Positions 1 through 64,000 of a stretch of 64,000 nucleotides of DNA are shown piece after piece (position 1 is the first letter of the stretch; each line of letters starts with the position of its first letter). The position numbers were made by a program, and so were the translations under genes. This DNA is from Chloroflexaceae bacterium (GTDB lineage Bacteria > Chloroflexota > Chloroflexia > Chloroflexales > Chloroflexaceae). The notes beneath the pieces are model-generated. The model saw nothing but the letters and a program-made list of their open reading frames with translations, did no database searches and was not told the DNA's origin. The stretch spans positions 1 through 64,000 of the forward strand of contig JAAUTZ010000012.1 in the NCBI GenBank assembly GCA_012031225.1, in the 5' to 3' direction.

Positions 1-108
1 GGTGGCGAGGGGCTGTGGCCACGTATGCAAAGCCGTGTCGCTGGCCCGGCACGCTCCCCGCCCTGCCACCCGCCACCGCGCACCTCCGAATCGCCCTGCG
101 CCCTATGC

Positions 109-114
109 TATAAT
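109..114 (+). promoter_or_regulatory. Extended -10 promoter of tRNA-Arg
   Basis: A perfect TATAAT lies 10 bases before the tRNA and is preceded by TGC, which makes an extended -10 element. No good -35 box is seen at the usual distance, which fits an extended -10 promoter. The same TATGCTATA-type arrangement recurs in front of the DUF411 gene at about 10.92 kb. Confidence 0.7.
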
Positions 115-124
115 ACTGGCAGAT

Positions 125-196
125 GCCCCCGTAGCTCAGTGGATAGAGCGGTGGTTTCCTAAACCGCGTGCGTAGGTTCGATTCCTACCGGGGGCG
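125..196 (+). tRNA. tRNA-Arg (anticodon CCT)
   Basis: A complete cloverleaf can be folded by hand. The acceptor arms are GCCCCCG and CGGGGGC (7 of 7 pairs). The D stem is GCTC/GAGC, the anticodon stem GTGGT/ACCGC closes loop TTCCTAA with anticodon CCT, and the T stem GTAGG/CCTAC closes loop TTCGATT. The discriminator is G and CCA is not encoded. It reads the AGG arginine codon. The first 124 bases of the window hold no gene I can support apart from this tRNA's promoter. Confidence 0.95.
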
Positions 197-208
197 CAGC
201 ATTCACCT

Positions 209-1555
209 CTAGCGCGACAACCACCCCGCCACCTGCGTTCGGAACTGCCCGCCTCGCACGGATGGCACAGCATGTGCATCAGAGCTATAGCCCCCACCCA
301 CAAACGTCAGCGTGCAGTAGAGATCTGCGCGGGCATTACTTGTCACCCCGCGAAAATGCACACCATACACGCCCGGCAGATACTCGGCTGTCGTCTGGAT
401 ATTCAGTGCGGGATCAACGCCAATGCGGCCCTGCTCATCGGCGCGGGCATATTCGCGGAAGAGCGTATACACCCCATCCGGCTCAGTTGTCCACAGTTCA
501 AGTTGCTCGTTGGGCAGAAAGCCTTCGCCACGCATCAAGAAGATCGTCCCCACCCCGCCCTCTTCGGGCGTTACCACCCCATTCGATTGCGGCGGGCGCG
601 GCGTGCCGGGCCCCGCGAGGTAGTCGTTGGTGATAAAGAAGGCGGCGGCGGCAGTCGTCTCACTCAGCAGACCTTTGGCATTTGCGGCGTGCGCCCCATT
701 GCCAAAGCCGTCGGTGCGGATCGTCACCGCAATCCGCCCCGCCCGATCCATCACGATCAGCAACGGGTCTACATTCGTGATAGTTCCATCGGGATGGACA
801 ACCCAACTGCCCACATCCTCGCCGGGCGTAAAGCCCTCAACCGTAAACGTAAAGGTTGTCCCCGCCGGAGCTACAATCGGCAGGATAAACGCATCGCCCT
901 GCGTCGGCAAGGTATCGTGCAACATCGCCCCTAAACGGCTGCCGTTGCCCGCCGGCGGAATAGCGCGAGGCGTGGCTTGCGTATCCACCTGCACCGCATC
1001 ACGGCTAACGCGGAAATACACAAATGACTGCTGCTGAGACGTTAGGCCCAGTGCATTAAACGTCCAGATCCCATCCGCGAAATCAGGTGTCGTCACCACC
1101 CGTAGCCGCTCACGCGCAATCGAGCCGTTCCGATCTGCCAACACTTGCGAGCCGGGCGTATCCACAACATCGAGCGTTTTGCCATCCGGCCCCTCCAGCC
1201 ACACGGCAACCGTCTCGCGGGGCGCGAAGCCCGCCGCTTCAAAGCGGAACTCTGTGCCGGGCGGGCCGATCTGCGGCACAACGTAGGCATTGTTGCCGGG
1301 CGGCAGCGATGGATCAGCCGCGCCCGCAGGCAGGGGCGGGGTCGGTGATGGGAGCGGCGTAGGCACACTCGTCGAGGTGGGCATACGTGTCGGTGGCGTA
1401 AAGGTTGCTGTTGGGGTGGCTTCCTGCATGGGCACAGGCAAGCGATCCGGGTGGAGCCACGCCGGTGCTGGACGGGCGGGAAGCAGCACCAACACTGCCG
1501 CCGCCACTACCCCAAGCACAATCCAATAGCGGTAATTCAGAGCATCGTGTTTCAT
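209..1555 (-). CDS. Membrane-anchored secreted repeat protein, unrecognised
   Basis: 448 aa, function unknown. Residues about 10-33 form one hydrophobic segment that could be a signal peptide or N-terminal anchor. It is followed by a Pro/Thr-rich linker (about 40-80) of the kind that spans a cell wall. The rest contains three homologous units of about 110 residues. Each opens with a G(T)xFxFxxxGFxPxExxxxW pattern and continues with a PDG turn, beginning near residues 95, 225 and 330. This looks like repeated beta-sandwich domains of a surface protein. The ATG start directly precedes the hydrophobic segment. It is convergent with tRNA-Arg and divergent from tRNA-Pro. I do not recognise a named family. 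Confidence 0.75.
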   Translation of the reverse strand: MKHDALNYRYWIVLGVVAAAVLVLLPARPAPAWLHPDRLPVPMQEATPTATFTPPTRMPTSTSVPTPLPSPTPPLPAGAADPSLPPGNNAYVVPQIGPPGTEFRFEAAGFAPRETVAVWLEGPDGKTLDVVDTPGSQVLADRNGSIARERLRVVTTPDFADGIWTFNALGLTSQQQSFVYFRVSRDAVQVDTQATPRAIPPAGNGSRLGAMLHDTLPTQGDAFILPIVAPAGTTFTFTVEGFTPGEDVGSWVVHPDGTITNVDPLLIVMDRAGRIAVTIRTDGFGNGAHAANAKGLLSETTAAAAFFITNDYLAGPGTPRPPQSNGVVTPEEGGVGTIFLMRGEGFLPNEQLELWTTEPDGVYTLFREYARADEQGRIGVDPALNIQTTAEYLPGVYGVHFRGVTSNARADLYCTLTFVGGGYSSDAHAVPSVRGGQFRTQVAGWLSR

Positions 1556-1615
1556 CGCCGATACTATACCACATCTTTACGGCAACCCAGAATCCGCTCG
1601 CCACCAGCGTGTCAG

Positions 1616-1644
1616 TTGACACACGCATGCCAACACGGTATAAT
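1616..1644 (+). promoter_or_regulatory. Consensus promoter of tRNA-Pro
   Basis: TTGACA at 1616-1621 and TATAAT at 1639-1644 are separated by exactly 17 bases, a perfect match to the housekeeping sigma-factor consensus. The tRNA begins 31 bases after the -10 box. Confidence 0.9.
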
Positions 1645-1675
1645 AGTGCGGATTGTTTGATTAGCCCTACCCACA

Positions 1676-1752
1676 CGGGGCGTAGCGCAGACTGGTAGCG
1701 CACCTGAATGGGGTTCAGGAGGTCGCTGGTTCAAATCCAGTCGCCCCGACCA
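1676..1752 (+). tRNA. tRNA-Pro (anticodon GGG)
   Basis: Acceptor CGGGGCG/CGCCCCG, D stem GCGC/GCGC, anticodon stem CCTGA/TCAGG closing loop ATGGGGT with anticodon GGG and G at position 37, T stem GCTGG/CCAGT closing TTCAAAT. Discriminator A is followed by a genome-encoded CCA, unlike the tRNA-Arg gene 1.5 kb upstream. Confidence 0.95.
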
Positions 1753-1769
1753 ACGGGTCACTATTGCTA

Positions 1770-1800
1770 GACACTCTACCGGCGGTAGAGTGTCTCTTTT
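1770..1800 (+). terminator. Rho-independent terminator of tRNA-Pro
   Basis: A perfect 11-bp stem (1770-1780 with 1784-1794) closes a three-base GGC loop and is followed by TCTTTT. This is the only hairpin in the window noted with a clear U-tail. Confidence 0.9.
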
Positions 1801-2068
1801 GTGTCTCTAGTTACCTTCATGTTGCAAGTGGTCTGCTTTTGTGTTAAAGTATTGACTGAGATCTATCGCATTCGTATCGCCTGATGTACTTGTGGATCGG
1901 CGACACTAGAGGCGTTGAATTGTACGCAGACGTTTGGGTTGCTTACAACAACTCGATACACCATAACCTTACTCAGTCCACCCATGCAGGCTGTGCCTGT
2001 CATGCTATGCTGCACGATTGCCCCCTAGGTCGCCCCAAGCTGTGTCCGAGCATGAGAAAGAGGAGCCG
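1801..2068. other. Intergenic region before the TPR scaffold gene
   Basis: No gene is supported here. The TPR reading frame stays open upstream to a TTG at 2018, but that extension lacks a ribosome site. A TTGACT at 1852-1857 is a possible -35 box, but its partner at the right distance (TATCGC) is poor, so no promoter is called. Confidence 0.4.
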
Positions 2069-5000
2069 ATGATGGCTACAACGACCCTTCAGGCTACACT
2101 AGAACAGGCACGTCGCCTACTGGAAAACAACGATACCGAACGGGCTATCGCTGTCATCCAACACATTCTGAAGTACTTTCCCAAGAACCTTGAAGCTGAG
2201 CGCATGCTTGGTGAAGCCTACTTCGCAAGCCGCCAATACGCGCAGGCCCAAGAAGCCTTCCAGCGCGTGCTTGCCGCCGATCCAGAAAATATCCCCGCGC
2301 ACTTTGGGCTAGGGCTGACCTATGAACGCATGGGCCGCATAGACGGCGCGGTGAGTGAGTTTGAGCAAGCCCTCGAAATCAAGCCCGATATGCCCGAACT
2401 CCGCAACCAACTGCTGCGGCTCTACAGCGAGGCGTGGGGCAAGGAAGGCGCACAATTACGCCTGAGCCGACCCGGGCTTGCCCGCCTGTATGCCAAAGGC
2501 AATATGCTCACGCAAGCCGTGCAGGAGTTTCGCGGCGTGGTTACCGATCACCCAGATCGGCTTGACGCACAGATCGGCTTGGCTGAAGCCCTGTGGCGGG
2601 ATGGGCAGGAGGATGCCGCCGCCGCCGAGAGCGAGACGATCCTTGCTCGCCACCCCGATGCGCTGAAAGCCAATCTGTTGCTCGGCTACATTCGCCTTGC
2701 TTCCGGCGATCCGGCTGAAGCGGCACGCGGCACGGCCAATTGGCGTACTGCCCTCGAACTTGATCCGCAGCAGATTGTTGCCCAAGCACTCTTTGAAACG
2801 CTGCCCAGCATTGCCCCAGCGGAAAATAGCCTACCGGCATGGGATGAAGGGCTATGGCTAACCCAGCAAGCAACCGCCCGGATCGAGGAAGAGCAACGCT
2901 CCTATGCCCAAGTTGCGGCTAGCAGTGCCGTATTGCCGGACTACACCGCTGACGATGAGAGCTTCCTATCCGATGCCCTATTTCAGCCCATTGCACCCGA
3001 TGTACCGGATATTCCTGAAGAACCCGACGAAGCCGATATTCTTGCCCGCCTGTTTGCAGCAGAGTCGAAGTTTCAGGATGTGCTGATGCCCAACGAAAGC
3101 GAGTACGCCCCCATCACTGACACCGAACTGGAAGTTACCCCCTTCTCCTTCGACGATTTCGGTGCCGATAGTAGCAGCTTCACTACCCAAGGCACAGCCG
3201 ATGACACTGGCTTGGATTTCGCTTTCAGCCTTCAGGAGCGCAGTGCTAAAGATGTCCCCCCTGCCGCGCCGGAGCCATTCAGCTTCGATGCACCCGAACA
3301 AGCTATTCCGCAGATGGAAGCGGCTGATCCAGATGAACCGGATATGACCCCCTTCTCCTTTGCGGACTTGGGCTTGTCGCCCGATGAGATCGCCCTTATG
3401 CAAGCCCCCTCAGATGAGGATGCAAGTGCCGCGCCGACCATGCCTGCCGATGCAGATGAACCGGATATGACCCCCTTCTCCTTTGCCGATTTGGGCTTGT
3501 CGCCTGATGAGATCGCTCTTATGCAGGGCGGGATTGGCACACCCGATGCACCCGACACAACCGCTATTGCCCCCAACTTCGATGAGCCGCTCAGCGAACT
3601 GACGGATGTGCAACCCTTCGATTGGAGCCTTGACGTAGGGGATGACATCCCAAGCGCAACTGGGCAGAGTGCAGGCGCAGATTTGCACATGGATGACCCG
3701 ATAGGTACGGTACAGCCCTTCAGTTGGGCTGATATGGATGCAGATGCGGGCGGTGATCCGTTCAGCTTTGAGCAAGCCGCCCCCCCTCCGGCCCCTCCAA
3801 GCAAACCCACACCCTCAGTCGCCGCGCAGCCAGTGCAGCCCTTTTCGCTCGATGATCTTAATCTTGATGATCCTCTCTTGGGCGGCAATGACGATAGTCT
3901 GCCGATCTCACTGCAACCCTTCTCAATGGATGATCTAGATATGGCTGGGCTGACTGATGACGACTCCGACGAGATGGGCTTGTCTGCATTCGGCATGAGC
4001 TTCCCAGCAATGTCTGAGCAGAGTAGCTTCACACCAATGGACTCGCTGCCAACATTGTCAGACGAAGATGCCCCACCGGACAATGCCGCCTATAGCTGGC
4101 AGACCCCTTCCTCACGCGCTGCACCGAGCTTCGCCAGTGATAACGATGATGAGCATGAGGCTCCGCCGAGCAGTGGCGAGTCCATCTTCAATAAGCTCAA
4201 GCAGCGCCGGCAGGAAATTGTCGTTGAGGAAGAACCGCTTGCCCCCGTCTCGCTCGATGATGATGATGAAGCAGCTCAATTCTTCTCCACCGATGATGTT
4301 TCGCTACGCCTTGAGGAATCGGGCGATGCCGATGAGCACGGGATGCGAGCAGGCATTATTGGGCTGAGTGGACTAGCTGCCGCCGTCGGCTTGGCAAATA
4401 CAGACGAGCTAACAACACCCGAACCTACCGCATCCGCCGAACCCGCCGAACCCACCCTGACCCCCTTCTCGCTGACTGATCTCGGCTTGTCGCCCGATGA
4501 GATTGCGATGCTCGAAGGTATGGGAAGCGAAGCCGAACTACCACCCGAAATTCCGCTCGCGGCGGCAACACCTAGTGGAGATGCAGAGCCAGAGCTGACC
4601 CCCTTCTCGCTGACTGATCTCGGCTTGTCGCCCGATGAGATTGCCGCGCTCGAAGCGATGAATACAGGCGCAACCGGCGACACCTTCGCCCCCGAACCAG
4701 AGCCGACCACCCCCAGCGCACCCGATGAGCCAGAGCTAACGCCCTTCTCGCTGACTGATCTCGGCTTGTCACCCGATGAGATTGCGATGCTGGAAGGCAT
4801 GGGAAGTGAAGCCGAACTATCGCCCGCTGCGGCAGCACCGAGTACAGATGCAGAGCCAGAGCTAACGCCCTTCTCGCTGACTGATCTTGGCTTGTCGCCC
4901 GATGAGATTGCCATGCTCGAAACCACAAACACAGGGGACGATCCGTTCGCTACCGCGCCAGAGCCGGAACCAACGCTAGATCCGTTTCAGGCCCTGTCGG

Positions 5001-6964
5001 TTCAGCCCTTCTCGGCAGCTGATTTCGGCTTGGATAATCTCGATGATGAGAGCTTCGACAGTCCTACCAATTCCGTTTCGCTCGACTCACGCGGTACAGA
5101 TACCCTATCCGATCTTGCCGGTGTTGGGATCCAGCCTTTCTCGCTGGATGATATTGGCTTAGATGATAGTTTTAGCTTGAGCTTTGATGATGATGATGAC
5201 GGTCGGCTTGGCTTGACTGAAGCCGAGCTTTCCGGGTTAGATTTCTCCGGCTCTGCTGCATCCACCAGCCACTCACCGGAAGATGCCCTGCAAGTGCTGA
5301 TGGATCTCGGCAAACAGCAGGGCTTCGTAGACCTGACAGATATTATTAATGCCGTAGAGAACCCGCTCGTGGAGCCGGAGCGAATTGAAGAGATTGGGCG
5401 AGCGTTGCATCAAGCAGGCATCGAAATCCGTGATGGGGATGAAATCATCCCGATGGACGACGAAGAACTGTATGAGGATGAGGAGTACGTCGTCGAGGCT
5501 TCTGAGCCAGAACAAGAGCTAGCAGTTGCCGAGACCGAGCCAGAGCTAGCGGTGCCCGATGTGAGTACCCCCCTTGCAGAGGAGAGCTTTGATTTCGATT
5601 TGGGCGCGTTCGATCTGAATATCCCCGACTTCTCCGAAGCTGATCTGGCGCAGGAGATCGCCGCCGCTGTCGAGCCGCCGGCTGAGCCGCCGGCCGAACC
5701 TGTCGCCGCACCGCCCGCAAGCACCAGCGATGATGAACCGATCATTGCCCCCCTCTCGCTGGCGGACTTCGGGCTGTCGCCGGAAGAGATTGCCATGCTT
5801 GGCTTGGATGCTGGCTCAGGCTTGGATGCCATCCAAGATGTCACCGATACCAGTGCAAGTGAGCCGGTAGCACCTGTTGCACCGGAGCCAGAACCAGAGC
5901 CGCCTGCCCCTGCGCCTGAAGCTGACTTTGGACTCTCTACGACGCAACTCGACAAGCTCCGCTCGCGGGCCCGCAATGCTGAAACAGAGGCGGAATCTAG
6001 GCGCACTGAGCCGGAAGTTAGCCCCTTCTCACTCGAAGACCTTGGCTTATCACCAGCTGAAATCGAAGGGCTTGGGCTAGAGATCGCAGCAACTGCGCCA
6101 GAACCGGAAGGGCTTGATGATAGCTTCGATTTCGGTATGCTGGATGCTATAGGCGGCGCACCCAAAGTCGAGCGCACGCGCCCACGTCCGGTAGATGAGC
6201 CACCTCCGCCGCCTTCAGAAGAAGATGTCACCTTCACGGCGGAGCCACTGGACAGCCTTGACGATGTCTGGGATACGCCCCCGCCGGAGGTGAGCGAAGT
6301 GCCCGCACGGGTAGTGCTTCCGCCGCGCCCAGAGCCGCGCCAGACCCGCGTGCTAACCCGTCCATTGGATGAGGATGCGGTGCCAACAGCCCGGGCCCGC
6401 GATCCGCGGGCCCGCCCCCTGCGTGCAGACCGCAAAGAAGCCCCGCAGCGGGGTGGGCGGCACGTATCGCTGAGCGAGTTACGGGCATCGGGCAATGCCC
6501 CAGATACCTTCGCCGATCCAACAGAGGCTCCCCCGCCACCGCCACCACCGCGCCAGCCCGCCGCTCCCGTGCGCCCCACCCCACCCCCGCCTGCCGCACC
6601 TGTTGCGCCTGCGCCACCGCAGATAGTCCAACGGGCACCCATCGGTGAGCAACAACACACCGGTAACGCAATGATTGATCAATACATTGATCAACTCGCG
6701 GGCAATCCCGATAACGTCTCCATGCGCCTTGCGGTAGCCCGCCTGAGTGCCCAATCGGGCTACCCCGACGTGGCTCTGCAACAGTACAAATTAGCCCTGC
6801 GGAGCGACACCATGCTGGCTGAGATTAGCGATGACCTGCAAGACTTGGTTGATGAGCTGAATGATCCGACAGTACTACGGCGGCTGTACCGCTTGCTCGG
6901 TGACATCTACACACGGCAGGGCGATGTGCATCGCGCTATGCAAGCCTATAGTTGGACTCCGTGA
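2069..6964 (+). CDS. Giant TPR scaffold protein with repeated PFSL-type motif
   Basis: About 1,631 aa. Start chosen at the ATG ATG pair (2069/2072) because AGGAG at 2061-2065 precedes it. The N-terminal ~230 residues are tetratricopeptide repeats (ERAIAVIQHIL, YAQAQEAFQRVL, DGAVSEFEQALE units). The C-terminal ~80 residues again resemble TPRs. Between them lies a very acidic, Pro/Ala/Glu-rich, probably disordered stretch. It carries about 17 copies of a motif whose best form is PFSLTDLGLSPDEIAMLE. A Pro-rich segment (PPPPPP) precedes the C-terminal TPRs. No enzyme motif or membrane segment is visible. The next gene encodes a Roadblock protein, so a role as a multivalent scaffold, perhaps in polarity or gliding motility, is inferred only. 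The specific function is unknown. Confidence 0.85.
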   Translation: MMATTTLQATLEQARRLLENNDTERAIAVIQHILKYFPKNLEAERMLGEAYFASRQYAQAQEAFQRVLAADPENIPAHFGLGLTYERMGRIDGAVSEFEQALEIKPDMPELRNQLLRLYSEAWGKEGAQLRLSRPGLARLYAKGNMLTQAVQEFRGVVTDHPDRLDAQIGLAEALWRDGQEDAAAAESETILARHPDALKANLLLGYIRLASGDPAEAARGTANWRTALELDPQQIVAQALFETLPSIAPAENSLPAWDEGLWLTQQATARIEEEQRSYAQVAASSAVLPDYTADDESFLSDALFQPIAPDVPDIPEEPDEADILARLFAAESKFQDVLMPNESEYAPITDTELEVTPFSFDDFGADSSSFTTQGTADDTGLDFAFSLQERSAKDVPPAAPEPFSFDAPEQAIPQMEAADPDEPDMTPFSFADLGLSPDEIALMQAPSDEDASAAPTMPADADEPDMTPFSFADLGLSPDEIALMQGGIGTPDAPDTTAIAPNFDEPLSELTDVQPFDWSLDVGDDIPSATGQSAGADLHMDDPIGTVQPFSWADMDADAGGDPFSFEQAAPPPAPPSKPTPSVAAQPVQPFSLDDLNLDDPLLGGNDDSLPISLQPFSMDDLDMAGLTDDDSDEMGLSAFGMSFPAMSEQSSFTPMDSLPTLSDEDAPPDNAAYSWQTPSSRAAPSFASDNDDEHEAPPSSGESIFNKLKQRRQEIVVEEEPLAPVSLDDDDEAAQFFSTDDVSLRLEESGDADEHGMRAGIIGLSGLAAAVGLANTDELTTPEPTASAEPAEPTLTPFSLTDLGLSPDEIAMLEGMGSEAELPPEIPLAAATPSGDAEPELTPFSLTDLGLSPDEIAALEAMNTGATGDTFAPEPEPTTPSAPDEPELTPFSLTDLGLSPDEIAMLEGMGSEAELSPAAAAPSTDAEPELTPFSLTDLGLSPDEIAMLETTNTGDDPFATAPEPEPTLDPFQALSVQPFSAADFGLDNLDDESFDSPTNSVSLDSRGTDTLSDLAGVGIQPFSLDDIGLDDSFSLSFDDDDDGRLGLTEAELSGLDFSGSAASTSHSPEDALQVLMDLGKQQGFVDLTDIINAVENPLVEPERIEEIGRALHQAGIEIRDGDEIIPMDDEELYEDEEYVVEASEPEQELAVAETEPELAVPDVSTPLAEESFDFDLGAFDLNIPDFSEADLAQEIAAAVEPPAEPPAEPVAAPPASTSDDEPIIAPLSLADFGLSPEEIAMLGLDAGSGLDAIQDVTDTSASEPVAPVAPEPEPEPPAPAPEADFGLSTTQLDKLRSRARNAETEAESRRTEPEVSPFSLEDLGLSPAEIEGLGLEIAATAPEPEGLDDSFDFGMLDAIGGAPKVERTRPRPVDEPPPPPSEEDVTFTAEPLDSLDDVWDTPPPEVSEVPARVVLPPRPEPRQTRVLTRPLDEDAVPTARARDPRARPLRADRKEAPQRGGRHVSLSELRASGNAPDTFADPTEAPPPPPPPRQPAAPVRPTPPPPAAPVAPAPPQIVQRAPIGEQQHTGNAMIDQYIDQLAGNPDNVSMRLAVARLSAQSGYPDVALQQYKLALRSDTMLAEISDDLQDLVDELNDPTVLRRLYRLLGDIYTRQGDVHRAMQAYSWTP
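3136..6080 (+). repeat. About 17 coding repeats of a PFSL.DLGLSPDEIA-like motif
   Basis: Full-length copies start near nt 3346, 3469, 4457, 4595, 4736, 4862, 5747 and 6018. Shorter or degenerate copies (QPFSLDDL, QPFSWADM, QPFSMDDL, QPFSAADF) lie near 3136, 3274, 3610, 3711, 3757, 3835, 3914, 5005 and 5134. The four copies between 4457 and 4925 are almost identical in DNA, at spacings of 138, 141 and 126 bases, all multiples of three. This indicates recent in-frame amplification. Each copy pairs an aromatic/Pro head with a short acidic amphipathic helix. Confidence 0.85.
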
Positions 6965-6981
6965 GGATAACAAAGCGGTGC

Positions 6982-7022
6982 GATGATGCGGTGTTGGTGG
7001 ATAAGCCCTGCACCGCATCATC
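6982..7022. terminator. 12-bp hairpin after the scaffold gene
   Basis: Perfect arms GATGATGCGGTG (6982-6993) and its complement (7011-7022) around a 17-base loop, 18 bases past the stop codon. No U-tract follows. Position suggests a transcript end or RNA-stability element. Confidence 0.55.
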
Positions 7023-7106
7023 CGAATCTGGTGTACAATAGGTTCTCAGATATACGATTTCCGATACCGTGTGCATCGTCTGTAGCTGAGAGCTGACGCT
7101 GCAAGA

Positions 7107-7469
7107 ATGAAAGGGCAGCTTATGCGACGCATAGTTGAAGACCTAATCCGTGTGGATGGGGTCATTGGGAGTCTGCTTGTAGGCAAAGATGGGCTTGTGG
7201 TTGCCAGTACCCTTTTGGATGAAGAAGATGCCGAGGTGCTGGGCGCAATGTCGGCTGCCGTGTTTGGCGAGATTGACAAAGCCACCAAGCGTATTGGCGT
7301 GGGCACACTCACCGATGCAATCATAGATGCCAAAGATGGTTCGATTCTGGTGCTTGAAGCCAAAGACCTGATCCTTGTCGTGATTACCCAACGCACGGTC
7401 AATTTGGGCTTGGTCAAGATGGAGATGCGCCGCGCTGCCAAACGTATCAGCGAGGCCGTGCCGATCTAA
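7107..7469 (+). CDS. Roadblock/LC7 domain protein (MglB-like)
   Basis: 120 aa, essentially one Roadblock/LC7 domain. Family hallmarks visible are the RRIVEDLIRVDGVIGSLLVGKDGLVVAS opening strand-helix-strand (first 20 residues: RRIVEDLIRVDGVIGSLLVG), a central LGAMSAAVFGEIDKA helix and a C-terminal helix after the VVITQ strand. Such proteins dimerise and, in MglB-type systems, act on a small Ras-like GTPase. No GTPase gene is present in this window. An internal ATG at 7122 has AAGGG six bases upstream and may be the true start, removing five residues. It follows the TPR scaffold by 142 bases, and Ndk follows. The functional link to the scaffold is inferred. Confidence 0.85.
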   Translation: MKGQLMRRIVEDLIRVDGVIGSLLVGKDGLVVASTLLDEEDAEVLGAMSAAVFGEIDKATKRIGVGTLTDAIIDAKDGSILVLEAKDLILVVITQRTVNLGLVKMEMRRAAKRISEAVPI

Positions 7470-7527
7470 GCGTGTGTATCCACGGGGGATACGCTGTGAG
7501 CCACCAACGAGGAGTTGTGATACGCTT

Positions 7528-7977
7528 ATGGAAAAGTCACTGATTATTCTGAAGCCGGATGCCGTCCAACGGGGTTTGATCGGTCAGATTATTACGCGCC
7601 TTGAACAGCGCGGTTTGAAGTTTATGGGCATGAAGCTGATGCAGGTTTCGCCCGAACTTGCCCAGAGCCACTATGGTGAACATGAAGGCAAGCCCTTCTT
7701 CGGCGCACTCGTGAGCTATATCACCTCATCGCCCGTCGTCGTGATTGCCATTCAGGGCAAGAATGTCGTCCAGACCATCCGTAATACCGTCGGCGCAACC
7801 AATCCGATGAATGCCGCGCCCGGCACGATCCGCGGCGATTTCGGCTTGGAGATCGGGCGCAACCTGATCCACGCTTCCGACTCGCCGGAGAGCGGCGAAG
7901 CAGAGGTCAGCCGCTTCTTTGACGCTAGCGATCTGATTACGTGGGAGCGCAACACCGATGCGTGGATCCACGAGTAA
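7528..7977 (+). CDS. ndk: Nucleoside diphosphate kinase
   Basis: 149 aa, normal length for Ndk. It transfers the gamma phosphate from ATP to other NDPs in the cytosol via a phospho-histidine. The catalytic motif NLIHASDS is present with the active histidine at residue 115, and the N-terminal SLIILKPDAV strand is canonical. The start is the ATG at 7528, just before EKSLIILKPD, with GAGGAG 13 bases upstream. A longer reading frame back to 7474 lacks family similarity. It lies 58 bases after the Roadblock gene on the same strand. Confidence 0.97.
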   Translation: MEKSLIILKPDAVQRGLIGQIITRLEQRGLKFMGMKLMQVSPELAQSHYGEHEGKPFFGALVSYITSSPVVVIAIQGKNVVQTIRNTVGATNPMNAAPGTIRGDFGLEIGRNLIHASDSPESGEAEVSRFFDASDLITWERNTDAWIHE

Positions 7978-8004
7978 CGCCTAGCCCACCTACGCGGACC
8001 AAAC

Positions 8005-8039
8005 ACACCCCGCCACGCACCCACTGAGTGGCGGGGTGT
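8005..8039. terminator. 12-bp hairpin between convergent ndk and moeA
   Basis: Perfect 12-bp arms (8005-8016 and 8028-8039, reading ACACCCCGCCAC and its complement) around an 11-base loop. It sits between two converging genes and could end transcripts in both directions, although no U-tract is present on either side. Confidence 0.6.
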
Positions 8040-8122
8040 AGCCTGAGCATACGTCAACTGCGCTTCAAGCTGATCGCCCCAACAGGCGGGTGCGCAACAG
8101 TCCCATGAATAGCATCCCCCTG

Positions 8123-9358
8123 CTACAGCAAGATCGCATCCACCACACTGCCCGCCGCCACCTCGCCCGATCCCTCCGGGATCACCAGCAGCGCATTGCC
8201 CCGCACCAGCGTACTCAGCGAGCCACTGCCATGCCCAATCCCGCGTGTGGTGGCGTGGTACTCGTTGCCCTCCCGCGAGACATACGCCCGCACGTAATGC
8301 CGCCGGTTGCTGCCCTTCTGCGGCGCATCGAGGATCGCAGGCACGGTGGCGGGCAGCGTGGCCGGCAGCCCCCGCAGCCGTGCAATCACCGGCTTGACAA
8401 ACAGCTCAGCGACAATCAAGGCTGAAGCCGGATTGCCGGGCAAGCCGATCAGGGGCACCCCACCATACGTGCCAAACAGCATCGGGCGGCCGGGTTTCAT
8501 CTTCACCTGCCATACCTCTAGCCGATCCCCTGCACGCATCAGCGCACTCACAACATCGAAATCGCCGGCCGATGCCCCCGCCGAAGTCAGAATCAGATTG
8601 GCTCCCGCCGCCAGCGCGGAGTCGAGCTTGGCGGACAGCTCAGCTTGGGTATCGCGGGCAATCCCTGCCACATACGGCTGTGCGCCGTATTCGCCGACGG
8701 CAACGGCTAACGCGAGGCTGTTTGCGTCGCGGATCTTGCCGGGCACGAGCGGCTCGTGCGGCTCAAGTAGCTCATTGCCCGTCGAGATGATCGCCACGGT
8801 CGGGCGCGGAATGACCGTGACGGTGGTCACCCCAAAGGCACAGCACAGCCCCACCTCAGCCGCCCGCAGCAGCTTGCCCGCCGGAATCGCCACCGTATCG
8901 GCAGGCACATCTTCGCCCGCCAGACGGATGTGCCGCTTGGGGGATGGCGGCTGGTGGAAGGCAACCTGTGCATCCGGCAATGCTTCGGCATCCTCTAGCG
9001 GCACCACCGCCTCAGCCCCCGCCGGCAGCAGCGCACCCGTCATAATGCGGATCGTCGTGCCGCGCACCAGCGGCGTAGGTGCAGCATCGCCTGCTTGGAC
9101 AATCCCCGCGACAGGTAGCACGACGGGTTGCTGTGGGGTTGCATCAGCCAGATCGGCCACATGCACCGCAAAGCCATCCATGCCCGCATTGGCAAAAGGC
9201 GGCAGCGCGTGCGGGGCAATCACCGCTTCGGCGAGCACGCACCCCGCCGCCGCCGCAAGCGCAACCGGTTGGGCGGGGAGGGGCTGGCAACGCGACAGGA
9301 TCCGTTCAAAGGTGGCTTCAACGGAAAGATCGTGAATGGTTTGATCACGCTCAGCCAT
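8123..9358 (-). CDS. moeA: Molybdopterin molybdenumtransferase MoeA
   Basis: 411 aa, standard length. MoeA inserts molybdate into adenylated molybdopterin, the last step of Mo cofactor synthesis. Seen: the N-terminal FANAGMDGFAV segment, the MoCF-fold motif TSAGASAGDFDVV (about residues 258-270), and GRPMLFGTYGGVPLIGLPGN (about 292-311). Start ATG at 9358 is preceded by GAGGAAA. It is divergent from the 85-aa gene at 9528. A user of the cofactor, a xanthine dehydrogenase-type enzyme, is encoded 42 kb away at 50.9-54.5 kb. Confidence 0.95.
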   Translation of the reverse strand: MAERDQTIHDLSVEATFERILSRCQPLPAQPVALAAAAGCVLAEAVIAPHALPPFANAGMDGFAVHVADLADATPQQPVVLPVAGIVQAGDAAPTPLVRGTTIRIMTGALLPAGAEAVVPLEDAEALPDAQVAFHQPPSPKRHIRLAGEDVPADTVAIPAGKLLRAAEVGLCCAFGVTTVTVIPRPTVAIISTGNELLEPHEPLVPGKIRDANSLALAVAVGEYGAQPYVAGIARDTQAELSAKLDSALAAGANLILTSAGASAGDFDVVSALMRAGDRLEVWQVKMKPGRPMLFGTYGGVPLIGLPGNPASALIVAELFVKPVIARLRGLPATLPATVPAILDAPQKGSNRRHYVRAYVSREGNEYHATTRGIGHGSGSLSTLVRGNALLVIPEGSGEVAAGSVVDAILL

Positions 9359-9388
9359 AGTATTTCCTCATCCACAAAATTATGGGTG

Positions 9389-9406
9389 TACTATAAACCA
9401 ATAGTA
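9389..9406. promoter_or_regulatory. Inverted repeat in divergent moeA promoter region
   Basis: TACTAT and ATAGTA are separated by six bases in the AT-rich centre of the moeA/85-aa-gene intergenic region. The left arm contains a minus-strand TATAGT that could be the moeA -10 box. A shared operator for the divergent pair is possible but weakly supported. Confidence 0.35.
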
Positions 9407-9527
9407 TAAAACCTAACGTGATAGCGTGGCGGGGGCTAATGAGGATAGTGTCTTAACGTAGATATTTTAAGCATATTGCCGCAGAGATGTCTAGCCGAAA
9501 TGCTCGGCAAAGCGTAAGGATACCCAT

Positions 9528-9785
9528 ATGGCAACCATTGATCGTGAATTGCGGGCTGTCCCGCTGTGGCTGCTGCGCCAGTATATCACTGAGCTAGGCG
9601 CACATGCCGATGCAGCGGGTGTGCGGCACGGCCCCGATTGGCAGGTACGCCTAACCCAGATGGAAGATTTTCAGATTGGCTCGCTGCGCGTGGGGCAGGT
9701 GCGCTTTGAGCTGCACGGTACGGATGCAGTGGTGGCGGCGGCATGGCAGCAGCTTGAGCCGAAGCTGATGCGGTCCGGCGGCTAG
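9528..9785 (+). CDS. Small conserved-looking protein of unknown function
   Basis: 85 aa, not recognised. It has a mixed alpha/beta look: an N-terminal helix (VPLWLLRQYITELGAHA), then alternating strands (WQVRLTQME, GSLRVGQVRFELHG) and a final helix ending in a Ser-Gly-Gly tail. The pattern is that of a compact cytosolic alpha/beta domain without cysteines or a signal peptide. The start has AAGGAT seven bases upstream. It is divergent from moeA, so a role around molybdenum cofactor is possible by context only. Confidence 0.7.
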   Translation: MATIDRELRAVPLWLLRQYITELGAHADAAGVRHGPDWQVRLTQMEDFQIGSLRVGQVRFELHGTDAVVAAAWQQLEPKLMRSGG

Positions 9786-9831
9786 GGTGGGGGCGAAGGG
9801 GCAGGGCTTTCCCACCCCCGCGCCCCCTGCG

Positions 9832-10785
9832 CTATGCTAAGGGGCGCAGGCCGGCCTCGATGCTCGCCCGCTGCGGCTCAAGGAAGGGCGGGAGCGCAAG
9901 CCGCGTGCCCAGCTGATCAGGGGCTTCATCCGCCGTGAAGCCGGGCCCATCCGTGGCCAACTCATACAAGATCCCGCCCGGCTCGCGGAAGTAGATTGAA
10001 CGGAAGTAGAAGCGATCAATCACCTGCGAGGACGGGATGCGAAACTCGCGCAGGCGCAGCAGCCAGCCTTCGTGTTCGGCGAAATCGGGCACGCGGAAGG
10101 CAACGTGATGCACCCCGCCGCGCCCCGCCTGCCCAAAGGGCAGGTGCTGGCCATGCTCCACATGCACCTCTGTGCCTGCGCCGCCATCCGCCGTGACAAA
10201 CACCGCCACCGGATGCCCCTGCTCAGTGCGATACTCATGCACCTGCCGAAAGCCTAGCACCTCTGTTAGCACTAGTACGGTTGGGGCAAGCTCGCGCACC
10301 TGCAACGTGACGGCGTGCAAGCCGCGTATGCCCATCTCAACGGGCACCGGGCTATGCTCCCACGGCTGCCCCCCCGCCGCGCCCTTGTCATCCACCAGCG
10401 CGAGGGCTTGTCCCTCTGGATCGGCGAAGAACACCGCCGTCCAGCCGCCCTGCTCGACAATGCCCGAATGCGCGATGCCGTGCGCGCTGAGGCGGGCCGC
10501 CCACCAGTCCAACGCGGCATGCCCATGCACCCGCAATGCAGTGCGTGCAATCGTGCTTGCACCATCTCTGTTACGGGGGCTGTGCGGCCACTCAAAGAAG
10601 GTCAGATCGGTGCCGGGTGCGCCATCCCGATCCGCATAGAACAGGTGGTAGGCGGACGTATCATCTTGGTTCACCGTCTTCTTGACAAGGCGCATACCGA
10701 GTATGCGCGTGTAGAAATCACGGTTGGCCGGTGCGTCGCCCGTAATTGCGGTGACGTGGTGTAGTCCAGTGAGTTGCAAATTCAT
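9832..10785 (-). CDS. mhqO: Ring-cleaving dioxygenase, MhqO-like (VOC superfamily)
   Basis: 317 aa, made of two pairs of VOC (glyoxalase-fold) modules. The N-terminal half begins LTGLHHVTAITGDAP and the C-terminal half contains GVHHVAF and GILYELATDGPGF. The His in HHVT, the His in VHHVAF and the Glu in YELATD match the usual metal-binding 2-His-1-Glu set of this family. MhqO-type enzymes open hydroquinones with Fe(II) and O2. The substrate here is not proved. ATG start is preceded by AGGAAAG. Monocistronic, divergent from the DUF411 gene. Confidence 0.85.
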   Translation of the reverse strand: MNLQLTGLHHVTAITGDAPANRDFYTRILGMRLVKKTVNQDDTSAYHLFYADRDGAPGTDLTFFEWPHSPRNRDGASTIARTALRVHGHAALDWWAARLSAHGIAHSGIVEQGGWTAVFFADPEGQALALVDDKGAAGGQPWEHSPVPVEMGIRGLHAVTLQVRELAPTVLVLTEVLGFRQVHEYRTEQGHPVAVFVTADGGAGTEVHVEHGQHLPFGQAGRGGVHHVAFRVPDFAEHEGWLLRLREFRIPSSQVIDRFYFRSIYFREPGGILYELATDGPGFTADEAPDQLGTRLALPPFLEPQRASIEAGLRPLA

Positions 10786-10830
10786 CAGCTTTCCTTTCGT
10801 TATGTCTGCATGGCTCTGCGTCTGTTCATC

Positions 10831-10851
10831 GTGCTGCTAATAGTATAGCAC
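10831..10851 (-). promoter_or_regulatory. Promoter of the dioxygenase gene with flanking inverted repeat
   Basis: GTGCT (10831-10835) and AGCAC (10847-10851) flank a minus-strand TATACT box (10842-10847). A short symmetrical site over a -10 box is where a MarR-type repressor would bind, and MhqO genes are commonly controlled that way. No regulator gene is adjacent. Confidence 0.35.
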
Positions 10852-10919
10852 TAAACCTTCGCCCGTGCCAACCCGCTTGATTGCACCCGCGCTAGCACTG
10901 ATCGGCCCGCCCCACACTA

Positions 10920-10928
10920 TGCTATACT
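10920..10928 (+). promoter_or_regulatory. Extended -10 promoter of the DUF411 gene
   Basis: TGC followed by TATACT, 38 bases before the start codon. GAGGAGGA at about 10953-10960 is a strong ribosome site. Confidence 0.5.
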
Positions 10929-10966
10929 GTGCAGCATAATACCATGCACACGCGAGGAGGACGGGA

Positions 10967-11467
10967 ATGCAACTGAACGGAATCGTAGGGCTATGTGGGG
11001 GGGTGCTAGCGGTGCTGCTGCTGGCCGCGTGCGGCGCGGCTCTTGCACCCACCAGCGAGGCGCAGGTGGCGGCCATGCCGCGCACCATGACAGTCTACAA
11101 ATCACCCAGCTGCGGCTGTTGCAGCTTGTGGATAGATTATCTGGAAGAGCGCGGCTACACCATCACCATCGAAGATCATGTCAATATGGCCCCAATCAAA
11201 GCCGAACATAACGTCCCGCTACCGGTGCAATCGTGCCACACTGCGCTCGTCGAGGGCTACGTGATCGAGGGGCACGTCCCGCTGCAAGACATCGAGCGGC
11301 TGCTGACCGAACGCCCCGACGTGGTTGGGCTAGCTGTGCCCGGCATGCCCATCGGCGCACCCGGCATGGAAGTGGATGGCACCCCCCCCGATGCGTTCGA
11401 CGTGATCGCCTTCGATGCACACGGGAACATGCAGGTGTATGCCAGCCACCCGCATTTCCAACGCTAG
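10967..11467 (+). CDS. DUF411 metal-binding lipoprotein
   Basis: 166 aa. A signal peptide ends in the lipobox LLAAC at residues 18-22, so the mature protein should be lipid-anchored outside the membrane. The DUF411 domain follows: VYKSPSCGCCSLWIDYL with a CxCC cluster, then LPVQSCHTALVEGYVIEGHVP with another Cys-His pair. DUF411 proteins often sit near copper genes and have a thioredoxin-like fold. Copper handling is family knowledge, not shown here. A His-rich end (SHPHFQR) may add ligands. The next gene, a cupin, follows by 63 bases. Confidence 0.9.
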   Translation: MQLNGIVGLCGGVLAVLLLAACGAALAPTSEAQVAAMPRTMTVYKSPSCGCCSLWIDYLEERGYTITIEDHVNMAPIKAEHNVPLPVQSCHTALVEGYVIEGHVPLQDIERLLTERPDVVGLAVPGMPIGAPGMEVDGTPPDAFDVIAFDAHGNMQVYASHPHFQR

Positions 11468-11530
11468 CGCAAGCCGCACAGGGCAACTATCAGTGCCTAC
11501 GCTAGTATGCACACGGAAGGAGTTTGTGAT

Positions 11531-11953
11531 ATGCTTGACGCATCCACCGCCGCCCCCACCTGCCGCGTGGTGCGCCCCGATGCGACCTACGCCGGCAAAC
11601 AGGGCTTGAACTACTTCGTCGGCATCTCAGCCGAGCAGGTCGGCGCAAGCGGGCTATGTATGCACCTGCTGCACTTCCCGCCCGGCACACGCGCCAACGC
11701 GCACCTGCACGAGCAGCACGAGACGGCAATCTATGTTATCTCCGGCGCAACCGATATGTGGTATGGGCAGGAGCTTGAGCAGCATCTCACGGTGCAAGCG
11801 GGCGAGTACCTCTACATTCCGGCGGGCATGCCCCACTTGCCCTACAATCCCTACCCCACAGAGGCGGTGGCAATCATTGCCCGCACCGATCCGAATGAGC
11901 AGGAGAGTGTGCGCCTGCTGCCCGAATTAGAGCAACGGGTAGCCTTGCCCTAA
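11531..11953 (+). CDS. Small cupin protein
   Basis: 140 aa single-domain cupin. The first motif HLHEQHETAIYVISG supplies His, His and Glu metal ligands. The second, GEYLYIPAGMPHLPYN, supplies the final His. The substrate is unknown. Start taken at the ATG at 11531 because GGAAGGA lies nine bases upstream. A start at 11507 would include this ribosome site in the coding sequence. It lies downstream of the DUF411 lipoprotein on the same strand and may be co-transcribed. Confidence 0.85.
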   Translation: MLDASTAAPTCRVVRPDATYAGKQGLNYFVGISAEQVGASGLCMHLLHFPPGTRANAHLHEQHETAIYVISGATDMWYGQELEQHLTVQAGEYLYIPAGMPHLPYNPYPTEAVAIIARTDPNEQESVRLLPELEQRVALP

Positions 11954-11978
11954 GCACCGGATGCACGGCTCCACGCTC

Positions 11979-12398
11979 CTAGCGACCCGTGAAGCGCGGC
12001 AGATTGAAGCCCACTACCGCGCCAATCATTGTGGCAAATATGGCGGCAAGCCCTAGCCCAAGTGAGAGCAAGCCCATCTGCCCTACGAACACGGTGCGCG
12101 AGAGAATAATGACGAGTAGCCCAAACAAGATCGCCCCGCCAATCGCTGCGCCAAGATGGCCCGGCTCCTGCATCATGCGGCTGCCGAGCGCAGTGCCCAA
12201 CGCCGCGCCCAACGCCAAGCCGATGATGGCCGCATAGACTTGCAGCGTCAGCAAGCCCATGCCCAAGCCCGCCCCAAGCAGCGCAAACCCCACAAGGTAG
12301 TAGAAGGCGATGGCAAGCAGTACGCCGCCTAGTAGCGATCCCGCCAACTGCGCCGCAAGCACAACGGCAAACGGGCGTTGCGGTGGTATCGTTTGCAT
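11979..12398 (-). CDS. Four-helix integral membrane protein, unknown
   Basis: 139 aa from the ATG at 12398, which has GAGGAG eight bases upstream. A longer form reaching 12434 lacks such a site. Four hydrophobic segments rich in Gly/Ala/Leu are visible at about residues 13-35, 40-65, 85-105 and 110-130, with small-residue packing motifs (GxxLG, GAALGTALG). No charged or catalytic signature is present. I do not recognise a family. It is convergent with the cupin gene and 41 bases downstream of the flavoprotein gene. Confidence 0.75.
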   Translation of the reverse strand: MQTIPPQRPFAVVLAAQLAGSLLGGVLLAIAFYYLVGFALLGAGLGMGLLTLQVYAAIIGLALGAALGTALGSRMMQEPGHLGAAIGGAILFGLLVIILSRTVFVGQMGLLSLGLGLAAIFATMIGAVVGFNLPRFTGR

Positions 12399-12439
12399 CA
12401 CGTCGCTCCTCACATCGGGGGAACTAGCCGCCACATACG

Positions 12440-12829
12440 CTAGCCCATGTGCGTGGTATGGACTGGCTCAATCACCAATACGACACGCTCTTCTTCTGGG
12501 CGATGGTACGGATATTCGGGAACACCCATATACTTGTGCGCCATCCGATTGATGAAGGCTTTGTCAGGATCGGGGTCAACCCGCACCACCCGCCCGCGGA
12601 TCTCGATGTAACGGTAGGGATTGTTCGGATCAACGACGGACAGCGCAAGGCGCGGCTCACGCTGCACATTGCGATACTTCTGCCGCGCCGTCGTTTGGCT
12701 GAAGTAGAAATAGGTCCCATCCCAATCAAACCAAACCGGGTTGTTCTGTGGCTCACCTTGCGGCCCTATGGTAGCAACGTGGGCTAGCACGGGCTGGTGC
12801 AGCAGATCGGCAAACTGCTCAAGCGACAT
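12440..12829 (-). CDS. PPOX-class flavin/F420-binding oxidoreductase (FDOR type)
   Basis: 129 aa split-barrel protein. The pattern HVATIGPQGEPQNNPVWF followed by YFYFSQTTARQKYRNVQRE and later YIEIRGRV is characteristic of pyridoxamine-phosphate-oxidase-like proteins that bind F420 or FMN. The Arg/Lys-Asn triad in ARQKYRNV is where these enzymes hold the cofactor phosphate. The substrate is unknown. ATG start is preceded by AAGGAAGGG. It is likely co-transcribed with the membrane protein downstream. Confidence 0.85.
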   Translation of the reverse strand: MSLEQFADLLHQPVLAHVATIGPQGEPQNNPVWFDWDGTYFYFSQTTARQKYRNVQREPRLALSVVDPNNPYRYIEIRGRVVRVDPDPDKAFINRMAHKYMGVPEYPYHRPEEERVVLVIEPVHTTHMG

Positions 12830-12910
12830 TGCAGTCCCTTCCTTTCATCCATCTTGGTACATCCATCGGGTAGCATACACGGCAATCAGGTGCGCGTCAA
12901 CCGCCCCCTG

Positions 12911-13579
12911 CTAATACCCAATCTCGTGCAACTCTTTCCGCATGTAGAGCCACCGCCGCTGTCCAAAGAAGAACCACGTCAGCAACGAATGGCGAACGTG
13001 GGCCACCTCGAAGCCACCCCGTTCATACAGGTGGCAGGCGGTAGCGTTGCGCTGGCTGACATGCAGCGTCACGAAGCGTTTGTGGTTCTGGCGGGCAGCT
13101 TGCTCAGCATGCTCTAGGAGCAGGCGGGCAATGCCTAGCCCGCGATACTCGGCATGCACGGCTACATCGGTGATGTAACCCTCGTTGCGCTGGATGCGGT
13201 GACTCAGCAGCGAAAGCGCAAAGATCGAGCGGGTCGCGCCCCATACCCCTAGCACCTGCTGAAATGCCTGCTCGGTGATGTACATATCCTCATCGCCCAT
13301 CTCCCACGTTCGCAGCGTGATCGTGCCCACCACGTGAGCATCCAGATCTGCCAAGAACATCCCCCGCAAGGCCCGGCTGCCCTGCCGTTGCCATGCCGCG
13401 AGCAGCGCATCTGCGCCACGCTCAATCTGGGCGACCCCGAACGCCCCCCCAAATTTGTCGGCGAAGGCTTCGCGGTGCAGCGCAACCACAGCCGGAATGT
13501 CGGCGACAGTTGCCGCCCGAATCACAACATCGGTTGGGTCAGGTTGCGCCGCTAGGCTTGCGCCACTGGAGATACTCAC
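12911..13579 (-). CDS. GNAT-family N-acetyltransferase
   Basis: 222 aa from a GTG at 13579. The frame also runs upstream to a GTG at 13636, and neither start has a good ribosome site. The GNAT fold begins at VVIRAATVADIPAVVALH. Motif A is ITDVAVHAEYRGLGIARLLLEHA with the RGLGIA acetyl-CoA pyrophosphate loop, and the final VSQRNATACHLYERGGF segment is also canonical. RimI-like substrates or small amines are both possible. It is the last gene of the run that begins at hrcA. Confidence 0.85.
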   Translation of the reverse strand: MSISSGASLAAQPDPTDVVIRAATVADIPAVVALHREAFADKFGGAFGVAQIERGADALLAAWQRQGSRALRGMFLADLDAHVVGTITLRTWEMGDEDMYITEQAFQQVLGVWGATRSIFALSLLSHRIQRNEGYITDVAVHAEYRGLGIARLLLEHAEQAARQNHKRFVTLHVSQRNATACHLYERGGFEVAHVRHSLLTWFFFGQRRWLYMRKELHEIGY

Positions 13580-13710
13580 AATGCGTCTATCATTTCTACC
13601 CCACGCCCACGCATGGGTACATACCGTAAACCCCACGCGCTAGCCCGCAGTAGGAGCATATTGGGCAAGTCGCTTGAGGTTAGAACACGATAACCGTCGG
13701 ATCGTGCCGG

Positions 13711-13869
13711 TTAGCTCTGGGTCAAATCGGCCAAACGCCGATCCAGCCGCGCCGAAATATCATAATACATATCCCCCCGCAGATGCGCGGCTTTCAAGCG
13801 GCGGCGCAGGTCGGCAATCCACAGCAACGCAGCACCTAAGAGGGCAATCCAGATCAGTGTTGTTTTCAT
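13711..13869 (-). CDS. Untracked 52-aa single-span membrane protein
   Basis: A short open frame on the minus strand between rlmB and the GNAT gene. It has one hydrophobic helix (TTLIWIALLGAALLWIADL) followed by a basic segment with LRRRLKAA and a charged tail ending in LTQS. This N-out/C-in small membrane protein design, plus its place in a minus-strand run, makes it credible. The strong AAAGGAGGA at about 13898-13906 is 28 bases from the ATG, too far for normal use. An in-frame ATT at 13887 would sit nine bases from it. The start is therefore uncertain. Confidence 0.55.
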   Translation of the reverse strand: MKTTLIWIALLGAALLWIADLRRRLKAAHLRGDMYYDISARLDRRLADLTQS

Positions 13870-13938
13870 AGCTGCTCGCAGCCAGCAATGGCTACGTTCC
13901 TCCTTTCGTGATTACAAATCTGCCTAACAGCGGACCCG

Positions 13939-14706
13939 TCACTCCTGCACAGTCGCCAGCAAAATACGTTCGCGCCAGATGTGATAGAGTGCGATGCTGC
14001 CCGCCACCGCCGCATTGAGCGAGGCGATCTGCCCCCGCATCGGTAGCTGCACCAGAAAATCGCAGCGTTCGCGGGTCAGGCGGGCTAGCCCAGTTCCTTC
14101 GGCCCCAATCACCAAGCCCAGCGGAAGGTCATACTCAACGGCATCATAGGGCTTGGCGGTTGGGTCGTCTTCCAGCCCGATCACCCATACCCCACGCTGC
14201 TGCAAGGTCACGATGGTCTGGGCGAGGTTGGTAATCGGGACAATCAGCAGATGCTCGGTTGCGCCGCTGCTCGCATTGATAACTGCCGGCGTAATCTCGG
14301 CGGCGCGGCGGGTTGGGGTGAACACCCCATGCACCCCGATCACTTCGGCGGTACGCAGCAGCGTGCCGATATTCTGCGGGTCTTGCAGATGATCCAGCAG
14401 CAGCAGCAAGGGCAACTCGCCCCGCTCGGTGGCAAGCGCAAGGCACTCGTCTAGCTCGGCATACGGGTAGCTGCTCGCGGTGAGGATCACGCCCTGATGA
14501 TTCGCATCACGCACCTGCTTATCTAGCACGCGCCGATCAATCCGTTCAATCGGGATGTTGCGCTGCTCGGCAAGCTGCACAATCTCAGCCAGTGCGCCGA
14601 TCTCCTGTGCGCCCGCCGAGAGCGTTAGCGTATGGCAGGTGCGCCGCTGGGCCCGTAGGGCTTCGCGCACCGCATTCCGCCCATAGAGCAATTCCTGTTC
14701 ACTCAT
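13939..14706 (-). CDS. rlmB: 23S rRNA 2'-O-ribose methyltransferase, RlmB/TrmH family
   Basis: 255 aa. The N-terminal substrate-binding domain starts ELLYGRNAVREALRA and includes the DANHQGVIL segment. The SPOUT domain shows LLLLDHLQDPQNIGTLLRTA (motif 1), LVIGAEGTGL (motif 2) and IASLNAAVAGSIALYH (motif 3), which form the knotted S-adenosylmethionine site. RlmB methylates G2251 in E. coli 23S rRNA, and the same site is assumed here. It starts 15 bases after the dnaJ stop with no good ribosome site, so it is probably translated from the chaperone transcript. Confidence 0.92.
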   Translation of the reverse strand: MSEQELLYGRNAVREALRAQRRTCHTLTLSAGAQEIGALAEIVQLAEQRNIPIERIDRRVLDKQVRDANHQGVILTASSYPYAELDECLALATERGELPLLLLLDHLQDPQNIGTLLRTAEVIGVHGVFTPTRRAAEITPAVINASSGATEHLLIVPITNLAQTIVTLQQRGVWVIGLEDDPTAKPYDAVEYDLPLGLVIGAEGTGLARLTRERCDFLVQLPMRGQIASLNAAVAGSIALYHIWRERILLATVQE

Positions 14707-14721
14707 GTGTGGCCATGCTTT

Positions 14722-15843
14722 CTACAGCCCAAGGGCATCTTTGATGCGCCCAAAGAAGCTGTCGTCGCGGTCTTCACTCACCCTTTCCGGTTCCATCGTT
14801 TTGGCCAATTCTTGGAACAGCTTGCGCTGCTGTTCAGTGAGGCGCGGGGGCACTACGACCCGCGTCACCACCACCTGATCGCCGCGCCCGTTTTGGCGCA
14901 GGTAGGGCACGCCTTTGCCCCGCAAGCGGAACACCTGCCCGGTCTGGGTGGCAGGCGGAATGCGGAGCGTCTCCTCCCCATCCAGCGTAGGCACAGCCAC
15001 ATCATCGCCGAGTGCCGCCTGCGCTACGTTCAGGCGCAGCTCTAGCACCACGTTGTTGCCCTCGCGCACGAAATACTGGTGCGGCTGAATATCGAGCATC
15101 ACATACAGGTTGCCGTAAGGACCACCGCGCGGCCCCGCATCGCCTTCGCCACTGATGCGAATCTGCGAGTCGCTATCTACGCCCGCCGGAATTTTGACCT
15201 TGATCTTCTTGGGCTGGCGCACGCGCCCCTCGCCTTGACAAGTGCGGCACGGGATCGGGATAATCACGCCACTGCCGCCACACATATCGCACGTTGTCAC
15301 CGTGACCATATTGAAGGGCGCAATGCGCTGACGGATCTCGCCCAAGCCATTGCAGCGCGGGCAGCGGGTCGGGTCAGTGCCCGGCTCTGCGCCTGTGCCG
15401 CGACACGCGCTGCATGTTTCGAGGCGGCGGTACTCGATCTCTTTCTCAGCCCCAAAGACCGCATCCTCAAAACTCAGCCGCAAGCTGTAGCGCAGATCTG
15501 CGCCGCGGACTGGGCCACCGCGCTGCGAACGCTGCGCCCCCCCAAAGAAGGCATCAAAGATGGTGCTGAAGGGATCGCCGCCGCCAAACGGATCAGCCGC
15601 CCCGCCCATCCCGCTGCCGCCGGGCATGGCGTGCCCAAAGCGGTCATACATTGCCCGCTTCTGGCTATCAGACAGGACTTCGTAGGCTTCGTTAATCTCT
15701 TTGAATTTGGTTTCTGCGTCTGGCTCTTTGTTCACATCCGGGTGGTATTGGCGAGCCAACCGGCGAAAGGCTTTCTTGAGTTCTTCCGGGCTAGCGTTGC
15801 GCTGCACCCCTAATACATCGTAGTAGTCGCGTTTCGTACTCAC
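14722..15843 (-). CDS. dnaJ: Chaperone DnaJ (type I, zinc-finger containing)
   Basis: 373 aa. J domain residues about 5-70 with HPD in [10 protein letters not shown], a Gly-rich linker (about 75-110), four CxxCxGxG zinc modules ([32 protein letters not shown]) and the substrate-binding C-terminal domains. It stimulates DnaK ATPase and delivers unfolded proteins. Start is a GTG at 15843 with AAGGTGG upstream. It follows dnaK by 59 bases in the hrcA-grpE-dnaK-dnaJ order. A second, zinc-less DnaJ lies at 35.4-36.4 kb. Confidence 0.97.
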
Positions 15844-15902
15844 GGGCGTTGTTCCACCTTACTGTCTGTGTTCTCATCCCCTCTGTCGTTTCGCGCGTTG
15901 CG

Positions 15903-17795
15903 CTAGGCACGCGGCTGTTCGGAGTCAGCCCCTGCATCAGGCGACGTAGCCGCAGGATCAGGCGGCTCTGGCTGCTCTGACGCTGCCTGTGCCACACGAG
16001 TTGCAGCGTGAACCGGCTGCATCGCCACTTGCAACTCAGCCGTGCGGTTGCGGATCAGCACCGCATCCTCGTGATCCAGCACCTCCCGCACAGCGGCGAG
16101 CTTGGCCTCAGCCGTCTCACGTACCACCGCATCAACAAGATACTCACGGGCTTCATACAGCGCACGCTCGGCACTGTAGATCACGCTATCGGCAGTATTC
16201 TGCGCGGCGATCAGATCGCGGCGCAGCTCATCCGCTTCGCGGTGTTCTTCCGCATCGGCAACCATCTGCTCAATCTCACTCGGAGCCAAGCCCGACGATG
16301 CCGTAATCGTAATCTCCTGCACCGCCCCACTGAGCTGATCGCGGGCGGATGCGTTCATGATCCCGTTGGCATCAATATCAAAGGTGACTTCGATCTTGGG
16401 CACCCCACGCGGCGCAGGCGGAATGCCGGATAGCTCGAAGATCCCAAGTGATTTGTTGTACTTCGATTCAACCCGCTCACCCTGCAACACATGGATCTCC
16501 ACGCTCTGCTGATTGTCCGCCGCCGTCGAGAAGACCTGCGACTTGCGCGTCGGGATCGTCGTGTTGCGATCAATCAAAGGAGTCATAATCCCGCCCAACG
16601 TGCGGATACCGAGCGTGAGCGGGGTAACATCCAGCAGCACCATATCCTTCACGCCACCGGAGAGGATCGCCGCCTGCACCGCCGCGCCCTGTGCCACCAC
16701 CTCATCGGGATTAACGTGCTTGCTCGGTTCGCGCCCGAAGAACTTCTGCACCGCCGCTTGCACCGCCGGCATACGGGTCTGCCCGCCCACCAGAATCACC
16801 GTCGTGATTTGTTCTGGGGTGAGTTCGGCATCGCTCAAGGCTTGGCGCACCGGCTTGATCGTGCGTTCGATCAGATCCGCAGTCAACTGCTCCAGCTTCG
16901 CCCGTGATAGCACGATGCTCAGGTGGCGCGGACCGGTTGCATCGGCGGTGATGAAGGGCAGGTTGATCTCTGAACGCAAGACACTACTCAGCTCAATCTT
17001 GGCTTTTTCAGCCGACTCTTTCAGGCGTTGCATCGCCATCCGATCCGAACGCAGATCTATACTCGTCTCATTGCGGAACTCGCCCAGCATCCACTCGATG
17101 ATCCGCTGATCGAAATCATCCCCGCCGAGATGGGTATCGCCGCTTGTGGCTTTGACTTCAACCACGCCCTCACCGAGATCAAGCACGGAAATATCGAATG
17201 TGCCCCCGCCCAGATCGTACACGGCGATGACTTGATTATCGTGGCTGCGATCCAGCCCATAAGCAAGCGCACTCGCGGTTGGCTCATTGATGATACGCAG
17301 CACCTCCAGCCCAGCAATCCGCCCTGCATCGCGGGTGGCTTGGCGTTGGCTATCGTTGAAGTAAGCCGGCACGGTAATCACCGCCTGCGTGACCGATTCG
17401 CCCAGATAGGCTTCAGCATCAGCCCGCAGCTTTTGCAGGATCATCGCCGAGATTTCCGGCGGGGCGTACTCGCGCCCATCCATAATCACACGCACATCGC
17501 CATTCGGGGCCGCACTGAGCTTGTACGGAATTAGCTCCCGATCCGCCTGCACCGTCGCGTCAGTCAGCTTGCGCCCCATAAATCGCTTAACCGAAAAGAC
17601 GGTATTCTCTGGATTGGTGATGGCCTGCCGCCGCGCCACCTGCCCGATCAGCCGCTCGCCGGCCTTGCTGATTGCCACCACCGACGGGGTGAGCCGATCC
17701 CCTTCGGCATTGGGGATAATCACCGGATCGCCGCCCTCAATGAATGCCATCACCGAGTTGGTTGTCCCTAGATCAATCCCAAGTATCCTGCCCAT
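15903..17795 (-). CDS. dnaK: Chaperone DnaK (Hsp70)
   Basis: 630 aa from the ATG immediately before [15 protein letters not shown] longer frame reaching 17885 would overlap grpE and is not used. AAAGGGAG is the ribosome site. Hsp70 signatures seen are [25 protein letters not shown] and [13 protein letters not shown], then the hydrophobic linker [10 protein letters not shown] and the substrate-binding domain. The nucleotide-binding domain is of the shorter type lacking a segment ([11 protein letters not shown]), as in many Gram-positive-like DnaKs. It works with the adjacent GrpE and DnaJ. Confidence 0.97.
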
Positions 17796-17808
17796 GCGGT
17801 TACTCCCT

Positions 17809-18363
17809 TTAGCCACGCCCCACCTTGACCGTCGCCGGACGCAGCACCCGTTCACGCAGCATGTAGCCCTTCTGCAATTCGGCAATCACTTTGCCATCCT
17901 GCCCGGCTGCATCCTCATACATCACCGCATCGTGGAAGTTGGGGTCAAAATCCTGCCCTAGCACATCCATTGCAGTCACGCCTTCGCTTTCCAGCAGCAT
18001 CCGCAGTTTGCTCTGGATTAATTGCGTGCCGCCCCACCACGCGCTCTCGGCAATCTCCGGCGGGATATTTTCCACCGCCCGCTCAAAATCATCCACAATC
18101 GGCAACACTTTCATGAGCAAGCCCACACTCGCACCCTTCATCAATTCTGCGCGTTCGCTATCGGTGCGGCGTTTCAAGTTCTTAAAATCGGCAACCGCCC
18201 GCAGCCACTGATCCTTATACTCGGCGGCTTGTTGGTCAGCTGCGGCAAGGCGGGCTTGCAACTCAGCTAGCTCGCTACTCACGACATCCCCCACAACTGC
18301 TTCAGCTTCAGGCCCGGTTGCTTCAGCTTGGGCTGGCGAATTTTGCATCTGTTCCTGCGTCAC
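17809..18363 (-). CDS. grpE: Nucleotide exchange factor GrpE
   Basis: 184 aa. An acidic disordered N-terminus precedes a long coiled coil (residues about 30-85, [20 protein letters not shown]), then the DnaK-binding head with [23 protein letters not shown] and the beta-wing. It releases ADP from DnaK. The start is a GTG at 18363 with AGGAG seven bases upstream. It is 13 bases before dnaK and 87 bases after hrcA. In that gap AGGGCAG and CTGCCCT (18416-18431) form a tight inverted repeat. Confidence 0.96.
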
Positions 18364-18450
18364 AATCCTTCTCCTACACTCCTACACGCTTGATCCATCT
18401 CGCTCTGCTTGGAATAGGGCAGCCCTGCCCTGCACACACGCTCGGCGTGG

Positions 18451-19557
18451 TTATCCCTCAGTTTCAGGCGGGCGCAGTTCGCCCCCGTAGATGCTCTGCA
18501 AGAGTTCGCTCATCACCGTCGAAATGTACTGCACCGTTGAGATCGAACGTGGATAGGCCATGCGCGTGGGGCCAATGATGCCGACCACGCCAATCACATC
18601 GCTGTGCCCACCATAGCGCGACAACACCACGCTATAGTCGCGCATGTCATCGTGGCTGTGTTCTGTGCCGATTACCACTTGCACATCGTCGCTGGCGAGA
18701 GCTTGCCCAATCAGGCTCGCCAGCGCATCGCTGCGCGTCACTGTTTCGAGGACGTGACGCATGCGCTCGATGGCTCGCTGGCTATCCTCTTCCTTGAGCA
18801 GGGCCGGCAGAAACTCTGGCTGGCTCAGGATTTCGATCAGTCCGTCGCTGTAAATCTGGCGATTGATATGCAGCTCATACTGGCGCATGGCCTGCACCAG
18901 CACAGCCAGCACCCGCTGCTCCAATTCGCTGAGGCGTGCATCCAGCGTACCGGAGAGGGGCACATCCTCTAGCTGTTCAAGGCTCAGGCTAGCACAGCGT
19001 TCGCACAGCAGCAGCGACACGCGGCGCAGTTCAGCTTGCATATAGCTCTGCTCCGTCGTGATTGTCTGCTGACGCACGGTGCCATCGTGCAGCACCAGCA
19101 CAATCAAGAGCGTGCTGTCCGTCAAGCCGATCAGCTCAAGGTGGCGGAAGCGGGCTTGGAACGCCTGCGGCGGTGTCACTACAGCGGCATTGCGGGTGTG
19201 CCGCGCTAGGGCCGCCGCACCGAGTCGGATCCACTGGCTCAACTCGCCCTGCACTTCGATAAACTGACTGCGGATCGCCTGCTGCTCGGCCGCCGAAAGG
19301 GGCACCCGATCCATCAAGTGCTCGACAAAAAACCGATAGCCCGTATCCGTTGGCACACGCCCACCAGAGGTATGCAGATGCTTCAGGTAGCCCAGCTCTT
19401 CGAGTGCCGCTAATTCATTGCGGACAGTCGCTGCCGAGATATTCAGATCGTACTTGCGTACCAGTGTTTCCGACGCAACGGCACTCGCGCTGGCGATAAA
19501 TTCTTGGACAACCAGTTTGAGGATGCGTTGCCGACGCTCTGGTAGTTCTGTCGTCAT
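18451..19557 (-). CDS. hrcA: Heat-shock repressor HrcA
   Basis: 368 aa from the ATG at 19557 (GAGGAG six bases upstream). A frame extending to 19635 lacks similarity. The N-terminal winged helix (RRQRILKLVVQEFIASASAV, then SAATVRNELAALEELGYL) is typical of HrcA, as is the GGRVPTDTGYRFFVEHLM segment and the C-terminal IGPTRMAYPRSI. HrcA folds with chaperonin help and represses class I heat-shock genes by binding the CIRCE repeat. No CIRCE is visible upstream, but a different palindrome is present at 19629-19650. First gene of the chaperone operon. Confidence 0.95.
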   Translation of the reverse strand: MTTELPERRQRILKLVVQEFIASASAVASETLVRKYDLNISAATVRNELAALEELGYLKHLHTSGGRVPTDTGYRFFVEHLMDRVPLSAAEQQAIRSQFIEVQGELSQWIRLGAAALARHTRNAAVVTPPQAFQARFRHLELIGLTDSTLLIVLVLHDGTVRQQTITTEQSYMQAELRRVSLLLCERCASLSLEQLEDVPLSGTLDARLSELEQRVLAVLVQAMRQYELHINRQIYSDGLIEILSQPEFLPALLKEEDSQRAIERMRHVLETVTRSDALASLIGQALASDDVQVVIGTEHSHDDMRDYSVVLSRYGGHSDVIGVVGIIGPTRMAYPRSISTVQYISTVMSELLQSIYGGELRPPETEG

Positions 19558-19628
19558 CGAAACTCCTCGATAGGGGTGACACTGTTCGCCTGTTTGGGTG
19601 CGCGTGGGCCAAACCTGTGATAAACAGA

Positions 19629-19650
19629 ATGGCATGCGCTAGCATACCAT
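19629..19650 (-). promoter_or_regulatory. Palindrome in the hrcA leader, candidate operator
   Basis: Arms ATGGCATGC and GCATACCAT (8 of 9 positions complementary) surround GCTA, just downstream of a minus-strand TACAAT box at 19661-19666. CIRCE normally occupies this place in hrcA operons and has 9-base arms with a 9-base spacer. The sequence here is unrelated to CIRCE. Confidence 0.45.
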
Positions 19651-19690
19651 CCCACATCATATTGTACCACGAGTTGCGCTGTGCGGGGCC

Positions 19691-21253
19691 CTAGCGCGAA
19701 TTGGCATCATCGGTCACATTGGACGGATCAACCACAATCGGTATGCGATAGCGTTCATCGGCATTGATCTGCAAGCCGAGCAGCGAGACCCGCGCCACCT
19801 GCACGTCGTAATCGTGCCCATTCGCATACACATCCACGCTGCGGAGATAGCGGGCAAGCGGAATCCAGCCCGGCGAACGCAAATCCACCGTGAAGGTGTG
19901 CCACATATCCCGCTCCACCTCAACATAGATGATGCCCGGATCACGGCGCGGTGCGGCACCCGGCACGCGGCTGGTGAAGAAGCAGAGTACCCGCTCTTGC
20001 TCCGCATCGAGTGGGCTACCGCGCTTGTGCAAGAAACGCACCATCGCTGGACACTCCGAGCCACGTTCGCCGGCGAGATCAAGCGACTGTTCACGCACGC
20101 GCAATTGGATCGAGAACAGCAGCCCCGGGTACTCAGAAATATCAATGCCCGCCTGCCCAACGCCTAGCGTCTGGCGGATCCCCGTCACAAAGCTACTCGT
20201 CTGCGTGCCGGTGCGGATGAAGCGGACGGCGGGCACCGTGCTATCCGGTGGGCAGGGCAGCTGGGCCGGGTGGTGCGGGCAGACTGGCGCAATCTGGAAG
20301 AAGCCCGGCTCCACATCGGCAGGCCCACTGAACACCTGCCACGTATCCGCCCGCACAAGCTGCGGCTGTTGCTGGGGTGGGATCGTGGTGTTATTGTATT
20401 CTTCCTCTGTGAACGCGGTGAAGGAGCCATCCCGGAGTAGCTGCCACTCGGCCGGTCGGACAGGCGAAAGTGCCCCTGCCACATCTACCATTGCGCGTTG
20501 CCCGCGCTGCAACACCAGTTGCTCCCCGTGACTGGTGATCTGGGCCGAGCCTTCGCGCACCGCAATATCTATCGTCTGCTCCCGCGATTCACGTTCATCA
20601 TAGAAACGCAGCGTGCGCTCGGTTGGTGCTAGCGCAATGCTATAGCTCCCGCCCGCTGCTAGCTCGATCAGCGTATCGTAGACGAACACTGCAAAGCGCA
20701 CCTGCTCAAAGGGCTGATCGGCTTTCAAGTCATAGCGAACATAGCCCCCATACTGGCGCACTACCACCTGCTGCTGGTTGTTGTTCCAGCGCGTGGTATC
20801 CAGCTTCACAAGCTGCACATCGGCTTCGGCCCAAAGATCGAGCGCACTCTGATCGAACAGCAGGAGCGTCGCCGCTTGCCCGTAGCCCACCGAGCTATCC
20901 ACGCGCAGGCGATCACAGGGCTGGAGCTGCTGCCCATCCTGCACCCGCTCAAACACGGTGCGCCCGCAACGTTGCCATGTAATCTGCTCAATCGGGGCGC
21001 GTACAATCAATTGCGCCTGCTGCACAGTGGTAGCAGTCGTGCGGTACGTCCACGCAGTATAGCCCGCCGAACTGACTATCGTGCAGAACAGGATGAAGCT
21101 GAACGCGAGCAACACCCACGCAGTCCAGAGCGTGAAGCCCCGATCTCGGTGGGGTGTGGGCGGGGGTGGCGCAGGCAACGCGAGCGCATCCGGCGCATCC
21201 GGCATAAGCGGCGGGCTGATTGGGGCGGGGCGTTCTTGAACATCGGTGGGCAT
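19691..21253 (-). CDS. Membrane-anchored FecR-like domain protein
   Basis: 520 aa. A Pro-rich cytoplasmic N-terminus (1-38), one transmembrane helix (about 43-70), then an extracytoplasmic part. The stretch PCDRLRVDSSVGYGQAATLLLFDQSALDLWAEADVQL resembles a FecR domain (first 20 residues: PCDRLRVDSSVGYGQAATLL). It is followed by AVREGSAQITSHGEQLVLQRGQRAMVDVAG-like strands. The C-terminal ~200 residues look like a beta-rich, possibly carbohydrate-binding domain. FecR proteins transmit signals to sigma factors, but here the domain may be purely structural. It lies ten bases downstream of the ROK kinase gene. Confidence 0.75.
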   Translation of the reverse strand: MPTDVQERPAPISPPLMPDAPDALALPAPPPPTPHRDRGFTLWTAWVLLAFSFILFCTIVSSAGYTAWTYRTTATTVQQAQLIVRAPIEQITWQRCGRTVFERVQDGQQLQPCDRLRVDSSVGYGQAATLLLFDQSALDLWAEADVQLVKLDTTRWNNNQQQVVVRQYGGYVRYDLKADQPFEQVRFAVFVYDTLIELAAGGSYSIALAPTERTLRFYDERESREQTIDIAVREGSAQITSHGEQLVLQRGQRAMVDVAGALSPVRPAEWQLLRDGSFTAFTEEEYNNTTIPPQQQPQLVRADTWQVFSGPADVEPGFFQIAPVCPHHPAQLPCPPDSTVPAVRFIRTGTQTSSFVTGIRQTLGVGQAGIDISEYPGLLFSIQLRVREQSLDLAGERGSECPAMVRFLHKRGSPLDAEQERVLCFFTSRVPGAAPRRDPGIIYVEVERDMWHTFTVDLRSPGWIPLARYLRSVDVYANGHDYDVQVARVSLLGLQINADERYRIPIVVDPSNVTDDANSR

Positions 21254-21263
21254 ATACGTTGGG

Positions 21264-22235
21264 CTACCTTACGGGCGGCAGCGTAGGCTGTCCGGCTTGC
21301 TCGGCACTCGCGGCGTAGAAGGCTAGCGCGGCGGCTCCCAACACGCCAACTTGATCGCCAAGCTGGGCTAAGTTAATCGGCACCGTGCGATACACCTCAG
21401 CAATCGCATACTGCGCGGCAACCGTGCGTGCGCCGTCGAGCAGCCACGGATTGGCTGTCACCACCCCACCCCCAACAAGCACCCGCTCTGGGCCATACAG
21501 GTGCAGCAGGTTGGCAATGCCGATCCCGATCAGGGTAGCTTCACGCTCCATCAGGTATTGGGCAAAGGAATCATCGAGGGCGGCTGCCTGTGACACATGA
21601 ATACTCGTGACTGTCTCTGGTGTAGCAAGGCTATGCAAGATGCTATCCGGGTAATCGGGCATCAGCCGCGCCGCCGCCGCGCCGAGTGCCGTGCCGGAGG
21701 CAAGGTTCTCCCATGAGATCCGGTCTTCAATCAGCATATGCCCCACCTCTGCCGCCGCACCACGATAGCCCACAAGCAGCCGCCCATCGCAGATTACGCC
21801 GCCGCCAATACCAGTGCTGACGGTGATGTAGAGCAGGTTGCGGCAGCCCTGCCCGCCACCGAAGTACCACTCCCCAAGTACCGCAAGGTTGGCATCGTTG
21901 CCGACCGCAATGCTTGTCGTGTGGATGCGTTCGATCAACATATCCCGCAGGGGCACATCCACCCAACCGCGCATGTTCGGCGTATAGAAGACAATCCCGT
22001 GCTGTGGCTCCACTGGTCCCGGCGCACCGACACCAATGCCGAGCAGGGTATCCTCAGGCGTGAGCCACGCTTGCAACTGCTCGACGCAGGTGACAATCTG
22101 CGCGACCACCGCTGCGGGGCCTGCTGCGGATGCCGTCGGCATTCGCACTTGCTGAAGGATCGTCCCTTCACGATCAGCGAGCACGGCACGGAGTTGTGTG
22201 CCCCCAAGATCAATTCCGATCACACAGGTCGGCAT
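21264..22235 (-). CDS. ROK-family sugar kinase (glucokinase-like) lacking the zinc motif
   Basis: About 323 aa from the ATG at 22235 (GGAG nine bases upstream). An ATG at 22265 and a TTG at 22280 are alternatives. ATP-binding DLGGTQLRAVLAD opens the protein. The sugar-binding GVGAPGPVEP, NDANLAVLGEWYFGGG and VSTGIGGGVICDG motifs are intact. After EVGHMLIED, however, the family's Cys-rich zinc loop (CxCGxxGCxE) is missing and the chain runs straight into SWENLASGTALG. Family members phosphorylate glucose or other hexoses, and some ROK proteins without zinc remain active. Divergent from the GAPDH gene, which suggests glycolytic context. Confidence 0.88.
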   Translation of the reverse strand: MPTCVIGIDLGGTQLRAVLADREGTILQQVRMPTASAAGPAAVVAQIVTCVEQLQAWLTPEDTLLGIGVGAPGPVEPQHGIVFYTPNMRGWVDVPLRDMLIERIHTTSIAVGNDANLAVLGEWYFGGGQGCRNLLYITVSTGIGGGVICDGRLLVGYRGAAAEVGHMLIEDRISWENLASGTALGAAAARLMPDYPDSILHSLATPETVTSIHVSQAAALDDSFAQYLMEREATLIGIGIANLLHLYGPERVLVGGGVVTANPWLLDGARTVAAQYAIAEVYRTVPINLAQLGDQVGVLGAAALAFYAASAEQAGQPTLPPVR

Positions 22236-22316
22236 AGGTTCTGTCTCCGTCTCTACCGGGTGCATCGCGTCATTCTTCAAGCAACGGAAGCCACCCCTAC
22301 TGGGCCCATACCATCT

Positions 22317-22322
22317 ATTATA
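22317..22322 (-). promoter_or_regulatory. -10 box of the ROK kinase promoter
   Basis: A minus-strand TATAAT sits 80-85 bases before the chosen start of the kinase gene. No convincing -35 box was found. Confidence 0.45.
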
Positions 22323-22397
22323 CTATGCTATGCCCAAGTCCAATCCCATGCTGAGGATGGGCTAGAGCCGCGCCACCGACTACTTGCCGCCCCCTGA

Positions 22398-23591
<1,194 letters not shown>

Positions 23592-23655
23592 GATGTCCGT
23601 GCCCGATTGGTCAATTCAGCGAGCCTAGCCAACTTAGCCAATCGAGTGAGGATTG

Positions 23656-23681
23656 CGGCGCGAGGGGTATACCTCGCGCCG
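23656..23681. terminator. 10-bp hairpin between convergent gap and sigma-factor genes
   Basis: Perfect arms 23656-23665 (CGGCGCGAGG) and 23672-23681 with loop GGTATA, midway between two converging genes. No U-tract. Probably a two-way transcript end. Confidence 0.55.
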
Positions 23682-23715
23682 TCGCCATCTCCGCTTGTCA
23701 TCCTGCCTGCCTGCC

Positions 23716-24531
23716 CTAGCTCGCCGCCGCGAATTGGCGTAGCTCGGCATTGCGCCCCAGCCGACCTAGCACATTGCGCTTCACATTGTATACATCGTTG
23801 ACCGTGCGAAACAGATCGGTGCGGCGGGCATAGATCGCCCGCGGGGTCAGCCCCAACACAAACGAGCCATAGACGACCACGCGCTCGCTCTCCGTATTCA
23901 GCTGCCCATCAATCAGCTGCCAAAACTCCTCGCGCTGCACCCGTTGCATAGCTTCTTCGTCGGGGGCACTCGGATCGGCAACGTTGGTGTAGGTCAGCGT
24001 ATCTTCGGGCAGCACCTCCGCCCACGACTGCGCCCGCACACTGTCAATCACAACACTGGTAGTGCAGAGTTGCAGGTAGTGTAGCAGCGAAGCCAGCGTC
24101 GGGAATGAGGCGAACCGCTCCGGTGAAATGGCTCGCCAGAACTTCATAAATGCCCCAACGACAAAATACTCGCTGGTTTCGCCACTGCTGGTGAAGGCCC
24201 CACTGCGCCGCACCCAACCCTCAACAAGGCCGCTGTAGTGGTAAAACAGTTGCTCCCACGCGGCTTCATTGCGCTCGACCAGTGCCCGCCGAAACAGCTC
24301 GTAGCTGTAGCTGGTATCGTGCGCTTGCCCGCGATAAAACCGCTCGCTCTCGGTGGCACAGCGGCTCATCAGGCTCGCCAAATCCATCTCGCGCAAACGG
24401 GCTTCATCGTGCGGGCGGTACTCGTAATCTGGGCGGCTCAACCGCTGCCGCACAACGTCGCCTAGCTGTCCCGTGTTATTGATACTTCCAGAGCCGTTAC
24501 TAGGTCGGTGGGTGAGGTCATTCGTGAGCAT
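23716..24531 (-). CDS. Divergent sigma-70-family sigma factor
   Basis: 271 aa from the ATG at 24531 (GAGGAG eight bases upstream). The central part has the region-2 pattern: ELFRRALVERNEAAWEQLFYHYSGLVEGWV followed by FMKFWRAISPERFASFPTLASLLHYLQL (each recognisable from shorter pieces such as AAWEQLFYHY and AFMKFWRAI), then SVVIDSVRAQ. The C-terminus has a helix-turn-helix-like LTPRAIYARRTDLFRTVNDV typical of region 4. The N-terminal 60 residues are unusual and disordered. No anti-sigma gene is adjacent. Target promoters are unknown. Confidence 0.75.
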   Translation of the reverse strand: MLTNDLTHRPSNGSGSINNTGQLGDVVRQRLSRPDYEYRPHDEARLREMDLASLMSRCATESERFYRGQAHDTSYSYELFRRALVERNEAAWEQLFYHYSGLVEGWVRRSGAFTSSGETSEYFVVGAFMKFWRAISPERFASFPTLASLLHYLQLCTTSVVIDSVRAQSWAEVLPEDTLTYTNVADPSAPDEEAMQRVQREEFWQLIDGQLNTESERVVVYGSFVLGLTPRAIYARRTDLFRTVNDVYNVKRNVLGRLGRNAELRQFAAAS

Positions 24532-24908
24532 ACGTTTATCTCCTCGCAATACACCACTGTTTATCGAATAGGTAGGCTGCGGCACATTCACAATGGTAAA
24601 GCTACCGCATTGGGGAACGCATGCCAATCGCTGATTGATCTGCATCACGTTCTACTACCTTGATTGTATGATTTAGTGTAGTGCTTGAGAAGATCAAAAA
24701 ATGAACAGAGCATTACAGATCATGCGATTCTGCACGCCCGCTCACACTTGCCACAGATTCACGCAGATCGGACAAGAAAGGCGCGTAGCCCTCCTCCGAT
24801 ACGATGTCATACGACAGACAATAATACCTGAGCCATTTTCGTTTCAGGTTATTTTTTGCTTCCGATCAGATGAACGACACGTATGGCAATATTTTCAGAT
24901 CGTTTCCG

Positions 24909-24941
24909 AAAGAGTCATCCTCTTTTCAGCAAAGAGTCATC
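24909..24941 (+). repeat. 11-base direct repeat, 22 bases apart
   Basis: AAAGAGTCATC occurs at 24909-24919 and 24931-24941. The start-to-start distance of 22 bases is about two helical turns, so both copies face the same side of DNA. This is a common layout for activator or repressor sites. It lies 180-212 bases before the GH63-like gene. Confidence 0.45.
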
Positions 24942-25028
24942 TAGCTCAGGTCGTTTTCAGATTACCGGCTGCACGGATCAGGCAGGCACCGCCACCCACC
25001 CCGTGCTGTGATACGGCACAGGGGCGTA

Positions 25029-25037
25029 TGGTATAGT
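25029..25037 (+). promoter_or_regulatory. Extended -10 promoter of the GH63-like gene
   Basis: TGG followed by TATAGT, 84 bases before the start codon. No convincing -35 box, consistent with an activator-dependent or extended -10 promoter. Confidence 0.45.
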
Positions 25038-25120
25038 AGCAGGTGGAGTGCGCGGTACATGCGGCGCATCCCCAGAGGCACATCAAAGACACACGAAACC
25101 GATTAGCAGGAGGCTTTGAC

Positions 25121-27844
25121 ATGGGCATCGAACGGCAACGCCTACAGGCCGCTAACAAGCAGCAGGCACAGTGGTATCGGTGGGGGCCTTATCTGAGCGA
25201 ACGGCAATGGGGCACGGTGCGCGAAGATTACAGCGACAACGGCGATGCGTGGAGCTACTTCCCGCACGATCACGCCCGCTCACGGGCCTACCGCTGGGGC
25301 GAGGATGGGCTAGGCGGAATCAGCGATGAGGGGCAGCATCTGTGCTGGGCCCTTGCCCTGTGGAATGGCAACGACAGCATCTTGAAAGAGCGCCTCTTCG
25401 GCTTGACCAACGCCGAAGGCAACCACGGCGAAGATGTCAAAGAGTACTACTTCTACCTCGATAGCACCCCCACCCACTCTTACATGCACTACCTCTACAA
25501 ATATCCGCAGGGGGCCTTCCCGTATGAGGATTTGGTCAAGACCAGCACCAGCCGCAATCGGTACGAACCGGAGTACGAACTGCTCGATACGGGGGCATTT
25601 AATGAGAGCCGCTACTTCGACGTATTTGTGGAATACGCCAAAGAAAGCTCAACCGACATTATCATCACCATCACGGCGCACAACCGCAGCTCTGAAGCAG
25701 CTCCGCTCCACATCCTACCCACGCTCTGGTTCCGCAATACGTGGAGCCACGCCAGTGTGCTTGAGGTGCCGGAGAAGCCGCTCTTGCACCAAACCAATAG
25801 CATCGCCGGAGCGAGCGTGGTGTATGCCCAGCACCCCGCGATGGAAAACTACTACATGTACTGCGACGGCGCACCGCTGCTGCTCTTCACCGAGAACGAA
25901 ACGAATCACGAGCGCATCAACGGAACCCGCAACCCTAGCCCATTTGTCAAAGATGGGATCAGTGGGTTTATTGTGGATGGGCACGAGCAAGCTGTCAATC
26001 CTGAACGGCGCGGCACAAAAGTCGCCGCCCACTACCAGTTCGACATTCCGGCAGGTGGCTCAGCCAGCGTCCAGCTCCGCCTCACCACCGTCGCCCCCGA
26101 TGAGCTTGCCAAAGCCTATGGCGAAGCCGCAACACCGTTTGGGGCCCGCGCCAACATGACGATCACCAAGCGCAAGGAAGAAGCCGATGAGTTCTACGCC
26201 AGCCTTGCACCTGCCGCTATCACCGCCGAAGCCGCGAATGTGATGCGCCAAGCACTGGCGGGCATGCTCTGGACGAAGCAATTCTATAACTACCACGTCA
26301 GCGAGTGGCTGCGCGAACACGGCATTGAGCCAACATCTACCGAAAAGAGCTGGAAACGCAACCGCGCATGGTTCCACATGGTCAATCACGATATTATCTC
26401 GATGCCCGACAAGTGGGAGTACCCGTGGTACGCCGCGTGGGATCTAGCCTTCCATACGGTGGTGCTGGCGATGGTAGATATTGATTTTGCCAAACGCCAA
26501 TTGCTGCTCATGCTCGAAGATGACTATATGCACCCCAATGGGCAGATGCCCGCCTATGAATGGAACTTCGGCGATGTGAACCCGCCGGTGCATGCATGGG
26601 CAACCATGATCGTCTACCACATGGAAGCGGAGGCAACCGGCACAGGCGATCTGGATTGGCTACGCCAAGTCTTCACGCGGCTCATGCTTTACTTTACGTG
26701 GTGGGTCAATCGCAAAGATCCCGATGGCAGCAACGTGTTTGAAGGCGGCTTCTTGGGGCTAGATAACATCGGCGTGTTTGACCGCAGTGCGCCCACGCCG
26801 ATGGGCGGGCGACTGGAGCAAGCCGACGGTACGGCGTGGATGGCGTTGTTCTCGCTGAATATGCTCTCGATGGCGATCCAGATCGGGCTTGAGCATCCCA
26901 CCTACCAAGAGATCGCGAGCAAATTCTACAAGCACTTCCTCTGGATCAACGCCGCAATGGATCGCATCGGGGTCAATGAAGATGAGCTGTGGGATGAAGC
27001 CGACGGCTTCTTCTACGACGTGTTGCGCTTCCCCAATGGTAGCAGCATCCGCCTCAAGGTGCGCTCGATGGTCGGCTTACTCAGCCTCTCAGCCTGCACC
27101 GTCATACCACCCGATCAGATCAAGCGCCTGCCGATCCTGATCGAGCGCATCCGTGAATTTAATGCCCAGCACCCCGAATTGGTTAGGCTTGTCCCCCATC
27201 TCGGCGAAGAGGGGCTACACGGGCGGCGGCTACTCAGCCTCCTTGATGAGGCCAAGCTGCGCCGCATCCTTACCTATATGCTCGATGAAAACGAGTTCCT
27301 CAGCCCCTACGGGATCCGCGCCCTCTCGCGCTACCACGCCGATAACCCCTACTCGCTCTATCTCGGCAGCGAGGTCTACCGCGTCGAGTATGTGCCGGGC
27401 GACTCCACCTCCGGCATGTTTGGCGGCAACTCAAACTGGCGCGGGCCAATCTGGTTCCCTGTGAATATGCTGATTATCTCGGCGTTGATCGCCCAGTATA
27501 GCTACTACGGCGACGACTTCACCATCGAGTGCCCCACCGGTTCCGGGCGCGAGATGACCTTGTGGCAGGTCAGCCGCGAGATCGCGATGCGCCTGACGCG
27601 CATCTTCCTGCCCGATAGCGAAGGGCAGCGGCCAGTCTATGGCAGCACCGCGATCTTCCACGATGACCCCCACTGGCGCGACTTGATCTTGTTCTATGAA
27701 TACTTCCACGGCGACAACGGCACGGGCATTGGCGCAAGCCACCAGACGGGCTGGACGGGCTTGGTTGCCCGCCTGATCCAGCTCTACACCACCACCACCG
27801 CCAGCGAAGTGCGGGAGAGCGGCGACATAGGCGCACTTGCATAA
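25121..27844 (+). CDS. GH63-like alpha-glucosidase (MGH1-like family)
   Basis: 907 aa, cytosolic (no signal peptide). The ATG at 25121 follows AGGAGG by seven bases. An N-terminal beta-rich domain (about 1-340, e.g. GTVREDYSDNGDAWSYFPHD) precedes an (alpha/alpha)6 barrel. Barrel landmarks include HMVNHDIISMPDKWEYPWYA, AWDLAFHTVVLAM, HPNGQMPAYEWNFGDVNPP and, near the end, GNSNWRGPIWFPVN. The Asp in WDLAFH and an acid in the C-terminal part are the probable catalytic pair of clan GH-G. Likely substrates are glucosylglycerate, mannosylglycerate or trehalose-like glucosides. I cannot decide which. It is followed by the thioredoxin operon. Confidence 0.88.
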   Translation: MGIERQRLQAANKQQAQWYRWGPYLSERQWGTVREDYSDNGDAWSYFPHDHARSRAYRWGEDGLGGISDEGQHLCWALALWNGNDSILKERLFGLTNAEGNHGEDVKEYYFYLDSTPTHSYMHYLYKYPQGAFPYEDLVKTSTSRNRYEPEYELLDTGAFNESRYFDVFVEYAKESSTDIIITITAHNRSSEAAPLHILPTLWFRNTWSHASVLEVPEKPLLHQTNSIAGASVVYAQHPAMENYYMYCDGAPLLLFTENETNHERINGTRNPSPFVKDGISGFIVDGHEQAVNPERRGTKVAAHYQFDIPAGGSASVQLRLTTVAPDELAKAYGEAATPFGARANMTITKRKEEADEFYASLAPAAITAEAANVMRQALAGMLWTKQFYNYHVSEWLREHGIEPTSTEKSWKRNRAWFHMVNHDIISMPDKWEYPWYAAWDLAFHTVVLAMVDIDFAKRQLLLMLEDDYMHPNGQMPAYEWNFGDVNPPVHAWATMIVYHMEAEATGTGDLDWLRQVFTRLMLYFTWWVNRKDPDGSNVFEGGFLGLDNIGVFDRSAPTPMGGRLEQADGTAWMALFSLNMLSMAIQIGLEHPTYQEIASKFYKHFLWINAAMDRIGVNEDELWDEADGFFYDVLRFPNGSSIRLKVRSMVGLLSLSACTVIPPDQIKRLPILIERIREFNAQHPELVRLVPHLGEEGLHGRRLLSLLDEAKLRRILTYMLDENEFLSPYGIRALSRYHADNPYSLYLGSEVYRVEYVPGDSTSGMFGGNSNWRGPIWFPVNMLIISALIAQYSYYGDDFTIECPTGSGREMTLWQVSREIAMRLTRIFLPDSEGQRPVYGSTAIFHDDPHWRDLILFYEYFHGDNGTGIGASHQTGWTGLVARLIQLYTTTTASEVRESGDIGALA

Positions 27845-27861
27845 CACGGCCTGCGCCACCC

Positions 27862-27890
27862 TTGACAAGGGCTGAAGCCCATACTATAAT
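27862..27890 (+). promoter_or_regulatory. Perfect consensus promoter of the thioredoxin operon
   Basis: TTGACA (27862-27867), a 17-base spacer and TATAAT (27885-27890). It begins 17 bases after the GH63-like stop codon. Such a strong promoter is usually kept under tight repression, which fits the operator-like sequence right after it. Confidence 0.92.
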
Positions 27891-27899
27891 ATGTTAGGT

Positions 27900-27916
27900 A
27901 TACCACTGGGGGGTAT
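27900..27916 (+). promoter_or_regulatory. Candidate CsoR/CstR-type operator
   Basis: ATACC and GGTAT arms flank a G-rich centre (ACTGGGG) in a 17-bp element lying at about +3 to +20 of the predicted transcript. Operators of the CsoR/RcnR/CstR family are GC-tract cores bounded by AT-rich TA(C)/(G)TA ends, which this resembles. A CsoR-family gene lies 0.83 kb downstream in the same operon, so autoregulation is inferred. Confidence 0.55.
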
Positions 27917-27970
27917 ATTCGGAACATACTAACTGGCTGTTTTGCAGTGTATATTGCGCTACTGGCGCGT

Positions 27971-28642
27971 AAGGAGCATATTAATGGCTGAACCAATTAC
28001 CGTAACCGATGCCGATTATCGGCAGCAGGTGCTGGAGAGTGACCTTCCCGTTGTCGTAGATTTCTGGGCCCCGTGGTGCGCCCCTTGCCGTGCGGTTGCC
28101 CCCATCCTTGATAAGCTGGCGGGCGAGTATGCTGGCCGCATCAAGATCGCCAAAGTCAACACCGATGAGCAGGTGCAGTGGGCTGGTTCACTCGGCATTC
28201 AAGGCATCCCCACCATGATCTTCTTCAAGGGCGGCCAAGAAGTTGGGCGGCTGGTCGGCGCACGCCCAGAGCAAGCCTTCCGCTCAGCCTTTGACCACAT
28301 CCTGAAAAGGAGCATATTAATGGCTGAACCAATTACCGTAACCGATGCCGATTATCGGCAGCAGGTGCTGGAGAGTGACCTTCCCGTTGTCGTAGATTTC
28401 TGGGCCCCGTGGTGCGCCCCTTGCCGTGCGGTTGCCCCCATCCTTGATAAGCTGGCGGGCGAGTATGCTGGCCGCATCAAGATCGCCAAAGTCAACACCG
28501 ATGAGCAGGTGCAGTGGGCTGGTTCACTCGGCATTCAAGGCATCCCCACCATGATCTTCTTCAAGGGCGGCCAAGAAGTTGGGCGGCTGGTCGGCGCACG
28601 CCCAGAGCAAGCCTTCCGCTCAGCCTTTGACCACATCCTGAA
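27971..28642 (+). repeat. Perfect 336-bp tandem duplication of trx
   Basis: Bases 27971-28306 and 28307-28642 are identical by direct reading. Each unit runs from the ribosome site AAGGAG through the ATG to the last codons. The unit is 112 codons, so frame is kept. The stop codon of the first copy lay outside the unit and was lost. No microhomology is visible at the junction. Confidence 0.95.
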
Positions 28643-28649
28643 TTCATAA
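27984..28649 (+). CDS. trxA: In-frame fused double thioredoxin
   Basis: 221 aa comprising two identical thioredoxin domains. Each has the active site WCAPC (Cys32/Cys35 and Cys144/Cys147) in place of the common WCGPC, the GIQGIPTM cis-proline loop and the FFKGGQEVGRLVGA end. It reduces disulphides in the cytosol. The domains are joined by KRSIL, which is simply the translated ribosome site and spacer of copy two. The internal AAGGAG and ATG at 28320 are intact, so a single-domain product could be made from the same mRNA. Start at 27984, with AAGGAG seven bases upstream. If the repeat is an assembly error the real gene is a normal 109-aa thioredoxin. Confidence 0.9.
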   Translation: MAEPITVTDADYRQQVLESDLPVVVDFWAPWCAPCRAVAPILDKLAGEYAGRIKIAKVNTDEQVQWAGSLGIQGIPTMIFFKGGQEVGRLVGARPEQAFRSAFDHILKRSILMAEPITVTDADYRQQVLESDLPVVVDFWAPWCAPCRAVAPILDKLAGEYAGRIKIAKVNTDEQVQWAGSLGIQGIPTMIFFKGGQEVGRLVGARPEQAFRSAFDHILNS

Positions 28650-28673
28650 CGCAATTTCGCCCAACTCAAGGTC

Positions 28674-28716
28674 TGACACAGGTTCACGGCTACGCCGCTG
28701 GCTCGAACCTGTGTCA
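28674..28716 (+). terminator. 12-bp hairpin between trx and the CsoR-family gene
   Basis: Perfect arms TGACACAGGTTC (28674-28685) and complement (28705-28716), with a 19-base GC-rich loop. It lies within the operon with no U-tract. It could give partial termination and so lower repressor levels relative to thioredoxin, or protect the trx mRNA 3' end. Confidence 0.5.
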
Positions 28717-28748
28717 TCTATCAATACCCACAGCCAAAGGAACCGCCA

Positions 28749-29030
28749 ATGACTGAGCCGGTTGTGCCTGTGCCTGCTGAATCGCAAGAGGGTATCGCCG
28801 TGCGCCTGCGCCGGATCGAGGGCCAAGTACGCGGCATTCAGCGCATGGTGGAAGAGGGGCGCGATTGCCGCGAGATTGCCAACCAGATTGCCGCAGTCCG
28901 AGCGGCGTTGGGAAGTCTCAATGCAGTTGTGGTAGAATGTTACGTGCGGCAATGCCTCAACGATCCGGAGTGCAGCCGCAACAAAACGGCCGATGAACTG
29001 ATTGAGATGATGATGAAAGCAACGCGATGA
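28749..29030 (+). CDS. CsoR/CstR-family transcriptional repressor
   Basis: 93 aa, all-helical DUF156 fold beginning RLRRIEGQVRGIQRMVEEGR. In CsoR the Cu(I) ligands are Cys-x25-His-x4-Cys. Here the first and last are conserved as Cys40 and Cys69, but the His position is Tyr65. That leaves two cysteines 29 apart, the arrangement of persulfide sensor CstR. Extra cysteines occur at 64 and 75. This suggests sensing of thiol/persulfide or other electrophiles rather than copper (inference). AAAGGA lies eight bases before the ATG. It is downstream of trx and overlaps the next gene by 4 bases (ATGA). Confidence 0.9.
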   Translation: MTEPVVPVPAESQEGIAVRLRRIEGQVRGIQRMVEEGRDCREIANQIAAVRAALGSLNAVVVECYVRQCLNDPECSRNKTADELIEMMMKATR

Positions 29031-30199
29031 GCCGCTATCCCAACCCGCCGCATCCCGCCCACCAACGCACACCTCGCCCGCTCCGGCGGGCATTGGTCTG
29101 TCTATGGTGCATGGGTTGCATAACATGGTTCCTGTCCAATTTCAGCCCCACCGATGCTAAACAAGATTCGCACCGCTCGCCTATCGTAGATGAGATCGCC
29201 CGCCAACTCACCGATAAGCCGCTCTCGACAATACGCGGCGTGAACTACCTGCGCCCCACCGGATATGATGCCGATCAGTGCCCCGATCTGCAATTCGGGC
29301 AAGACAGCATCTGCCCATGGGATATTGAGGCAATCGCCGCCGATATGCACCGCCTGCAAGGGCTAGGCGTAAACACCGTGCGGATCTTCCTCAACTACTA
29401 CACCTTTGGCGGCGCATCCAAAACAAACGCCGAGTATGATATGGCTGAGGCCCTCGGCCATCTCGATAACTTCATTGATGTTGCCCAACAGCACAATATT
29501 CAAGTGCTGCCGGTGTTGCTCGCCAAGTATCCCCAAGACCGCTTCACGCTGGCTGATCTCGATGTTGCGCTACGGGTGCATGTGCGTCCTGTTATGCGCC
29601 ACCTTGCCCCACGTAGTGGCATTGTCGCGTGGGATCTGTTCAACGAGCCAGACATCGGCAGCCCCGTAGATCAACGCTGCTGGGATTGGGCCAACGGCGA
29701 TCACCCCGAATGCCTACCCCTCGCCGAAGAACGCCTGCTGTTCCTGCGCCACCTGCGCCAAGAGGTCCGCCTCTTTGATACCGAACGCCCGATCACCATC
29801 GGCATGGCGTTTGCCAAGAGCTACTTTCAACCAGCCGGCACAACGTTTTTTGCCGATGATCTCGTCGAGTTCTACTCCTTCCACTACTACGACAACGACC
29901 CCTACGACAGTGGCCGCTACGCCGAACACTGGTATTACGGGCAAGGCTTCCCCGATGACCTCATTCGCGGCTTGACTGAGCTACAGGATCTCGGCCGCGA
30001 CAAGCCTATCGTCATCACCGAATTGGGCTTCCCAACGGGGGAAGGGCACATACGCGAGCAAGCCGAGCTGCGCCGCGACCTAGCCCGCTCATATGAAGTT
30101 ACGCAGGAGTTTGACGCGGGCTTGGTGCTGTGGCCCTTCCAAGATCAGCCGGAGGAGCTGATCGGCGATCTCTTCACAACCTCACCGGCAACCCCGTAG
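29027..30199 (+). CDS. GH5-like clan GH-A glycoside hydrolase, membrane-anchored
   Basis: 390 aa. A basic N-terminus then a hydrophobic segment (LVCLWCMGCITWFL, about 24-37) indicates export or anchoring. The TIM-barrel core shows RGVNYL, GVNTVRIFLNYY, the acid/base motif VAWDLFNEPD and the nucleophile motif IVITELGFPTG, with Glu in both motifs. This layout fits beta-mannanase/endoglucanase-like enzymes. The exact substrate is not predictable. The start codon overlaps the CsoR-family stop (ATGA), implying translational coupling, which is an odd partnership for a glycosidase. Confidence 0.85.
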   Translation: MSRYPNPPHPAHQRTPRPLRRALVCLWCMGCITWFLSNFSPTDAKQDSHRSPIVDEIARQLTDKPLSTIRGVNYLRPTGYDADQCPDLQFGQDSICPWDIEAIAADMHRLQGLGVNTVRIFLNYYTFGGASKTNAEYDMAEALGHLDNFIDVAQQHNIQVLPVLLAKYPQDRFTLADLDVALRVHVRPVMRHLAPRSGIVAWDLFNEPDIGSPVDQRCWDWANGDHPECLPLAEERLLFLRHLRQEVRLFDTERPITIGMAFAKSYFQPAGTTFFADDLVEFYSFHYYDNDPYDSGRYAEHWYYGQGFPDDLIRGLTELQDLGRDKPIVITELGFPTGEGHIREQAELRRDLARSYEVTQEFDAGLVLWPFQDQPEELIGDLFTTSPATP

Positions 30200-30268
30200 C
30201 GGGGCCAGCATCGGGCCGGACAACGCACGGGATTATCTAATGATCCAATTACCCTAACGCAGCCGCGC

Positions 30269-33190
30269 TCACTCCTCGCCGCGGGCCCGCCGTCGGGCGC
30301 GTTCTTTGGCTAAGCGCAAGCGTTCAAGCGGATCATCTGGGGCGGCGGCAGGCGACGGTGCGGGTGGCGCAGATGAGCTTGGGTGGGGCGCGGGCGATGC
30401 AGGAGTTGCAGTGGTGGTTGCGGCTGGCGATGGCGCGTGGTCCGGCGGCACGGCAGAAGCCGACGCACGCTGCTGCTGTGGTCTCCACACTGGCGGGCGC
30501 GGAGCTTGCACCGACTGGGGCACACTGCCGATCCCGAGCCACGCCAGATCGCTGCGGCGCAATGCAAACCGCCGCACGGCAATATCTAGCGGCAACAGCA
30601 GCAACGCCAGCAGCAGCAACGGCAGCGCAATATCTTGGGCGCGGCTGACCTGCTGGGCGGTGCGCTCAAACACATCCGCCGGGCGTTCGAGGACCCGCCC
30701 GCCCGTGTTGTCGGCAAGGCGCAGCAGCAGCTCGCGGTTGCCCGCATTGCTCAGGTACTCCGCCGAGTAGGGCACCACTACCCCCAGCGTACTGCCGATA
30801 GTGCCCCCAGCGGCATCACCTCCATCGGCGGGGCTGCCCTGTAGCTGCAACAGATACGTACCCGGCGATGGGGCGGGTAGCACACTGCGATACTGGCCGG
30901 GAGCCACTTGCTGTAGCACTATCTGGCGCGGCTCTTCCGGCGTACCCAGATTAGCTGTCGTATCGGGCAAGAGCAACGCCGTTACACTCAGATCATCGGC
31001 CGGCTTGCCCTCGGCATCCACAATATTCGCATCAATCGTAACCTGTGTCCCATCCACCGCAACGGTAGCAGCAATCTGCTCACTGCCCGTAACCGGCAAG
31101 ATCCAGCCCACCATCTGCGCCGCAAAGCGCGGGAACTGCTCCCACTGCACCCAATCACGGGCCCACTGCCCACGCGCATCGCTGGTCCACGCAATGCTGC
31201 GCCCTAGCCCATATTGCCACGCTGCAAGGATCGGCGCACCATCATCGGCAATCAGCACCGTGCGGGCACGGTCTTTGAGCGTACTGCCATTGAAGCCATA
31301 CAGTGGCGGGAGCATTGCATCCTCCGCCAAGCCACTCAAGATCGGGCTATCGCCACTTATCACGGGTTGAAAGGGGCGTTCGACAACATAGTTACCTGCC
31401 GCAACAATCGTCTCTTGGAGAAAGATTTCCGGCACTTCCGACATCAATTCGGCAGGGTAGTAACGCCCCCCACCCTCTTGCGCCAGATTCTCCAGATAGT
31501 TTGCCGAGCCACTGCCCGCCGCCACCACCGAGAGCGTGATGCCCTTTTCGCGCATGCGCCGCGCAACATCCAGATTGTTGACACCTTCGCCCCAACCATC
31601 TGTCAGCAGCACCACATGCTTGATGCTAGCGCGAGTGCTTTCGAGCAGCCGCTCGGCTTCGAGCATACCCGCTCGCACGTTGGTGTTGCCTTGCGGGATC
31701 ACATTTGCCATCGCATCCAATACCTGTTCAGGGTTCGCCCCAGTCGTCGGCGGCAACGCCAGCGACGCACGCGTATCGAAGGTGACAATCCCCAGCGTGT
31801 CGCGGTCATCCAGCAGCGCAGCCGCTTGAACGAGGGCTTCTTTGGCAATATTTAGCTTTACGTCACCATTCTCGCTAAATTGATCCATGCGATTGGGGCC
31901 CGCACAGTGGCACGCATCCATGCTGCCCGATTTGTCAATCACGAAGATCAACGCAAGATCAGGCCGGTCGAGGCGATTGCGGACATCCATATCCACCGGC
32001 AAGGCTTGCTCAACTGGCGTATTGCCATAGCCGCCCACGCCGTAGCTTTCGGTGCCGCCAACCATCAGCAAGCCGCGCCCAAGATCACGCACATAGGTCG
32101 GCAGAGCGGCGATGGTCTTGATCGGCAACCGCCGCGCCGCAACATTCACCAGCACCACCGCATCATACGCCCCAAGACTGGTCAGGTCTTGCGGCATTTG
32201 TTCCGGCGACAGCACGCGCACCTCAATGGTGCTGGCTTCGAGGGCGGCTTGAAGGTTGCGGGCATCGCCTGCCGCGCCTTCCACGAGGAGCACTCGCGGC
32301 TCACCCTGCACCTGCACCAGCGCGGAGGCTTCGTTATTCTGGAGGCGATTATCCTGCAACGGCTCAATGCGGGCCCGATAGCGGCGAAACCCCTGCTCTT
32401 CGGCAGGCACACGAAAGCTGAACTCATTCAAGCCCGGCTCAAGCTGCACCTCTTGGTCTACAATCACGGTGCGTTCGGCAAGCAGGCGCAGGCGCGCCGG
32501 CTGGGCGACATCGCTCTCGACAATCACCGTGAGCGGCACTTCCTGCCCGATGCGGGCTTGGGCGGGAGCCTGCAACACATTCACACTCACCTCGCCGGTT
32601 GCCGCCGCAACGTGGAGGTCTACCACATCGAGCGGGATACCCCGACTAGCGGCAATGCCGCCAGCTTCCGCCACACTGCCTGCATTCTCGCTGCCATCGC
32701 TCAGCAGCACGAGTCGCTGGTGGGTGTCATCCGGCAGCAGGGCCATGCCAAGCTGCACTGCCGCTTCAATATTCGTGTGATCGCTGGCTGGCTGTGAAGT
32801 GACTGGGCCCAGTGTATCGCTGGTACTCGTGCTACGCTCAACCAGCGCATCGCCACCGAATACGACAATTCCCGCCCGATCCATAGCGTGCTTGCGGAGG
32901 AGCGCATTGCGGATAAAGTCTTCGGCTCCCGCTCGGGCCAGCGGCGTAACCGAGTCGCTGCTGTCGAGCAGGAAAATCGTCGTCACATCACGCACAGGGT
33001 AGCGCAGCTGCGTACCAGCAATGCTCAGGATAATCAAGAGCAGCACAACGGAACGTAGCGTGAGGCTACTCCAGAAGCGGATTGGGGTAGTACGCCGACG
33101 TGGACTTGCCAGCGCAATCAGCCAGAGCGGGATCAGGATCAGGAGGAGCCAGAGGGCGTGCGGATAGATTAGGGTTAGGTATGGCAGCAT
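30269..33190 (-). CDS. VWA-domain membrane protein with glutamine-amidotransferase-like core
   Basis: 973 aa. Two N-terminal transmembrane helices (about 8-28 and 43-62) and one near residue 840 (ALPLLLLALLLLPL). The first VWA-like domain carries FLLDSSDSVT, and a second VWA has the full MIDAS motif FVIDKSGSMD, then TFDTRASLALPPTTG and LLTDGWGEG. Between them lies a segment like class I glutamine-amidotransferase folds (GRGLLMVGGTESYGVGGYG). The tail after 850 is Pro/Ala-rich and basic. Similar proteins are widespread but uncharacterised; adhesion or chaperone-like metal-dependent binding is inferred. GGAG precedes the ATG. Confidence 0.85.
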   Translation of the reverse strand: MLPYLTLIYPHALWLLLILIPLWLIALASPRRRTTPIRFWSSLTLRSVVLLLIILSIAGTQLRYPVRDVTTIFLLDSSDSVTPLARAGAEDFIRNALLRKHAMDRAGIVVFGGDALVERSTSTSDTLGPVTSQPASDHTNIEAAVQLGMALLPDDTHQRLVLLSDGSENAGSVAEAGGIAASRGIPLDVVDLHVAAATGEVSVNVLQAPAQARIGQEVPLTVIVESDVAQPARLRLLAERTVIVDQEVQLEPGLNEFSFRVPAEEQGFRRYRARIEPLQDNRLQNNEASALVQVQGEPRVLLVEGAAGDARNLQAALEASTIEVRVLSPEQMPQDLTSLGAYDAVVLVNVAARRLPIKTIAALPTYVRDLGRGLLMVGGTESYGVGGYGNTPVEQALPVDMDVRNRLDRPDLALIFVIDKSGSMDACHCAGPNRMDQFSENGDVKLNIAKEALVQAAALLDDRDTLGIVTFDTRASLALPPTTGANPEQVLDAMANVIPQGNTNVRAGMLEAERLLESTRASIKHVVLLTDGWGEGVNNLDVARRMREKGITLSVVAAGSGSANYLENLAQEGGGRYYPAELMSEVPEIFLQETIVAAGNYVVERPFQPVISGDSPILSGLAEDAMLPPLYGFNGSTLKDRARTVLIADDGAPILAAWQYGLGRSIAWTSDARGQWARDWVQWEQFPRFAAQMVGWILPVTGSEQIAATVAVDGTQVTIDANIVDAEGKPADDLSVTALLLPDTTANLGTPEEPRQIVLQQVAPGQYRSVLPAPSPGTYLLQLQGSPADGGDAAGGTIGSTLGVVVPYSAEYLSNAGNRELLLRLADNTGGRVLERPADVFERTAQQVSRAQDIALPLLLLALLLLPLDIAVRRFALRRSDLAWLGIGSVPQSVQAPRPPVWRPQQQRASASAVPPDHAPSPAATTTATPASPAPHPSSSAPPAPSPAAAPDDPLERLRLAKERARRRARGEE

Positions 33191-33340
33191 GGGTATTCTC
33201 CGCCAATAGTGCGTACACCACGTTTGAACCGATAGAGAGGACGCTACGCAACAGGCGGTAAGCGTTCATCTAGAGTATATTGTACACCGCACAGGGATAC
33301 ACGGCAAGCGGAGCAGGTAAGTCTACGATGAAAGTGAGGG

Positions 33341-33384
33341 GGCGCGTTGTGGCAAGGGGGAGGGGGGATACACCACAACGCGCC
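33341..33384. repeat. 12-bp inverted repeat with G-rich loop in 373-base intergenic region
   Basis: Arms GGCGCGTTGTGG (33341-33352) and complement (33373-33384) enclose a 20-base loop containing two runs of five or six G on the plus strand. A smaller hairpin (GCGGGC/GCCCGC, 33408-33426) follows and is trailed by TTTT on the plus strand. The whole intergenic region 33191-33563 has no supported gene. It could be a long leader of the VWA gene, a 3' end of the esterase transcript, or a small RNA. Confidence 0.5.
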
Positions 33385-33499
33385 ATAAGAGGTCGCATGA
33401 GGAACAAGCGGGCGGGGGTAGCCCGCGAGGTTTTGGTTGTCCAATGCACCGCTATCGTCGAGATACGTTGTTGCATACCCCAAACTGTAGCTTGTTTAT

Positions 33500-33528
33500 A
33501 ATATACCTGAAAAGCCTGTGTTTTGCAA
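33500..33528 (-). promoter_or_regulatory. Probable promoter upstream of the VWA gene
   Basis: On the minus strand TTGCAA (33523-33528) and TATATT (33500-33505) are 17 bases apart. A transcript from here would carry a leader of about 300 bases containing both hairpins before the VWA start at 33190. Confidence 0.45.
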
Positions 33529-33563
33529 CCCTTTTCAACCCAATTTTGATAACTCCGCTAAAA

Positions 33564-34427
33564 TCAGGCAGCGTGTTGAAAATCGTTTAACGTGGCTTGG
33601 ATAAATTCACCAATACGGGCATAGATCGCCTGCCGATGCACCCCAATTTCCAGCAACTGATGTTCGGTATCATCCCACCACACAAGCTCGCGCTGCGGGC
33701 TAGCGAGGCGTGTATATAGCTCGGTGGCATACTCTGGTGCGGCGATCTGGTCGTTGCGCCCATGCATAATCAAGGTGGGGGTCGTAATCTGGGGCGGAAT
33801 ACGCTGCGCCACCTGTAGCGCGTTTTGGAGTTCGTTGATCGCACGGACGGGGATCCGCACGGTGCGGCGAATGTGGGCAACCACCTGTGGGTCGCGCAGG
33901 TCAACCTCTGGGGCATACTCACGCACCCGCTGCTGGATCAGCGGGTCATTGAAATCCGCCTTTTCAAGCGGATAGAACCAAGGGATCACCAAATGCGCCA
34001 CTGGCAGGAGCCGCAGCCGCCAATCGCCCTGTAGCCCTAGCGGAGTCGCCAGCAGCACCAGTTGCTCAATGTGCCGCCGCTGCGCGAGCATCAGGCTGAG
34101 TGCGCCCCCCAGCGAGAAGCCAATCACGGTAACGTGGGCACACTGGCGGCGTAGCTCGCCGAAGCCCGCCTCTGCCGATGCCAGCCAATCGCGCCAGCCT
34201 ACGCGCTGCAAGGCTTCGGGCGTATCGCCGTGCCCCGCAAGGCGCACGGCCAACACGCGGTAGCCCTGCCCGGCCAAATACTCGCCCAAGCCGCGCATCT
34301 CGGCGGGGGTCCCGCTAAAGCCATGCAACAACAGACAGCCATGCCTAGCACGGCTGTCTCCTGCAAAAAAGAATGGGGCATGTCGCTCAGCGTTAATCAA
34401 CGGGGATTTCATCAAGATTGTCGTCAT
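33564..34427 (-). CDS. Alpha/beta-hydrolase, carboxylesterase/monoacylglycerol-lipase-like
   Basis: 287 aa (ATG at 34427; an ATG at 34412 is an alternative). The HGFSGTPAEM oxyanion loop, nucleophile elbow GFSLGG, catalytic Asp in MHGRNDQIA and catalytic His in DTEHQLLE are all seen. The pattern matches the small bacterial carboxylesterase (Est30) group that hydrolyses short acyl esters. No signal peptide. The start lies inside the last codons of the aldo/keto reductase gene (35-base overlap), so the two are translationally coupled. Confidence 0.9.
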   Translation of the reverse strand: MTTILMKSPLINAERHAPFFFAGDSRARHGCLLLHGFSGTPAEMRGLGEYLAGQGYRVLAVRLAGHGDTPEALQRVGWRDWLASAEAGFGELRRQCAHVTVIGFSLGGALSLMLAQRRHIEQLVLLATPLGLQGDWRLRLLPVAHLVIPWFYPLEKADFNDPLIQQRVREYAPEVDLRDPQVVAHIRRTVRIPVRAINELQNALQVAQRIPPQITTPTLIMHGRNDQIAAPEYATELYTRLASPQRELVWWDDTEHQLLEIGVHRQAIYARIGEFIQATLNDFQHAA

Positions 34428-35364
34428 CTAGGATCGTATTGATCGCTTCGATAATATCGGGGGCAAGTCGCACATCCGCCGCTTTGATATTCTCCTCAAC
34501 TTGCTCTGGGCGGGTTGCACCGATGATCACGCTACTCACGCTGCTTTGCCGCAACACCCACGCGAGCGCAAGCTGCCCGCGTGAGATGCCTAGCTCATTC
34601 GCCAGCGGCGCGAGCCGGCGCACCTTCATCCGGTTCTGATCATTGATAAATCGCTCGCGGGCCCAATCTTCGCGGGCAAAGCGGCTGCCTTCGGGGATGC
34701 CCTCATCGTACTTGCCGGTGAGCATGCCCATCGCCAAGGGCGACCACACCACCAAGCCGATCCCCCGCGACGTGGTGACAGGCATAATCTCATCTTCCAC
34801 CCGCTGCCGGTACAGCATCGAATACTGTGGCTGTTCGGTGCGTGGCGGGTGCAGGTTGTAGCGTTCGCACAGCTCATACGCCTCAACGATCCGGCTACTC
34901 GGCCACTCGGACGTGCCCCAATACAACACCTTGCCCTGCTGGATCAGATCATTCATGGCCCGCGCCGTCTCTAGCACAGGGGTATCTGGGTCCGAGCGGT
35001 GGCAGAAGTAGATGTCCAGATAATCCGTGCCAAGCCGTTGCAGGCTCTTGTCAATGCTCTCGATGATGTGCTTGCGCGACAAGCCGCGATCATTCACATC
35101 ATCACTCATCGGCCAGAAGACTTTGGATGAGATCACCAGCGTGTGGCGCGGAAACTCCTTGAGGACTGCGCCCATCTCTTTCTCGGCTTCGCCGCGCCCG
35201 TAGATGTCCGCCAGATCGAAGAAGTTAATCCCACCTGCGTAGGCCGTCTCAACCACCCGCCGGGCTGCGTCGGTGTCTACCTTGCCCTCGCCGTAGTTAA
35301 TCCACCCGCCCAGCGAGATACTACTCACCTTCATCCCAGAATCGCCCAATCGTCGGTATTGCAT
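34393..35364 (-). CDS. Aldo/keto reductase
   Basis: 323 aa from the ATG at 35364 with GAGGAGG upstream. The TIM barrel begins MQYRRLGDSGMKVSSISLGG. It resembles the potassium-channel beta-subunit/YghZ subgroup: DLADIYGRGEAEKEMG with the catalytic Asp/Tyr, ISSKVFWPMSDDVNDRGLSR with the Lys, and LDIYFCHRSDPDTP with the His. The end ARPEQVEEN-like segment (GATRPEQVEENIKAADV) binds NADPH. It reduces aldehydes such as methylglyoxal, with the physiological substrate unknown. It overlaps the downstream esterase gene. Confidence 0.92.
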   Translation of the reverse strand: MQYRRLGDSGMKVSSISLGGWINYGEGKVDTDAARRVVETAYAGGINFFDLADIYGRGEAEKEMGAVLKEFPRHTLVISSKVFWPMSDDVNDRGLSRKHIIESIDKSLQRLGTDYLDIYFCHRSDPDTPVLETARAMNDLIQQGKVLYWGTSEWPSSRIVEAYELCERYNLHPPRTEQPQYSMLYRQRVEDEIMPVTTSRGIGLVVWSPLAMGMLTGKYDEGIPEGSRFAREDWARERFINDQNRMKVRRLAPLANELGISRGQLALAWVLRQSSVSSVIIGATRPEQVEENIKAADVRLAPDIIEAINTILDDDNLDEIPVD

Positions 35365-35423
35365 CGTGTGCCTCCTCTGTGCTTCAAACATTGGCTCCGT
35401 ATGCCCATATCGGGGAACATTAT

Positions 35424-36365
35424 TTAGGGGTGGCGCAAGTCGCGCAACTCGGCAAACAGATCACGCTCCTGCTCACTCAGCTTGGACGGTAGCTGCGCCA
35501 CCACCGTCACAAACAGATCGCCGCGCTCGTCGGGCGTACCCAGCTTGGGCAGGCCTTGCTTGGCAATCCGAAAGACTTTGCCATTCGCCGTTTCGGGGGG
35601 AATATTGAGCGACAGGGTTTTGCCATCGAGCAAGCTGATGCGGGCCGTACCCCCAAGCAGCAGGGTGTACAGATCCACCTCAGCATTCATCCGCAGGGTG
35701 TGGCCCTCACGGGTAAAGCCAGCATGCGGCAGCAGCTGCACCACCAGATACAGATCGCCGCGTCGCCCGCCATTCATGCCCATGCCGCCTTCGCCCGCAA
35801 TCCGCACCCGCGTGCCAGTGTCGGCACCAGCCGGAACCTTGACTTTGATCGTGCGTGGTGTACCGCCCGGATCCGTCACGCGGAACGAACGCTGCGTACC
35901 GTTCAGGGCTTCTTCGAGCGTGATCTCAATTGAGCGTTCCACATCCTGCCCATCGAGGCGCGTGCTGTAGCCGCCCGACCCACGCGGTATGCCCCCACCA
36001 CTGCCAATAAACTGCTCGAAGATGTCGGCAAAGCTGCCGCTCCCCCCGCCATCATCAAAGGGCGAACTCGCCGCACCGGGGCCATACTGCCGATAGGTGT
36101 AGCCTGCGCCGGGCTGCCCATATGCGCCTGCCCCCATCCGCTCGGCATCTTGCCAGCTGTGCCCAAAACGATCATACTTGCCCCGCTTGTCTTTGTCAGA
36201 CAGTACCTCGTAGGCTTCGTTGATCTCCTTGAAACGGGCTTCAGCAGTGGTATTATTCTGGTTGACATCGGGGTGGTATTGGCGGGCCAAGCGGCGATAG
36301 GCTTGTTTGATCTCTTTCTCGCTGGCACTCCGATCCACGCCCAGCACTTGGTAATAATCTTTCAT
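35424..36365 (-). CDS. DnaJ-class co-chaperone without zinc finger (CbpA-like)
   Basis: 313 aa from the ATG at 36365. J domain residues 1-70 ([22 protein letters not shown] in YHPDVNQ), a long Gly-rich region (about 80-145) and the two C-terminal substrate domains. The four CxxCxGxG modules of type I DnaJ are absent, making this a type II CbpA-like protein. It complements the operon-borne DnaJ at 14.7 kb. The N-terminal extension of the frame to 36440 lacks a ribosome site and is not used. Confidence 0.92.
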
Positions 36366-36543
36366 TGTGGCTTTGCTCTCAGCTTTGCAGACGTATATGC
36401 TTTCCTTCTTTACTGTACCACAAAGCTCCAACAGATACAATCAATTGTACCAATTGGATCAGCCGTAGCACCGGTCTGAGCCATGCCAGTGACACGGCTC
36501 AGCGTAATGGATATATCGGCAGGTATCGGCAATCCGCCCCGCC

Positions 36544-37806
36544 TTACACTACCTCGTAGCCCTCGTGGCCGGGCACCGGGAAGTGGCTACACAGTTCGCG
36601 CACCTCATCGGCGATGCGCTGGTGCAGGTCGCTATCATCGAGATTATGCAACACCTGCGCGATCCAGTTGCCAATCCGCACCATCTCGGCTGGGCCCATG
36701 CCGCGGGTGGTAACAGCGGGCGTGCCCAGCCGGATCCCGCTTGTTTTCCACGGTGGCTGCGTATCGTAGGGGATCGCATTCTTATTGGCCGTGATGGCCG
36801 CCCGCTCCAGTGCCGTTTGGGCCTTCGCGCCAGTCACATTCAGGCTGGTCAGGTCTACCAGCATCAGGTGGTTATCCGTGCCGCCACTCACCAACGTAAT
36901 CCCCTGCTGCACGAGGGTCTCAGCGAGCGTGCGGGCATTGTGGCGAATGTTCTGGGCATACGTCTTAAACTCTGGCTGCAACGCCTCGCCAAACGCCACC
37001 GCCTTAGCCGCAATGACGTGCATCAGGGGGCCGCCCTGCGTACCCGGAAAAACGCTGCTGTTGATCTCTTTGGCGTGCTCACTGGTCATGAGGATCATCC
37101 CCCCACGAGGACCACGGAGCGTCTTGTGGGTCGTCGTCGTGACAATATGCGCGTGCCCCACTGGGGTGGGGTGTTCACCCGCTGCTACCAAGCCGGCAGT
37201 GTGGGCAATATCGGCCATCAAGAGTGCGCCCACCTCATCGGCAATCGCCCGCATGCGCTCAAAATCAATGAGGCGCGGGTAGGCACTCGCGCCGGATGTA
37301 ATCAGCTTGGGGCGCACCGTGCGGGCGGTGCGCGCCAGATCATCATAGTCAATCAAGCCGGTCTGCGGATCAACGCCGTAGAAATGCACATTGTACCACT
37401 TGCCACTGAAGTTGACCGGGCTGCCGTGCGTCAAGTGCCCGCCTTGATCAAGGCGCATGCCGAGAATGGTATCGCCCGGCTGAAGCAGCGCGGTAAAGAC
37501 GGCGATATTCGCTTGGGCCCCACTGTGCGGCTGGACATTCGCCGTCTCCGCACCAAACAGGGCACACGCCCGATCAATCGCCAATTGCTCGACCACATCA
37601 GCAAATTCACAGCCACCGTAGTAGCGTTTGCCGGGCAAGCCCTCCGCGTACTTGTTGGTAAAGATCGAGGCTTGCGCTTCCAGCACAGCCCGGCTGGTAT
37701 AGTTTTCACTCGCAATCAGCTCTAGCCCGTCGCGCTGGCGACGGACTTCATTCGCAATAGCCGCCGCGATTTCGGGATCACTGCGGTACAAGGTTTGCAA
37801 CAGCAT
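36544..37806 (-). CDS. glyA: Serine hydroxymethyltransferase
   Basis: 420 aa from the ATG at 37806 (GAGGAG upstream). It interconverts serine and glycine with tetrahydrofolate, using pyridoxal phosphate. Seen: [33 protein letters not shown], the PLP-binding lysine in [13 protein letters not shown], and the C-terminal [14 protein letters not shown]. Normal length. A longer frame to 37902 is not similar. It connects one-carbon metabolism to glycine, so glyoxylate made by the purine operon could feed nearby metabolism if transaminated (inference). Confidence 0.97.
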
Positions 37807-37948
37807 CGGCTCATACTCCTCTAGGGTTATCTTGGCTTGAATCGAACGGCAACAGGGAAGCGGGAATGTCCGTGCCCTGCTGCCGCTATCCACTTTGATC
37901 AACTGATCAGGATCGGGAATTATCCGGCAGGCTCCGGCAGATCGGCGG

Positions 37949-38683
37949 TTACGTCACCGTTTCGCCCGGTTGCAGCGCGATCACCGTCGGGCTAATGCGG
38001 AACTCCGCGCAGGCTTCGCGCAACCCCTCCGGTGTGCCGTGCAGCAGCGGGAACGTGCCCCAGTGCCCACCAATCACCATTGGCGCACGCAGCAGCTTGA
38101 GGGCGTAGGCGGCTTCGCGCACACCCATCGTGTAGTGATCGCCAATCGGCAAGATCGCCAGATCGGGCTGATACAGATCACCAATCACCAGCATATCATA
38201 GGTCACCGCCGTATCGCCCGCCGCATACACCGTGAAGCCATTCGAGAAGCGCAAGACGTAGCCCGCCGGATCACCGAGCGCGATGATCTTGCCATCTTCA
38301 AGCAAGGTGCTGCTGTGGTGCGCGGTGGTCATCGTCACCTGCACCCCTACGGCTTCAACCGTGCCGCCCTTGTTCGTTGTGATGATCTGGCTATCGGGGA
38401 TGCCGTGCCCGACGAGCCATGCCATCAGATCATATTGACACACAATCGCTGCGCCGGTGGCTTTCGCAAGGGCAACCAGATCGCCAATATGATCGGCGTG
38501 CCCATGCGTCACAAGGATCGCATCCACGCCCTCACGCACCCGTTGCTTCCACATATCGGGGCAGGCGGGGTTGCCATCCACCCACGCATCAATCAGAAGG
38601 CGTTTCCCTTCCGGCGAAACGAGGTGAAACGTGCCGTGCCCTAGCCAGCTAATCGCTACATCACGTCCGATTGTTGTTGTCAC
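37949..38683 (-). CDS. Metal-dependent hydrolase, UPF0173 family
   Basis: 244 aa. Metallo-beta-lactamase-like fold with [11 protein letters not shown] near the start, the [10 protein letters not shown] metal motif, TTAHHSS, the Asp in [12 protein letters not shown] and the final His in [14 protein letters not shown]0173 proteins are conserved, and their substrate is not established. Start is a GTG at 38683 with GGAGGG upstream. Monocistronic by spacing, and divergent from the glycosyltransferase gene. Confidence 0.93.
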
Positions 38684-38871
38684 AGTGCTTCCCTCCGCTT
38701 CTTTGCTGTTTGGTATGCGAGTGAACCGAACATTTCAGGCTGTCATTGTAGGATTTGTTCCCCTGTCAGTATATCACAGAGCCGGAGCGCAGGCAGGGCG
38801 GCCCCGCTTAATCCGAACGATCACGGGCAGGAGGGTGAACACCAATCTCCCCTGCATCCGCGCAGCTTTGG

Positions 38872-38877
38872 TATAAT
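38872..38877 (+). promoter_or_regulatory. -10 box of the glycosyltransferase promoter
   Basis: A perfect TATAAT 43 bases before the start codon. The -35 region is poor. Confidence 0.5.
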
Positions 38878-38919
38878 GGCGTGGGAACTGCCTATAGTTT
38901 AGCGAAAGAAAGCGAACGC

Positions 38920-40074
38920 ATGCGTATCCTGTTTGCGCTGACTTACTACCGCCCGCATACCAGTGGCTTGACGATCTACGTGCAACGCCTCGCTACCGAG
39001 ATGGCCCGGCGCGGGCACACCGTCACGATCCTCACGTCGCAGTACGATCCGAGCCTGCCCACCCGCGAGGTGGTTGACAATGTGCAGATTGTCCGTGCCC
39101 CCGTCGTTGCCCGCATCAGCAAAGGGGTTATCATGCCCACCATTGGCTGGCTGGCTAGCGCGCTTGCACTCAATCACGATGCGATGAGCCTGCACCTACC
39201 CCAGTTCGATGCTAGCGGGATTGCCCTGCGCGGGTGGGCCCTGCGCCAGCCAGTGGTGCTAACTTACCACTGCGATCTGCTGCTGCCACCCGGCTTCATC
39301 AACAAAGTTGCCAATGTAGCCGTAGATGTGAGCAACCGCGCCGCAGGCACGCTCGCCACGCGCATTGTTGCCTATACTCACGATTACGCCGACAACTCGC
39401 CGTTTCTCTCCAGCTTCCGCGAGAAGATCGAAGTCATCCCGCCGCCCGTTGAAGTCGCCACCATCCCCGACACAGCGGTGCAAGCCTTCCGGCGACGCTG
39501 GAATATACAGGGGCCTATTATTGGCATGGCAGCACGGCTCGCTTCCGAAAAGGGCGTAGAGGTCCTGCTCAATGCGCTGCCACGTATTCTTAGCGTGTAC
39601 CCACATGCGCGGGTGCTGTATGCTGGGCAGTACGAGAATGTGCTGGGCGAAGAAGCCTATGCCTTGCGGCTTGCGCCCCTGTTTGAACGCTATCACGATC
39701 ACTGGACGTTTCTGGGCACACTCAATCCAAAAGAGATGGCGGCCTTCTTCCCCAACCTCGACGTACTGATTGTGCCGAGCCTGAACTCAACCGAGTCGTT
39801 TGGCTTGGTGCAAGTCGAGGCGATGCTATGCGGTACGCCATGTGTTGCGAGCAACCTGCCCGGCGTGCGCCAGCCCATCCAGCAGACGGGGATGGGGCGC
39901 ATTGCCGCGATTGGCGATAGTGCTGATCTGGCGGATGCGATCATTGAGGTACTGGGCAACAAGGCGCAGTATGTGCGCCCACAAGCCGAGATCGCAGCCC
40001 GCTTCAGTACGCCCCGCACGGCCGAGCTGTACGAGCAGCTATTTGGGCAGCTGCGGCCATCGCTCAGGAAGTGA
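38920..40074 (+). CDS. GT4-family glycosyltransferase
   Basis: 384 aa from the ATG at 38920, immediately before RILFALTYYRPHTSGLTIYV. GT-B fold: the N-terminal acceptor domain has a GL(T) loop and RGHTVTILTSQYDP, and the C-terminal domain has the donor motif MAARLASEKGVEVLLNALPRI-type segment and the EX7E-like PSLNSTESFGLVQVEAMLCG with two glutamates. Such enzymes retain configuration when transferring sugars to lipids or polysaccharides. Donor and acceptor are unknown. Its stop codon is five bases from that of the convergent thioesterase gene. Confidence 0.9.
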   Translation: MRILFALTYYRPHTSGLTIYVQRLATEMARRGHTVTILTSQYDPSLPTREVVDNVQIVRAPVVARISKGVIMPTIGWLASALALNHDAMSLHLPQFDASGIALRGWALRQPVVLTYHCDLLLPPGFINKVANVAVDVSNRAAGTLATRIVAYTHDYADNSPFLSSFREKIEVIPPPVEVATIPDTAVQAFRRRWNIQGPIIGMAARLASEKGVEVLLNALPRILSVYPHARVLYAGQYENVLGEEAYALRLAPLFERYHDHWTFLGTLNPKEMAAFFPNLDVLIVPSLNSTESFGLVQVEAMLCGTPCVASNLPGVRQPIQQTGMGRIAAIGDSADLADAIIEVLGNKAQYVRPQAEIAARFSTPRTAELYEQLFGQLRPSLRK

Positions 40075-40079
40075 GTACG

Positions 40080-40604
40080 CTACGACTCTTCGGGGTGGGC
40101 ACGTTGCATCTCATTGAAGCCCTGCTGCCGAATGTCCTCGATGCGCCGATCCACTTCCCGGCGGAGTTGGCGGCGGAGCACCGCACCATTGTAGCGGCGT
40201 TGTTCAGTCGGCGAGGTGATCTGAAGTTGCGGCACAGGCATCGGCATGCCCGCATCATTCACCGCCACCATCGTGAAGTAGCAGGTCATGACGTGGCGTT
40301 CGGTGCGGAGGCGGATATTCTCGGACACGGCCCGCACCCCAATCTCCATCGAGGTTCTGCCGGTATAGTTCACTGATGAGAGGAATGTGACCAATTCGCC
40401 CACATGCACCGGGCGGTGGAAGAAGACCTGATCTACCGAGACAGTGACAACATAGCTGCCAGAGTAACGCGAGGCGCAAGCATACGCCACTTGATCCAGC
40501 AAATTGAGCATTGCCCCACCATGCACGTTGCCAGAGAAATTGGCCATGTTGGGGGTCATCAGCACGGTCATCCGGAGGCTTTTGTATTGCTCTTGCTGCT
40601 CCAT
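40080..40604 (-). CDS. Acyl-CoA thioesterase, hotdog fold (YciA-like)
   Basis: 174 aa. The hotdog helix is seen in GNVHGGAMLNLLDQVAYACASRYSG (first 20: GNVHGGAMLNLLDQVAYACA) with the conserved HGG and catalytic Asp, followed by TVSVDQVFFHRPVHVGELV and TSMEIGVRAVSENI strands. It hydrolyses acyl-CoA to free acid and CoA. The C-terminal 40 residues are a charged helix extension (RRQLRREVDRRIEDI) longer than in YciA. GAGGAG precedes the ATG. Probably monocistronic. Confidence 0.9.
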   Translation of the reverse strand: MEQQEQYKSLRMTVLMTPNMANFSGNVHGGAMLNLLDQVAYACASRYSGSYVVTVSVDQVFFHRPVHVGELVTFLSSVNYTGRTSMEIGVRAVSENIRLRTERHVMTCYFTMVAVNDAGMPMPVPQLQITSPTEQRRYNGAVLRRQLRREVDRRIEDIRQQGFNEMQRAHPEES

Positions 40605-40646
40605 TGATGCTACTCCTCATTGATTATGTCTAGCTATTAAGCGATG

Positions 40647-43600
40647 CTACTTTATCGTCATTGTAGTAGCACGGGTTACAGGCGGCTTTCCCAATGCAAT
40701 CCGAACGTGATTGAGCAGCGTTTCGGGTGAAGAACTGGCTTTCTGCACGATGGTGCGCGTGCGTTGGGCAAGGTACTCACGCTCAAGGCTCGTCAGGTCC
40801 CGCGCGGTCAGGATCAGCACGGGGGTATGGCGCAAGTGCGGGTACGTCTCCAGCGCAGCCAGCACCGCAAATCCATCGAGGATGGGCATCACGAGATCGA
40901 GGATGATCAGATCGGGAGCCAGATCATGCAGCAGATCAAGCGCGGTCGCCCCGTCGTCAGCCAGATCAACGATGTAGCCATGCACTTCCCCCAGATAGAA
41001 TGCAAGGTTTTTACGCACATCAAGATCATCATCTATCACGAGAATACGCGCATGCTGAGCAACCAACTGGCGCACTGTGGTATACAGATGCTCGCGGTCA
41101 ATTGGCTTGACCAAGTAGGCGTTCGCGTTGGGCGGCACCCCGATGCGATGATTATCGAGGATGCTACAGATCACCACCGGAATGTGGCGCAGGTCGTTGC
41201 TGTGTTTCAGTTCCGCTAGCACTTCCCACCCATCGCGGTACGACATGAGAATGTCGAGCATAATCAGCACCGGCTTGATCCGGCGGGCTTCATCCACCGC
41301 TTTGCGGCTATCCGTCACCCCAACCACAAGAAACCCTTCAGATTGGAGATAGCTCTGCAAAATTTCGATCATCGCCCGGTCATCATCTATCGCAAGAATG
41401 ATCGGGCGCGTTGGGATAGGTGGGTCATCGAGCACCACCTGCTCCGATGGATTATGTTCGGGCGATGTACTCGATGCAGGAATCGGGATGGTAAAGGTAA
41501 ACGTGGAGCCAACGCCGGGCATGCTGTCCACCGTGATACTGCCGCCGTGCATCTCGATAATGCGCTTGCTAATCGCCAAGCCGAGACCGGTGCCCTGATA
41601 GGCGCGCCCACTGTCTTCTTCAACTTGGCGGAATTCCTCAAAGATCAGGTCGTGTTTGTCTGCCGGAATACCAATGCCAGTATCCCGAATGCTGATCCTG
41701 ACCGAATTTCCGTGACGGCAAGCAACTACGGTAATTGAACCCTCATCGGTAAATTTGGCGGCATTTGAAAGCAGGTTCAGCAGCACCTGCCGCAGGCGCG
41801 TGCGGTCAACAAAGAGGAGCGGCAGATCTGGCTCAATCTCGCTGGCGAGCGTGATCGGCTTGCCTTTGATTAAGCCAATGGCCGTCGAAAGCGTGCTTTT
41901 GATCAGCACATCAATCGGGATCGCCGCAGGATGCAAATTCATATGTCCTGCTTCAATCTTAGATAGATCAAGAACATCGTTGATCAATCCGAGCAGATGC
42001 TCACCACTCAGGCGCACGCGCTCCAGATAATCTACCTGTTCAGAAGTCACGGCACCACGCAAGCCGCTACTCAGGATGCGCGTGAAATTGATGATCGAGT
42101 TGAGCGGAGTCCGCAGTTCGTGCGACATATTCGCAAGGAACTGCGACTTCATCCGGTTGGCTTGCTCGGCACTAGCGCGGGCTTGTTCAGCATTGCCAAT
42201 CGCTTCTTTGAGCGGCGTAATGTCGGTATTTGAACCGGCAAGGCGGTAGGCGTTGCCGCGCACATCCCGCATGGCAATCCCCCGACTGAGGATCCAGCGA
42301 TAGCTGCCGTCTTTGCAGCGCATACGCTGCTCGATCACATAGCTGGGGCTACGTTGCCCAAGGTACTCATCCGCAACCAGAAACGAGCGATCCCGGTCAA
42401 GCGGATGGATCAGATCGTACACACTATCAATCGTATTGCCGATCTCGTCGTCGCGGTAGCCGAGCATCTCTTTCCAGCGCGGCGAGAGATACGCCTCGCC
42501 GGTGTTCAAGTCAATATCCCAGATGCCATCGTGCGAGCCACGCACCGCGAGATCAAAGCGCGAGCGAGCCTGTTCAACATCGCGCAGGGCAGCTTGGAGT
42601 TGCATCGTGCGTTGCTGGATCAGCTGCTCCTGCTGGGTGTGCAACTGCTCAAGGCTATCGGTCATCACATTGAAGGCATGCCCCAACTGGCGGATTTCGG
42701 GCGCACTGCTTAGGTGAATGCGCTGGCGATAATCACCGGCGGCAATCGCATCTGCCACCTGCTGGATTGCGTTGAGCGGCTTGGTGACAAACTGGCGCAT
42801 AAACAGCGACATCAGGCCAATCCCAAGTATCGTCAGCAAGCCGAAGGTGATCAGCAATTGGCGGGCAACTTGGTTTTGGAAGACGATCAGGGGATCCAAG
42901 CCAGACACAATCACGAGGATTGCCTGCGTTTCGCCATTGATCAGCAGCGGCACGGTTGCTATTGCGTGGGGCACACCATCGAGCATCAGCGCAGAGTCAA
43001 CCAGTGCGGGCGTGACACTCTGCGAACGCGGCAGGGCGGCGGCAAGCATCGCTACCGTGCTTGCGGAATCGCTGCTCTCGGCGGCTAGCGTCGAAACCAC
43101 CACCGCTCTATCTGCAATCAAGAACAGGTCAGCTGTCGCATTGGCGGGATAGATGTTGAGCAGGAACTGTTGATCGAGCAGGCGTGTGGTGTACAGCACC
43201 GCCACCACCTGCCCACTAGCCCGATCCCGCACGGGCAGCGCGGCAACTAACACGAGTTGCTGCTCGCCAGTAATTATCATCGCCTGTTCTTGCCCCATTT
43301 GCACACTACTACGCACCGCTGCAAGGCGTTCTTGGGTCTCTAGCAGATGTTGAATATCGTTCCGAAAGCTGAGGTCAATCAGCTTGGTCTGGTCATCAAG
43401 GGCTACTAATTCGAGATCACGGAACTGGGTGCTAAGCGTACCACTCCCTAGAAAATACTGGGTGCTGGAACTCTGCTGGCGGAGTGCCGCCTGCACGATT
43501 TCGGGATGCACTGCGAGGAGGCGCGTATCCTGCATCAAGCCGCGTAGCGTCTGCTGCCACTGCTCCTGCACAAAGCGCATCTCGCGCTCCATGTGGGCTT

Positions 43601-43796
43601 GGGTGATTTGCTGGGTGAGTTCGCGCAAGCTCAAGCTAACGGTGACGATTGTGGCAATCAGCAGCAGCAGGAAGATCAGTGCAATCGAGAGATTGGCCCG
43701 AGTGGTCAAGGGCAACCGAGCAAAGAGGCGGGCTATATTTGCCGTAGGCGAGGGAGCATCCTGTGCGGCGGTGCGGGGAAGGTCTGCCTGTGGCAT
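40647..43796 (-). CDS. Hybrid sensor histidine kinase with two receiver domains
   Basis: 1,049 aa. One N-terminal transmembrane helix (about 35-57), a periplasmic-type sensing domain (60-305), a second helix (about 310-335), HAMP (335-390), coiled coil, a PAS domain (410-535, GIWDIDLNTGEAYLSPRWKE), HisKA with the phospho-acceptor His in FLANMSHELRTPLNS, the HATPase (LLNLLSNAAKFTDEGS, DTGIGI, GTGLGLAI), then two receivers. REC1 has DDDRAMIE and phospho-Asp in VLIMLDILMS. REC2 has DDDLDVRK and LIILDLVMPILDG. It lies 20 bases after the HD-GYP gene in one operon. The ligand is unknown. Confidence 0.93.
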   Translation of the reverse strand: MPQADLPRTAAQDAPSPTANIARLFARLPLTTRANLSIALIFLLLLIATIVTVSLSLRELTQQITQAHMEREMRFVQEQWQQTLRGLMQDTRLLAVHPEIVQAALRQQSSSTQYFLGSGTLSTQFRDLELVALDDQTKLIDLSFRNDIQHLLETQERLAAVRSSVQMGQEQAMIITGEQQLVLVAALPVRDRASGQVVAVLYTTRLLDQQFLLNIYPANATADLFLIADRAVVVSTLAAESSDSASTVAMLAAALPRSQSVTPALVDSALMLDGVPHAIATVPLLINGETQAILVIVSGLDPLIVFQNQVARQLLITFGLLTILGIGLMSLFMRQFVTKPLNAIQQVADAIAAGDYRQRIHLSSAPEIRQLGHAFNVMTDSLEQLHTQQEQLIQQRTMQLQAALRDVEQARSRFDLAVRGSHDGIWDIDLNTGEAYLSPRWKEMLGYRDDEIGNTIDSVYDLIHPLDRDRSFLVADEYLGQRSPSYVIEQRMRCKDGSYRWILSRGIAMRDVRGNAYRLAGSNTDITPLKEAIGNAEQARASAEQANRMKSQFLANMSHELRTPLNSIINFTRILSSGLRGAVTSEQVDYLERVRLSGEHLLGLINDVLDLSKIEAGHMNLHPAAIPIDVLIKSTLSTAIGLIKGKPITLASEIEPDLPLLFVDRTRLRQVLLNLLSNAAKFTDEGSITVVACRHGNSVRISIRDTGIGIPADKHDLIFEEFRQVEEDSGRAYQGTGLGLAISKRIIEMHGGSITVDSMPGVGSTFTFTIPIPASSTSPEHNPSEQVVLDDPPIPTRPIILAIDDDRAMIEILQSYLQSEGFLVVGVTDSRKAVDEARRIKPVLIMLDILMSYRDGWEVLAELKHSNDLRHIPVVICSILDNHRIGVPPNANAYLVKPIDREHLYTTVRQLVAQHARILVIDDDLDVRKNLAFYLGEVHGYIVDLADDGATALDLLHDLAPDLIILDLVMPILDGFAVLAALETYPHLRHTPVLILTARDLTSLEREYLAQRTRTIVQKASSSPETLLNHVRIALGKPPVTRATTMTIK

Positions 43797-43816
43797 GGAT
43801 GGGTGCTCCTGTGAAA

Positions 43817-44893
43817 TTACGATGTAGGTTTGCGTTGGTGCATCATTTGAATAAAGATCGGCACAAGCTCAGGGTCATAGAGGATCCCTGCGTGGTCTTG
43901 CAGTTCACGCTCAGCATACGCAGTTGACATCGCCTTGCGATAGGGGCGATCCGAGCAGAGCGCATCCCAAACATCTACCAGCGCAAACATCCGCGCCTCG
44001 AGTGGAATCGCATCGCCCCGTAAGCCCCGCGGGTAGCCAGAGCCATCCCAGCGTTCGTGGTGAGCATAGGGTATATTGAGTACCGGATGCAGATACGCGA
44101 TAGGATACAGCAGATTGTAGGCATATTCGGGGTGCTTACGGATCACATCCATCTCCCCATCCGTGAGCTTACCGGGCTTGAGCAGGATGGCATCCGGGAT
44201 GCCAATCTTGCCAATATCGTGCAGCAGGGCCCCGCGCCAGAGATGGGTCATACGCTCCTGCGGGTAGCCAATCTGTTCGGCAAGCTGGATTGTAAGTGCC
44301 GTGACCCGCTGGCTATGCGCTTCCGTCTCAACATCGCGCAGAGCCAGCGCACGCACCCAGCCTTCCAGCGTGCGATCATAGGCGTGGGTCAACTCGGCGG
44401 CGGCTTGCAGCGCGATCTGTTCGGCGCGACGGCGTTCATCCACCAGCAGCCGATACCGATTGAGGCGCGTGATCGTGCGAACCCGCACCTGTAACTCCAT
44501 TGCATCCACCGGTTTGGAGATGAAATCATCCGCCCCAGAGCGCAAGCCCTGCAAGCGCGAGTCGCGGTCATCGAGAGCCGTAATCAAGACGACGGGCATC
44601 TCGGCGGTGATCGGGATCGAGCGCAGTTGTTGGCACACCTCGTAGCCATCCATGCCGGGCATCATCACATCCAGCAGGATCACATCGGGGGTATGCACCT
44701 GCGCCATCGCTAGGGCTTGGTAGCCATCACTCGCAAAGAGCAGCTCATAGTGATAGGGACGCAGCAATGCCGCAAGAATCTCCCGCCCATTATGATCATC
44801 ATCTACGATCAAGATCACGCTGGTTGTGCGGAGGGAACGTTCCGGTATCGGTTTTGAGGAAGCCATCTGGGATTCATTCACGTAGCTTGTCAT
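43817..44893 (-). CDS. Response regulator with HD-GYP c-di-GMP phosphodiesterase
   Basis: 358 aa. Receiver domain residues about 25-145 (ILIVDDDHNGREIL, phospho-Asp in VILLDVMMPGMDG, Lys in ISKPVDAME), a linking helix, then an HD-GYP domain. The metal-binding and signature motifs are HSQRVTALT, HDIGKIGIPD, HHERWDGSGYPRGL and DVWDALCSDRPYR. HD-GYP proteins cleave cyclic di-GMP. The start ATG overlaps the preceding receiver gene's stop in ATGA, so I prefer 44893 to the TTG at 44908. Confidence 0.93.
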   Translation of the reverse strand: MTSYVNESQMASSKPIPERSLRTTSVILIVDDDHNGREILAALLRPYHYELLFASDGYQALAMAQVHTPDVILLDVMMPGMDGYEVCQQLRSIPITAEMPVVLITALDDRDSRLQGLRSGADDFISKPVDAMELQVRVRTITRLNRYRLLVDERRRAEQIALQAAAELTHAYDRTLEGWVRALALRDVETEAHSQRVTALTIQLAEQIGYPQERMTHLWRGALLHDIGKIGIPDAILLKPGKLTDGEMDVIRKHPEYAYNLLYPIAYLHPVLNIPYAHHERWDGSGYPRGLRGDAIPLEARMFALVDVWDALCSDRPYRKAMSTAYAERELQDHAGILYDPELVPIFIQMMHQRKPTS

Positions 44894-45297
44894 GGGCGTG
44901 CCTGCCAAACTTCCTCGCCCTGCAAGAGGCGATAGATTTGCTGCGGAAACTGATCAAAGTCCAGCGGCTTCCCTATAAACCCTTTGAAGCCGGCTGTTCG
45001 CGCCCGATGTACATCATCCGGCAAAACATTGGCGGTGACAGCCACCACCGGAATGTGCTGGAGGTGCGGGTACTGGCGCAGCTGATGCAGAATGGCATAC
45101 CCATCCTCGTTGGGCAATTGCAGATCAAGCAAGATCAAATCAATGCGCGAGAGCGCAACAGCAGTAGCCACTGCTTGTGCTCCCGTCTGTTGCGCTACAA
45201 TCTGACGTACTCCCGCTAGCGTCAGGAGATCCTGCACGACTAGCAGATTATCTTCATTATCTTCTATCACTAGTATACACGCTTCTTGTGGCTCCAC
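44890..45297 (-). CDS. Single-domain response regulator (CheY-like)
   Basis: 135 aa, one receiver domain: acidic pocket VIEDNEDN, phospho-Asp in LILLDLQLPNEDG, Thr in VVAVTANVL and Lys in IGKPLDFD. No output domain, so it probably relays or buffers phosphate between the co-encoded hybrid kinase and the HD-GYP regulator. The start is a GTG at 45297 with TGAGGAG upstream. First gene of the three-gene signalling operon. Confidence 0.92.
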   Translation of the reverse strand: MEPQEACILVIEDNEDNLLVVQDLLTLAGVRQIVAQQTGAQAVATAVALSRIDLILLDLQLPNEDGYAILHQLRQYPHLQHIPVVAVTANVLPDDVHRARTAGFKGFIGKPLDFDQFPQQIYRLLQGEEVWQARP

Positions 45298-45744
45298 TGA
45301 CGTTACTCCTCAAGTAGTGGCATAGCCTTGCGCTCATGGAGCAGATCATGCACGCCGTGAAGGGGTGCAGGGGCAAACGCGGGATTAGTGGTGCATAACA
45401 GTGGTTTAATCATATCTGAGCCTCTTGGCGGCAACCCGAAAACAATCCGGCTCCGCCCCAGCGCATTCGTACCGTGCCGCACTGCTGCTTCCTATTCAGC
45501 ACAAGGGCATGTACTCATGCATCCTTGCAAACTTCAGAAACATACCTTTTTAATTGACCCTTTGCCTTATTACAGTATAGTTGATTTTAGCCAACATGTC
45601 GAAAGCACCTGCCCCAGCCCAGCCACCAAACTTGACTAGTTGACCATTCGGGTTCATAATAATCCCGCTAGATTAATAGTTAGATAAGAACGATCCGTAG
45701 AAACGGCGACAGAACCTAGCCAACGCGGGAAGTGTAGGAAAAGA
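45298..45744. other. 447-base divergent intergenic region with long leader
   Basis: No gene supported. The promoter at 45574-45602 implies a leader of about 270 bases before the receiver gene. I looked for a cyclic-di-GMP riboswitch because an HD-GYP gene follows, and saw no match to the class I or II consensus. The part nearest the plus-strand gene (45,640-45,720) is AT-rich. Confidence 0.5.
45574..45602 (-). promoter_or_regulatory. Promoter of the signalling operon
   Basis: Minus-strand TCGACA (45597-45602) and TATACT (45574-45579) with a 17-base spacer; five of six matches in each box. Confidence 0.65.
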
Positions 45745-46212
45745 ATGAATGTGTCTGCTGCCGATATGCAAGCTGTACAGGATTGGTACACCCACGCGCT
45801 GCGGGGCTACTGGCAGCACGAGTATCGCGCCTACCTTGCGGGCGAAGAGACCCTGCGGGAGTTTCTCGAAGACAGCCCACCTAGCGCCGTGAACACGCTG
45901 CCCGATCAGGTTGCCGCAGCGTATACCTACTACTACGAGCAGGTAGAATTGGCCGACTGGGGCAACGTGCGCGTGCATACCGTCACTGCTAGCCCAATCC
46001 CAACCTATGCCGTCTATGTTACTACCGATGGCGACGATGGCTGGCTCGAAGTGTATCAGCACGATGGCTCTTTGCTCGGCGCAGCGCGGCTCTACATCGA
46101 ACTCATCGGGTGGGCGGAGGTAGATTTCATCCGCGCCCAGACGGATGCCAAAGGCTTTCCGCCAGCGATGGACCTGAGTGCGACGCTGTGGGGCAAGCCC
46201 CTCGCGCAGTAA
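45745..46212 (+). CDS. Hypothetical protein, unrecognised
   Basis: 155 aa, soluble, acidic and rich in aromatic residues (WYTHALRGYWQHEYRAYLAG, AAAYTYYYEQVELADWG). Strand-like segments (VRVHTVTASPIPTYAVYVTTDG, e.g. PTYAVYVTT, then WLEVYQHDGSLLGAARLY) suggest an alpha/beta domain. No signal peptide, Cys or known motif. TAGGAAAAGA precedes the ATG. It stands alone between the signalling operon and sdhC. The overlapping 188-aa frame on the other strand is judged a shadow. Confidence 0.65.
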   Translation: MNVSAADMQAVQDWYTHALRGYWQHEYRAYLAGEETLREFLEDSPPSAVNTLPDQVAAAYTYYYEQVELADWGNVRVHTVTASPIPTYAVYVTTDGDDGWLEVYQHDGSLLGAARLYIELIGWAEVDFIRAQTDAKGFPPAMDLSATLWGKPLAQ

Positions 46213-46469
46213 GGCCGGAACAGCCCGCCCGCGCCACATTAGGGTGATTGGGCAGGTGATTGGGTGAAGGTTTCTTCACCTGTATTCAGACAAGTTCGTT
46301 ATCTTTTTCAGATCAAACGACTCTGTATTACCGTGTTTTCGCAAGACAAGTGGCTGATATTCCTTCTGAAAAGGATGAAAACCAGCGAATCAGCCAGATT
46401 CAGCCGCGCCATACGCCCTGCAAGGGCAACCCTGTGAAGGATTACACAAAGTTGTGCTATGCCTTTGAA

Positions 46470-46498
46470 TAGACAAGTCGCCCTAAATCCGTTATAAT
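46470..46498 (+). promoter_or_regulatory. Promoter of the sdhCAB operon
   Basis: TAGACA (46470-46475), 17-base spacer, TATAAT (46493-46498). It implies a 180-base leader before sdhC. The rest of the 46213-46684 gap holds no supported gene. It has a short direct repeat GTGATTGGG near 46,240-46,265. Confidence 0.75.
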
Positions 46499-46684
46499 TC
46501 AGTAGCGAAATAGCGTAAACCCTAGAAATGCTCAAGCGTAATGCACACTTCACGTACCAGAGAAGCGGTATTCAAATCTTCAATAGCTTTATCATCAAAC
46601 TATTTCCCGTCCGAATACTGGCATAGTCTGCTGAATGGAACAGTAGACCGATGAGCTTGATACTGGTGTAAGAAGGAGACGTGT

Positions 46685-47398
46685 ATGACTGGAGTGATGA
46701 CGCTCTACCAAACTTCTATTGGCAAGAAGGTTGTGATGGCAGTCACAGGAGCAATCCTGCTTGGCTTTGTGTTCGTCCACATGTTCGGCAATCTGAAGAT
46801 CTACTCAGGCCCCGTTGCCTTGAATGAGTATGCCGAGCAACTGCGCTACTTGGGCAAGCCGATCTTCGGCTATGAGCAACTGCTCTGGATTGCGCGGGTT
46901 GTCCTACTCGGAGCCGTCGTGATGCACATTGTCTCTGCGGTGCAACTCACGCTCCAGAGCAATGGTAGCCGCCCCCAACCCTACAATGTGAACACGCGCA
47001 CCCAACCCGCCTACCGCTACGCATCCTACACGATGCGCTGGGGCGGCGTGGTGCTGTTCCTGTTCATCATCTTCCACCTGCTGCACTTCACCTTTGGGAC
47101 GGTGGGCTACAGCAGTGGGCAGTTCGTTAATCCACATAGTGGCGTGTACGAAGTCTACAACAATGTGGTGTACGGCTTCCTGAACCCGATTGTTTCGATC
47201 TTCTACATCGCCGCCATGATTGCATTGGGCTTGCACATCTATCACGGCACATGGAGCATGTTCCAAACGCTAGGGATCAGTAGTGAGAAAATGAGTGGCA
47301 TGCTCCGCAGCTTTGCGGCGGCATTTGCGCTCGTGATTGCGCTGGGTAATATTTCTATTCCGATTGCGGTGCTAATGGGCATCCTTCCGTTAAGCTAG
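46685..47398 (+). CDS. sdhC: Succinate dehydrogenase cytochrome b subunit
   Basis: 237 aa, five transmembrane helices (about 15-33, 65-88, 115-140, 160-185, 205-230). This is the single-polypeptide type B anchor that binds two haems, and histidines in [29 protein letters not shown] and LHIYHGTW are candidate haem ligands. It passes electrons between the SdhB clusters and menaquinone. AAGGAG precedes the ATG. sdhA follows 19 bases later. No separate sdhD is needed in this type. Confidence 0.95.
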
Positions 47399-47417
47399 AA
47401 TTAGGGGAGAGCTAGGT

Positions 47418-49381
47418 ATGACGATTGAGACACAGCCGCGTACCGATATACGGCAAGTTGAATATACGGTTACGCTGGATTCAAAGACCCCAACAGGGCC
47501 AGTTCAGGATCGGTGGGATCAGCACAAATTCGACATGAAGCTGATCAATCCCGCCAACCGCCGCCGCTTCACCGTGATTATCGTCGGCACCGGCTTGGCT
47601 GGCGGTTCAGCCGCGGCGACCCTCGCCGAAATGGGCTACAACGTGCTCGCCTTCTGCTACCAAGACAGCCCGCGCCGGGCCCACAGCATCGCTGCACAAG
47701 GTGGCATCAATGCCGCCAAGAACTACCGCAACGACGGCGATAGTGTTTACCGCCTCTTTTACGATACCGTCAAGGGCGGCGACTTCCGCTCCCGCGAATC
47801 GAATGTGTATCGCCTTGCCCAAGTCAGCGTCAACATCATTGATCAGTGTGTCGCACAAGGCGTACCCTTTGCGCGTGAGTACGGCGGCTTGCTCGACAAC
47901 CGCTCCTTCGGTGGGGCACAGGTGGCGCGTACCTTCTACGCCCGCGGGCAGACGGGGCAGCAGCTGCTGCTCGGGGCCTACCAAGCCCTCGCCCGCCAAA
48001 TCGGGCTAGGCAAGGTGCAGATGCACACCCGCACCGAGATGCTCGACCTGATCTTGGTCAATGGCCGCGCACGCGGCATCGTTACCCGCGATATGACCAC
48101 CGGCAAGATCGAACGTCACGTCGCCGATGCGGTGGTGCTAGCAACCGGCGGCTACGGCAACGTGTTCTACCTCTCGACCAATGCGAAGGGCTGCAACACG
48201 ACGGCAATCTGGCGAGCCTACAAGCGCGGCGCATACTTTGCCAATCCGTGCTTCACCCAAATCCACCCGACCTGCATTCCGGTCACCGGCGATCACCAAT
48301 CTAAGCTGACCCTGATGAGCGAATCGCTCCGCAACGACGGGCGCATCTGGGTTCCCAAGAACGTCGGCGACAAGCGTGCCCCGCGTGACATTCCCGAAAA
48401 CGAGCGGTTCTATTTCCTCGAAGAACGCTATCCGAGCTTCGGCAACCTCGTGCCGCGTGACGTAGCCTCGCGCAATGCGAAATCCGTCTGCGATGAGGGA
48501 CGCGGCGTAGGCCAGAGCGGCTTGGGCGTGTACCTTGACTTCGCCGATGCGATCAGTCGGCTGGGAGTTCAGACTATTCGGGATCGCTACGGCAACCTGT
48601 TCGACATCTACGAGAAGATTACCGGTGAGGACCCCTACACCGTGCCGATGCGGATTTACCCCGCCGTCCACTATACGATGGGCGGGCTGTGGGTAGACTA
48701 CGAACTGCAAAGCACGATCCCCGGCCTCTTCGTGATTGGCGAAGCCAACTTCTCCGATCACGGCGCAAACCGGCTCGGCGCAAGTGCGCTGATGCAAGGG
48801 CTAGCCGATGGCTACTTCGTGCTGCCCTACACCATCGGCAACTATTTCGCCCAGACCAAGCTGGAGAAGGTGAGCGTGGATGACCCCGCCGCCCGCGAAG
48901 TTGAAGCCGAAGTCAATCAGCGCATCACCAATCTGCTTTCGGTCAACGGTAAGCGTACCGTAGATTCGTTCCACCGCGAGCTGGGCAACATGATGTGGGA
49001 CAACTGCGGCATGGCTCGCAACGAAGCCGGACTGAAGGAAGCCCTGAAGCGCATTCCCGAAATCCGGGCCGAGTTCCACGAGAACGTGCGCGTCTCGGCG
49101 AGAAGGAAGAGATCAACCAATCGCTGGAGAAAGCCGGCCGCGTCGTGGACTTTATGGAACTGGCTGAGCTGATGTGCATTGATGCACTGCAACGCAGCGA
49201 GTCGTGCGGTGGGCACTTCCGCGAGGAGAGCCAAACCCCTGAAGGTGAAGCCCTGCGCGATGATGTTAACTTCAGCTATGTTGCCGCGTGGGAGTATACC
49301 GGCGACGACGCACGCCCAGCCCTGAACAAGGAACCGTTGAACTTTGAGTACGTCAAGCCATCGCAGCGCAGCTACAAGTAA
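47418..49381 (+). pseudogene. sdhA: Succinate dehydrogenase flavoprotein subunit, frameshifted near the 3' end
   Basis: The first frame (47418-49172) reads as SdhA: FAD motif [20 protein letters not shown], the flavin-linking [10 protein letters not shown], substrate-site [16 protein letters not shown] and [18 protein letters not shown]. After FHENVRV (about nt 49097) it turns into nonsense and stops. The correct C-terminus ([20 protein letters not shown] to PSQRSYK) continues in another frame to 49381. One missing base near 49098-49104 explains it. The restored protein would be about 654 aa, normal for this family. A sequencing error is more likely than a true lesion because sdhB and sdhC are intact. 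The lost part includes the capping helix region that ends the protein. Confidence 0.9.
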
Positions 49382-49410
49382 TAACCGCATCTAGGAGGAG
49401 ATAGCAACCA

Positions 49411-50196
49411 ATGGATTTACGACTCCGCATTTGGCGGCAGAAGAATAAGGACACCGCGGGCAAGCTCGTGACCTATGAGCTACCCGATGTCAGCCCAGAT
49501 ATGTCGTTCCTAGAGATGCTCGACATTCTCAACGAACGCCTAATCGAGCAGGGTGAGGAGCCAGTCGCCTTTGATCACGATTGCCGTGAGGGTATCTGCG
49601 GGATGTGTGGGCTAGTGATCAATGGCGTAGCACACGGGCCTGAAGTGACCACCACCTGCCAGCTGCACATGCGCCACTTCAAGGATGGCGACACGATCAC
49701 GATTGAGCCGTGGCGAGCCAAAGCCTTCCCCGTGATGAAAGACCTGATGGTAGATCGCACCTCGTTCGAGCGCATCATCCAAGCGGGCGGCTACGTATCC
49801 GTCGCAACCGGCGGCACGCCCGATGCGAATGCAATCCTGATCTCGAAGGAAAGTGCCGAAGCGGCCATGGATGCCGCAGCCTGTATCGGCTGTGGCGCAT
49901 GTGTAGCCGCCTGCCCGAATGGTTCGGCGATGCTCTTCACGGGCGCAAAGATTGCCCACCTCTCGCACCTGCCACAGGGCCAGCCGGAACGCTACGACCG
50001 CGCCCGAAACATGGTTGAGGTAATGGATGCCGAAGGCTTCGGCGGCTGCACCAACTACGGCGAGTGTGCGGCGGTGTGTCCGAAGGAGATCAAGCTCGAC
50101 GTGATCGCCCGCATGAATGGCGACCTGATCAAGTCCACCTTCCTGACCAGTGGTACGCGCAAGATGGGCGCAAACGCCACCCGCACCGGCAAGTAA
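49411..50196 (+). CDS. sdhB: Succinate dehydrogenase iron-sulfur subunit
   Basis: 261 aa. N-terminal plant-ferredoxin-like [2Fe-2S] site [15 protein letters not shown] with a later Cys in TTTCQLH. C-terminal [4Fe-4S]/[3Fe-4S] sites are [17 protein letters not shown] and [15 protein letters not shown]. It conducts electrons from SdhA-bound FAD to the SdhC haems/quinone. AGGAGGAG precedes the ATG. Last gene of the sdhCAB operon. Confidence 0.96.
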
Positions 50197-50219
50197 CCCC
50201 GCCTGACCGAAAGCTCCCC

Positions 50220-50249
50220 GCAGGCTTCAGGACACATCCTGAAGCCTGC
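50220..50249. terminator. 13-bp hairpin after sdhB
   Basis: Perfect arms GCAGGCTTCAGGA (50220-50232) and complement (50237-50249) with loop CACA, 24 bases past the sdhB stop. No U-tract. It also stands before the converging purine operon end, so it may work both ways. Confidence 0.65.
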
Positions 50250-50301
50250 GTCGTGCAATCCGATATACTATAACCCACGTTCAAGCAACCCCCGCCCGCC
50301 C

Positions 50302-50904
50302 TTATACTCCCCGCAGGGCGCGGTACACCTCCGGCGTATCCATATCCTGCACCACTGCCGGATCGTCTACGGCAAGCCAGAGGATCTGCTCGCGGTAATG
50401 GGCGAACAGTTGGCGTGCGCCTTCATCGCCCTGTAGCTGCTGATAGTGTTCAAACACGGGGCGCGTGAGGAGCGCAGGGTTGCCGGGCTGCCCCTGATAC
50501 GTGGGCACAACCGCGAGGTGGGCTGGATGTGCCTGATGCGCGGCAATCAGATGATTGATCAGGGCGGGCGTGATCAGCGGCTGATCTACCAGCAGCACCA
50601 CAATAGCATGCACCTTAGCCGGTAGTTCGGCGATGCCCGCCCGCAACGAGGTGGCTTGCCCTTGAGCATACACCGGATTGAAGCAGACCGAAACCGGGAT
50701 GTTGCGCTGGGCAGCTATGCCGGATAGCACCGCCTGCGTTGACTCGGCTGCCGCTCCGGTGACAACAATCAGCCCATCGAGCATGCTGGCACACGCCTGC
50801 GTAACGACGTGTGCAATCAATGGTTGCCCGTGCCAGTCGAGCAACTGCTTGGGGCTGCCCATGCGCGAGGACATGCCCGCCGCGAGCATAATGCCATAGA
50901 TCAC
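50302..50904 (-). CDS. mocA: MocA-like molybdopterin cytidylyltransferase
   Basis: 200 aa from a GTG at 50904 (AGGAGG seven bases upstream). A 4-base GTGA overlap joins it to the xanthine dehydrogenase Mo-subunit gene. GT-A-type nucleotidyltransferase: the LAAGMSSRMGSPKQLL signature, VTGAAAES, the metal-binding LLVDQPLIT and QGQPGNPALL. MocA attaches CMP to the molybdenum cofactor used by xanthine dehydrogenase-family enzymes. Its place here supports that the enzyme uses molybdopterin cytosine dinucleotide, as with PucB in the Bacillus puc cluster. Confidence 0.9.
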   Translation of the reverse strand: MIYGIMLAAGMSSRMGSPKQLLDWHGQPLIAHVVTQACASMLDGLIVVTGAAAESTQAVLSGIAAQRNIPVSVCFNPVYAQGQATSLRAGIAELPAKVHAIVVLLVDQPLITPALINHLIAAHQAHPAHLAVVPTYQGQPGNPALLTRPVFEHYQQLQGDEGARQLFAHYREQILWLAVDDPAVVQDMDTPEVYRALRGV

Positions 50905-53072
50905 GATTGTACCTCCTGTAGCGCGTGGATCACCCGCGCCGGGGTCATTGGCTGTTGGCTGAGCCACACGCCCAGCGCGGCGTGAATGGCAATGGCGACA
51001 GCGGGTGCAAACGGAACCATCGGCAACTCGGCGAAGCCGCGTGCCCCAAAAGGTCCGAGTGGGTCGGGGTATTCAAGCAGGATCGGGATGATCTCCGGGA
51101 TGTCCATGCTGGTCGGCAAGAGGTAGCTACTCAGGTGCGGGGTACGCACGTAGCCATTGTACATCTGAAACTCTTCCATCAAGGCGTAGCCCAATGCCTG
51201 CACGACCCCACCTTCGATCTGCCCGCTTGCCTGCTGCGGGTTGATCACCTTGCCAACATCATGCACGCTAATCACCTGCTGCACCTGTACCTCCCCCGTA
51301 AGGGTGTTCACGAGGAGGGCAACGGCTTGCGCGGCATAGCCGTAGGCGTAGTTTGGTTTGCCTTGCGTCGTTATGGGATCAAGTGGGGTGGTGGCAGGCG
51401 GGCGATACTGGACCGTCGCGTGCGCGGGGCGGTCTTCGTTGTGCCAGCGGCGCAGAGCAGCGTGGGCTGCATCCTGCACAGCCCGCCCAGCCACCAACGT
51501 GAGGCGCGAGGCAGAGGCACTGCCTGCATTCGGGGCGACGTTGGTATCATCGCAGATCATGAAGATGCACTCAAGCGGCAAGCCCAATACCTCCGCCGCG
51601 ATCTGGCGCATGGCGATATGGTTGCCCTGCCCCACCTCAGCCGCACCGAGCCGCACCACAGCCCGCTCGATCTGCGTATCGCCGAGCAACTCGACGGTGG
51701 CCGTGGCCTGTTCGGGGTAGCCAAAGGAGTAGCCCAGATTCTTGATGCCACAGGCAATGCCCACGCCATAGCGCAGATGCGCGGGCAGATCGGGCGGCGG
51801 TGCAAAGCGAGCATGCGCCTCGGCGATGCAGCGTTCCAGCACAGGTAGGGCACTCACGCCGGCGGGCAGCACCACGTTGGTTGGCTCGATGCCACCTTCG
51901 CGGTAGATGTTGCGGCGGCGCAGTTCGAGCGCATCTATGCCGAGTGCTTCAGCGAGGCGGTTGAGCATGATCTCGGCGGCGAAGTGGGCTTGTGGCGCAC
52001 CGAAGCCACGAAACGCCCCCGACGGGATGTTGTTGGTATAGACAGCAACGGCAGTGGAGGTAATGTTGGGCACGTCGTAGCAGCCACTCGCAAACAGCCC
52101 AACCACCTTGACCACTTCGGCACTCGTCGAGGCATACGCGCCCCCATCGGCAATCGCGTGGGCCTCAATCGCCACAATCTTGCCGGCGTGGGTTGCGCCC
52201 CACGTACACGTTATGGTAACGGGGTGGCGTTTGGGGTGGCCAATGAACGACTCCTCGCGGCTCCACACAAGGGCTACCGGTTGGCGCAACTTCCACGCGG
52301 CGAGAGCCAGCAGGTGTTGCAGCGAGAGGTCTTCGCGCCCCCCAAATGCCCCACCAATGGTGGCATAGCGCACGATCACCTGCTCCTCTGGCAGCTGGAG
52401 CATGGCCGCAATTTGGCGGCGATCTTCGTGCAGCCATTGCCCCGCCGTCTCAATCACAATCCGTTCTTCGTCATCCACATAGGCAATCCCCGCTTCGGGC
52501 TGCAAGAAGGCGTGTTCCTGCCATGCCGTGCGAAACGTCCCCGTTATGACGACATCTGCCGTAGCGAGTGCGGCGGCAGCATCTCCGCGCCGGACCGCAA
52601 AATCGCCAATGATATTGCTGCCGTGTGCGGGGTGCAGCAACGGCGCATCGGGGGCGAGGGCTGCCTGCGGATCAGCTAGCACCGGCAGGGGGGCATACTC
52701 CACATGCACCAACGCGGCGGCGGCGTGCGCTTCGGCGGCAGTATGGGCAACCACGAGAGCGACACGATCCCCAACGAAACGCACCACATCATGGCCCAGC
52801 ACCGGCTGATCAGCCACAATCAAGCCAAAGCCATTGAAGGGCACATCGGCGGCAGTCAGCACCGCGACTACCCCCGGCGCAGCGAGTGCCGCACGCGTGT
52901 CTAGCGCAGCGATCCGGGCGTGCGGACGGTGGGCAAACACCACCGCAAGGTGGAGCATTTCGGGGCGCACCAGATCGCCCGGATAGGCACTAGAGCCAGT
53001 CACTTTGCCAAGTGCATCCATCCGCTGGGCGGGTGTACCAATCACGCGCAGGGGGGGGGCTACTTCGCTCAT
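50901..53072 (-). CDS. xdhA: Xanthine dehydrogenase, molybdenum-binding subunit
   Basis: 723 aa from the ATG at 53072 (ATGA overlap with the gene upstream). The small hammerhead domain opens with RMDALGKVTGSSAYPGDL. The Mo-cofactor domains contain GGAFGGREDLSLQHL, SGAFRGFGAPQAHFA, GAAEVGQGNHIAMRQIA and a Glu in GARGFAELPMVP near the position of the catalytic base. It hydroxylates hypoxanthine/xanthine to urate. Substrate assignment rests on the downstream uricase pathway genes in the same operon. By sequence alone it could be another Mo hydroxylase. Confidence 0.88.
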   Translation of the reverse strand: MSEVAPPLRVIGTPAQRMDALGKVTGSSAYPGDLVRPEMLHLAVVFAHRPHARIAALDTRAALAAPGVVAVLTAADVPFNGFGLIVADQPVLGHDVVRFVGDRVALVVAHTAAEAHAAAALVHVEYAPLPVLADPQAALAPDAPLLHPAHGSNIIGDFAVRRGDAAAALATADVVITGTFRTAWQEHAFLQPEAGIAYVDDEERIVIETAGQWLHEDRRQIAAMLQLPEEQVIVRYATIGGAFGGREDLSLQHLLALAAWKLRQPVALVWSREESFIGHPKRHPVTITCTWGATHAGKIVAIEAHAIADGGAYASTSAEVVKVVGLFASGCYDVPNITSTAVAVYTNNIPSGAFRGFGAPQAHFAAEIMLNRLAEALGIDALELRRRNIYREGGIEPTNVVLPAGVSALPVLERCIAEAHARFAPPPDLPAHLRYGVGIACGIKNLGYSFGYPEQATATVELLGDTQIERAVVRLGAAEVGQGNHIAMRQIAAEVLGLPLECIFMICDDTNVAPNAGSASASRLTLVAGRAVQDAAHAALRRWHNEDRPAHATVQYRPPATTPLDPITTQGKPNYAYGYAAQAVALLVNTLTGEVQVQQVISVHDVGKVINPQQASGQIEGGVVQALGYALMEEFQMYNGYVRTPHLSSYLLPTSMDIPEIIPILLEYPDPLGPFGARGFAELPMVPFAPAVAIAIHAALGVWLSQQPMTPARVIHALQEVQS

Positions 53073-54520
53073 GGCTGCCCCCCGTCGGTAGGTTGCATCT
53101 GGGCCGCAGCCCGGATCGCCGCAATGATCTTCTGGTAGCCCGTGCAGCGACATAGGTTGCCACTCAGCCCGCGCCGAATTTGGGCTTCATCAGGGTGGGG
53201 CAGATCTGCCAAGAGGCGGGCACCGGCCATAATCATGCCCGGCGTACAGTAGCCACACTGGGCCGCTGCCTGTTCAATAAATGCTTGTTGCAGGGGGTGG
53301 AGTTCGGCATGGGCCGCAGAGACATGGGCTAGTCCCTCAATCGTGGTAATGCGGGCGTGGTGCGCCTGCGGAGCCGCCACGAGACAAGCATTCACCGCCT
53401 GCCCATTCAGCCAGACGGTACACGCTCCACAGCGGCCTTCGCTACAGCCCTGCTTTGTGCCGGTCAAGCCGAGGTCATCGCGCAAGAGGGTGAGCAGCGT
53501 TTTGCCGAGCGCACGCGCTGGCAGGTGGTGGGTTTGCCCATTCACCTGTAGCACGAGATTGCCGGGTGGCATCACTTCGAGGCTGTCCTCTAGCATCGCC
53601 GGGCCCAGCACAACTGGTACGTGCGGCAGGCTCGCGGGGTGCTGATTGGTGGCGATCTGCGCTAGGCAATGCGCGACAAGCGGCCCAAGCACAGCCTGCC
53701 GATAGGCGGCGGGAGCGTGAATGTCATCAATCGGGCGGGCGATCTGGGCAACCAGTGAACCCGCCTGCTGGCACAGCTCTGGCGTAAGCCGTTGTCCAAC
53801 AAGCAGCGCGGCGGCGGCTTCGGCAAGCTGCACGGTAGGCGCAATCCCCCCGACGGCGATACGGGCCGCCTGCACAAGCGGTGCAGGGCTTGCCCCGCCT
53901 TCATCGGCAAACGTTAGCATACACGCCATATTCACCACCGAGATTACTTGGGCCCGGCGCATCCCCAGCTTGTGGAACATGCCGCGCCGTAGGTATGGGG
54001 TAGCATGGATCGGGATCACAATTTCGGTGAGCAGTTCATCTGGGAGCAACAGGGTGGCGTGTGGTGCGGTGATAAAATCGGCAACCGGAAGCGTCCGTTC
54101 GCCGGAGCTACTCAGTAGGACCACTTGCGCGGCGAGAGCAATCAACGGCGGGATGCCATCCCCAACAGGCGAGGCATTGGTCACATTGCCGCCAAGCGTA
54201 GCACGGTTGCGGACTTGCGGTGCGCCCCACTCGTGGCAGGCCTGCACCAGTGGCAGGGCATGTTCGCGGCACAGCTCCGAGCGCAACACCTGCGCAGGCG
54301 TGACGAGTGCGCCGAGTCGTAGCGTGCCGGCATCTACCCGGATCTGGCGCAGCATACTCAGGCGGCTCAGGTCAATCACAATCTCTGCCGTTGCCGTGTC
54401 TTGCTGCATCGCAACGAGCAGGTTGGTGCCGCCCGCAAGAATCCGTACCTTGCCAAGATACTGGCGCAGCAGGCTGACAGTTTCACTCAGGCTCACAGGT
54501 TGCAGGTAGGTATGCCACAT
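53069..54520 (-). CDS. Xanthine dehydrogenase FAD subunit fused to [2Fe-2S] subunit
   Basis: 483 aa from the ATG at 54520 (a TTG at 54529 is closer to the GAGAG site and is an alternative). Residues about 1-290 are a CoxM/XdhB-type FAD domain ([32 protein letters not shown]). Residues about 320-483 are the CoxS/XdhC-type iron-sulfur domain, with [20 protein letters not shown] and, in the second cluster domain, [10 protein letters not shown] and [11 protein letters not shown]. The order FAD then FeS is the reverse of eukaryotic xanthine dehydrogenase. It passes electrons from the Mo centre to NAD. The gene overlaps the Mo-subunit gene by four bases. Confidence 0.9.
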
Positions 54521-54540
54521 AGGCAACAACGACTCTCTCT

Positions 54541-55809
54541 CTAGGCTGATACTTGCGACAGGTGCGCGAGGGTCTGCGCGAGGACGGCAATGCCGGTGGC
54601 GATGGCTTCCGGCGCGGCGTACTCATCCGGGCGGTGGCTGTAGCCCTTGTAGCACGGGATGAAGATCATCGTGATGGGGCAGACCCGCGCCATAAACAGG
54701 CTATCGTGATAGGCGCGACTGATCATAGGTTGGGCGGCAATACCCAATGTCTGGCAGACGTGCCTCACCGTGTCGGTCAAGGCGGGCGCACACGGCGCAG
54801 GCGGATCAGCATTGAGCAACTCGACGGTGGCTTGCACCCCGCGCCGGATACTGATCGCAGCGGTAGCAGTGCGAATGGCCGCGAGGGTGCGATCCCGCGC
54901 TGCTAGATCGGTGTCGCGCACATCTATCTCCATGACGGCATGGGCAGGAATGCTATTGACTGCGCCCGGCGCAATCCGCAGCACGCCCGTCGTGCCGACG
55001 GTATCGGGGCTGCCACTGCTGCACGCGGCTTGCTCAACAGCTAAGGCAAGCTCGGCGGCGGCGAGCAGGGCATCGTGGCGATCCGGCATCAGCACTGCAC
55101 CAGCATGCCCACCTTCACCCGTCAGCGTAATCCGCAGGCTACTCGGCGCGGCGATCTTCTGCACAATCCCAATCGGGATGCCCGCCTGCTCCAGCACCGG
55201 GCCCTGCTCAATATGTAGTTCAATGAACGCAACGTAATGACCTTCTGGCACGGCAACATGGGCAAGCTCGGCGGTGTATCCCGCCGCATGGCGAGCTTGC
55301 TCTAGCGTATGCCCATCGCTATCGCGGAGGCTGGCCAGCTGGGCTAGAGTAAGCGTGCCCGCCATCGCCCGGCTACCGAGACAGCCAACGCCAAAGCGGG
55401 TCGGCTCTTCGGCAGTGAACACGACTAGCTCAATCGAGCGGTGCGGGGTGAAGCCCACCTGTTGCAGGGCGCGAATTGCCGCTAGCACACCAATCACGCC
55501 AACTGTGCCATCATACATCCCCGCGTTCGGGATTGCATCAATATGCGAGCCACTGGCCACGGCGGGGAGTTCGGGCGCAGTGCCGAGCCACCGCGCAAAC
55601 AGATTGCCTAGCCCGTCCTCGCGCATCTCCAAGCCAAGTGTGGCACATTGCTCGCGCAGGTAGGCTCGCGCCTGCATATCCGGCTCGCTCCACAGCACCC
55701 GCGTTACAGCGGGGGCGGGCGCACTCGAAAAGCGGGCCAGCTGCTCAAGCTGGGCTTGCACGGCAGCTGCGTCAATCTGGGTGGGGCTGATTAGCGGCGG
55801 GTTCGGCAT
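54541..55809 (-). CDS. uah: Ureidoglycolate amidohydrolase (M20 amidase family)
   Basis: 422 aa. M20 metal site: GSHIDAIPNAGMYDG, TAEEPTRFG and LHIEQGPVLE. It resembles plant UAH rather than allantoate amidohydrolase. Points of likeness are the SAPAPAVTRVL start, HAGAVLMPDRHDA, and the ending ISRAYHDSLFMARVCPITMI with CYKGYSHRPDEY. UAH splits ureidoglycolate to glyoxylate, two ammonia and CO2, the last step of the pathway. The ATG is 7 bases after the allE stop, with AGGAG only two bases upstream, an unusually tight spacing. The subtype call rests on memory of family motifs, so allantoate activity is not excluded. Confidence 0.82.
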   Translation of the reverse strand: MPNPPLISPTQIDAAAVQAQLEQLARFSSAPAPAVTRVLWSEPDMQARAYLREQCATLGLEMREDGLGNLFARWLGTAPELPAVASGSHIDAIPNAGMYDGTVGVIGVLAAIRALQQVGFTPHRSIELVVFTAEEPTRFGVGCLGSRAMAGTLTLAQLASLRDSDGHTLEQARHAAGYTAELAHVAVPEGHYVAFIELHIEQGPVLEQAGIPIGIVQKIAAPSSLRITLTGEGGHAGAVLMPDRHDALLAAAELALAVEQAACSSGSPDTVGTTGVLRIAPGAVNSIPAHAVMEIDVRDTDLAARDRTLAAIRTATAAISIRRGVQATVELLNADPPAPCAPALTDTVRHVCQTLGIAAQPMISRAYHDSLFMARVCPITMIFIPCYKGYSHRPDEYAAPEAIATGIAVLAQTLAHLSQVSA

Positions 55810-55816
55810 AGCTCCT

Positions 55817-56593
55817 CTAGAAGTGCATTGGGTGACGGTTGACATCTTTGTAGTAGATGTAGCGAGCTGGTGTTTTACCGGTTGCCACAAACCACTGCGG
55901 GCAGTAGGCAGCCATCCAGATCACATCGCCGTGCTGGACGGGATGCCAATCATTGTTGAGCCGATAAATGCCGCCGCCTTGCAGCATCAGCAAGCCGTGT
56001 TCCATAATGTGGGTCTCGACCATCGGGAGGGTCGTGCCCGGCTGAAAGGTGAAGATATTCACCGCCATATCGAAGGCGGGCGTATCGGGCAGCAGCAGCT
56101 TGAGCATGGCCCCGTCATCGCCCATAAACGGCGTGGCCGGCACGTCGGCTTCGTTACCAAGCACCACGTCGGGTAGCTTTATGTCATCGCTTTCGTGGGG
56201 GGTGTAGTAGCGTTCAAAGGTGAGCAGGCGGGTTGCCGCGTGGGCATCGCTCACATGGTAGAACGCGCCGGGCGGCAAATAGGCGTAGCCGCCCGCCGTA
56301 AGCGTGACGTGGTGCAGCTCACCCAGATCGGCGACGGTGCGGTAGCGCAGGCTGATGCTGCCCGTCTCGACAAACACAAACCACTCGTCGTCATCGGTGA
56401 TGCCTTCGCCCGTGCTGGTGGGGTCAAGCGTACAGAGCATCTGCGTGAAGCGTGCGCCCATTTGCGGCGCAATCACGATCTGGCAAATGGTATTCTGCCA
56501 GCCGGGAACATTGCTCGGCACGAGGCCATCGGGCGCAAGTAGCGCGTAACGCTCAGTGATGCTGCTGCGGGTTGCGCCGGAAAGCATCCTCAT
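55817..56593 (-). CDS. allE: (S)-Ureidoglycine aminohydrolase
   Basis: 258 aa bicupin. It removes ammonia from (S)-ureidoglycine to give ureidoglycolate, fixing its stereochemistry. The Mn-binding C-terminal cupin is typical: PMVETHIMEHGLLMLQGGGI supplies Glu and His ligands, then DWHPVQHGDVIWM and AAYCPQWFVATG. N-terminal motifs WQNTICQIVIAP and LPPGAFYHVSD fit the family. AAGGAG precedes the ATG by nine bases. Lies between allC/allB and uah in pathway terms, but the AT-rich gene at 56.7-58.2 kb separates it from allB. Confidence 0.92.
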   Translation of the reverse strand: MRMLSGATRSSITERYALLAPDGLVPSNVPGWQNTICQIVIAPQMGARFTQMLCTLDPTSTGEGITDDDEWFVFVETGSISLRYRTVADLGELHHVTLTAGGYAYLPPGAFYHVSDAHAATRLLTFERYYTPHESDDIKLPDVVLGNEADVPATPFMGDDGAMLKLLLPDTPAFDMAVNIFTFQPGTTLPMVETHIMEHGLLMLQGGGIYRLNNDWHPVQHGDVIWMAAYCPQWFVATGKTPARYIYYKDVNRHPMHF

Positions 56594-56664
56594 AGGCTGA
56601 TCTCCTTGTCCAAGACTTTCACGATCCGCTGTGCATAGTGTACCATTGAATCAGGTAATTAATC

Positions 56665-58179
56665 CTATTCGATTGTTCCAGATCGTACAAACACGGTGAA
56701 CTTATCAGTGGAAAAAGTTTGTTTCGCAATGTTTCTGAGTTTTGCTTTCGCCATTTCGTCTGCTACGATAAGCACACGCACGTTTTGCGCTTGCAACTGC
56801 CGATCAAGGACATCTAACGACTCTACAAAGATACTCGGATTATTCACATCGTCAAGCACCCGAACCCCTTCAGGAGAAACGATAAGAGCAGGCGCACGAT
56901 CATAGATAACTGCTCCCGGACTCTCAGTCATGGCATGGAGTAAAACAAAATCCCAGAAAACAACCTCAATCATTATTCGATCATCAGGTAACAGTATTTG
57001 TGCTTGACGTAGCTCGATGAGATGTTGACGGATGGGAATACTATCAGGTGCTACTGACCAGATATTTGGTGGATGGGGCAGCACAAGAGACCGAGTAACC
57101 ACGACAAAGAGGAGACAGCCAATCACAAATGGTTTCGCAAAAGGTTTCTGCCATAGTGCTTGGAGCGTGAGAGCTGCCCACGGAGCCATCAAAATAACCA
57201 GAATAATCACTAATCGTTCAGGATTATTCATAGTGATCGTGTAGTTTATGGTACTTCGCATGAGCAAAAATAACCCTGCGATCCACATCGTGACTAATAT
57301 CCAGACTCCTGCCATATGTCGTTGAAGCCAAACTCCAATGGGGGCGAGAATAAGGGTCAAAGACGCAAACTGAATTAAATCTCTTGGTTGTGCTATTACA
57401 CGATCTAACAAGGATAATCGTTGTGCAGGGTCAGGATGAAGTGCTAAATAGTAGCCGCGTGTTATTTTTGCAAATACGAAAGGGTCTTGATATTTAATAT
57501 ACGAATATGTCAGCCATAGTGCAATGACACCTAAGGGTAGTGCTGCGATGATATAAGCGTGTGGTGGGTAAGTTGCCTTTAAATGTACTCTACACCAAAG
57601 GATACTGAAGGCAAAAACTATTGCATAGGCCCATGCATCAAATCGCACGAGGCTTGCTATTAATAGTCCTATTGCTGCCAACCATAATCCCCAGACCTGC
57701 TTTTGACGATACCATTTAATAGTTCCATAAAAGCTCAGCACTATACCCAAGAAGAATAGCGGTTCACTCATACCAGAAACACTAAGCCAGATGAACCACG
57801 GCAGACTAACTAACAGGAGTATCAAAAAAATGCTGCCCGATAGCCTTAGTCCAATTTCTCTCCCAAATAGTAACATGGTTAAGAGTGTTATTCCCGACGC
57901 AGCTAGGTTAACTACGAGTGCATTCCATAGTATGGTGGCTCCAAATGGTGTTAATGCAGCTTGTAGCCAAAACTGTAGTGGGAGCCAGACATCAGATGGA
58001 ATGAGTTTTCCTTGCGTTACGTCCCAACCAAGAATAGCACGCGCAAGATCGTCTGCGGAAATAACGAGTAAGGGTACATCTGCATATAGTCTCCAAATAA
58101 GTAGAATTAGTGCAAAGCTACCTGAAATTAAGAATGCGATGAATGGAAAAGCGGTTAGTAGTTCGAATTTATGCTTCAT
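56665..58179 (-). CDS. Polytopic membrane glycosyltransferase-like protein, AT-rich
   Basis: 504 aa with about ten hydrophobic helices, beginning FPFIAFLISGSFALILLIWRL-like (first helix about 10-30). An early extracytoplasmic loop carries an acidic pair (ISADDLARAILGWDVTQG), as in GT-C/PMT- or ArnT-type transferases that use polyprenyl-phosphate sugars. The C-terminal 110 residues form a soluble domain. The gene is markedly more AT-rich than every neighbour and uses codons such as ATA, TTA and AGT freely, pointing to recent acquisition. No transposase or target duplication is seen. It has only a weak ribosome site and interrupts an otherwise compact purine operon. Confidence 0.75.
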   Translation of the reverse strand: MKHKFELLTAFPFIAFLISGSFALILLIWRLYADVPLLVISADDLARAILGWDVTQGKLIPSDVWLPLQFWLQAALTPFGATILWNALVVNLAASGITLLTMLLFGREIGLRLSGSIFLILLLVSLPWFIWLSVSGMSEPLFFLGIVLSFYGTIKWYRQKQVWGLWLAAIGLLIASLVRFDAWAYAIVFAFSILWCRVHLKATYPPHAYIIAALPLGVIALWLTYSYIKYQDPFVFAKITRGYYLALHPDPAQRLSLLDRVIAQPRDLIQFASLTLILAPIGVWLQRHMAGVWILVTMWIAGLFLLMRSTINYTITMNNPERLVIILVILMAPWAALTLQALWQKPFAKPFVIGCLLFVVVTRSLVLPHPPNIWSVAPDSIPIRQHLIELRQAQILLPDDRIMIEVVFWDFVLLHAMTESPGAVIYDRAPALIVSPEGVRVLDDVNNPSIFVESLDVLDRQLQAQNVRVLIVADEMAKAKLRNIAKQTFSTDKFTVFVRSGTIE

Positions 58180-58396
58180 ATTGTTGGCAAGTTAAAGTAT
58201 GCTCATTATACACGAATATATCAACCTCGAGAAATCTTGTACCTATTGTGATACTTCCCTACAGAAATAGGAAAAATGCGCTTATGGCGATAGAATCGTA
58301 AATGCAATATCAGTAAAGTAAAAAGGCATATACCTTGGATCAATGATTTCATCTTGAGATAGTGACTATTGTGCATGTCGTTTCTACCAGCGCTAC

Positions 58397-59758
58397 CTAT
58401 CCCCCCGCCACCCACACGCCCCAGCCACCCTGCCCCACGATCTGCCCGCGCTGATACACAACGACCCCGCGCACCAGCGTCTGCACCACTACGCCGCGCA
58501 AGGTGCGCCCAAGGTAGGGGCTGTGCGGGTGGCGATAGAACAGGTTGCTGGCTTGCACGGTGGTCTGGGCCGCCAGATCAACCAGCACGAGATCGGCATC
58601 ATAGCCGATGGCAATCTGCCCTTTGCGCTGCCCCAAGCCAAAGCGTTGCGCGGGGTAGGTTGCCCATGCCCGCGCTAGGGTGGCGAGCGGGATGCCGCGC
58701 TGGTGGTAGCCCGCATCGAGCAGCAGCGGCAGGGTGGCTTGGCAGCCGGAGATGCCGCCCCACACCGCAAAGAAATCGGGCGCGGTTTTCATGTCAGGGG
58801 GGGCGGGCGAATGATCGGAGGCGACCATTGGCAGGCGACCATCAGCCAGATATGCCCACAGTTCGGCTTGCACGGCGGCACTACGGATCGGGGGCGCACA
58901 TTTGGCGAGTGCGCCAAGCTGCTCCACATCGGCATCGGTCAGCACGAGGTAGTGCGGGCAAGTCTCGCAGCTTATATCTACACCGCGTGCTTGGGCTGCT
59001 AGCACGGCTTGCACGCCCTGTCCACTGCTCACATGCACGACATGCAGGCGGCAGCCGGTCTCCTGTGCAAGGCGGGCGGCGGTGTGGATCGCTTCCTGCT
59101 CGGCGTGGATCGGGCGCGAGGCGAGGTAGGCGCGAATGCTCGTCGCACCTTCCGCTCGGGCCTGCGCGGTAAGCTGGCTGACAATGGCCTCGTCTTCGGC
59201 ATGCACCGCCACAGGCATACCGAGCCGGGCGGCGTGGCGCATGCCCGTGTGCAGCGTAGCCTCATCTGCGGCTTGAAAATCGCTGATACCACTATCGCAC
59301 ATGAAGGCTTTGAAGCCGATCACACCACCCGCCGCTAGCTCATCGAGCCTATCGAGATTGGTTGGGGTCAAGCCGCCCCACAGCGCAAAATCCACATAGG
59401 CACTAGCCCGGGCGGTGGCGAGTTTGGCGTGCAGGCTAGCCGCATCGAGCGTGGGCGGGCTAGCATTCAGGGGCATCTCGATGCAGCAGGTTACGCCCCC
59501 TGCGGCCAGCGCCCGAGTGCCAGTGGCCCAGCCTTCCCACGCGCTGCGGCCCGGCTCATTGAAGTGGACGTGGGCATCTACCCCGCCGGGGAGAATGACC
59601 AAGCCGCTTGCATCGAGCGTGGCGGCGGCAGGATCGGTAAGCTCCGGCGCGATTGCGGCAATCTGCCCCGCAATGATCCCGATCTCGGCTGCAACCGGCT
59701 CCGGCTGATCGGGCAACAGCACCAAGCCGCCGCGCAGATGTACATCGAAGTGGGCCAT
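58397..59758 (-). CDS. allB: Allantoinase
   Basis: 453 aa amidohydrolase. The metal site is complete: DAHVHFNEPG, the lysine to be carboxylated in IGFKAFMCDSGI, VAVHAEDE, LHVVHVSS and ASDHSPAPPD. SISCETCPHYL-like text (DISCETCPHYLVLTDADV) and the FNEPGRSAWEG segment separate it from dihydroorotase and dihydropyrimidinase. It opens the S-allantoin ring to give allantoate. AGGA lies seven bases before the ATG. It follows allC by 8 bases. The 217 bases after its stop (58180-58396) are AT-rich, with no gene supported. Confidence 0.94.
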   Translation of the reverse strand: MAHFDVHLRGGLVLLPDQPEPVAAEIGIIAGQIAAIAPELTDPAAATLDASGLVILPGGVDAHVHFNEPGRSAWEGWATGTRALAAGGVTCCIEMPLNASPPTLDAASLHAKLATARASAYVDFALWGGLTPTNLDRLDELAAGGVIGFKAFMCDSGISDFQAADEATLHTGMRHAARLGMPVAVHAEDEAIVSQLTAQARAEGATSIRAYLASRPIHAEQEAIHTAARLAQETGCRLHVVHVSSGQGVQAVLAAQARGVDISCETCPHYLVLTDADVEQLGALAKCAPPIRSAAVQAELWAYLADGRLPMVASDHSPAPPDMKTAPDFFAVWGGISGCQATLPLLLDAGYHQRGIPLATLARAWATYPAQRFGLGQRKGQIAIGYDADLVLVDLAAQTTVQASNLFYRHPHSPYLGRTLRGVVVQTLVRGVVVYQRGQIVGQGGWGVWVAGG

Positions 59759-59766
59759 CGCAGATC

Positions 59767-61059
59767 CTACGCCTCCGTTGCTAGGCTCGGTTGGTCCGCC
59801 GCCAAAAGGTGGACAAAGCGGTGGAGCACATCCAGCGCACTGGCTACATCACCCACCTGCACCGCTTCGTCGGGGCGGTGGCTGATGCCGCCTGCACAGC
59901 GCACAAACAGCATGCTGATCGGGGTGATCTGCGCCATCGCCACCGCATCGTGCCCGGCTCCACTGGGCAGGTGCAGCAAGGGGTAGCCCGCCTGCTGCAC
60001 CGCCGCACCGAGTATGTCACTCAGGGCGGGATCGCAGGGCGTGGCGAGGTTCTCGTGAACGATGCGCCAATCGAGGCTGAGGTGGCGCGTGATACAGATA
60101 TGTTGGGCCCGTTCCAGCAACAGCTTGCACACCAATTGGCGGTGGCTGTTGTCCTTGTGGCGCACATCAAGGCTGATGGCAACTTCGGCGGGGATCACAT
60201 TGCTCACGTCCGGGTAGGCATTGATCCGCCCGACAGTGGCAACCATATCGGGCGATGCGCGGGTGTAGGCTTCGACCGCAAGCACAAATTCGGCTGCGCC
60301 ACAGAGCGCGTCACGGCGGAGCTGCATGGGCACTGTTCCCGCGTGCCCCGCCTCGCCCCGAAACGAGATCGCCATGCGCGTCTGCCCAGCGATGGCTGTC
60401 ACCACCCCAACGGGGATGCCATTGGACTCTAGCACCGGTCCCTGTTCGATGTGCAGTTCGCAGTAGCCGAGCAGCGTAGCCGGGTCGCGCCGATCTTGGG
60501 CGATGCGCTCTGGGTTGCCGCCAAATGCGCGGATCGCATCGGCAAGGGTGATACCCTCATCATCGGTGAGGCGCAGGTAGGCTGGTTCAAAATCGCCACT
60601 CAGAGCTTCGCTGCCGAGATAGGCGGTGTGGAAGCGCAGCCCTTCTTCATCCACAAAGGCGATCACTTCGAGGTTGAAGGGCAAGTGCTGACCCCTCACC
60701 GCGAGTTGCTCGACACACGCTAGCCCCGCCAGCACACCCAGCGGGCCATCGTATTTGCCCGCATCGCGCACCGTATCGAGGTGTGAGCCAATCAGCAGGG
60801 TAGGGGCATTGGGGGTAGGTGCGGAATACACCCCGATCAGGTTGCCGATGTTATCGCGGCGCACCGCCATGCCTGCCGCGTGCATCCACGCCGCTACCTG
60901 CTCCTGTACTTCGCGCATGGTGGGGGTGAAAGCGCGGCGCGTAATGCGGCCCGGCTCCTCCGTCATCAATGCTAGCTGCTCAGCCCGCGCCAGCAGCAGT
61001 TCGGCGGCGGGGTACGCCCACCCTACAACCGGCACGGGGAGAACGTCTGCTAAGCGCAT
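59767..61059 (-). CDS. allC: Allantoate amidohydrolase
   Basis: 430 aa from the ATG at 61059 (AGAGGAG upstream). M20-family metal ligands: GSHLDTVRDAGKYDG, FVDEEGLRF and CELHIEQGPVLE. The substrate-type markers RITRRAFTPTM, HAGTVPMQLRRDA, PSGAGHDAVAMA and FVRCAGGISHRPDE match allantoate amidohydrolase/AllC. It cleaves allantoate to ureidoglycine, ammonia and CO2. It lies 16 bases from the hiuH stop. A second, different M20 enzyme in the operon (54.5-55.8 kb) handles the last step. Confidence 0.9.
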   Translation of the reverse strand: MRLADVLPVPVVGWAYPAAELLLARAEQLALMTEEPGRITRRAFTPTMREVQEQVAAWMHAAGMAVRRDNIGNLIGVYSAPTPNAPTLLIGSHLDTVRDAGKYDGPLGVLAGLACVEQLAVRGQHLPFNLEVIAFVDEEGLRFHTAYLGSEALSGDFEPAYLRLTDDEGITLADAIRAFGGNPERIAQDRRDPATLLGYCELHIEQGPVLESNGIPVGVVTAIAGQTRMAISFRGEAGHAGTVPMQLRRDALCGAAEFVLAVEAYTRASPDMVATVGRINAYPDVSNVIPAEVAISLDVRHKDNSHRQLVCKLLLERAQHICITRHLSLDWRIVHENLATPCDPALSDILGAAVQQAGYPLLHLPSGAGHDAVAMAQITPISMLFVRCAGGISHRPDEAVQVGDVASALDVLHRFVHLLAADQPSLATEA

Positions 61060-61075
61060 AGGCTCCTCTTCATGT

Positions 61076-61438
61076 TTAGCTGCCGCGATAGGTGCTGTAG
61101 CCATACGGCGCAACCAACAATGGTACGTGGTAGTGCTGCTCGGCATTGGCAATGCCAAAGCGCACCGGAACCAGATCAAGAAAGGGTGGGGCTAGCTCTA
61201 ACGCTGGCTCGGAGGCGAAGTAATCCCCCACCGCAAAAACCAATTCATACACCCCAATCCGTAGCTCGTCGCCACTCAGCAGGGGTGCATCGGTGCGCCC
61301 ATCGGTGTTGGTTATAACCTGCTTCAGCAGCAGGCGTTCGCCGGTTGCCGGAGTCAACGCCCAAAGCTCGATGGGTAGCCCCGCCGCCGGACGGCCATGC
61401 GCCGTATCGAGGACGTGCGTGGTTAGCCGACCTGCCAT
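61076..61438 (-). CDS. hiuH: 5-Hydroxyisourate hydrolase (transthyretin-like)
   Basis: 120 aa from the ATG at 61438 (AGGAG upstream). Opening [20 protein letters not shown], central [11 protein letters not shown] and the C-terminal [18 protein letters not shown], whose YRGS end is the family signature. Catalytic His in TTHVLD, Arg in DGRTD and His in YHVPLL. It converts 5-hydroxyisourate, the uricase product, to OHCU. The gene lies 20 bases after the uricase stop. Confidence 0.96.
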
Positions 61439-61458
61439 GCTTAGGTCTCCTGTTCGTG

Positions 61459-62355
61459 CTAATCGCGCCGTAGCACCAAGCCGAGCGAGCCATACGGCGG
61501 GCGCGGATCGCAGTAGCTCCGCACCTTCTTGTCCTGCGTTGAGGTAAAGCCGGGATCCCATGTGCGGTTTTGCCCATCGAAGCCAACCTCGATCAGCTGC
61601 GGGAAGCGTTCCAGCGTGCGCGTACCAATCTCATACATCAAGTGCTGAATAGACATGCTCACGAAGTCATTGAAGGTATAGCACGCCAGATCACGGATCT
61701 GCTCGGCGGCAACATAGCCACTGTGTTGCGGATCCAGCATGACTGCGGGATCGGCGTACTTCCAATACATATCCATAAAGACATACAGCAGGCGGTCTGG
61801 GCGTTCCTCCAGCGTGGTGTAGCGGTCACGGTCAAAGCCTGCAAAGGCACTGCCGGTCAGCTTAACGAGCTTGAAGCCGACCCGCCCACATTGATGATCG
61901 CTGACAACAAAGCCCCCGCCGTTGCGCTTGATGTCGAGCGTGGCTGTGGTGTAATCGCTGTTGCCCATGCTATACAGGTTATCGTTGCTGCTAGCTGAGG
62001 CAAACGGGATCTCGCGCCCCGTCATGCGGACCCACTCCATATCGCTGTAGGTGCTGAGGAAGCGTTGCCCTAACATCTCCAGCAAGCCTTCCATCGTTGC
62101 CCCCATGTAGTTGACCGACTCTTCGAGAATGAAGTTCTTCATCGTATCGGTTGCCACCACCATCGTGTTGTCGCCTTCGGTGTAGGCAGGCAGGAACGCA
62201 TTGCCAAACACGCGCACATCCACATCCACCGCAAGCAGGTTGTTGCTGCGCTCGGTAAAGCCGGACTCGGGGATCGCCGTCAAGCCCTTCAGAGGGGTGG
62301 CGTAGGTGCGGTATACACTCACATTGCTTTTGCCGTAGTAGATTTCGGCAGCCAT
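61459..62355 (-). CDS. uaZ: Urate oxidase (cofactor-free uricase)
   Basis: 298 aa, tunnelling-fold uricase. The N-terminal [14 protein letters not shown] contains the catalytic Lys, [12 protein letters not shown] contains the catalytic Thr, and [20 protein letters not shown]-like strands ([19 protein letters not shown]) and [13 protein letters not shown] complete the fold. It oxidises urate with O2 to 5-hydroxyisourate and H2O2, so the pathway is aerobic. AAGGG precedes the ATG. It lies 15 bases downstream of uraD. Confidence 0.95.
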
Positions 62356-62369
62356 TCGGGAGTCCCTTT

Positions 62370-62918
62370 CTATTCGCTAGACAGTTCCGTTCGTGCGGGC
62401 TGGTCAGTCACAGTATCGGCAAGGCGCAGCCCGGCAATCTTGTAGATCTCATGCAGAGCCGTCGTGATCTCGGCTTCACGCGCATTGGGTAGGCGGGCGT
62501 GGAAACCGGCAAGGATGCCAGCTTTCTTGTTCTCGCGGGCACAGATTACAAAGGGGAACCCGAACCGCGCTGTGTAGGCGGTGTTCAGGCGGGTGAACTC
62601 GGCGCGTTCTGCATCCGTCAAGGCCGCCAAGCCTGCCGCCGCCTGCTCATCGGTGGAGGCTCCGCCGAGGGTGCCCTGCTGGGCGGCTCGCCCCGCAAGA
62701 TCGGGGTGGGCTTGGATCAGGGCGATCTGCTGGGCGCGGGGAGCCGCCTGCACCACAGCCCACATCGCAGCGTGCAATTGCGCGACGCTAGCGAAAGGAC
62801 GCTGGCTCCAGACGTGCGCCGCGATCCACGCTGAGTCCTCAAAGACGAAGCCGACAGTGGCGACAAACTCAGCCTGCGGCATGCGATTCAGGGTAGCAAT
62901 GCCAATTCGTTCCGACAT
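62370..62918 (-). CDS. uraD: OHCU decarboxylase
   Basis: 182 aa, helical. The active His is in LIQAHPDLAGRAA. The substrate-site segment FGFPFVICARENKKAGILAG is conserved, as are LNTAYTARF and the last helix EIYKIAGLRL. It decarboxylates 2-oxo-4-hydroxy-4-carboxy-5-ureidoimidazoline to S-allantoin. AGGA lies six bases before the ATG. It is the first gene of the purine-catabolism operon; the promoter with its palindrome is immediately upstream. Confidence 0.95.
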   Translation of the reverse strand: MSERIGIATLNRMPQAEFVATVGFVFEDSAWIAAHVWSQRPFASVAQLHAAMWAVVQAAPRAQQIALIQAHPDLAGRAAQQGTLGGASTDEQAAAGLAALTDAERAEFTRLNTAYTARFGFPFVICARENKKAGILAGFHARLPNAREAEITTALHEIYKIAGLRLADTVTDQPARTELSSE

Positions 62919-62941
62919 GATGATTCCTATGCAGATTCCTT

Positions 62942-62960
62942 ACCCTGATTATAACAGGGT
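62942..62960 (-). promoter_or_regulatory. Operator-like palindrome over the -10 box of the purine operon
   Basis: ACCCTG (62942-62947) and CAGGGT (62955-62960) flank seven bases containing the minus-strand TATAAT (62948-62953). The box lies 30 bases before the uraD start. A repressor bound here would block RNA polymerase. The -35 position (GTAGCG) is poor. No regulator gene is adjacent within the window. Confidence 0.55.
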
Positions 62961-63053
62961 CTTGGGAAATCGCTACTGGATGCAAGCAACAGGGATTAGC
63001 ACGGCATACTTGGATCCGTTGCTCGCAGCAGCGGCGGGCAACCCCCGTGACGC

Positions 63054-64000
63054 TTACAGCTCAATCACCACGCGCCCGCGCACCTGCCCCGCTACAATGG
63101 CCGCCGCGAAGTGCGGCACATCCGCAAGGGCGGCAATCTCGATCATGGCTTCGAGCTTGGCGAGCGGCAGATCACGCACGAGCCGCTCCCACGCGAGCAG
63201 GCGGCGCGGCAGGGGGCAATTGACTGATTCGATCCCCAGCAGGTTCACGCCACGCAAGATAAACGGCATCACCGTCGTGTTCAGGTGGCCCCCACCCGCC
63301 AGCCCACACGCCGCCACACTGCCGCCTACATTCATCGTGCGGAGTAGGCCCGCGAGCGTATCGCCCCCAACAGTATCTACCGCACCCGCCCAGCGGCTAC
63401 TTTCGAGTGGGCGTTTGGATGGAGCCGATAGCACCTCGCGCCCGATGCACTCCGCCGCGCCAAGTTCGTGCAGATAGGCGTGCTGCTCGGTGCGCCCAGT
63501 CGAGGCAACGACGCGGTAGCCAAGCTGGGCAAGGAGCGCAACGGCGATACTGCCGACACCGCCTGCCGCGCCGGTGACGACCACCTCGCCTGCATCGGGG
63601 GTAACGCCGTGTTCTTCCAGCGCTAGCACACTCAGCATCGCGGTGAAGCCCGCTGTGCCAATGCCCATCGCCTGTTTGGGGGTTAGTCCCGCTGGCAGCG
63701 GCACAAGCCAATCGGCCGTGACCCGCGCCATACCCGCGAAGCCGCCCCAGTGCCGCTCGCCCACGCCCCAGCCCGTCAGCACCACAGCATCGCCGACGGT
63801 GTAGGCAGGCGATTGCGACTCGATCACCGTGCCCGCAAAATCTATGCCCGGCACCATCGGAAAGCTGCGGACAATCTTACCCGTGTTGGTGACAGCGAGG
63901 CCATCTTTGTAGTTCAGCCCGGAGTGGCTCACCTGCACCAGCACATCGCCTGCGGGCAGATCAGCGGGGGTGAGCTGCTCGATTGCAGGGTGGACGCTGC
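63054..64000 (-). CDS. AcuI/YhdH-type acrylyl-CoA reductase-like dehydrogenase (5' end beyond window)
   Basis: Partial: the frame is open to the window edge, so the first codons are missing. Visible is a zinc-free MDR-family oxidoreductase: HSGLNYKDGLAVTNTGKIVR, FPMVPGIDFAGTV, LTGWGVGERHWGGFA, the nucleotide-binding VVTGAAGGVGSIAVALL, and the end GQVRGRVVIEL. This subgroup reduces acryloyl-CoA to propionyl-CoA with NADPH. The reaction occurs in 3-hydroxypropionate metabolism of Chloroflexus, but many bacteria have this gene for acrylate defence. Confidence 0.9.
   Translation of the reverse strand, partial: SVHPAIEQLTPADLPAGDVLVQVSHSGLNYKDGLAVTNTGKIVRSFPMVPGIDFAGTVIESQSPAYTVGDAVVLTGWGVGERHWGGFAGMARVTADWLVPLPAGLTPKQAMGIGTAGFTAMLSVLALEEHGVTPDAGEVVVTGAAGGVGSIAVALLAQLGYRVVASTGRTEQHAYLHELGAAECIGREVLSAPSKRPLESSRWAGAVDTVGGDTLAGLLRTMNVGGSVAACGLAGGGHLNTTVMPFILRGVNLLGIESVNCPLPRRLLAWERLVRDLPLAKLEAMIEIAALADVPHFAAAIVAGQVRGRVVIEL

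Follow-up and report, generated by a model that had tools for sequence, protein, structure and literature searches.

Genes and domains at the locus

The window analysed here is the 64,000-nucleotide stretch at positions 1 to 64,000 of contig JAAUTZ010000012.1 from a Chloroflexaceae bacterium, read on the forward strand. It carries a gene for a large protein with tetratricopeptide repeats (TPRs) at both ends and a long, acidic, repetitive and mostly disordered core between them, followed by genes for a Roadblock/LC7 protein and for ndk (table 1). The open reading frame, TPR ends, acidic core and downstream Roadblock gene described in the earlier note were all confirmed. A strong ribosome-binding site precedes the ATG ATG at the start of the scaffold gene, and scaffold orthologues were found in 41/41 relatives. 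Upstream of the locus lie genes for tRNA-Arg (CCT; 125–197) and tRNA-Pro (GGG; 1676–1752).

Membership of the TPR group was assigned at both ends from Pfam matches and from the helical repeat fold, with Foldseek returning generic TPR superhelices for the N-terminal domain. The core also contains a domain, overlooked in the earlier note, which scored above the Pfam cut-off for sigma-70 region 1.1 and, among PDB entries, matched RpoD region 1.1 weakly (E 0.014). This domain is embedded in a scaffold that is not a sigma factor; it was present in this order and in the Roadblock-less genome G073, with no Pfam report in the scanned relatives from families f6, f8, f9 and f10. Assignment of the motif region to DUF1127 (PF06568) was rejected: the score is a sum over motif copies, and about 12 C-terminal positions of the 37-residue model match in the best stretch.

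Table 1. Positions of the features of the scaffold–Roadblock locus in the window.
Feature	Position	Strand	Details
TPR–disordered core–TPR scaffold gene, 1631 aa	2069..6964	+	ORF; GAGGAG before ATG
N-terminal TPR superhelix, aa 1–245	2069..2803	+	AlphaFold pLDDT about 95–98; Foldseek TPR folds
Short-type PFS motif, aa 358	3140..3166	+	
Long motif PFSFADLGLSPDEIALMQ, aa 428	3350..3403	+	helix-turn-helix in AlphaFold model
Long motif, aa 469	3473..3526	+	also in AlphaFold model
Short-type PFS motif, aa 550	3716..3742	+	
Short-type PFS motif, aa 591	3839..3865	+	
Short-type PFS motif, aa 617	3917..3943	+	
Long motif PFSLTDLGLSPDEIAMLE, aa 799	4463..4516	+	
Long motif, aa 845	4601..4654	+	
Long motif, aa 892	4742..4795	+	
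Long motif, aa 934	4868..4921	+	
Short-type PFS motif, aa 980	5006..5032	+	
Short-type PFS motif, aa 1023	5135..5161	+	
Sigma-70 region-1.1-like domain, aa 1071–1145	5279..5503	+	Pfam PF03979 34.6 bits, cut-off 22.5
Long motif, variant PLSLADFGLSPEEIAMLG, aa 1228	5750..5803	+	
Long motif PFSLEDLGLSPAEIEGLG, aa 1319	6023..6076	+	
C-terminal TPR domain, about aa 1480–1631	6506..6961	+	conserved match in relatives, Roadblock-less ones included
Perfect 12-bp inverted repeat (GATGATGCGGTG / CACCGCATCATC, 17-nt spacer)	6982..7022	+	in TPR–Roadblock gap
Roadblock/LC7 protein, 115 aa	7122..7469	+	Pfam PF03259 64.8 bits, cut-off 23
ndk (nucleoside diphosphate kinase)	7528..7977	+	downstream neighbour of Roadblock gene

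The Roadblock protein was placed in the Roadblock/LC7 family by its Pfam score and fold; Foldseek searches with the L081 orthologue returned archaeal Roadblock and MglB structures at TM values of about 0.8–0.93 (up to 0.90 for MglB 6hjm). Translation probably starts at ATG 7122 (MRRIVEDL), since a stop codon lies just 5' of it in relatives L045 and L050. The gap between the TPR and Roadblock genes measures 157 bp in the window and 18–90 bp in many relatives, and no T-run terminator was found at the inverted repeat within it. The gene order TPR–Roadblock–ndk also occurs in L154, L155, L090 and L093.

MglA-like GTPases are present in the same genome, with no GTPase gene of the module in the loci read. 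A Roadblock gene, a DUF4388 gene and a small MglA-like GTPase gene stand in a row at L097:5805-7679 (C182), a candidate Mgl-type switch cluster. A second Roadblock protein of 122 aa is encoded beside a rho-like gene at L096:7953-8318 (C50); it is 90% identical to that of G030 and conserved like the Roadblock protein of the window, and high Roadblock conservation was therefore dropped as a sign of a multi-motif hub.

Motif copies and selection

A copy was counted if its core read PFS..(D/E)(L/F/I/M), a few further fragments being left out. By this definition the scaffold core holds 14 PFS-type motifs, eight long copies with the GLSPxEI helix and six short copies of the QPFSLDDL type, whereas shuffled cores averaged 0.025 and never exceeded 1. 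The figure of about 17 copies given previously is thus near the strict count, which excludes fragments, and the alternation of strict and degenerate copies proposed with it proved not to be regular: the two classes sit in blocks.

Across 388 long copies from 48 loci the consensus was L-[TQE]-PFSL-x-[DE]-LGLS-x-[DE]-EIA-x-L, with P1, F2, S3, L7, G8, L9 and E13 each conserved in at least 96%, where P1 to G8 are partly fixed by the search expression, and L9, S10, E13, I14, A15 and L17 not fully. In the short class PFSL..L is kept and the sequence then diverges. Between the window and L037, from the same genus, dN/dS was 0.057 in the motifs and 0.215 in the linkers (p about 5e-9 in an approximate Fisher test on rounded counts, the motif columns having been picked from the sequence of one protein of the pair). 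The corresponding values were 0.109 for the N-terminal TPR domain, from which the motifs did not clearly differ (p 0.07), 0.149 for the C-terminal TPR domain, 0.124 for the region-1.1-like domain and 0.016 for the Roadblock protein.

That tandem duplication in low-complexity DNA produced the copies as a functionless side effect is already disfavoured and, in our estimate, extremely improbable. Adjacent copies are near-identical at the DNA level in several genomes and array length varies, as this reading would have it, but motif dN/dS is far under that of the linkers, residues stay constant while codons vary (same-residue copies in the window differ at several codon sites), a single consensus holds across families, and short forms survive in other families of the class.

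Distribution of the motif and the gene pair

The long-motif DNA pattern matched 70 of 150 relatives, with zero matches of a reversed control pattern in every genome, and in a 251-genome sample of the phylum it was confined to this order, apart from one single match outside the class. Two matches were found in G085 (family f8), where the Roadblock gene is adjacent too (L086), and one in G097. Matches in the listed genomes fall in one gene, sometimes broken by contig ends. Many metagenome contigs stop within the scaffold gene (L040–L042, L051, L056–L058 and others); the tandem motif array probably breaks assembly, and copy numbers in draft genomes are lower bounds.

Families f9, f6 and f10 keep the TPR–Roadblock pair with simpler repeats (DLKPFSFDDLDLG in f9, EPFSFDNLFAEP in f6 and GIEPFTFDDEE in f10), on which account PFS[LF] appears to be the older element of the motif and the GLSxxEIA helix a later addition. 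Of 28 Roadblock-positive Chloroflexia proteins, 27 carried 6–32 matches to the relaxed pattern PF[ST][FL] in the core and one carried a single match. Ktedonobacteria have the TPR–Roadblock order, followed by ndk in L090 and L093 at least, and their TPR proteins contain no PF[ST][FL] at all; the pair is therefore older than the motif, and pairing needs no motif. Their cores (L090–L095) show other conserved segments, e.g. ALRxMFAEL and ExxFxxSGF, each apparently single-copy. A possible association between the GLS helix and the type of Roadblock C-terminal helix was broken by L088.

Joint loss of motif and Roadblock

Neither a Roadblock domain anywhere in the genome nor a long motif was found in any of 13 genomes of genera g21 and g32 (60–98% completeness), and the TPR protein was found in 10 of them at the search threshold. 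The six Roadblock-negative proteins readable in full had zero PF[ST][FL] in their cores, which are also less acidic (11–15% D+E versus 15–31%). In L161 and L163 the TPR gene now abuts ndk, as expected if the Roadblock gene had been deleted. G073 keeps the region-1.1-like domain without Roadblock or motif, so the motif, and not every part of the core, tracks Roadblock. The N-terminal TPR domain is kept in g32 at 47% identity to the window with the motif gone.

Other genes were searched for in the same clade, whose genomes are smaller. No DUF4388 was found in the g21 and g32 genomes searched (11 of the 13), the small-GTPase search returned only weak matches within larger frames in the six genomes searched, and the PilT/GspE-type ATPase family gave no match in the g21 genomes searched. 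Both g32 genomes keep one secretion-type (PilT-family) ATPase, without Roadblock, DUF4388 or motif. In the tree of the N-terminal TPR domain g21 and g32 form one clade with moderate support (SH-aLRT about 87); two independent Roadblock losses were therefore rejected, and the co-loss is one natural experiment.

The earlier note had suggested searching for the motif apart from a Roadblock neighbour and checking whether the two co-occur. The outcome favoured the note: wherever the locus was readable, the motif had such a neighbour. The long motif lies essentially within this order and f8, with Roadblock adjacent there too, and all 13 Roadblock-less genomes of g21 and g32 are without it. In 48/48 relatives with enough upstream sequence, the gene immediately after the scaffold gene is this same Roadblock gene.

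Structure predictions

AlphaFold was run on window residues 1–500 (N-terminal TPR domain and three motifs) and on a chain from L081 in which intergenic stops were read through, comprising three motifs, the sigma-1.1-like domain, the C-terminal TPR domain and one Roadblock copy. The read-through chain is a modelling device with a single Roadblock copy in a single chain, and no biological claim attaches to it. It gave confident separate domains (pTM 0.36) and no resolved motif–Roadblock interface. The model of residues 1–500 (pTM 0.61) showed confident blocks with low-confidence linkers between them, the long motif forming two short helices (aa 431–434 and 438–444, pLDDT about 85) in a chain without Roadblock. 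The motif is thus predicted to be a small helix-turn-helix of its own local shape, Roadblock present or not, and its raised confidence was dropped as a hint of docking. The two models speak neither for nor against docking.

Candidate partners of the motif

The motif is probably a docking site for the Roadblock switch system, to judge from gene context and joint loss; both favour a link between motif and Roadblock module as a whole. The earlier note had proposed direct docking on the neighbouring Roadblock dimer. The link between motif and Roadblock is upheld by co-occurrence and synteny, and the single-chain model with one Roadblock copy resolved no interface for the peptide; we regard direct Roadblock binding as plausible, with a probability of about 0.4.

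Since the motif disappeared along with every Roadblock paralogue, DUF4388 and the small GTPases, another member of the module could be its partner: an MglA-like small GTPase, another Roadblock paralogue or a DUF4388 protein, with the neighbouring Roadblock meeting the scaffold via the TPR domains. Ktedonobacteria pair TPR and Roadblock without motifs, the genome of the window has its own Roadblock–DUF4388–GTPase cluster (L097), and direct TPR–GTPase binding is known, SgmX binding MglA (PMC11580455). Yet the constant neighbour of the scaffold is the Roadblock gene, with none of the module's GTPase genes in the loci read, and we hold this alternative to be somewhat unlikely. It is a good deal less likely that the motif binds the scaffold's own TPR domains or other motif copies, giving a network or condensate of which Roadblock would be a separate client. 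TPR grooves often bind short peptides, and here grooves and motifs share one chain with a long, acidic, repetitive core; against this, g32 retains its N-terminal TPR domain though motif-free. The model of that domain with three motifs, confident blocks on low-confidence linkers, is not decisive.

The motif might instead serve a partner unrelated to Roadblock, such as RNA polymerase reached through the sigma-1.1-like domain within the core, or a pilus or surface machine, and would then have been lost as the small-genome clade left a surface lifestyle. The smaller genomes and the lack of PilT/GspE-type matches in the searched g21 genomes agree with such a history. However, g32 is motif-free while keeping a PilT-type ATPase and, in G073, the sigma-1.1-like domain, and wherever the locus is readable the motif is accompanied by the adjacent Roadblock gene; we consider such a partner very unlikely.

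The proposed docking array and its relation to known systems

Most economically, the observed motif, its array, the selection on it, the synteny and the co-loss with the Roadblock/GTPase/DUF4388 module are read as an array of repeated docking sites for Roadblock, which would concentrate a GTPase-regulating module. The giant TPR protein would then be a multivalent scaffold, its two TPR domains the stable, ancestral part and its acidic disordered core the presenter of many copies of a short linear motif. The ancestral motif core may have been [LIV]xPFS[LF][DE][DE], to which the GLSxxEIAxL helix would have been added in this order. Each copy would serve as a docking peptide for the next-door Roadblock protein, probably a homodimer, and one scaffold could gather many Roadblock dimers together with the MglA-like GTPases regulated by them. 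That the bound partner is Roadblock, in dimeric form, is our inference, as is a role of the assembly in placing a GTPase switch, which might serve surface motility.

Repeated short motifs in a disordered chain bind copies of one folded partner in CsoS2 and EPYC1. Motif, partner and organelle differ from those of the window scaffold, and no homology is claimed. In the Myxococcus polarity module, a helix beside a disordered region of RomR docks on the Roadblock protein MglC, at the dimer interface in a model (PMC12719032); a Roadblock-docking helix by a disordered region and an MglA GTPase system would be shared with the present case, in which docking is a proposal. RomR combines a folded receiver domain at its N terminus with a single docking helix, whereas the window scaffold has many motifs between TPR domains, no receiver domain among its Pfam hits, and no sequence relation to RomR found or claimed. 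RomY is a case of low-affinity Roadblock partners (PMC9481161). SgmX of Myxococcus, a TPR protein recruited by MglA, is likewise tied to an MglA/Roadblock polarity system (PMC11580455); its 14 TPRs bind MglA, while those of the window scaffold flank a long acidic motif core. MglB and the conservon protein CvnB share the Roadblock/LC7 fold with the window neighbour, which differs in having no adjoining GTPase gene and in scoring far under the MglB equivalog cut-off (20.5 bits with the NCBIfam model, cut-off 200).

The filamentous Chloroflexota are gliding bacteria that grow as multicellular filaments. Little work has addressed their cell biology (PMC7332563), and among open-licence papers none joining Chloroflexus, Roadblock and tetratricopeptide was found. 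It is conceivable, though on balance doubtful, that the scaffold is a Chloroflexia-specific organiser, a single chain whose repeated peptide draws in as many as about thirty Roadblock dimers and focuses GTPase regulation on one place in the cell, as the Roadblock-based equivalent of CsoS2-like motif-array scaffolds. If true, this would add a multivalent array to the single helices through which docking on Roadblock proteins takes place, with a directly testable short peptide. The conserved large scaffold–Roadblock switch locus would offer a concrete entry point to the cell biology of filamentous Chloroflexota.
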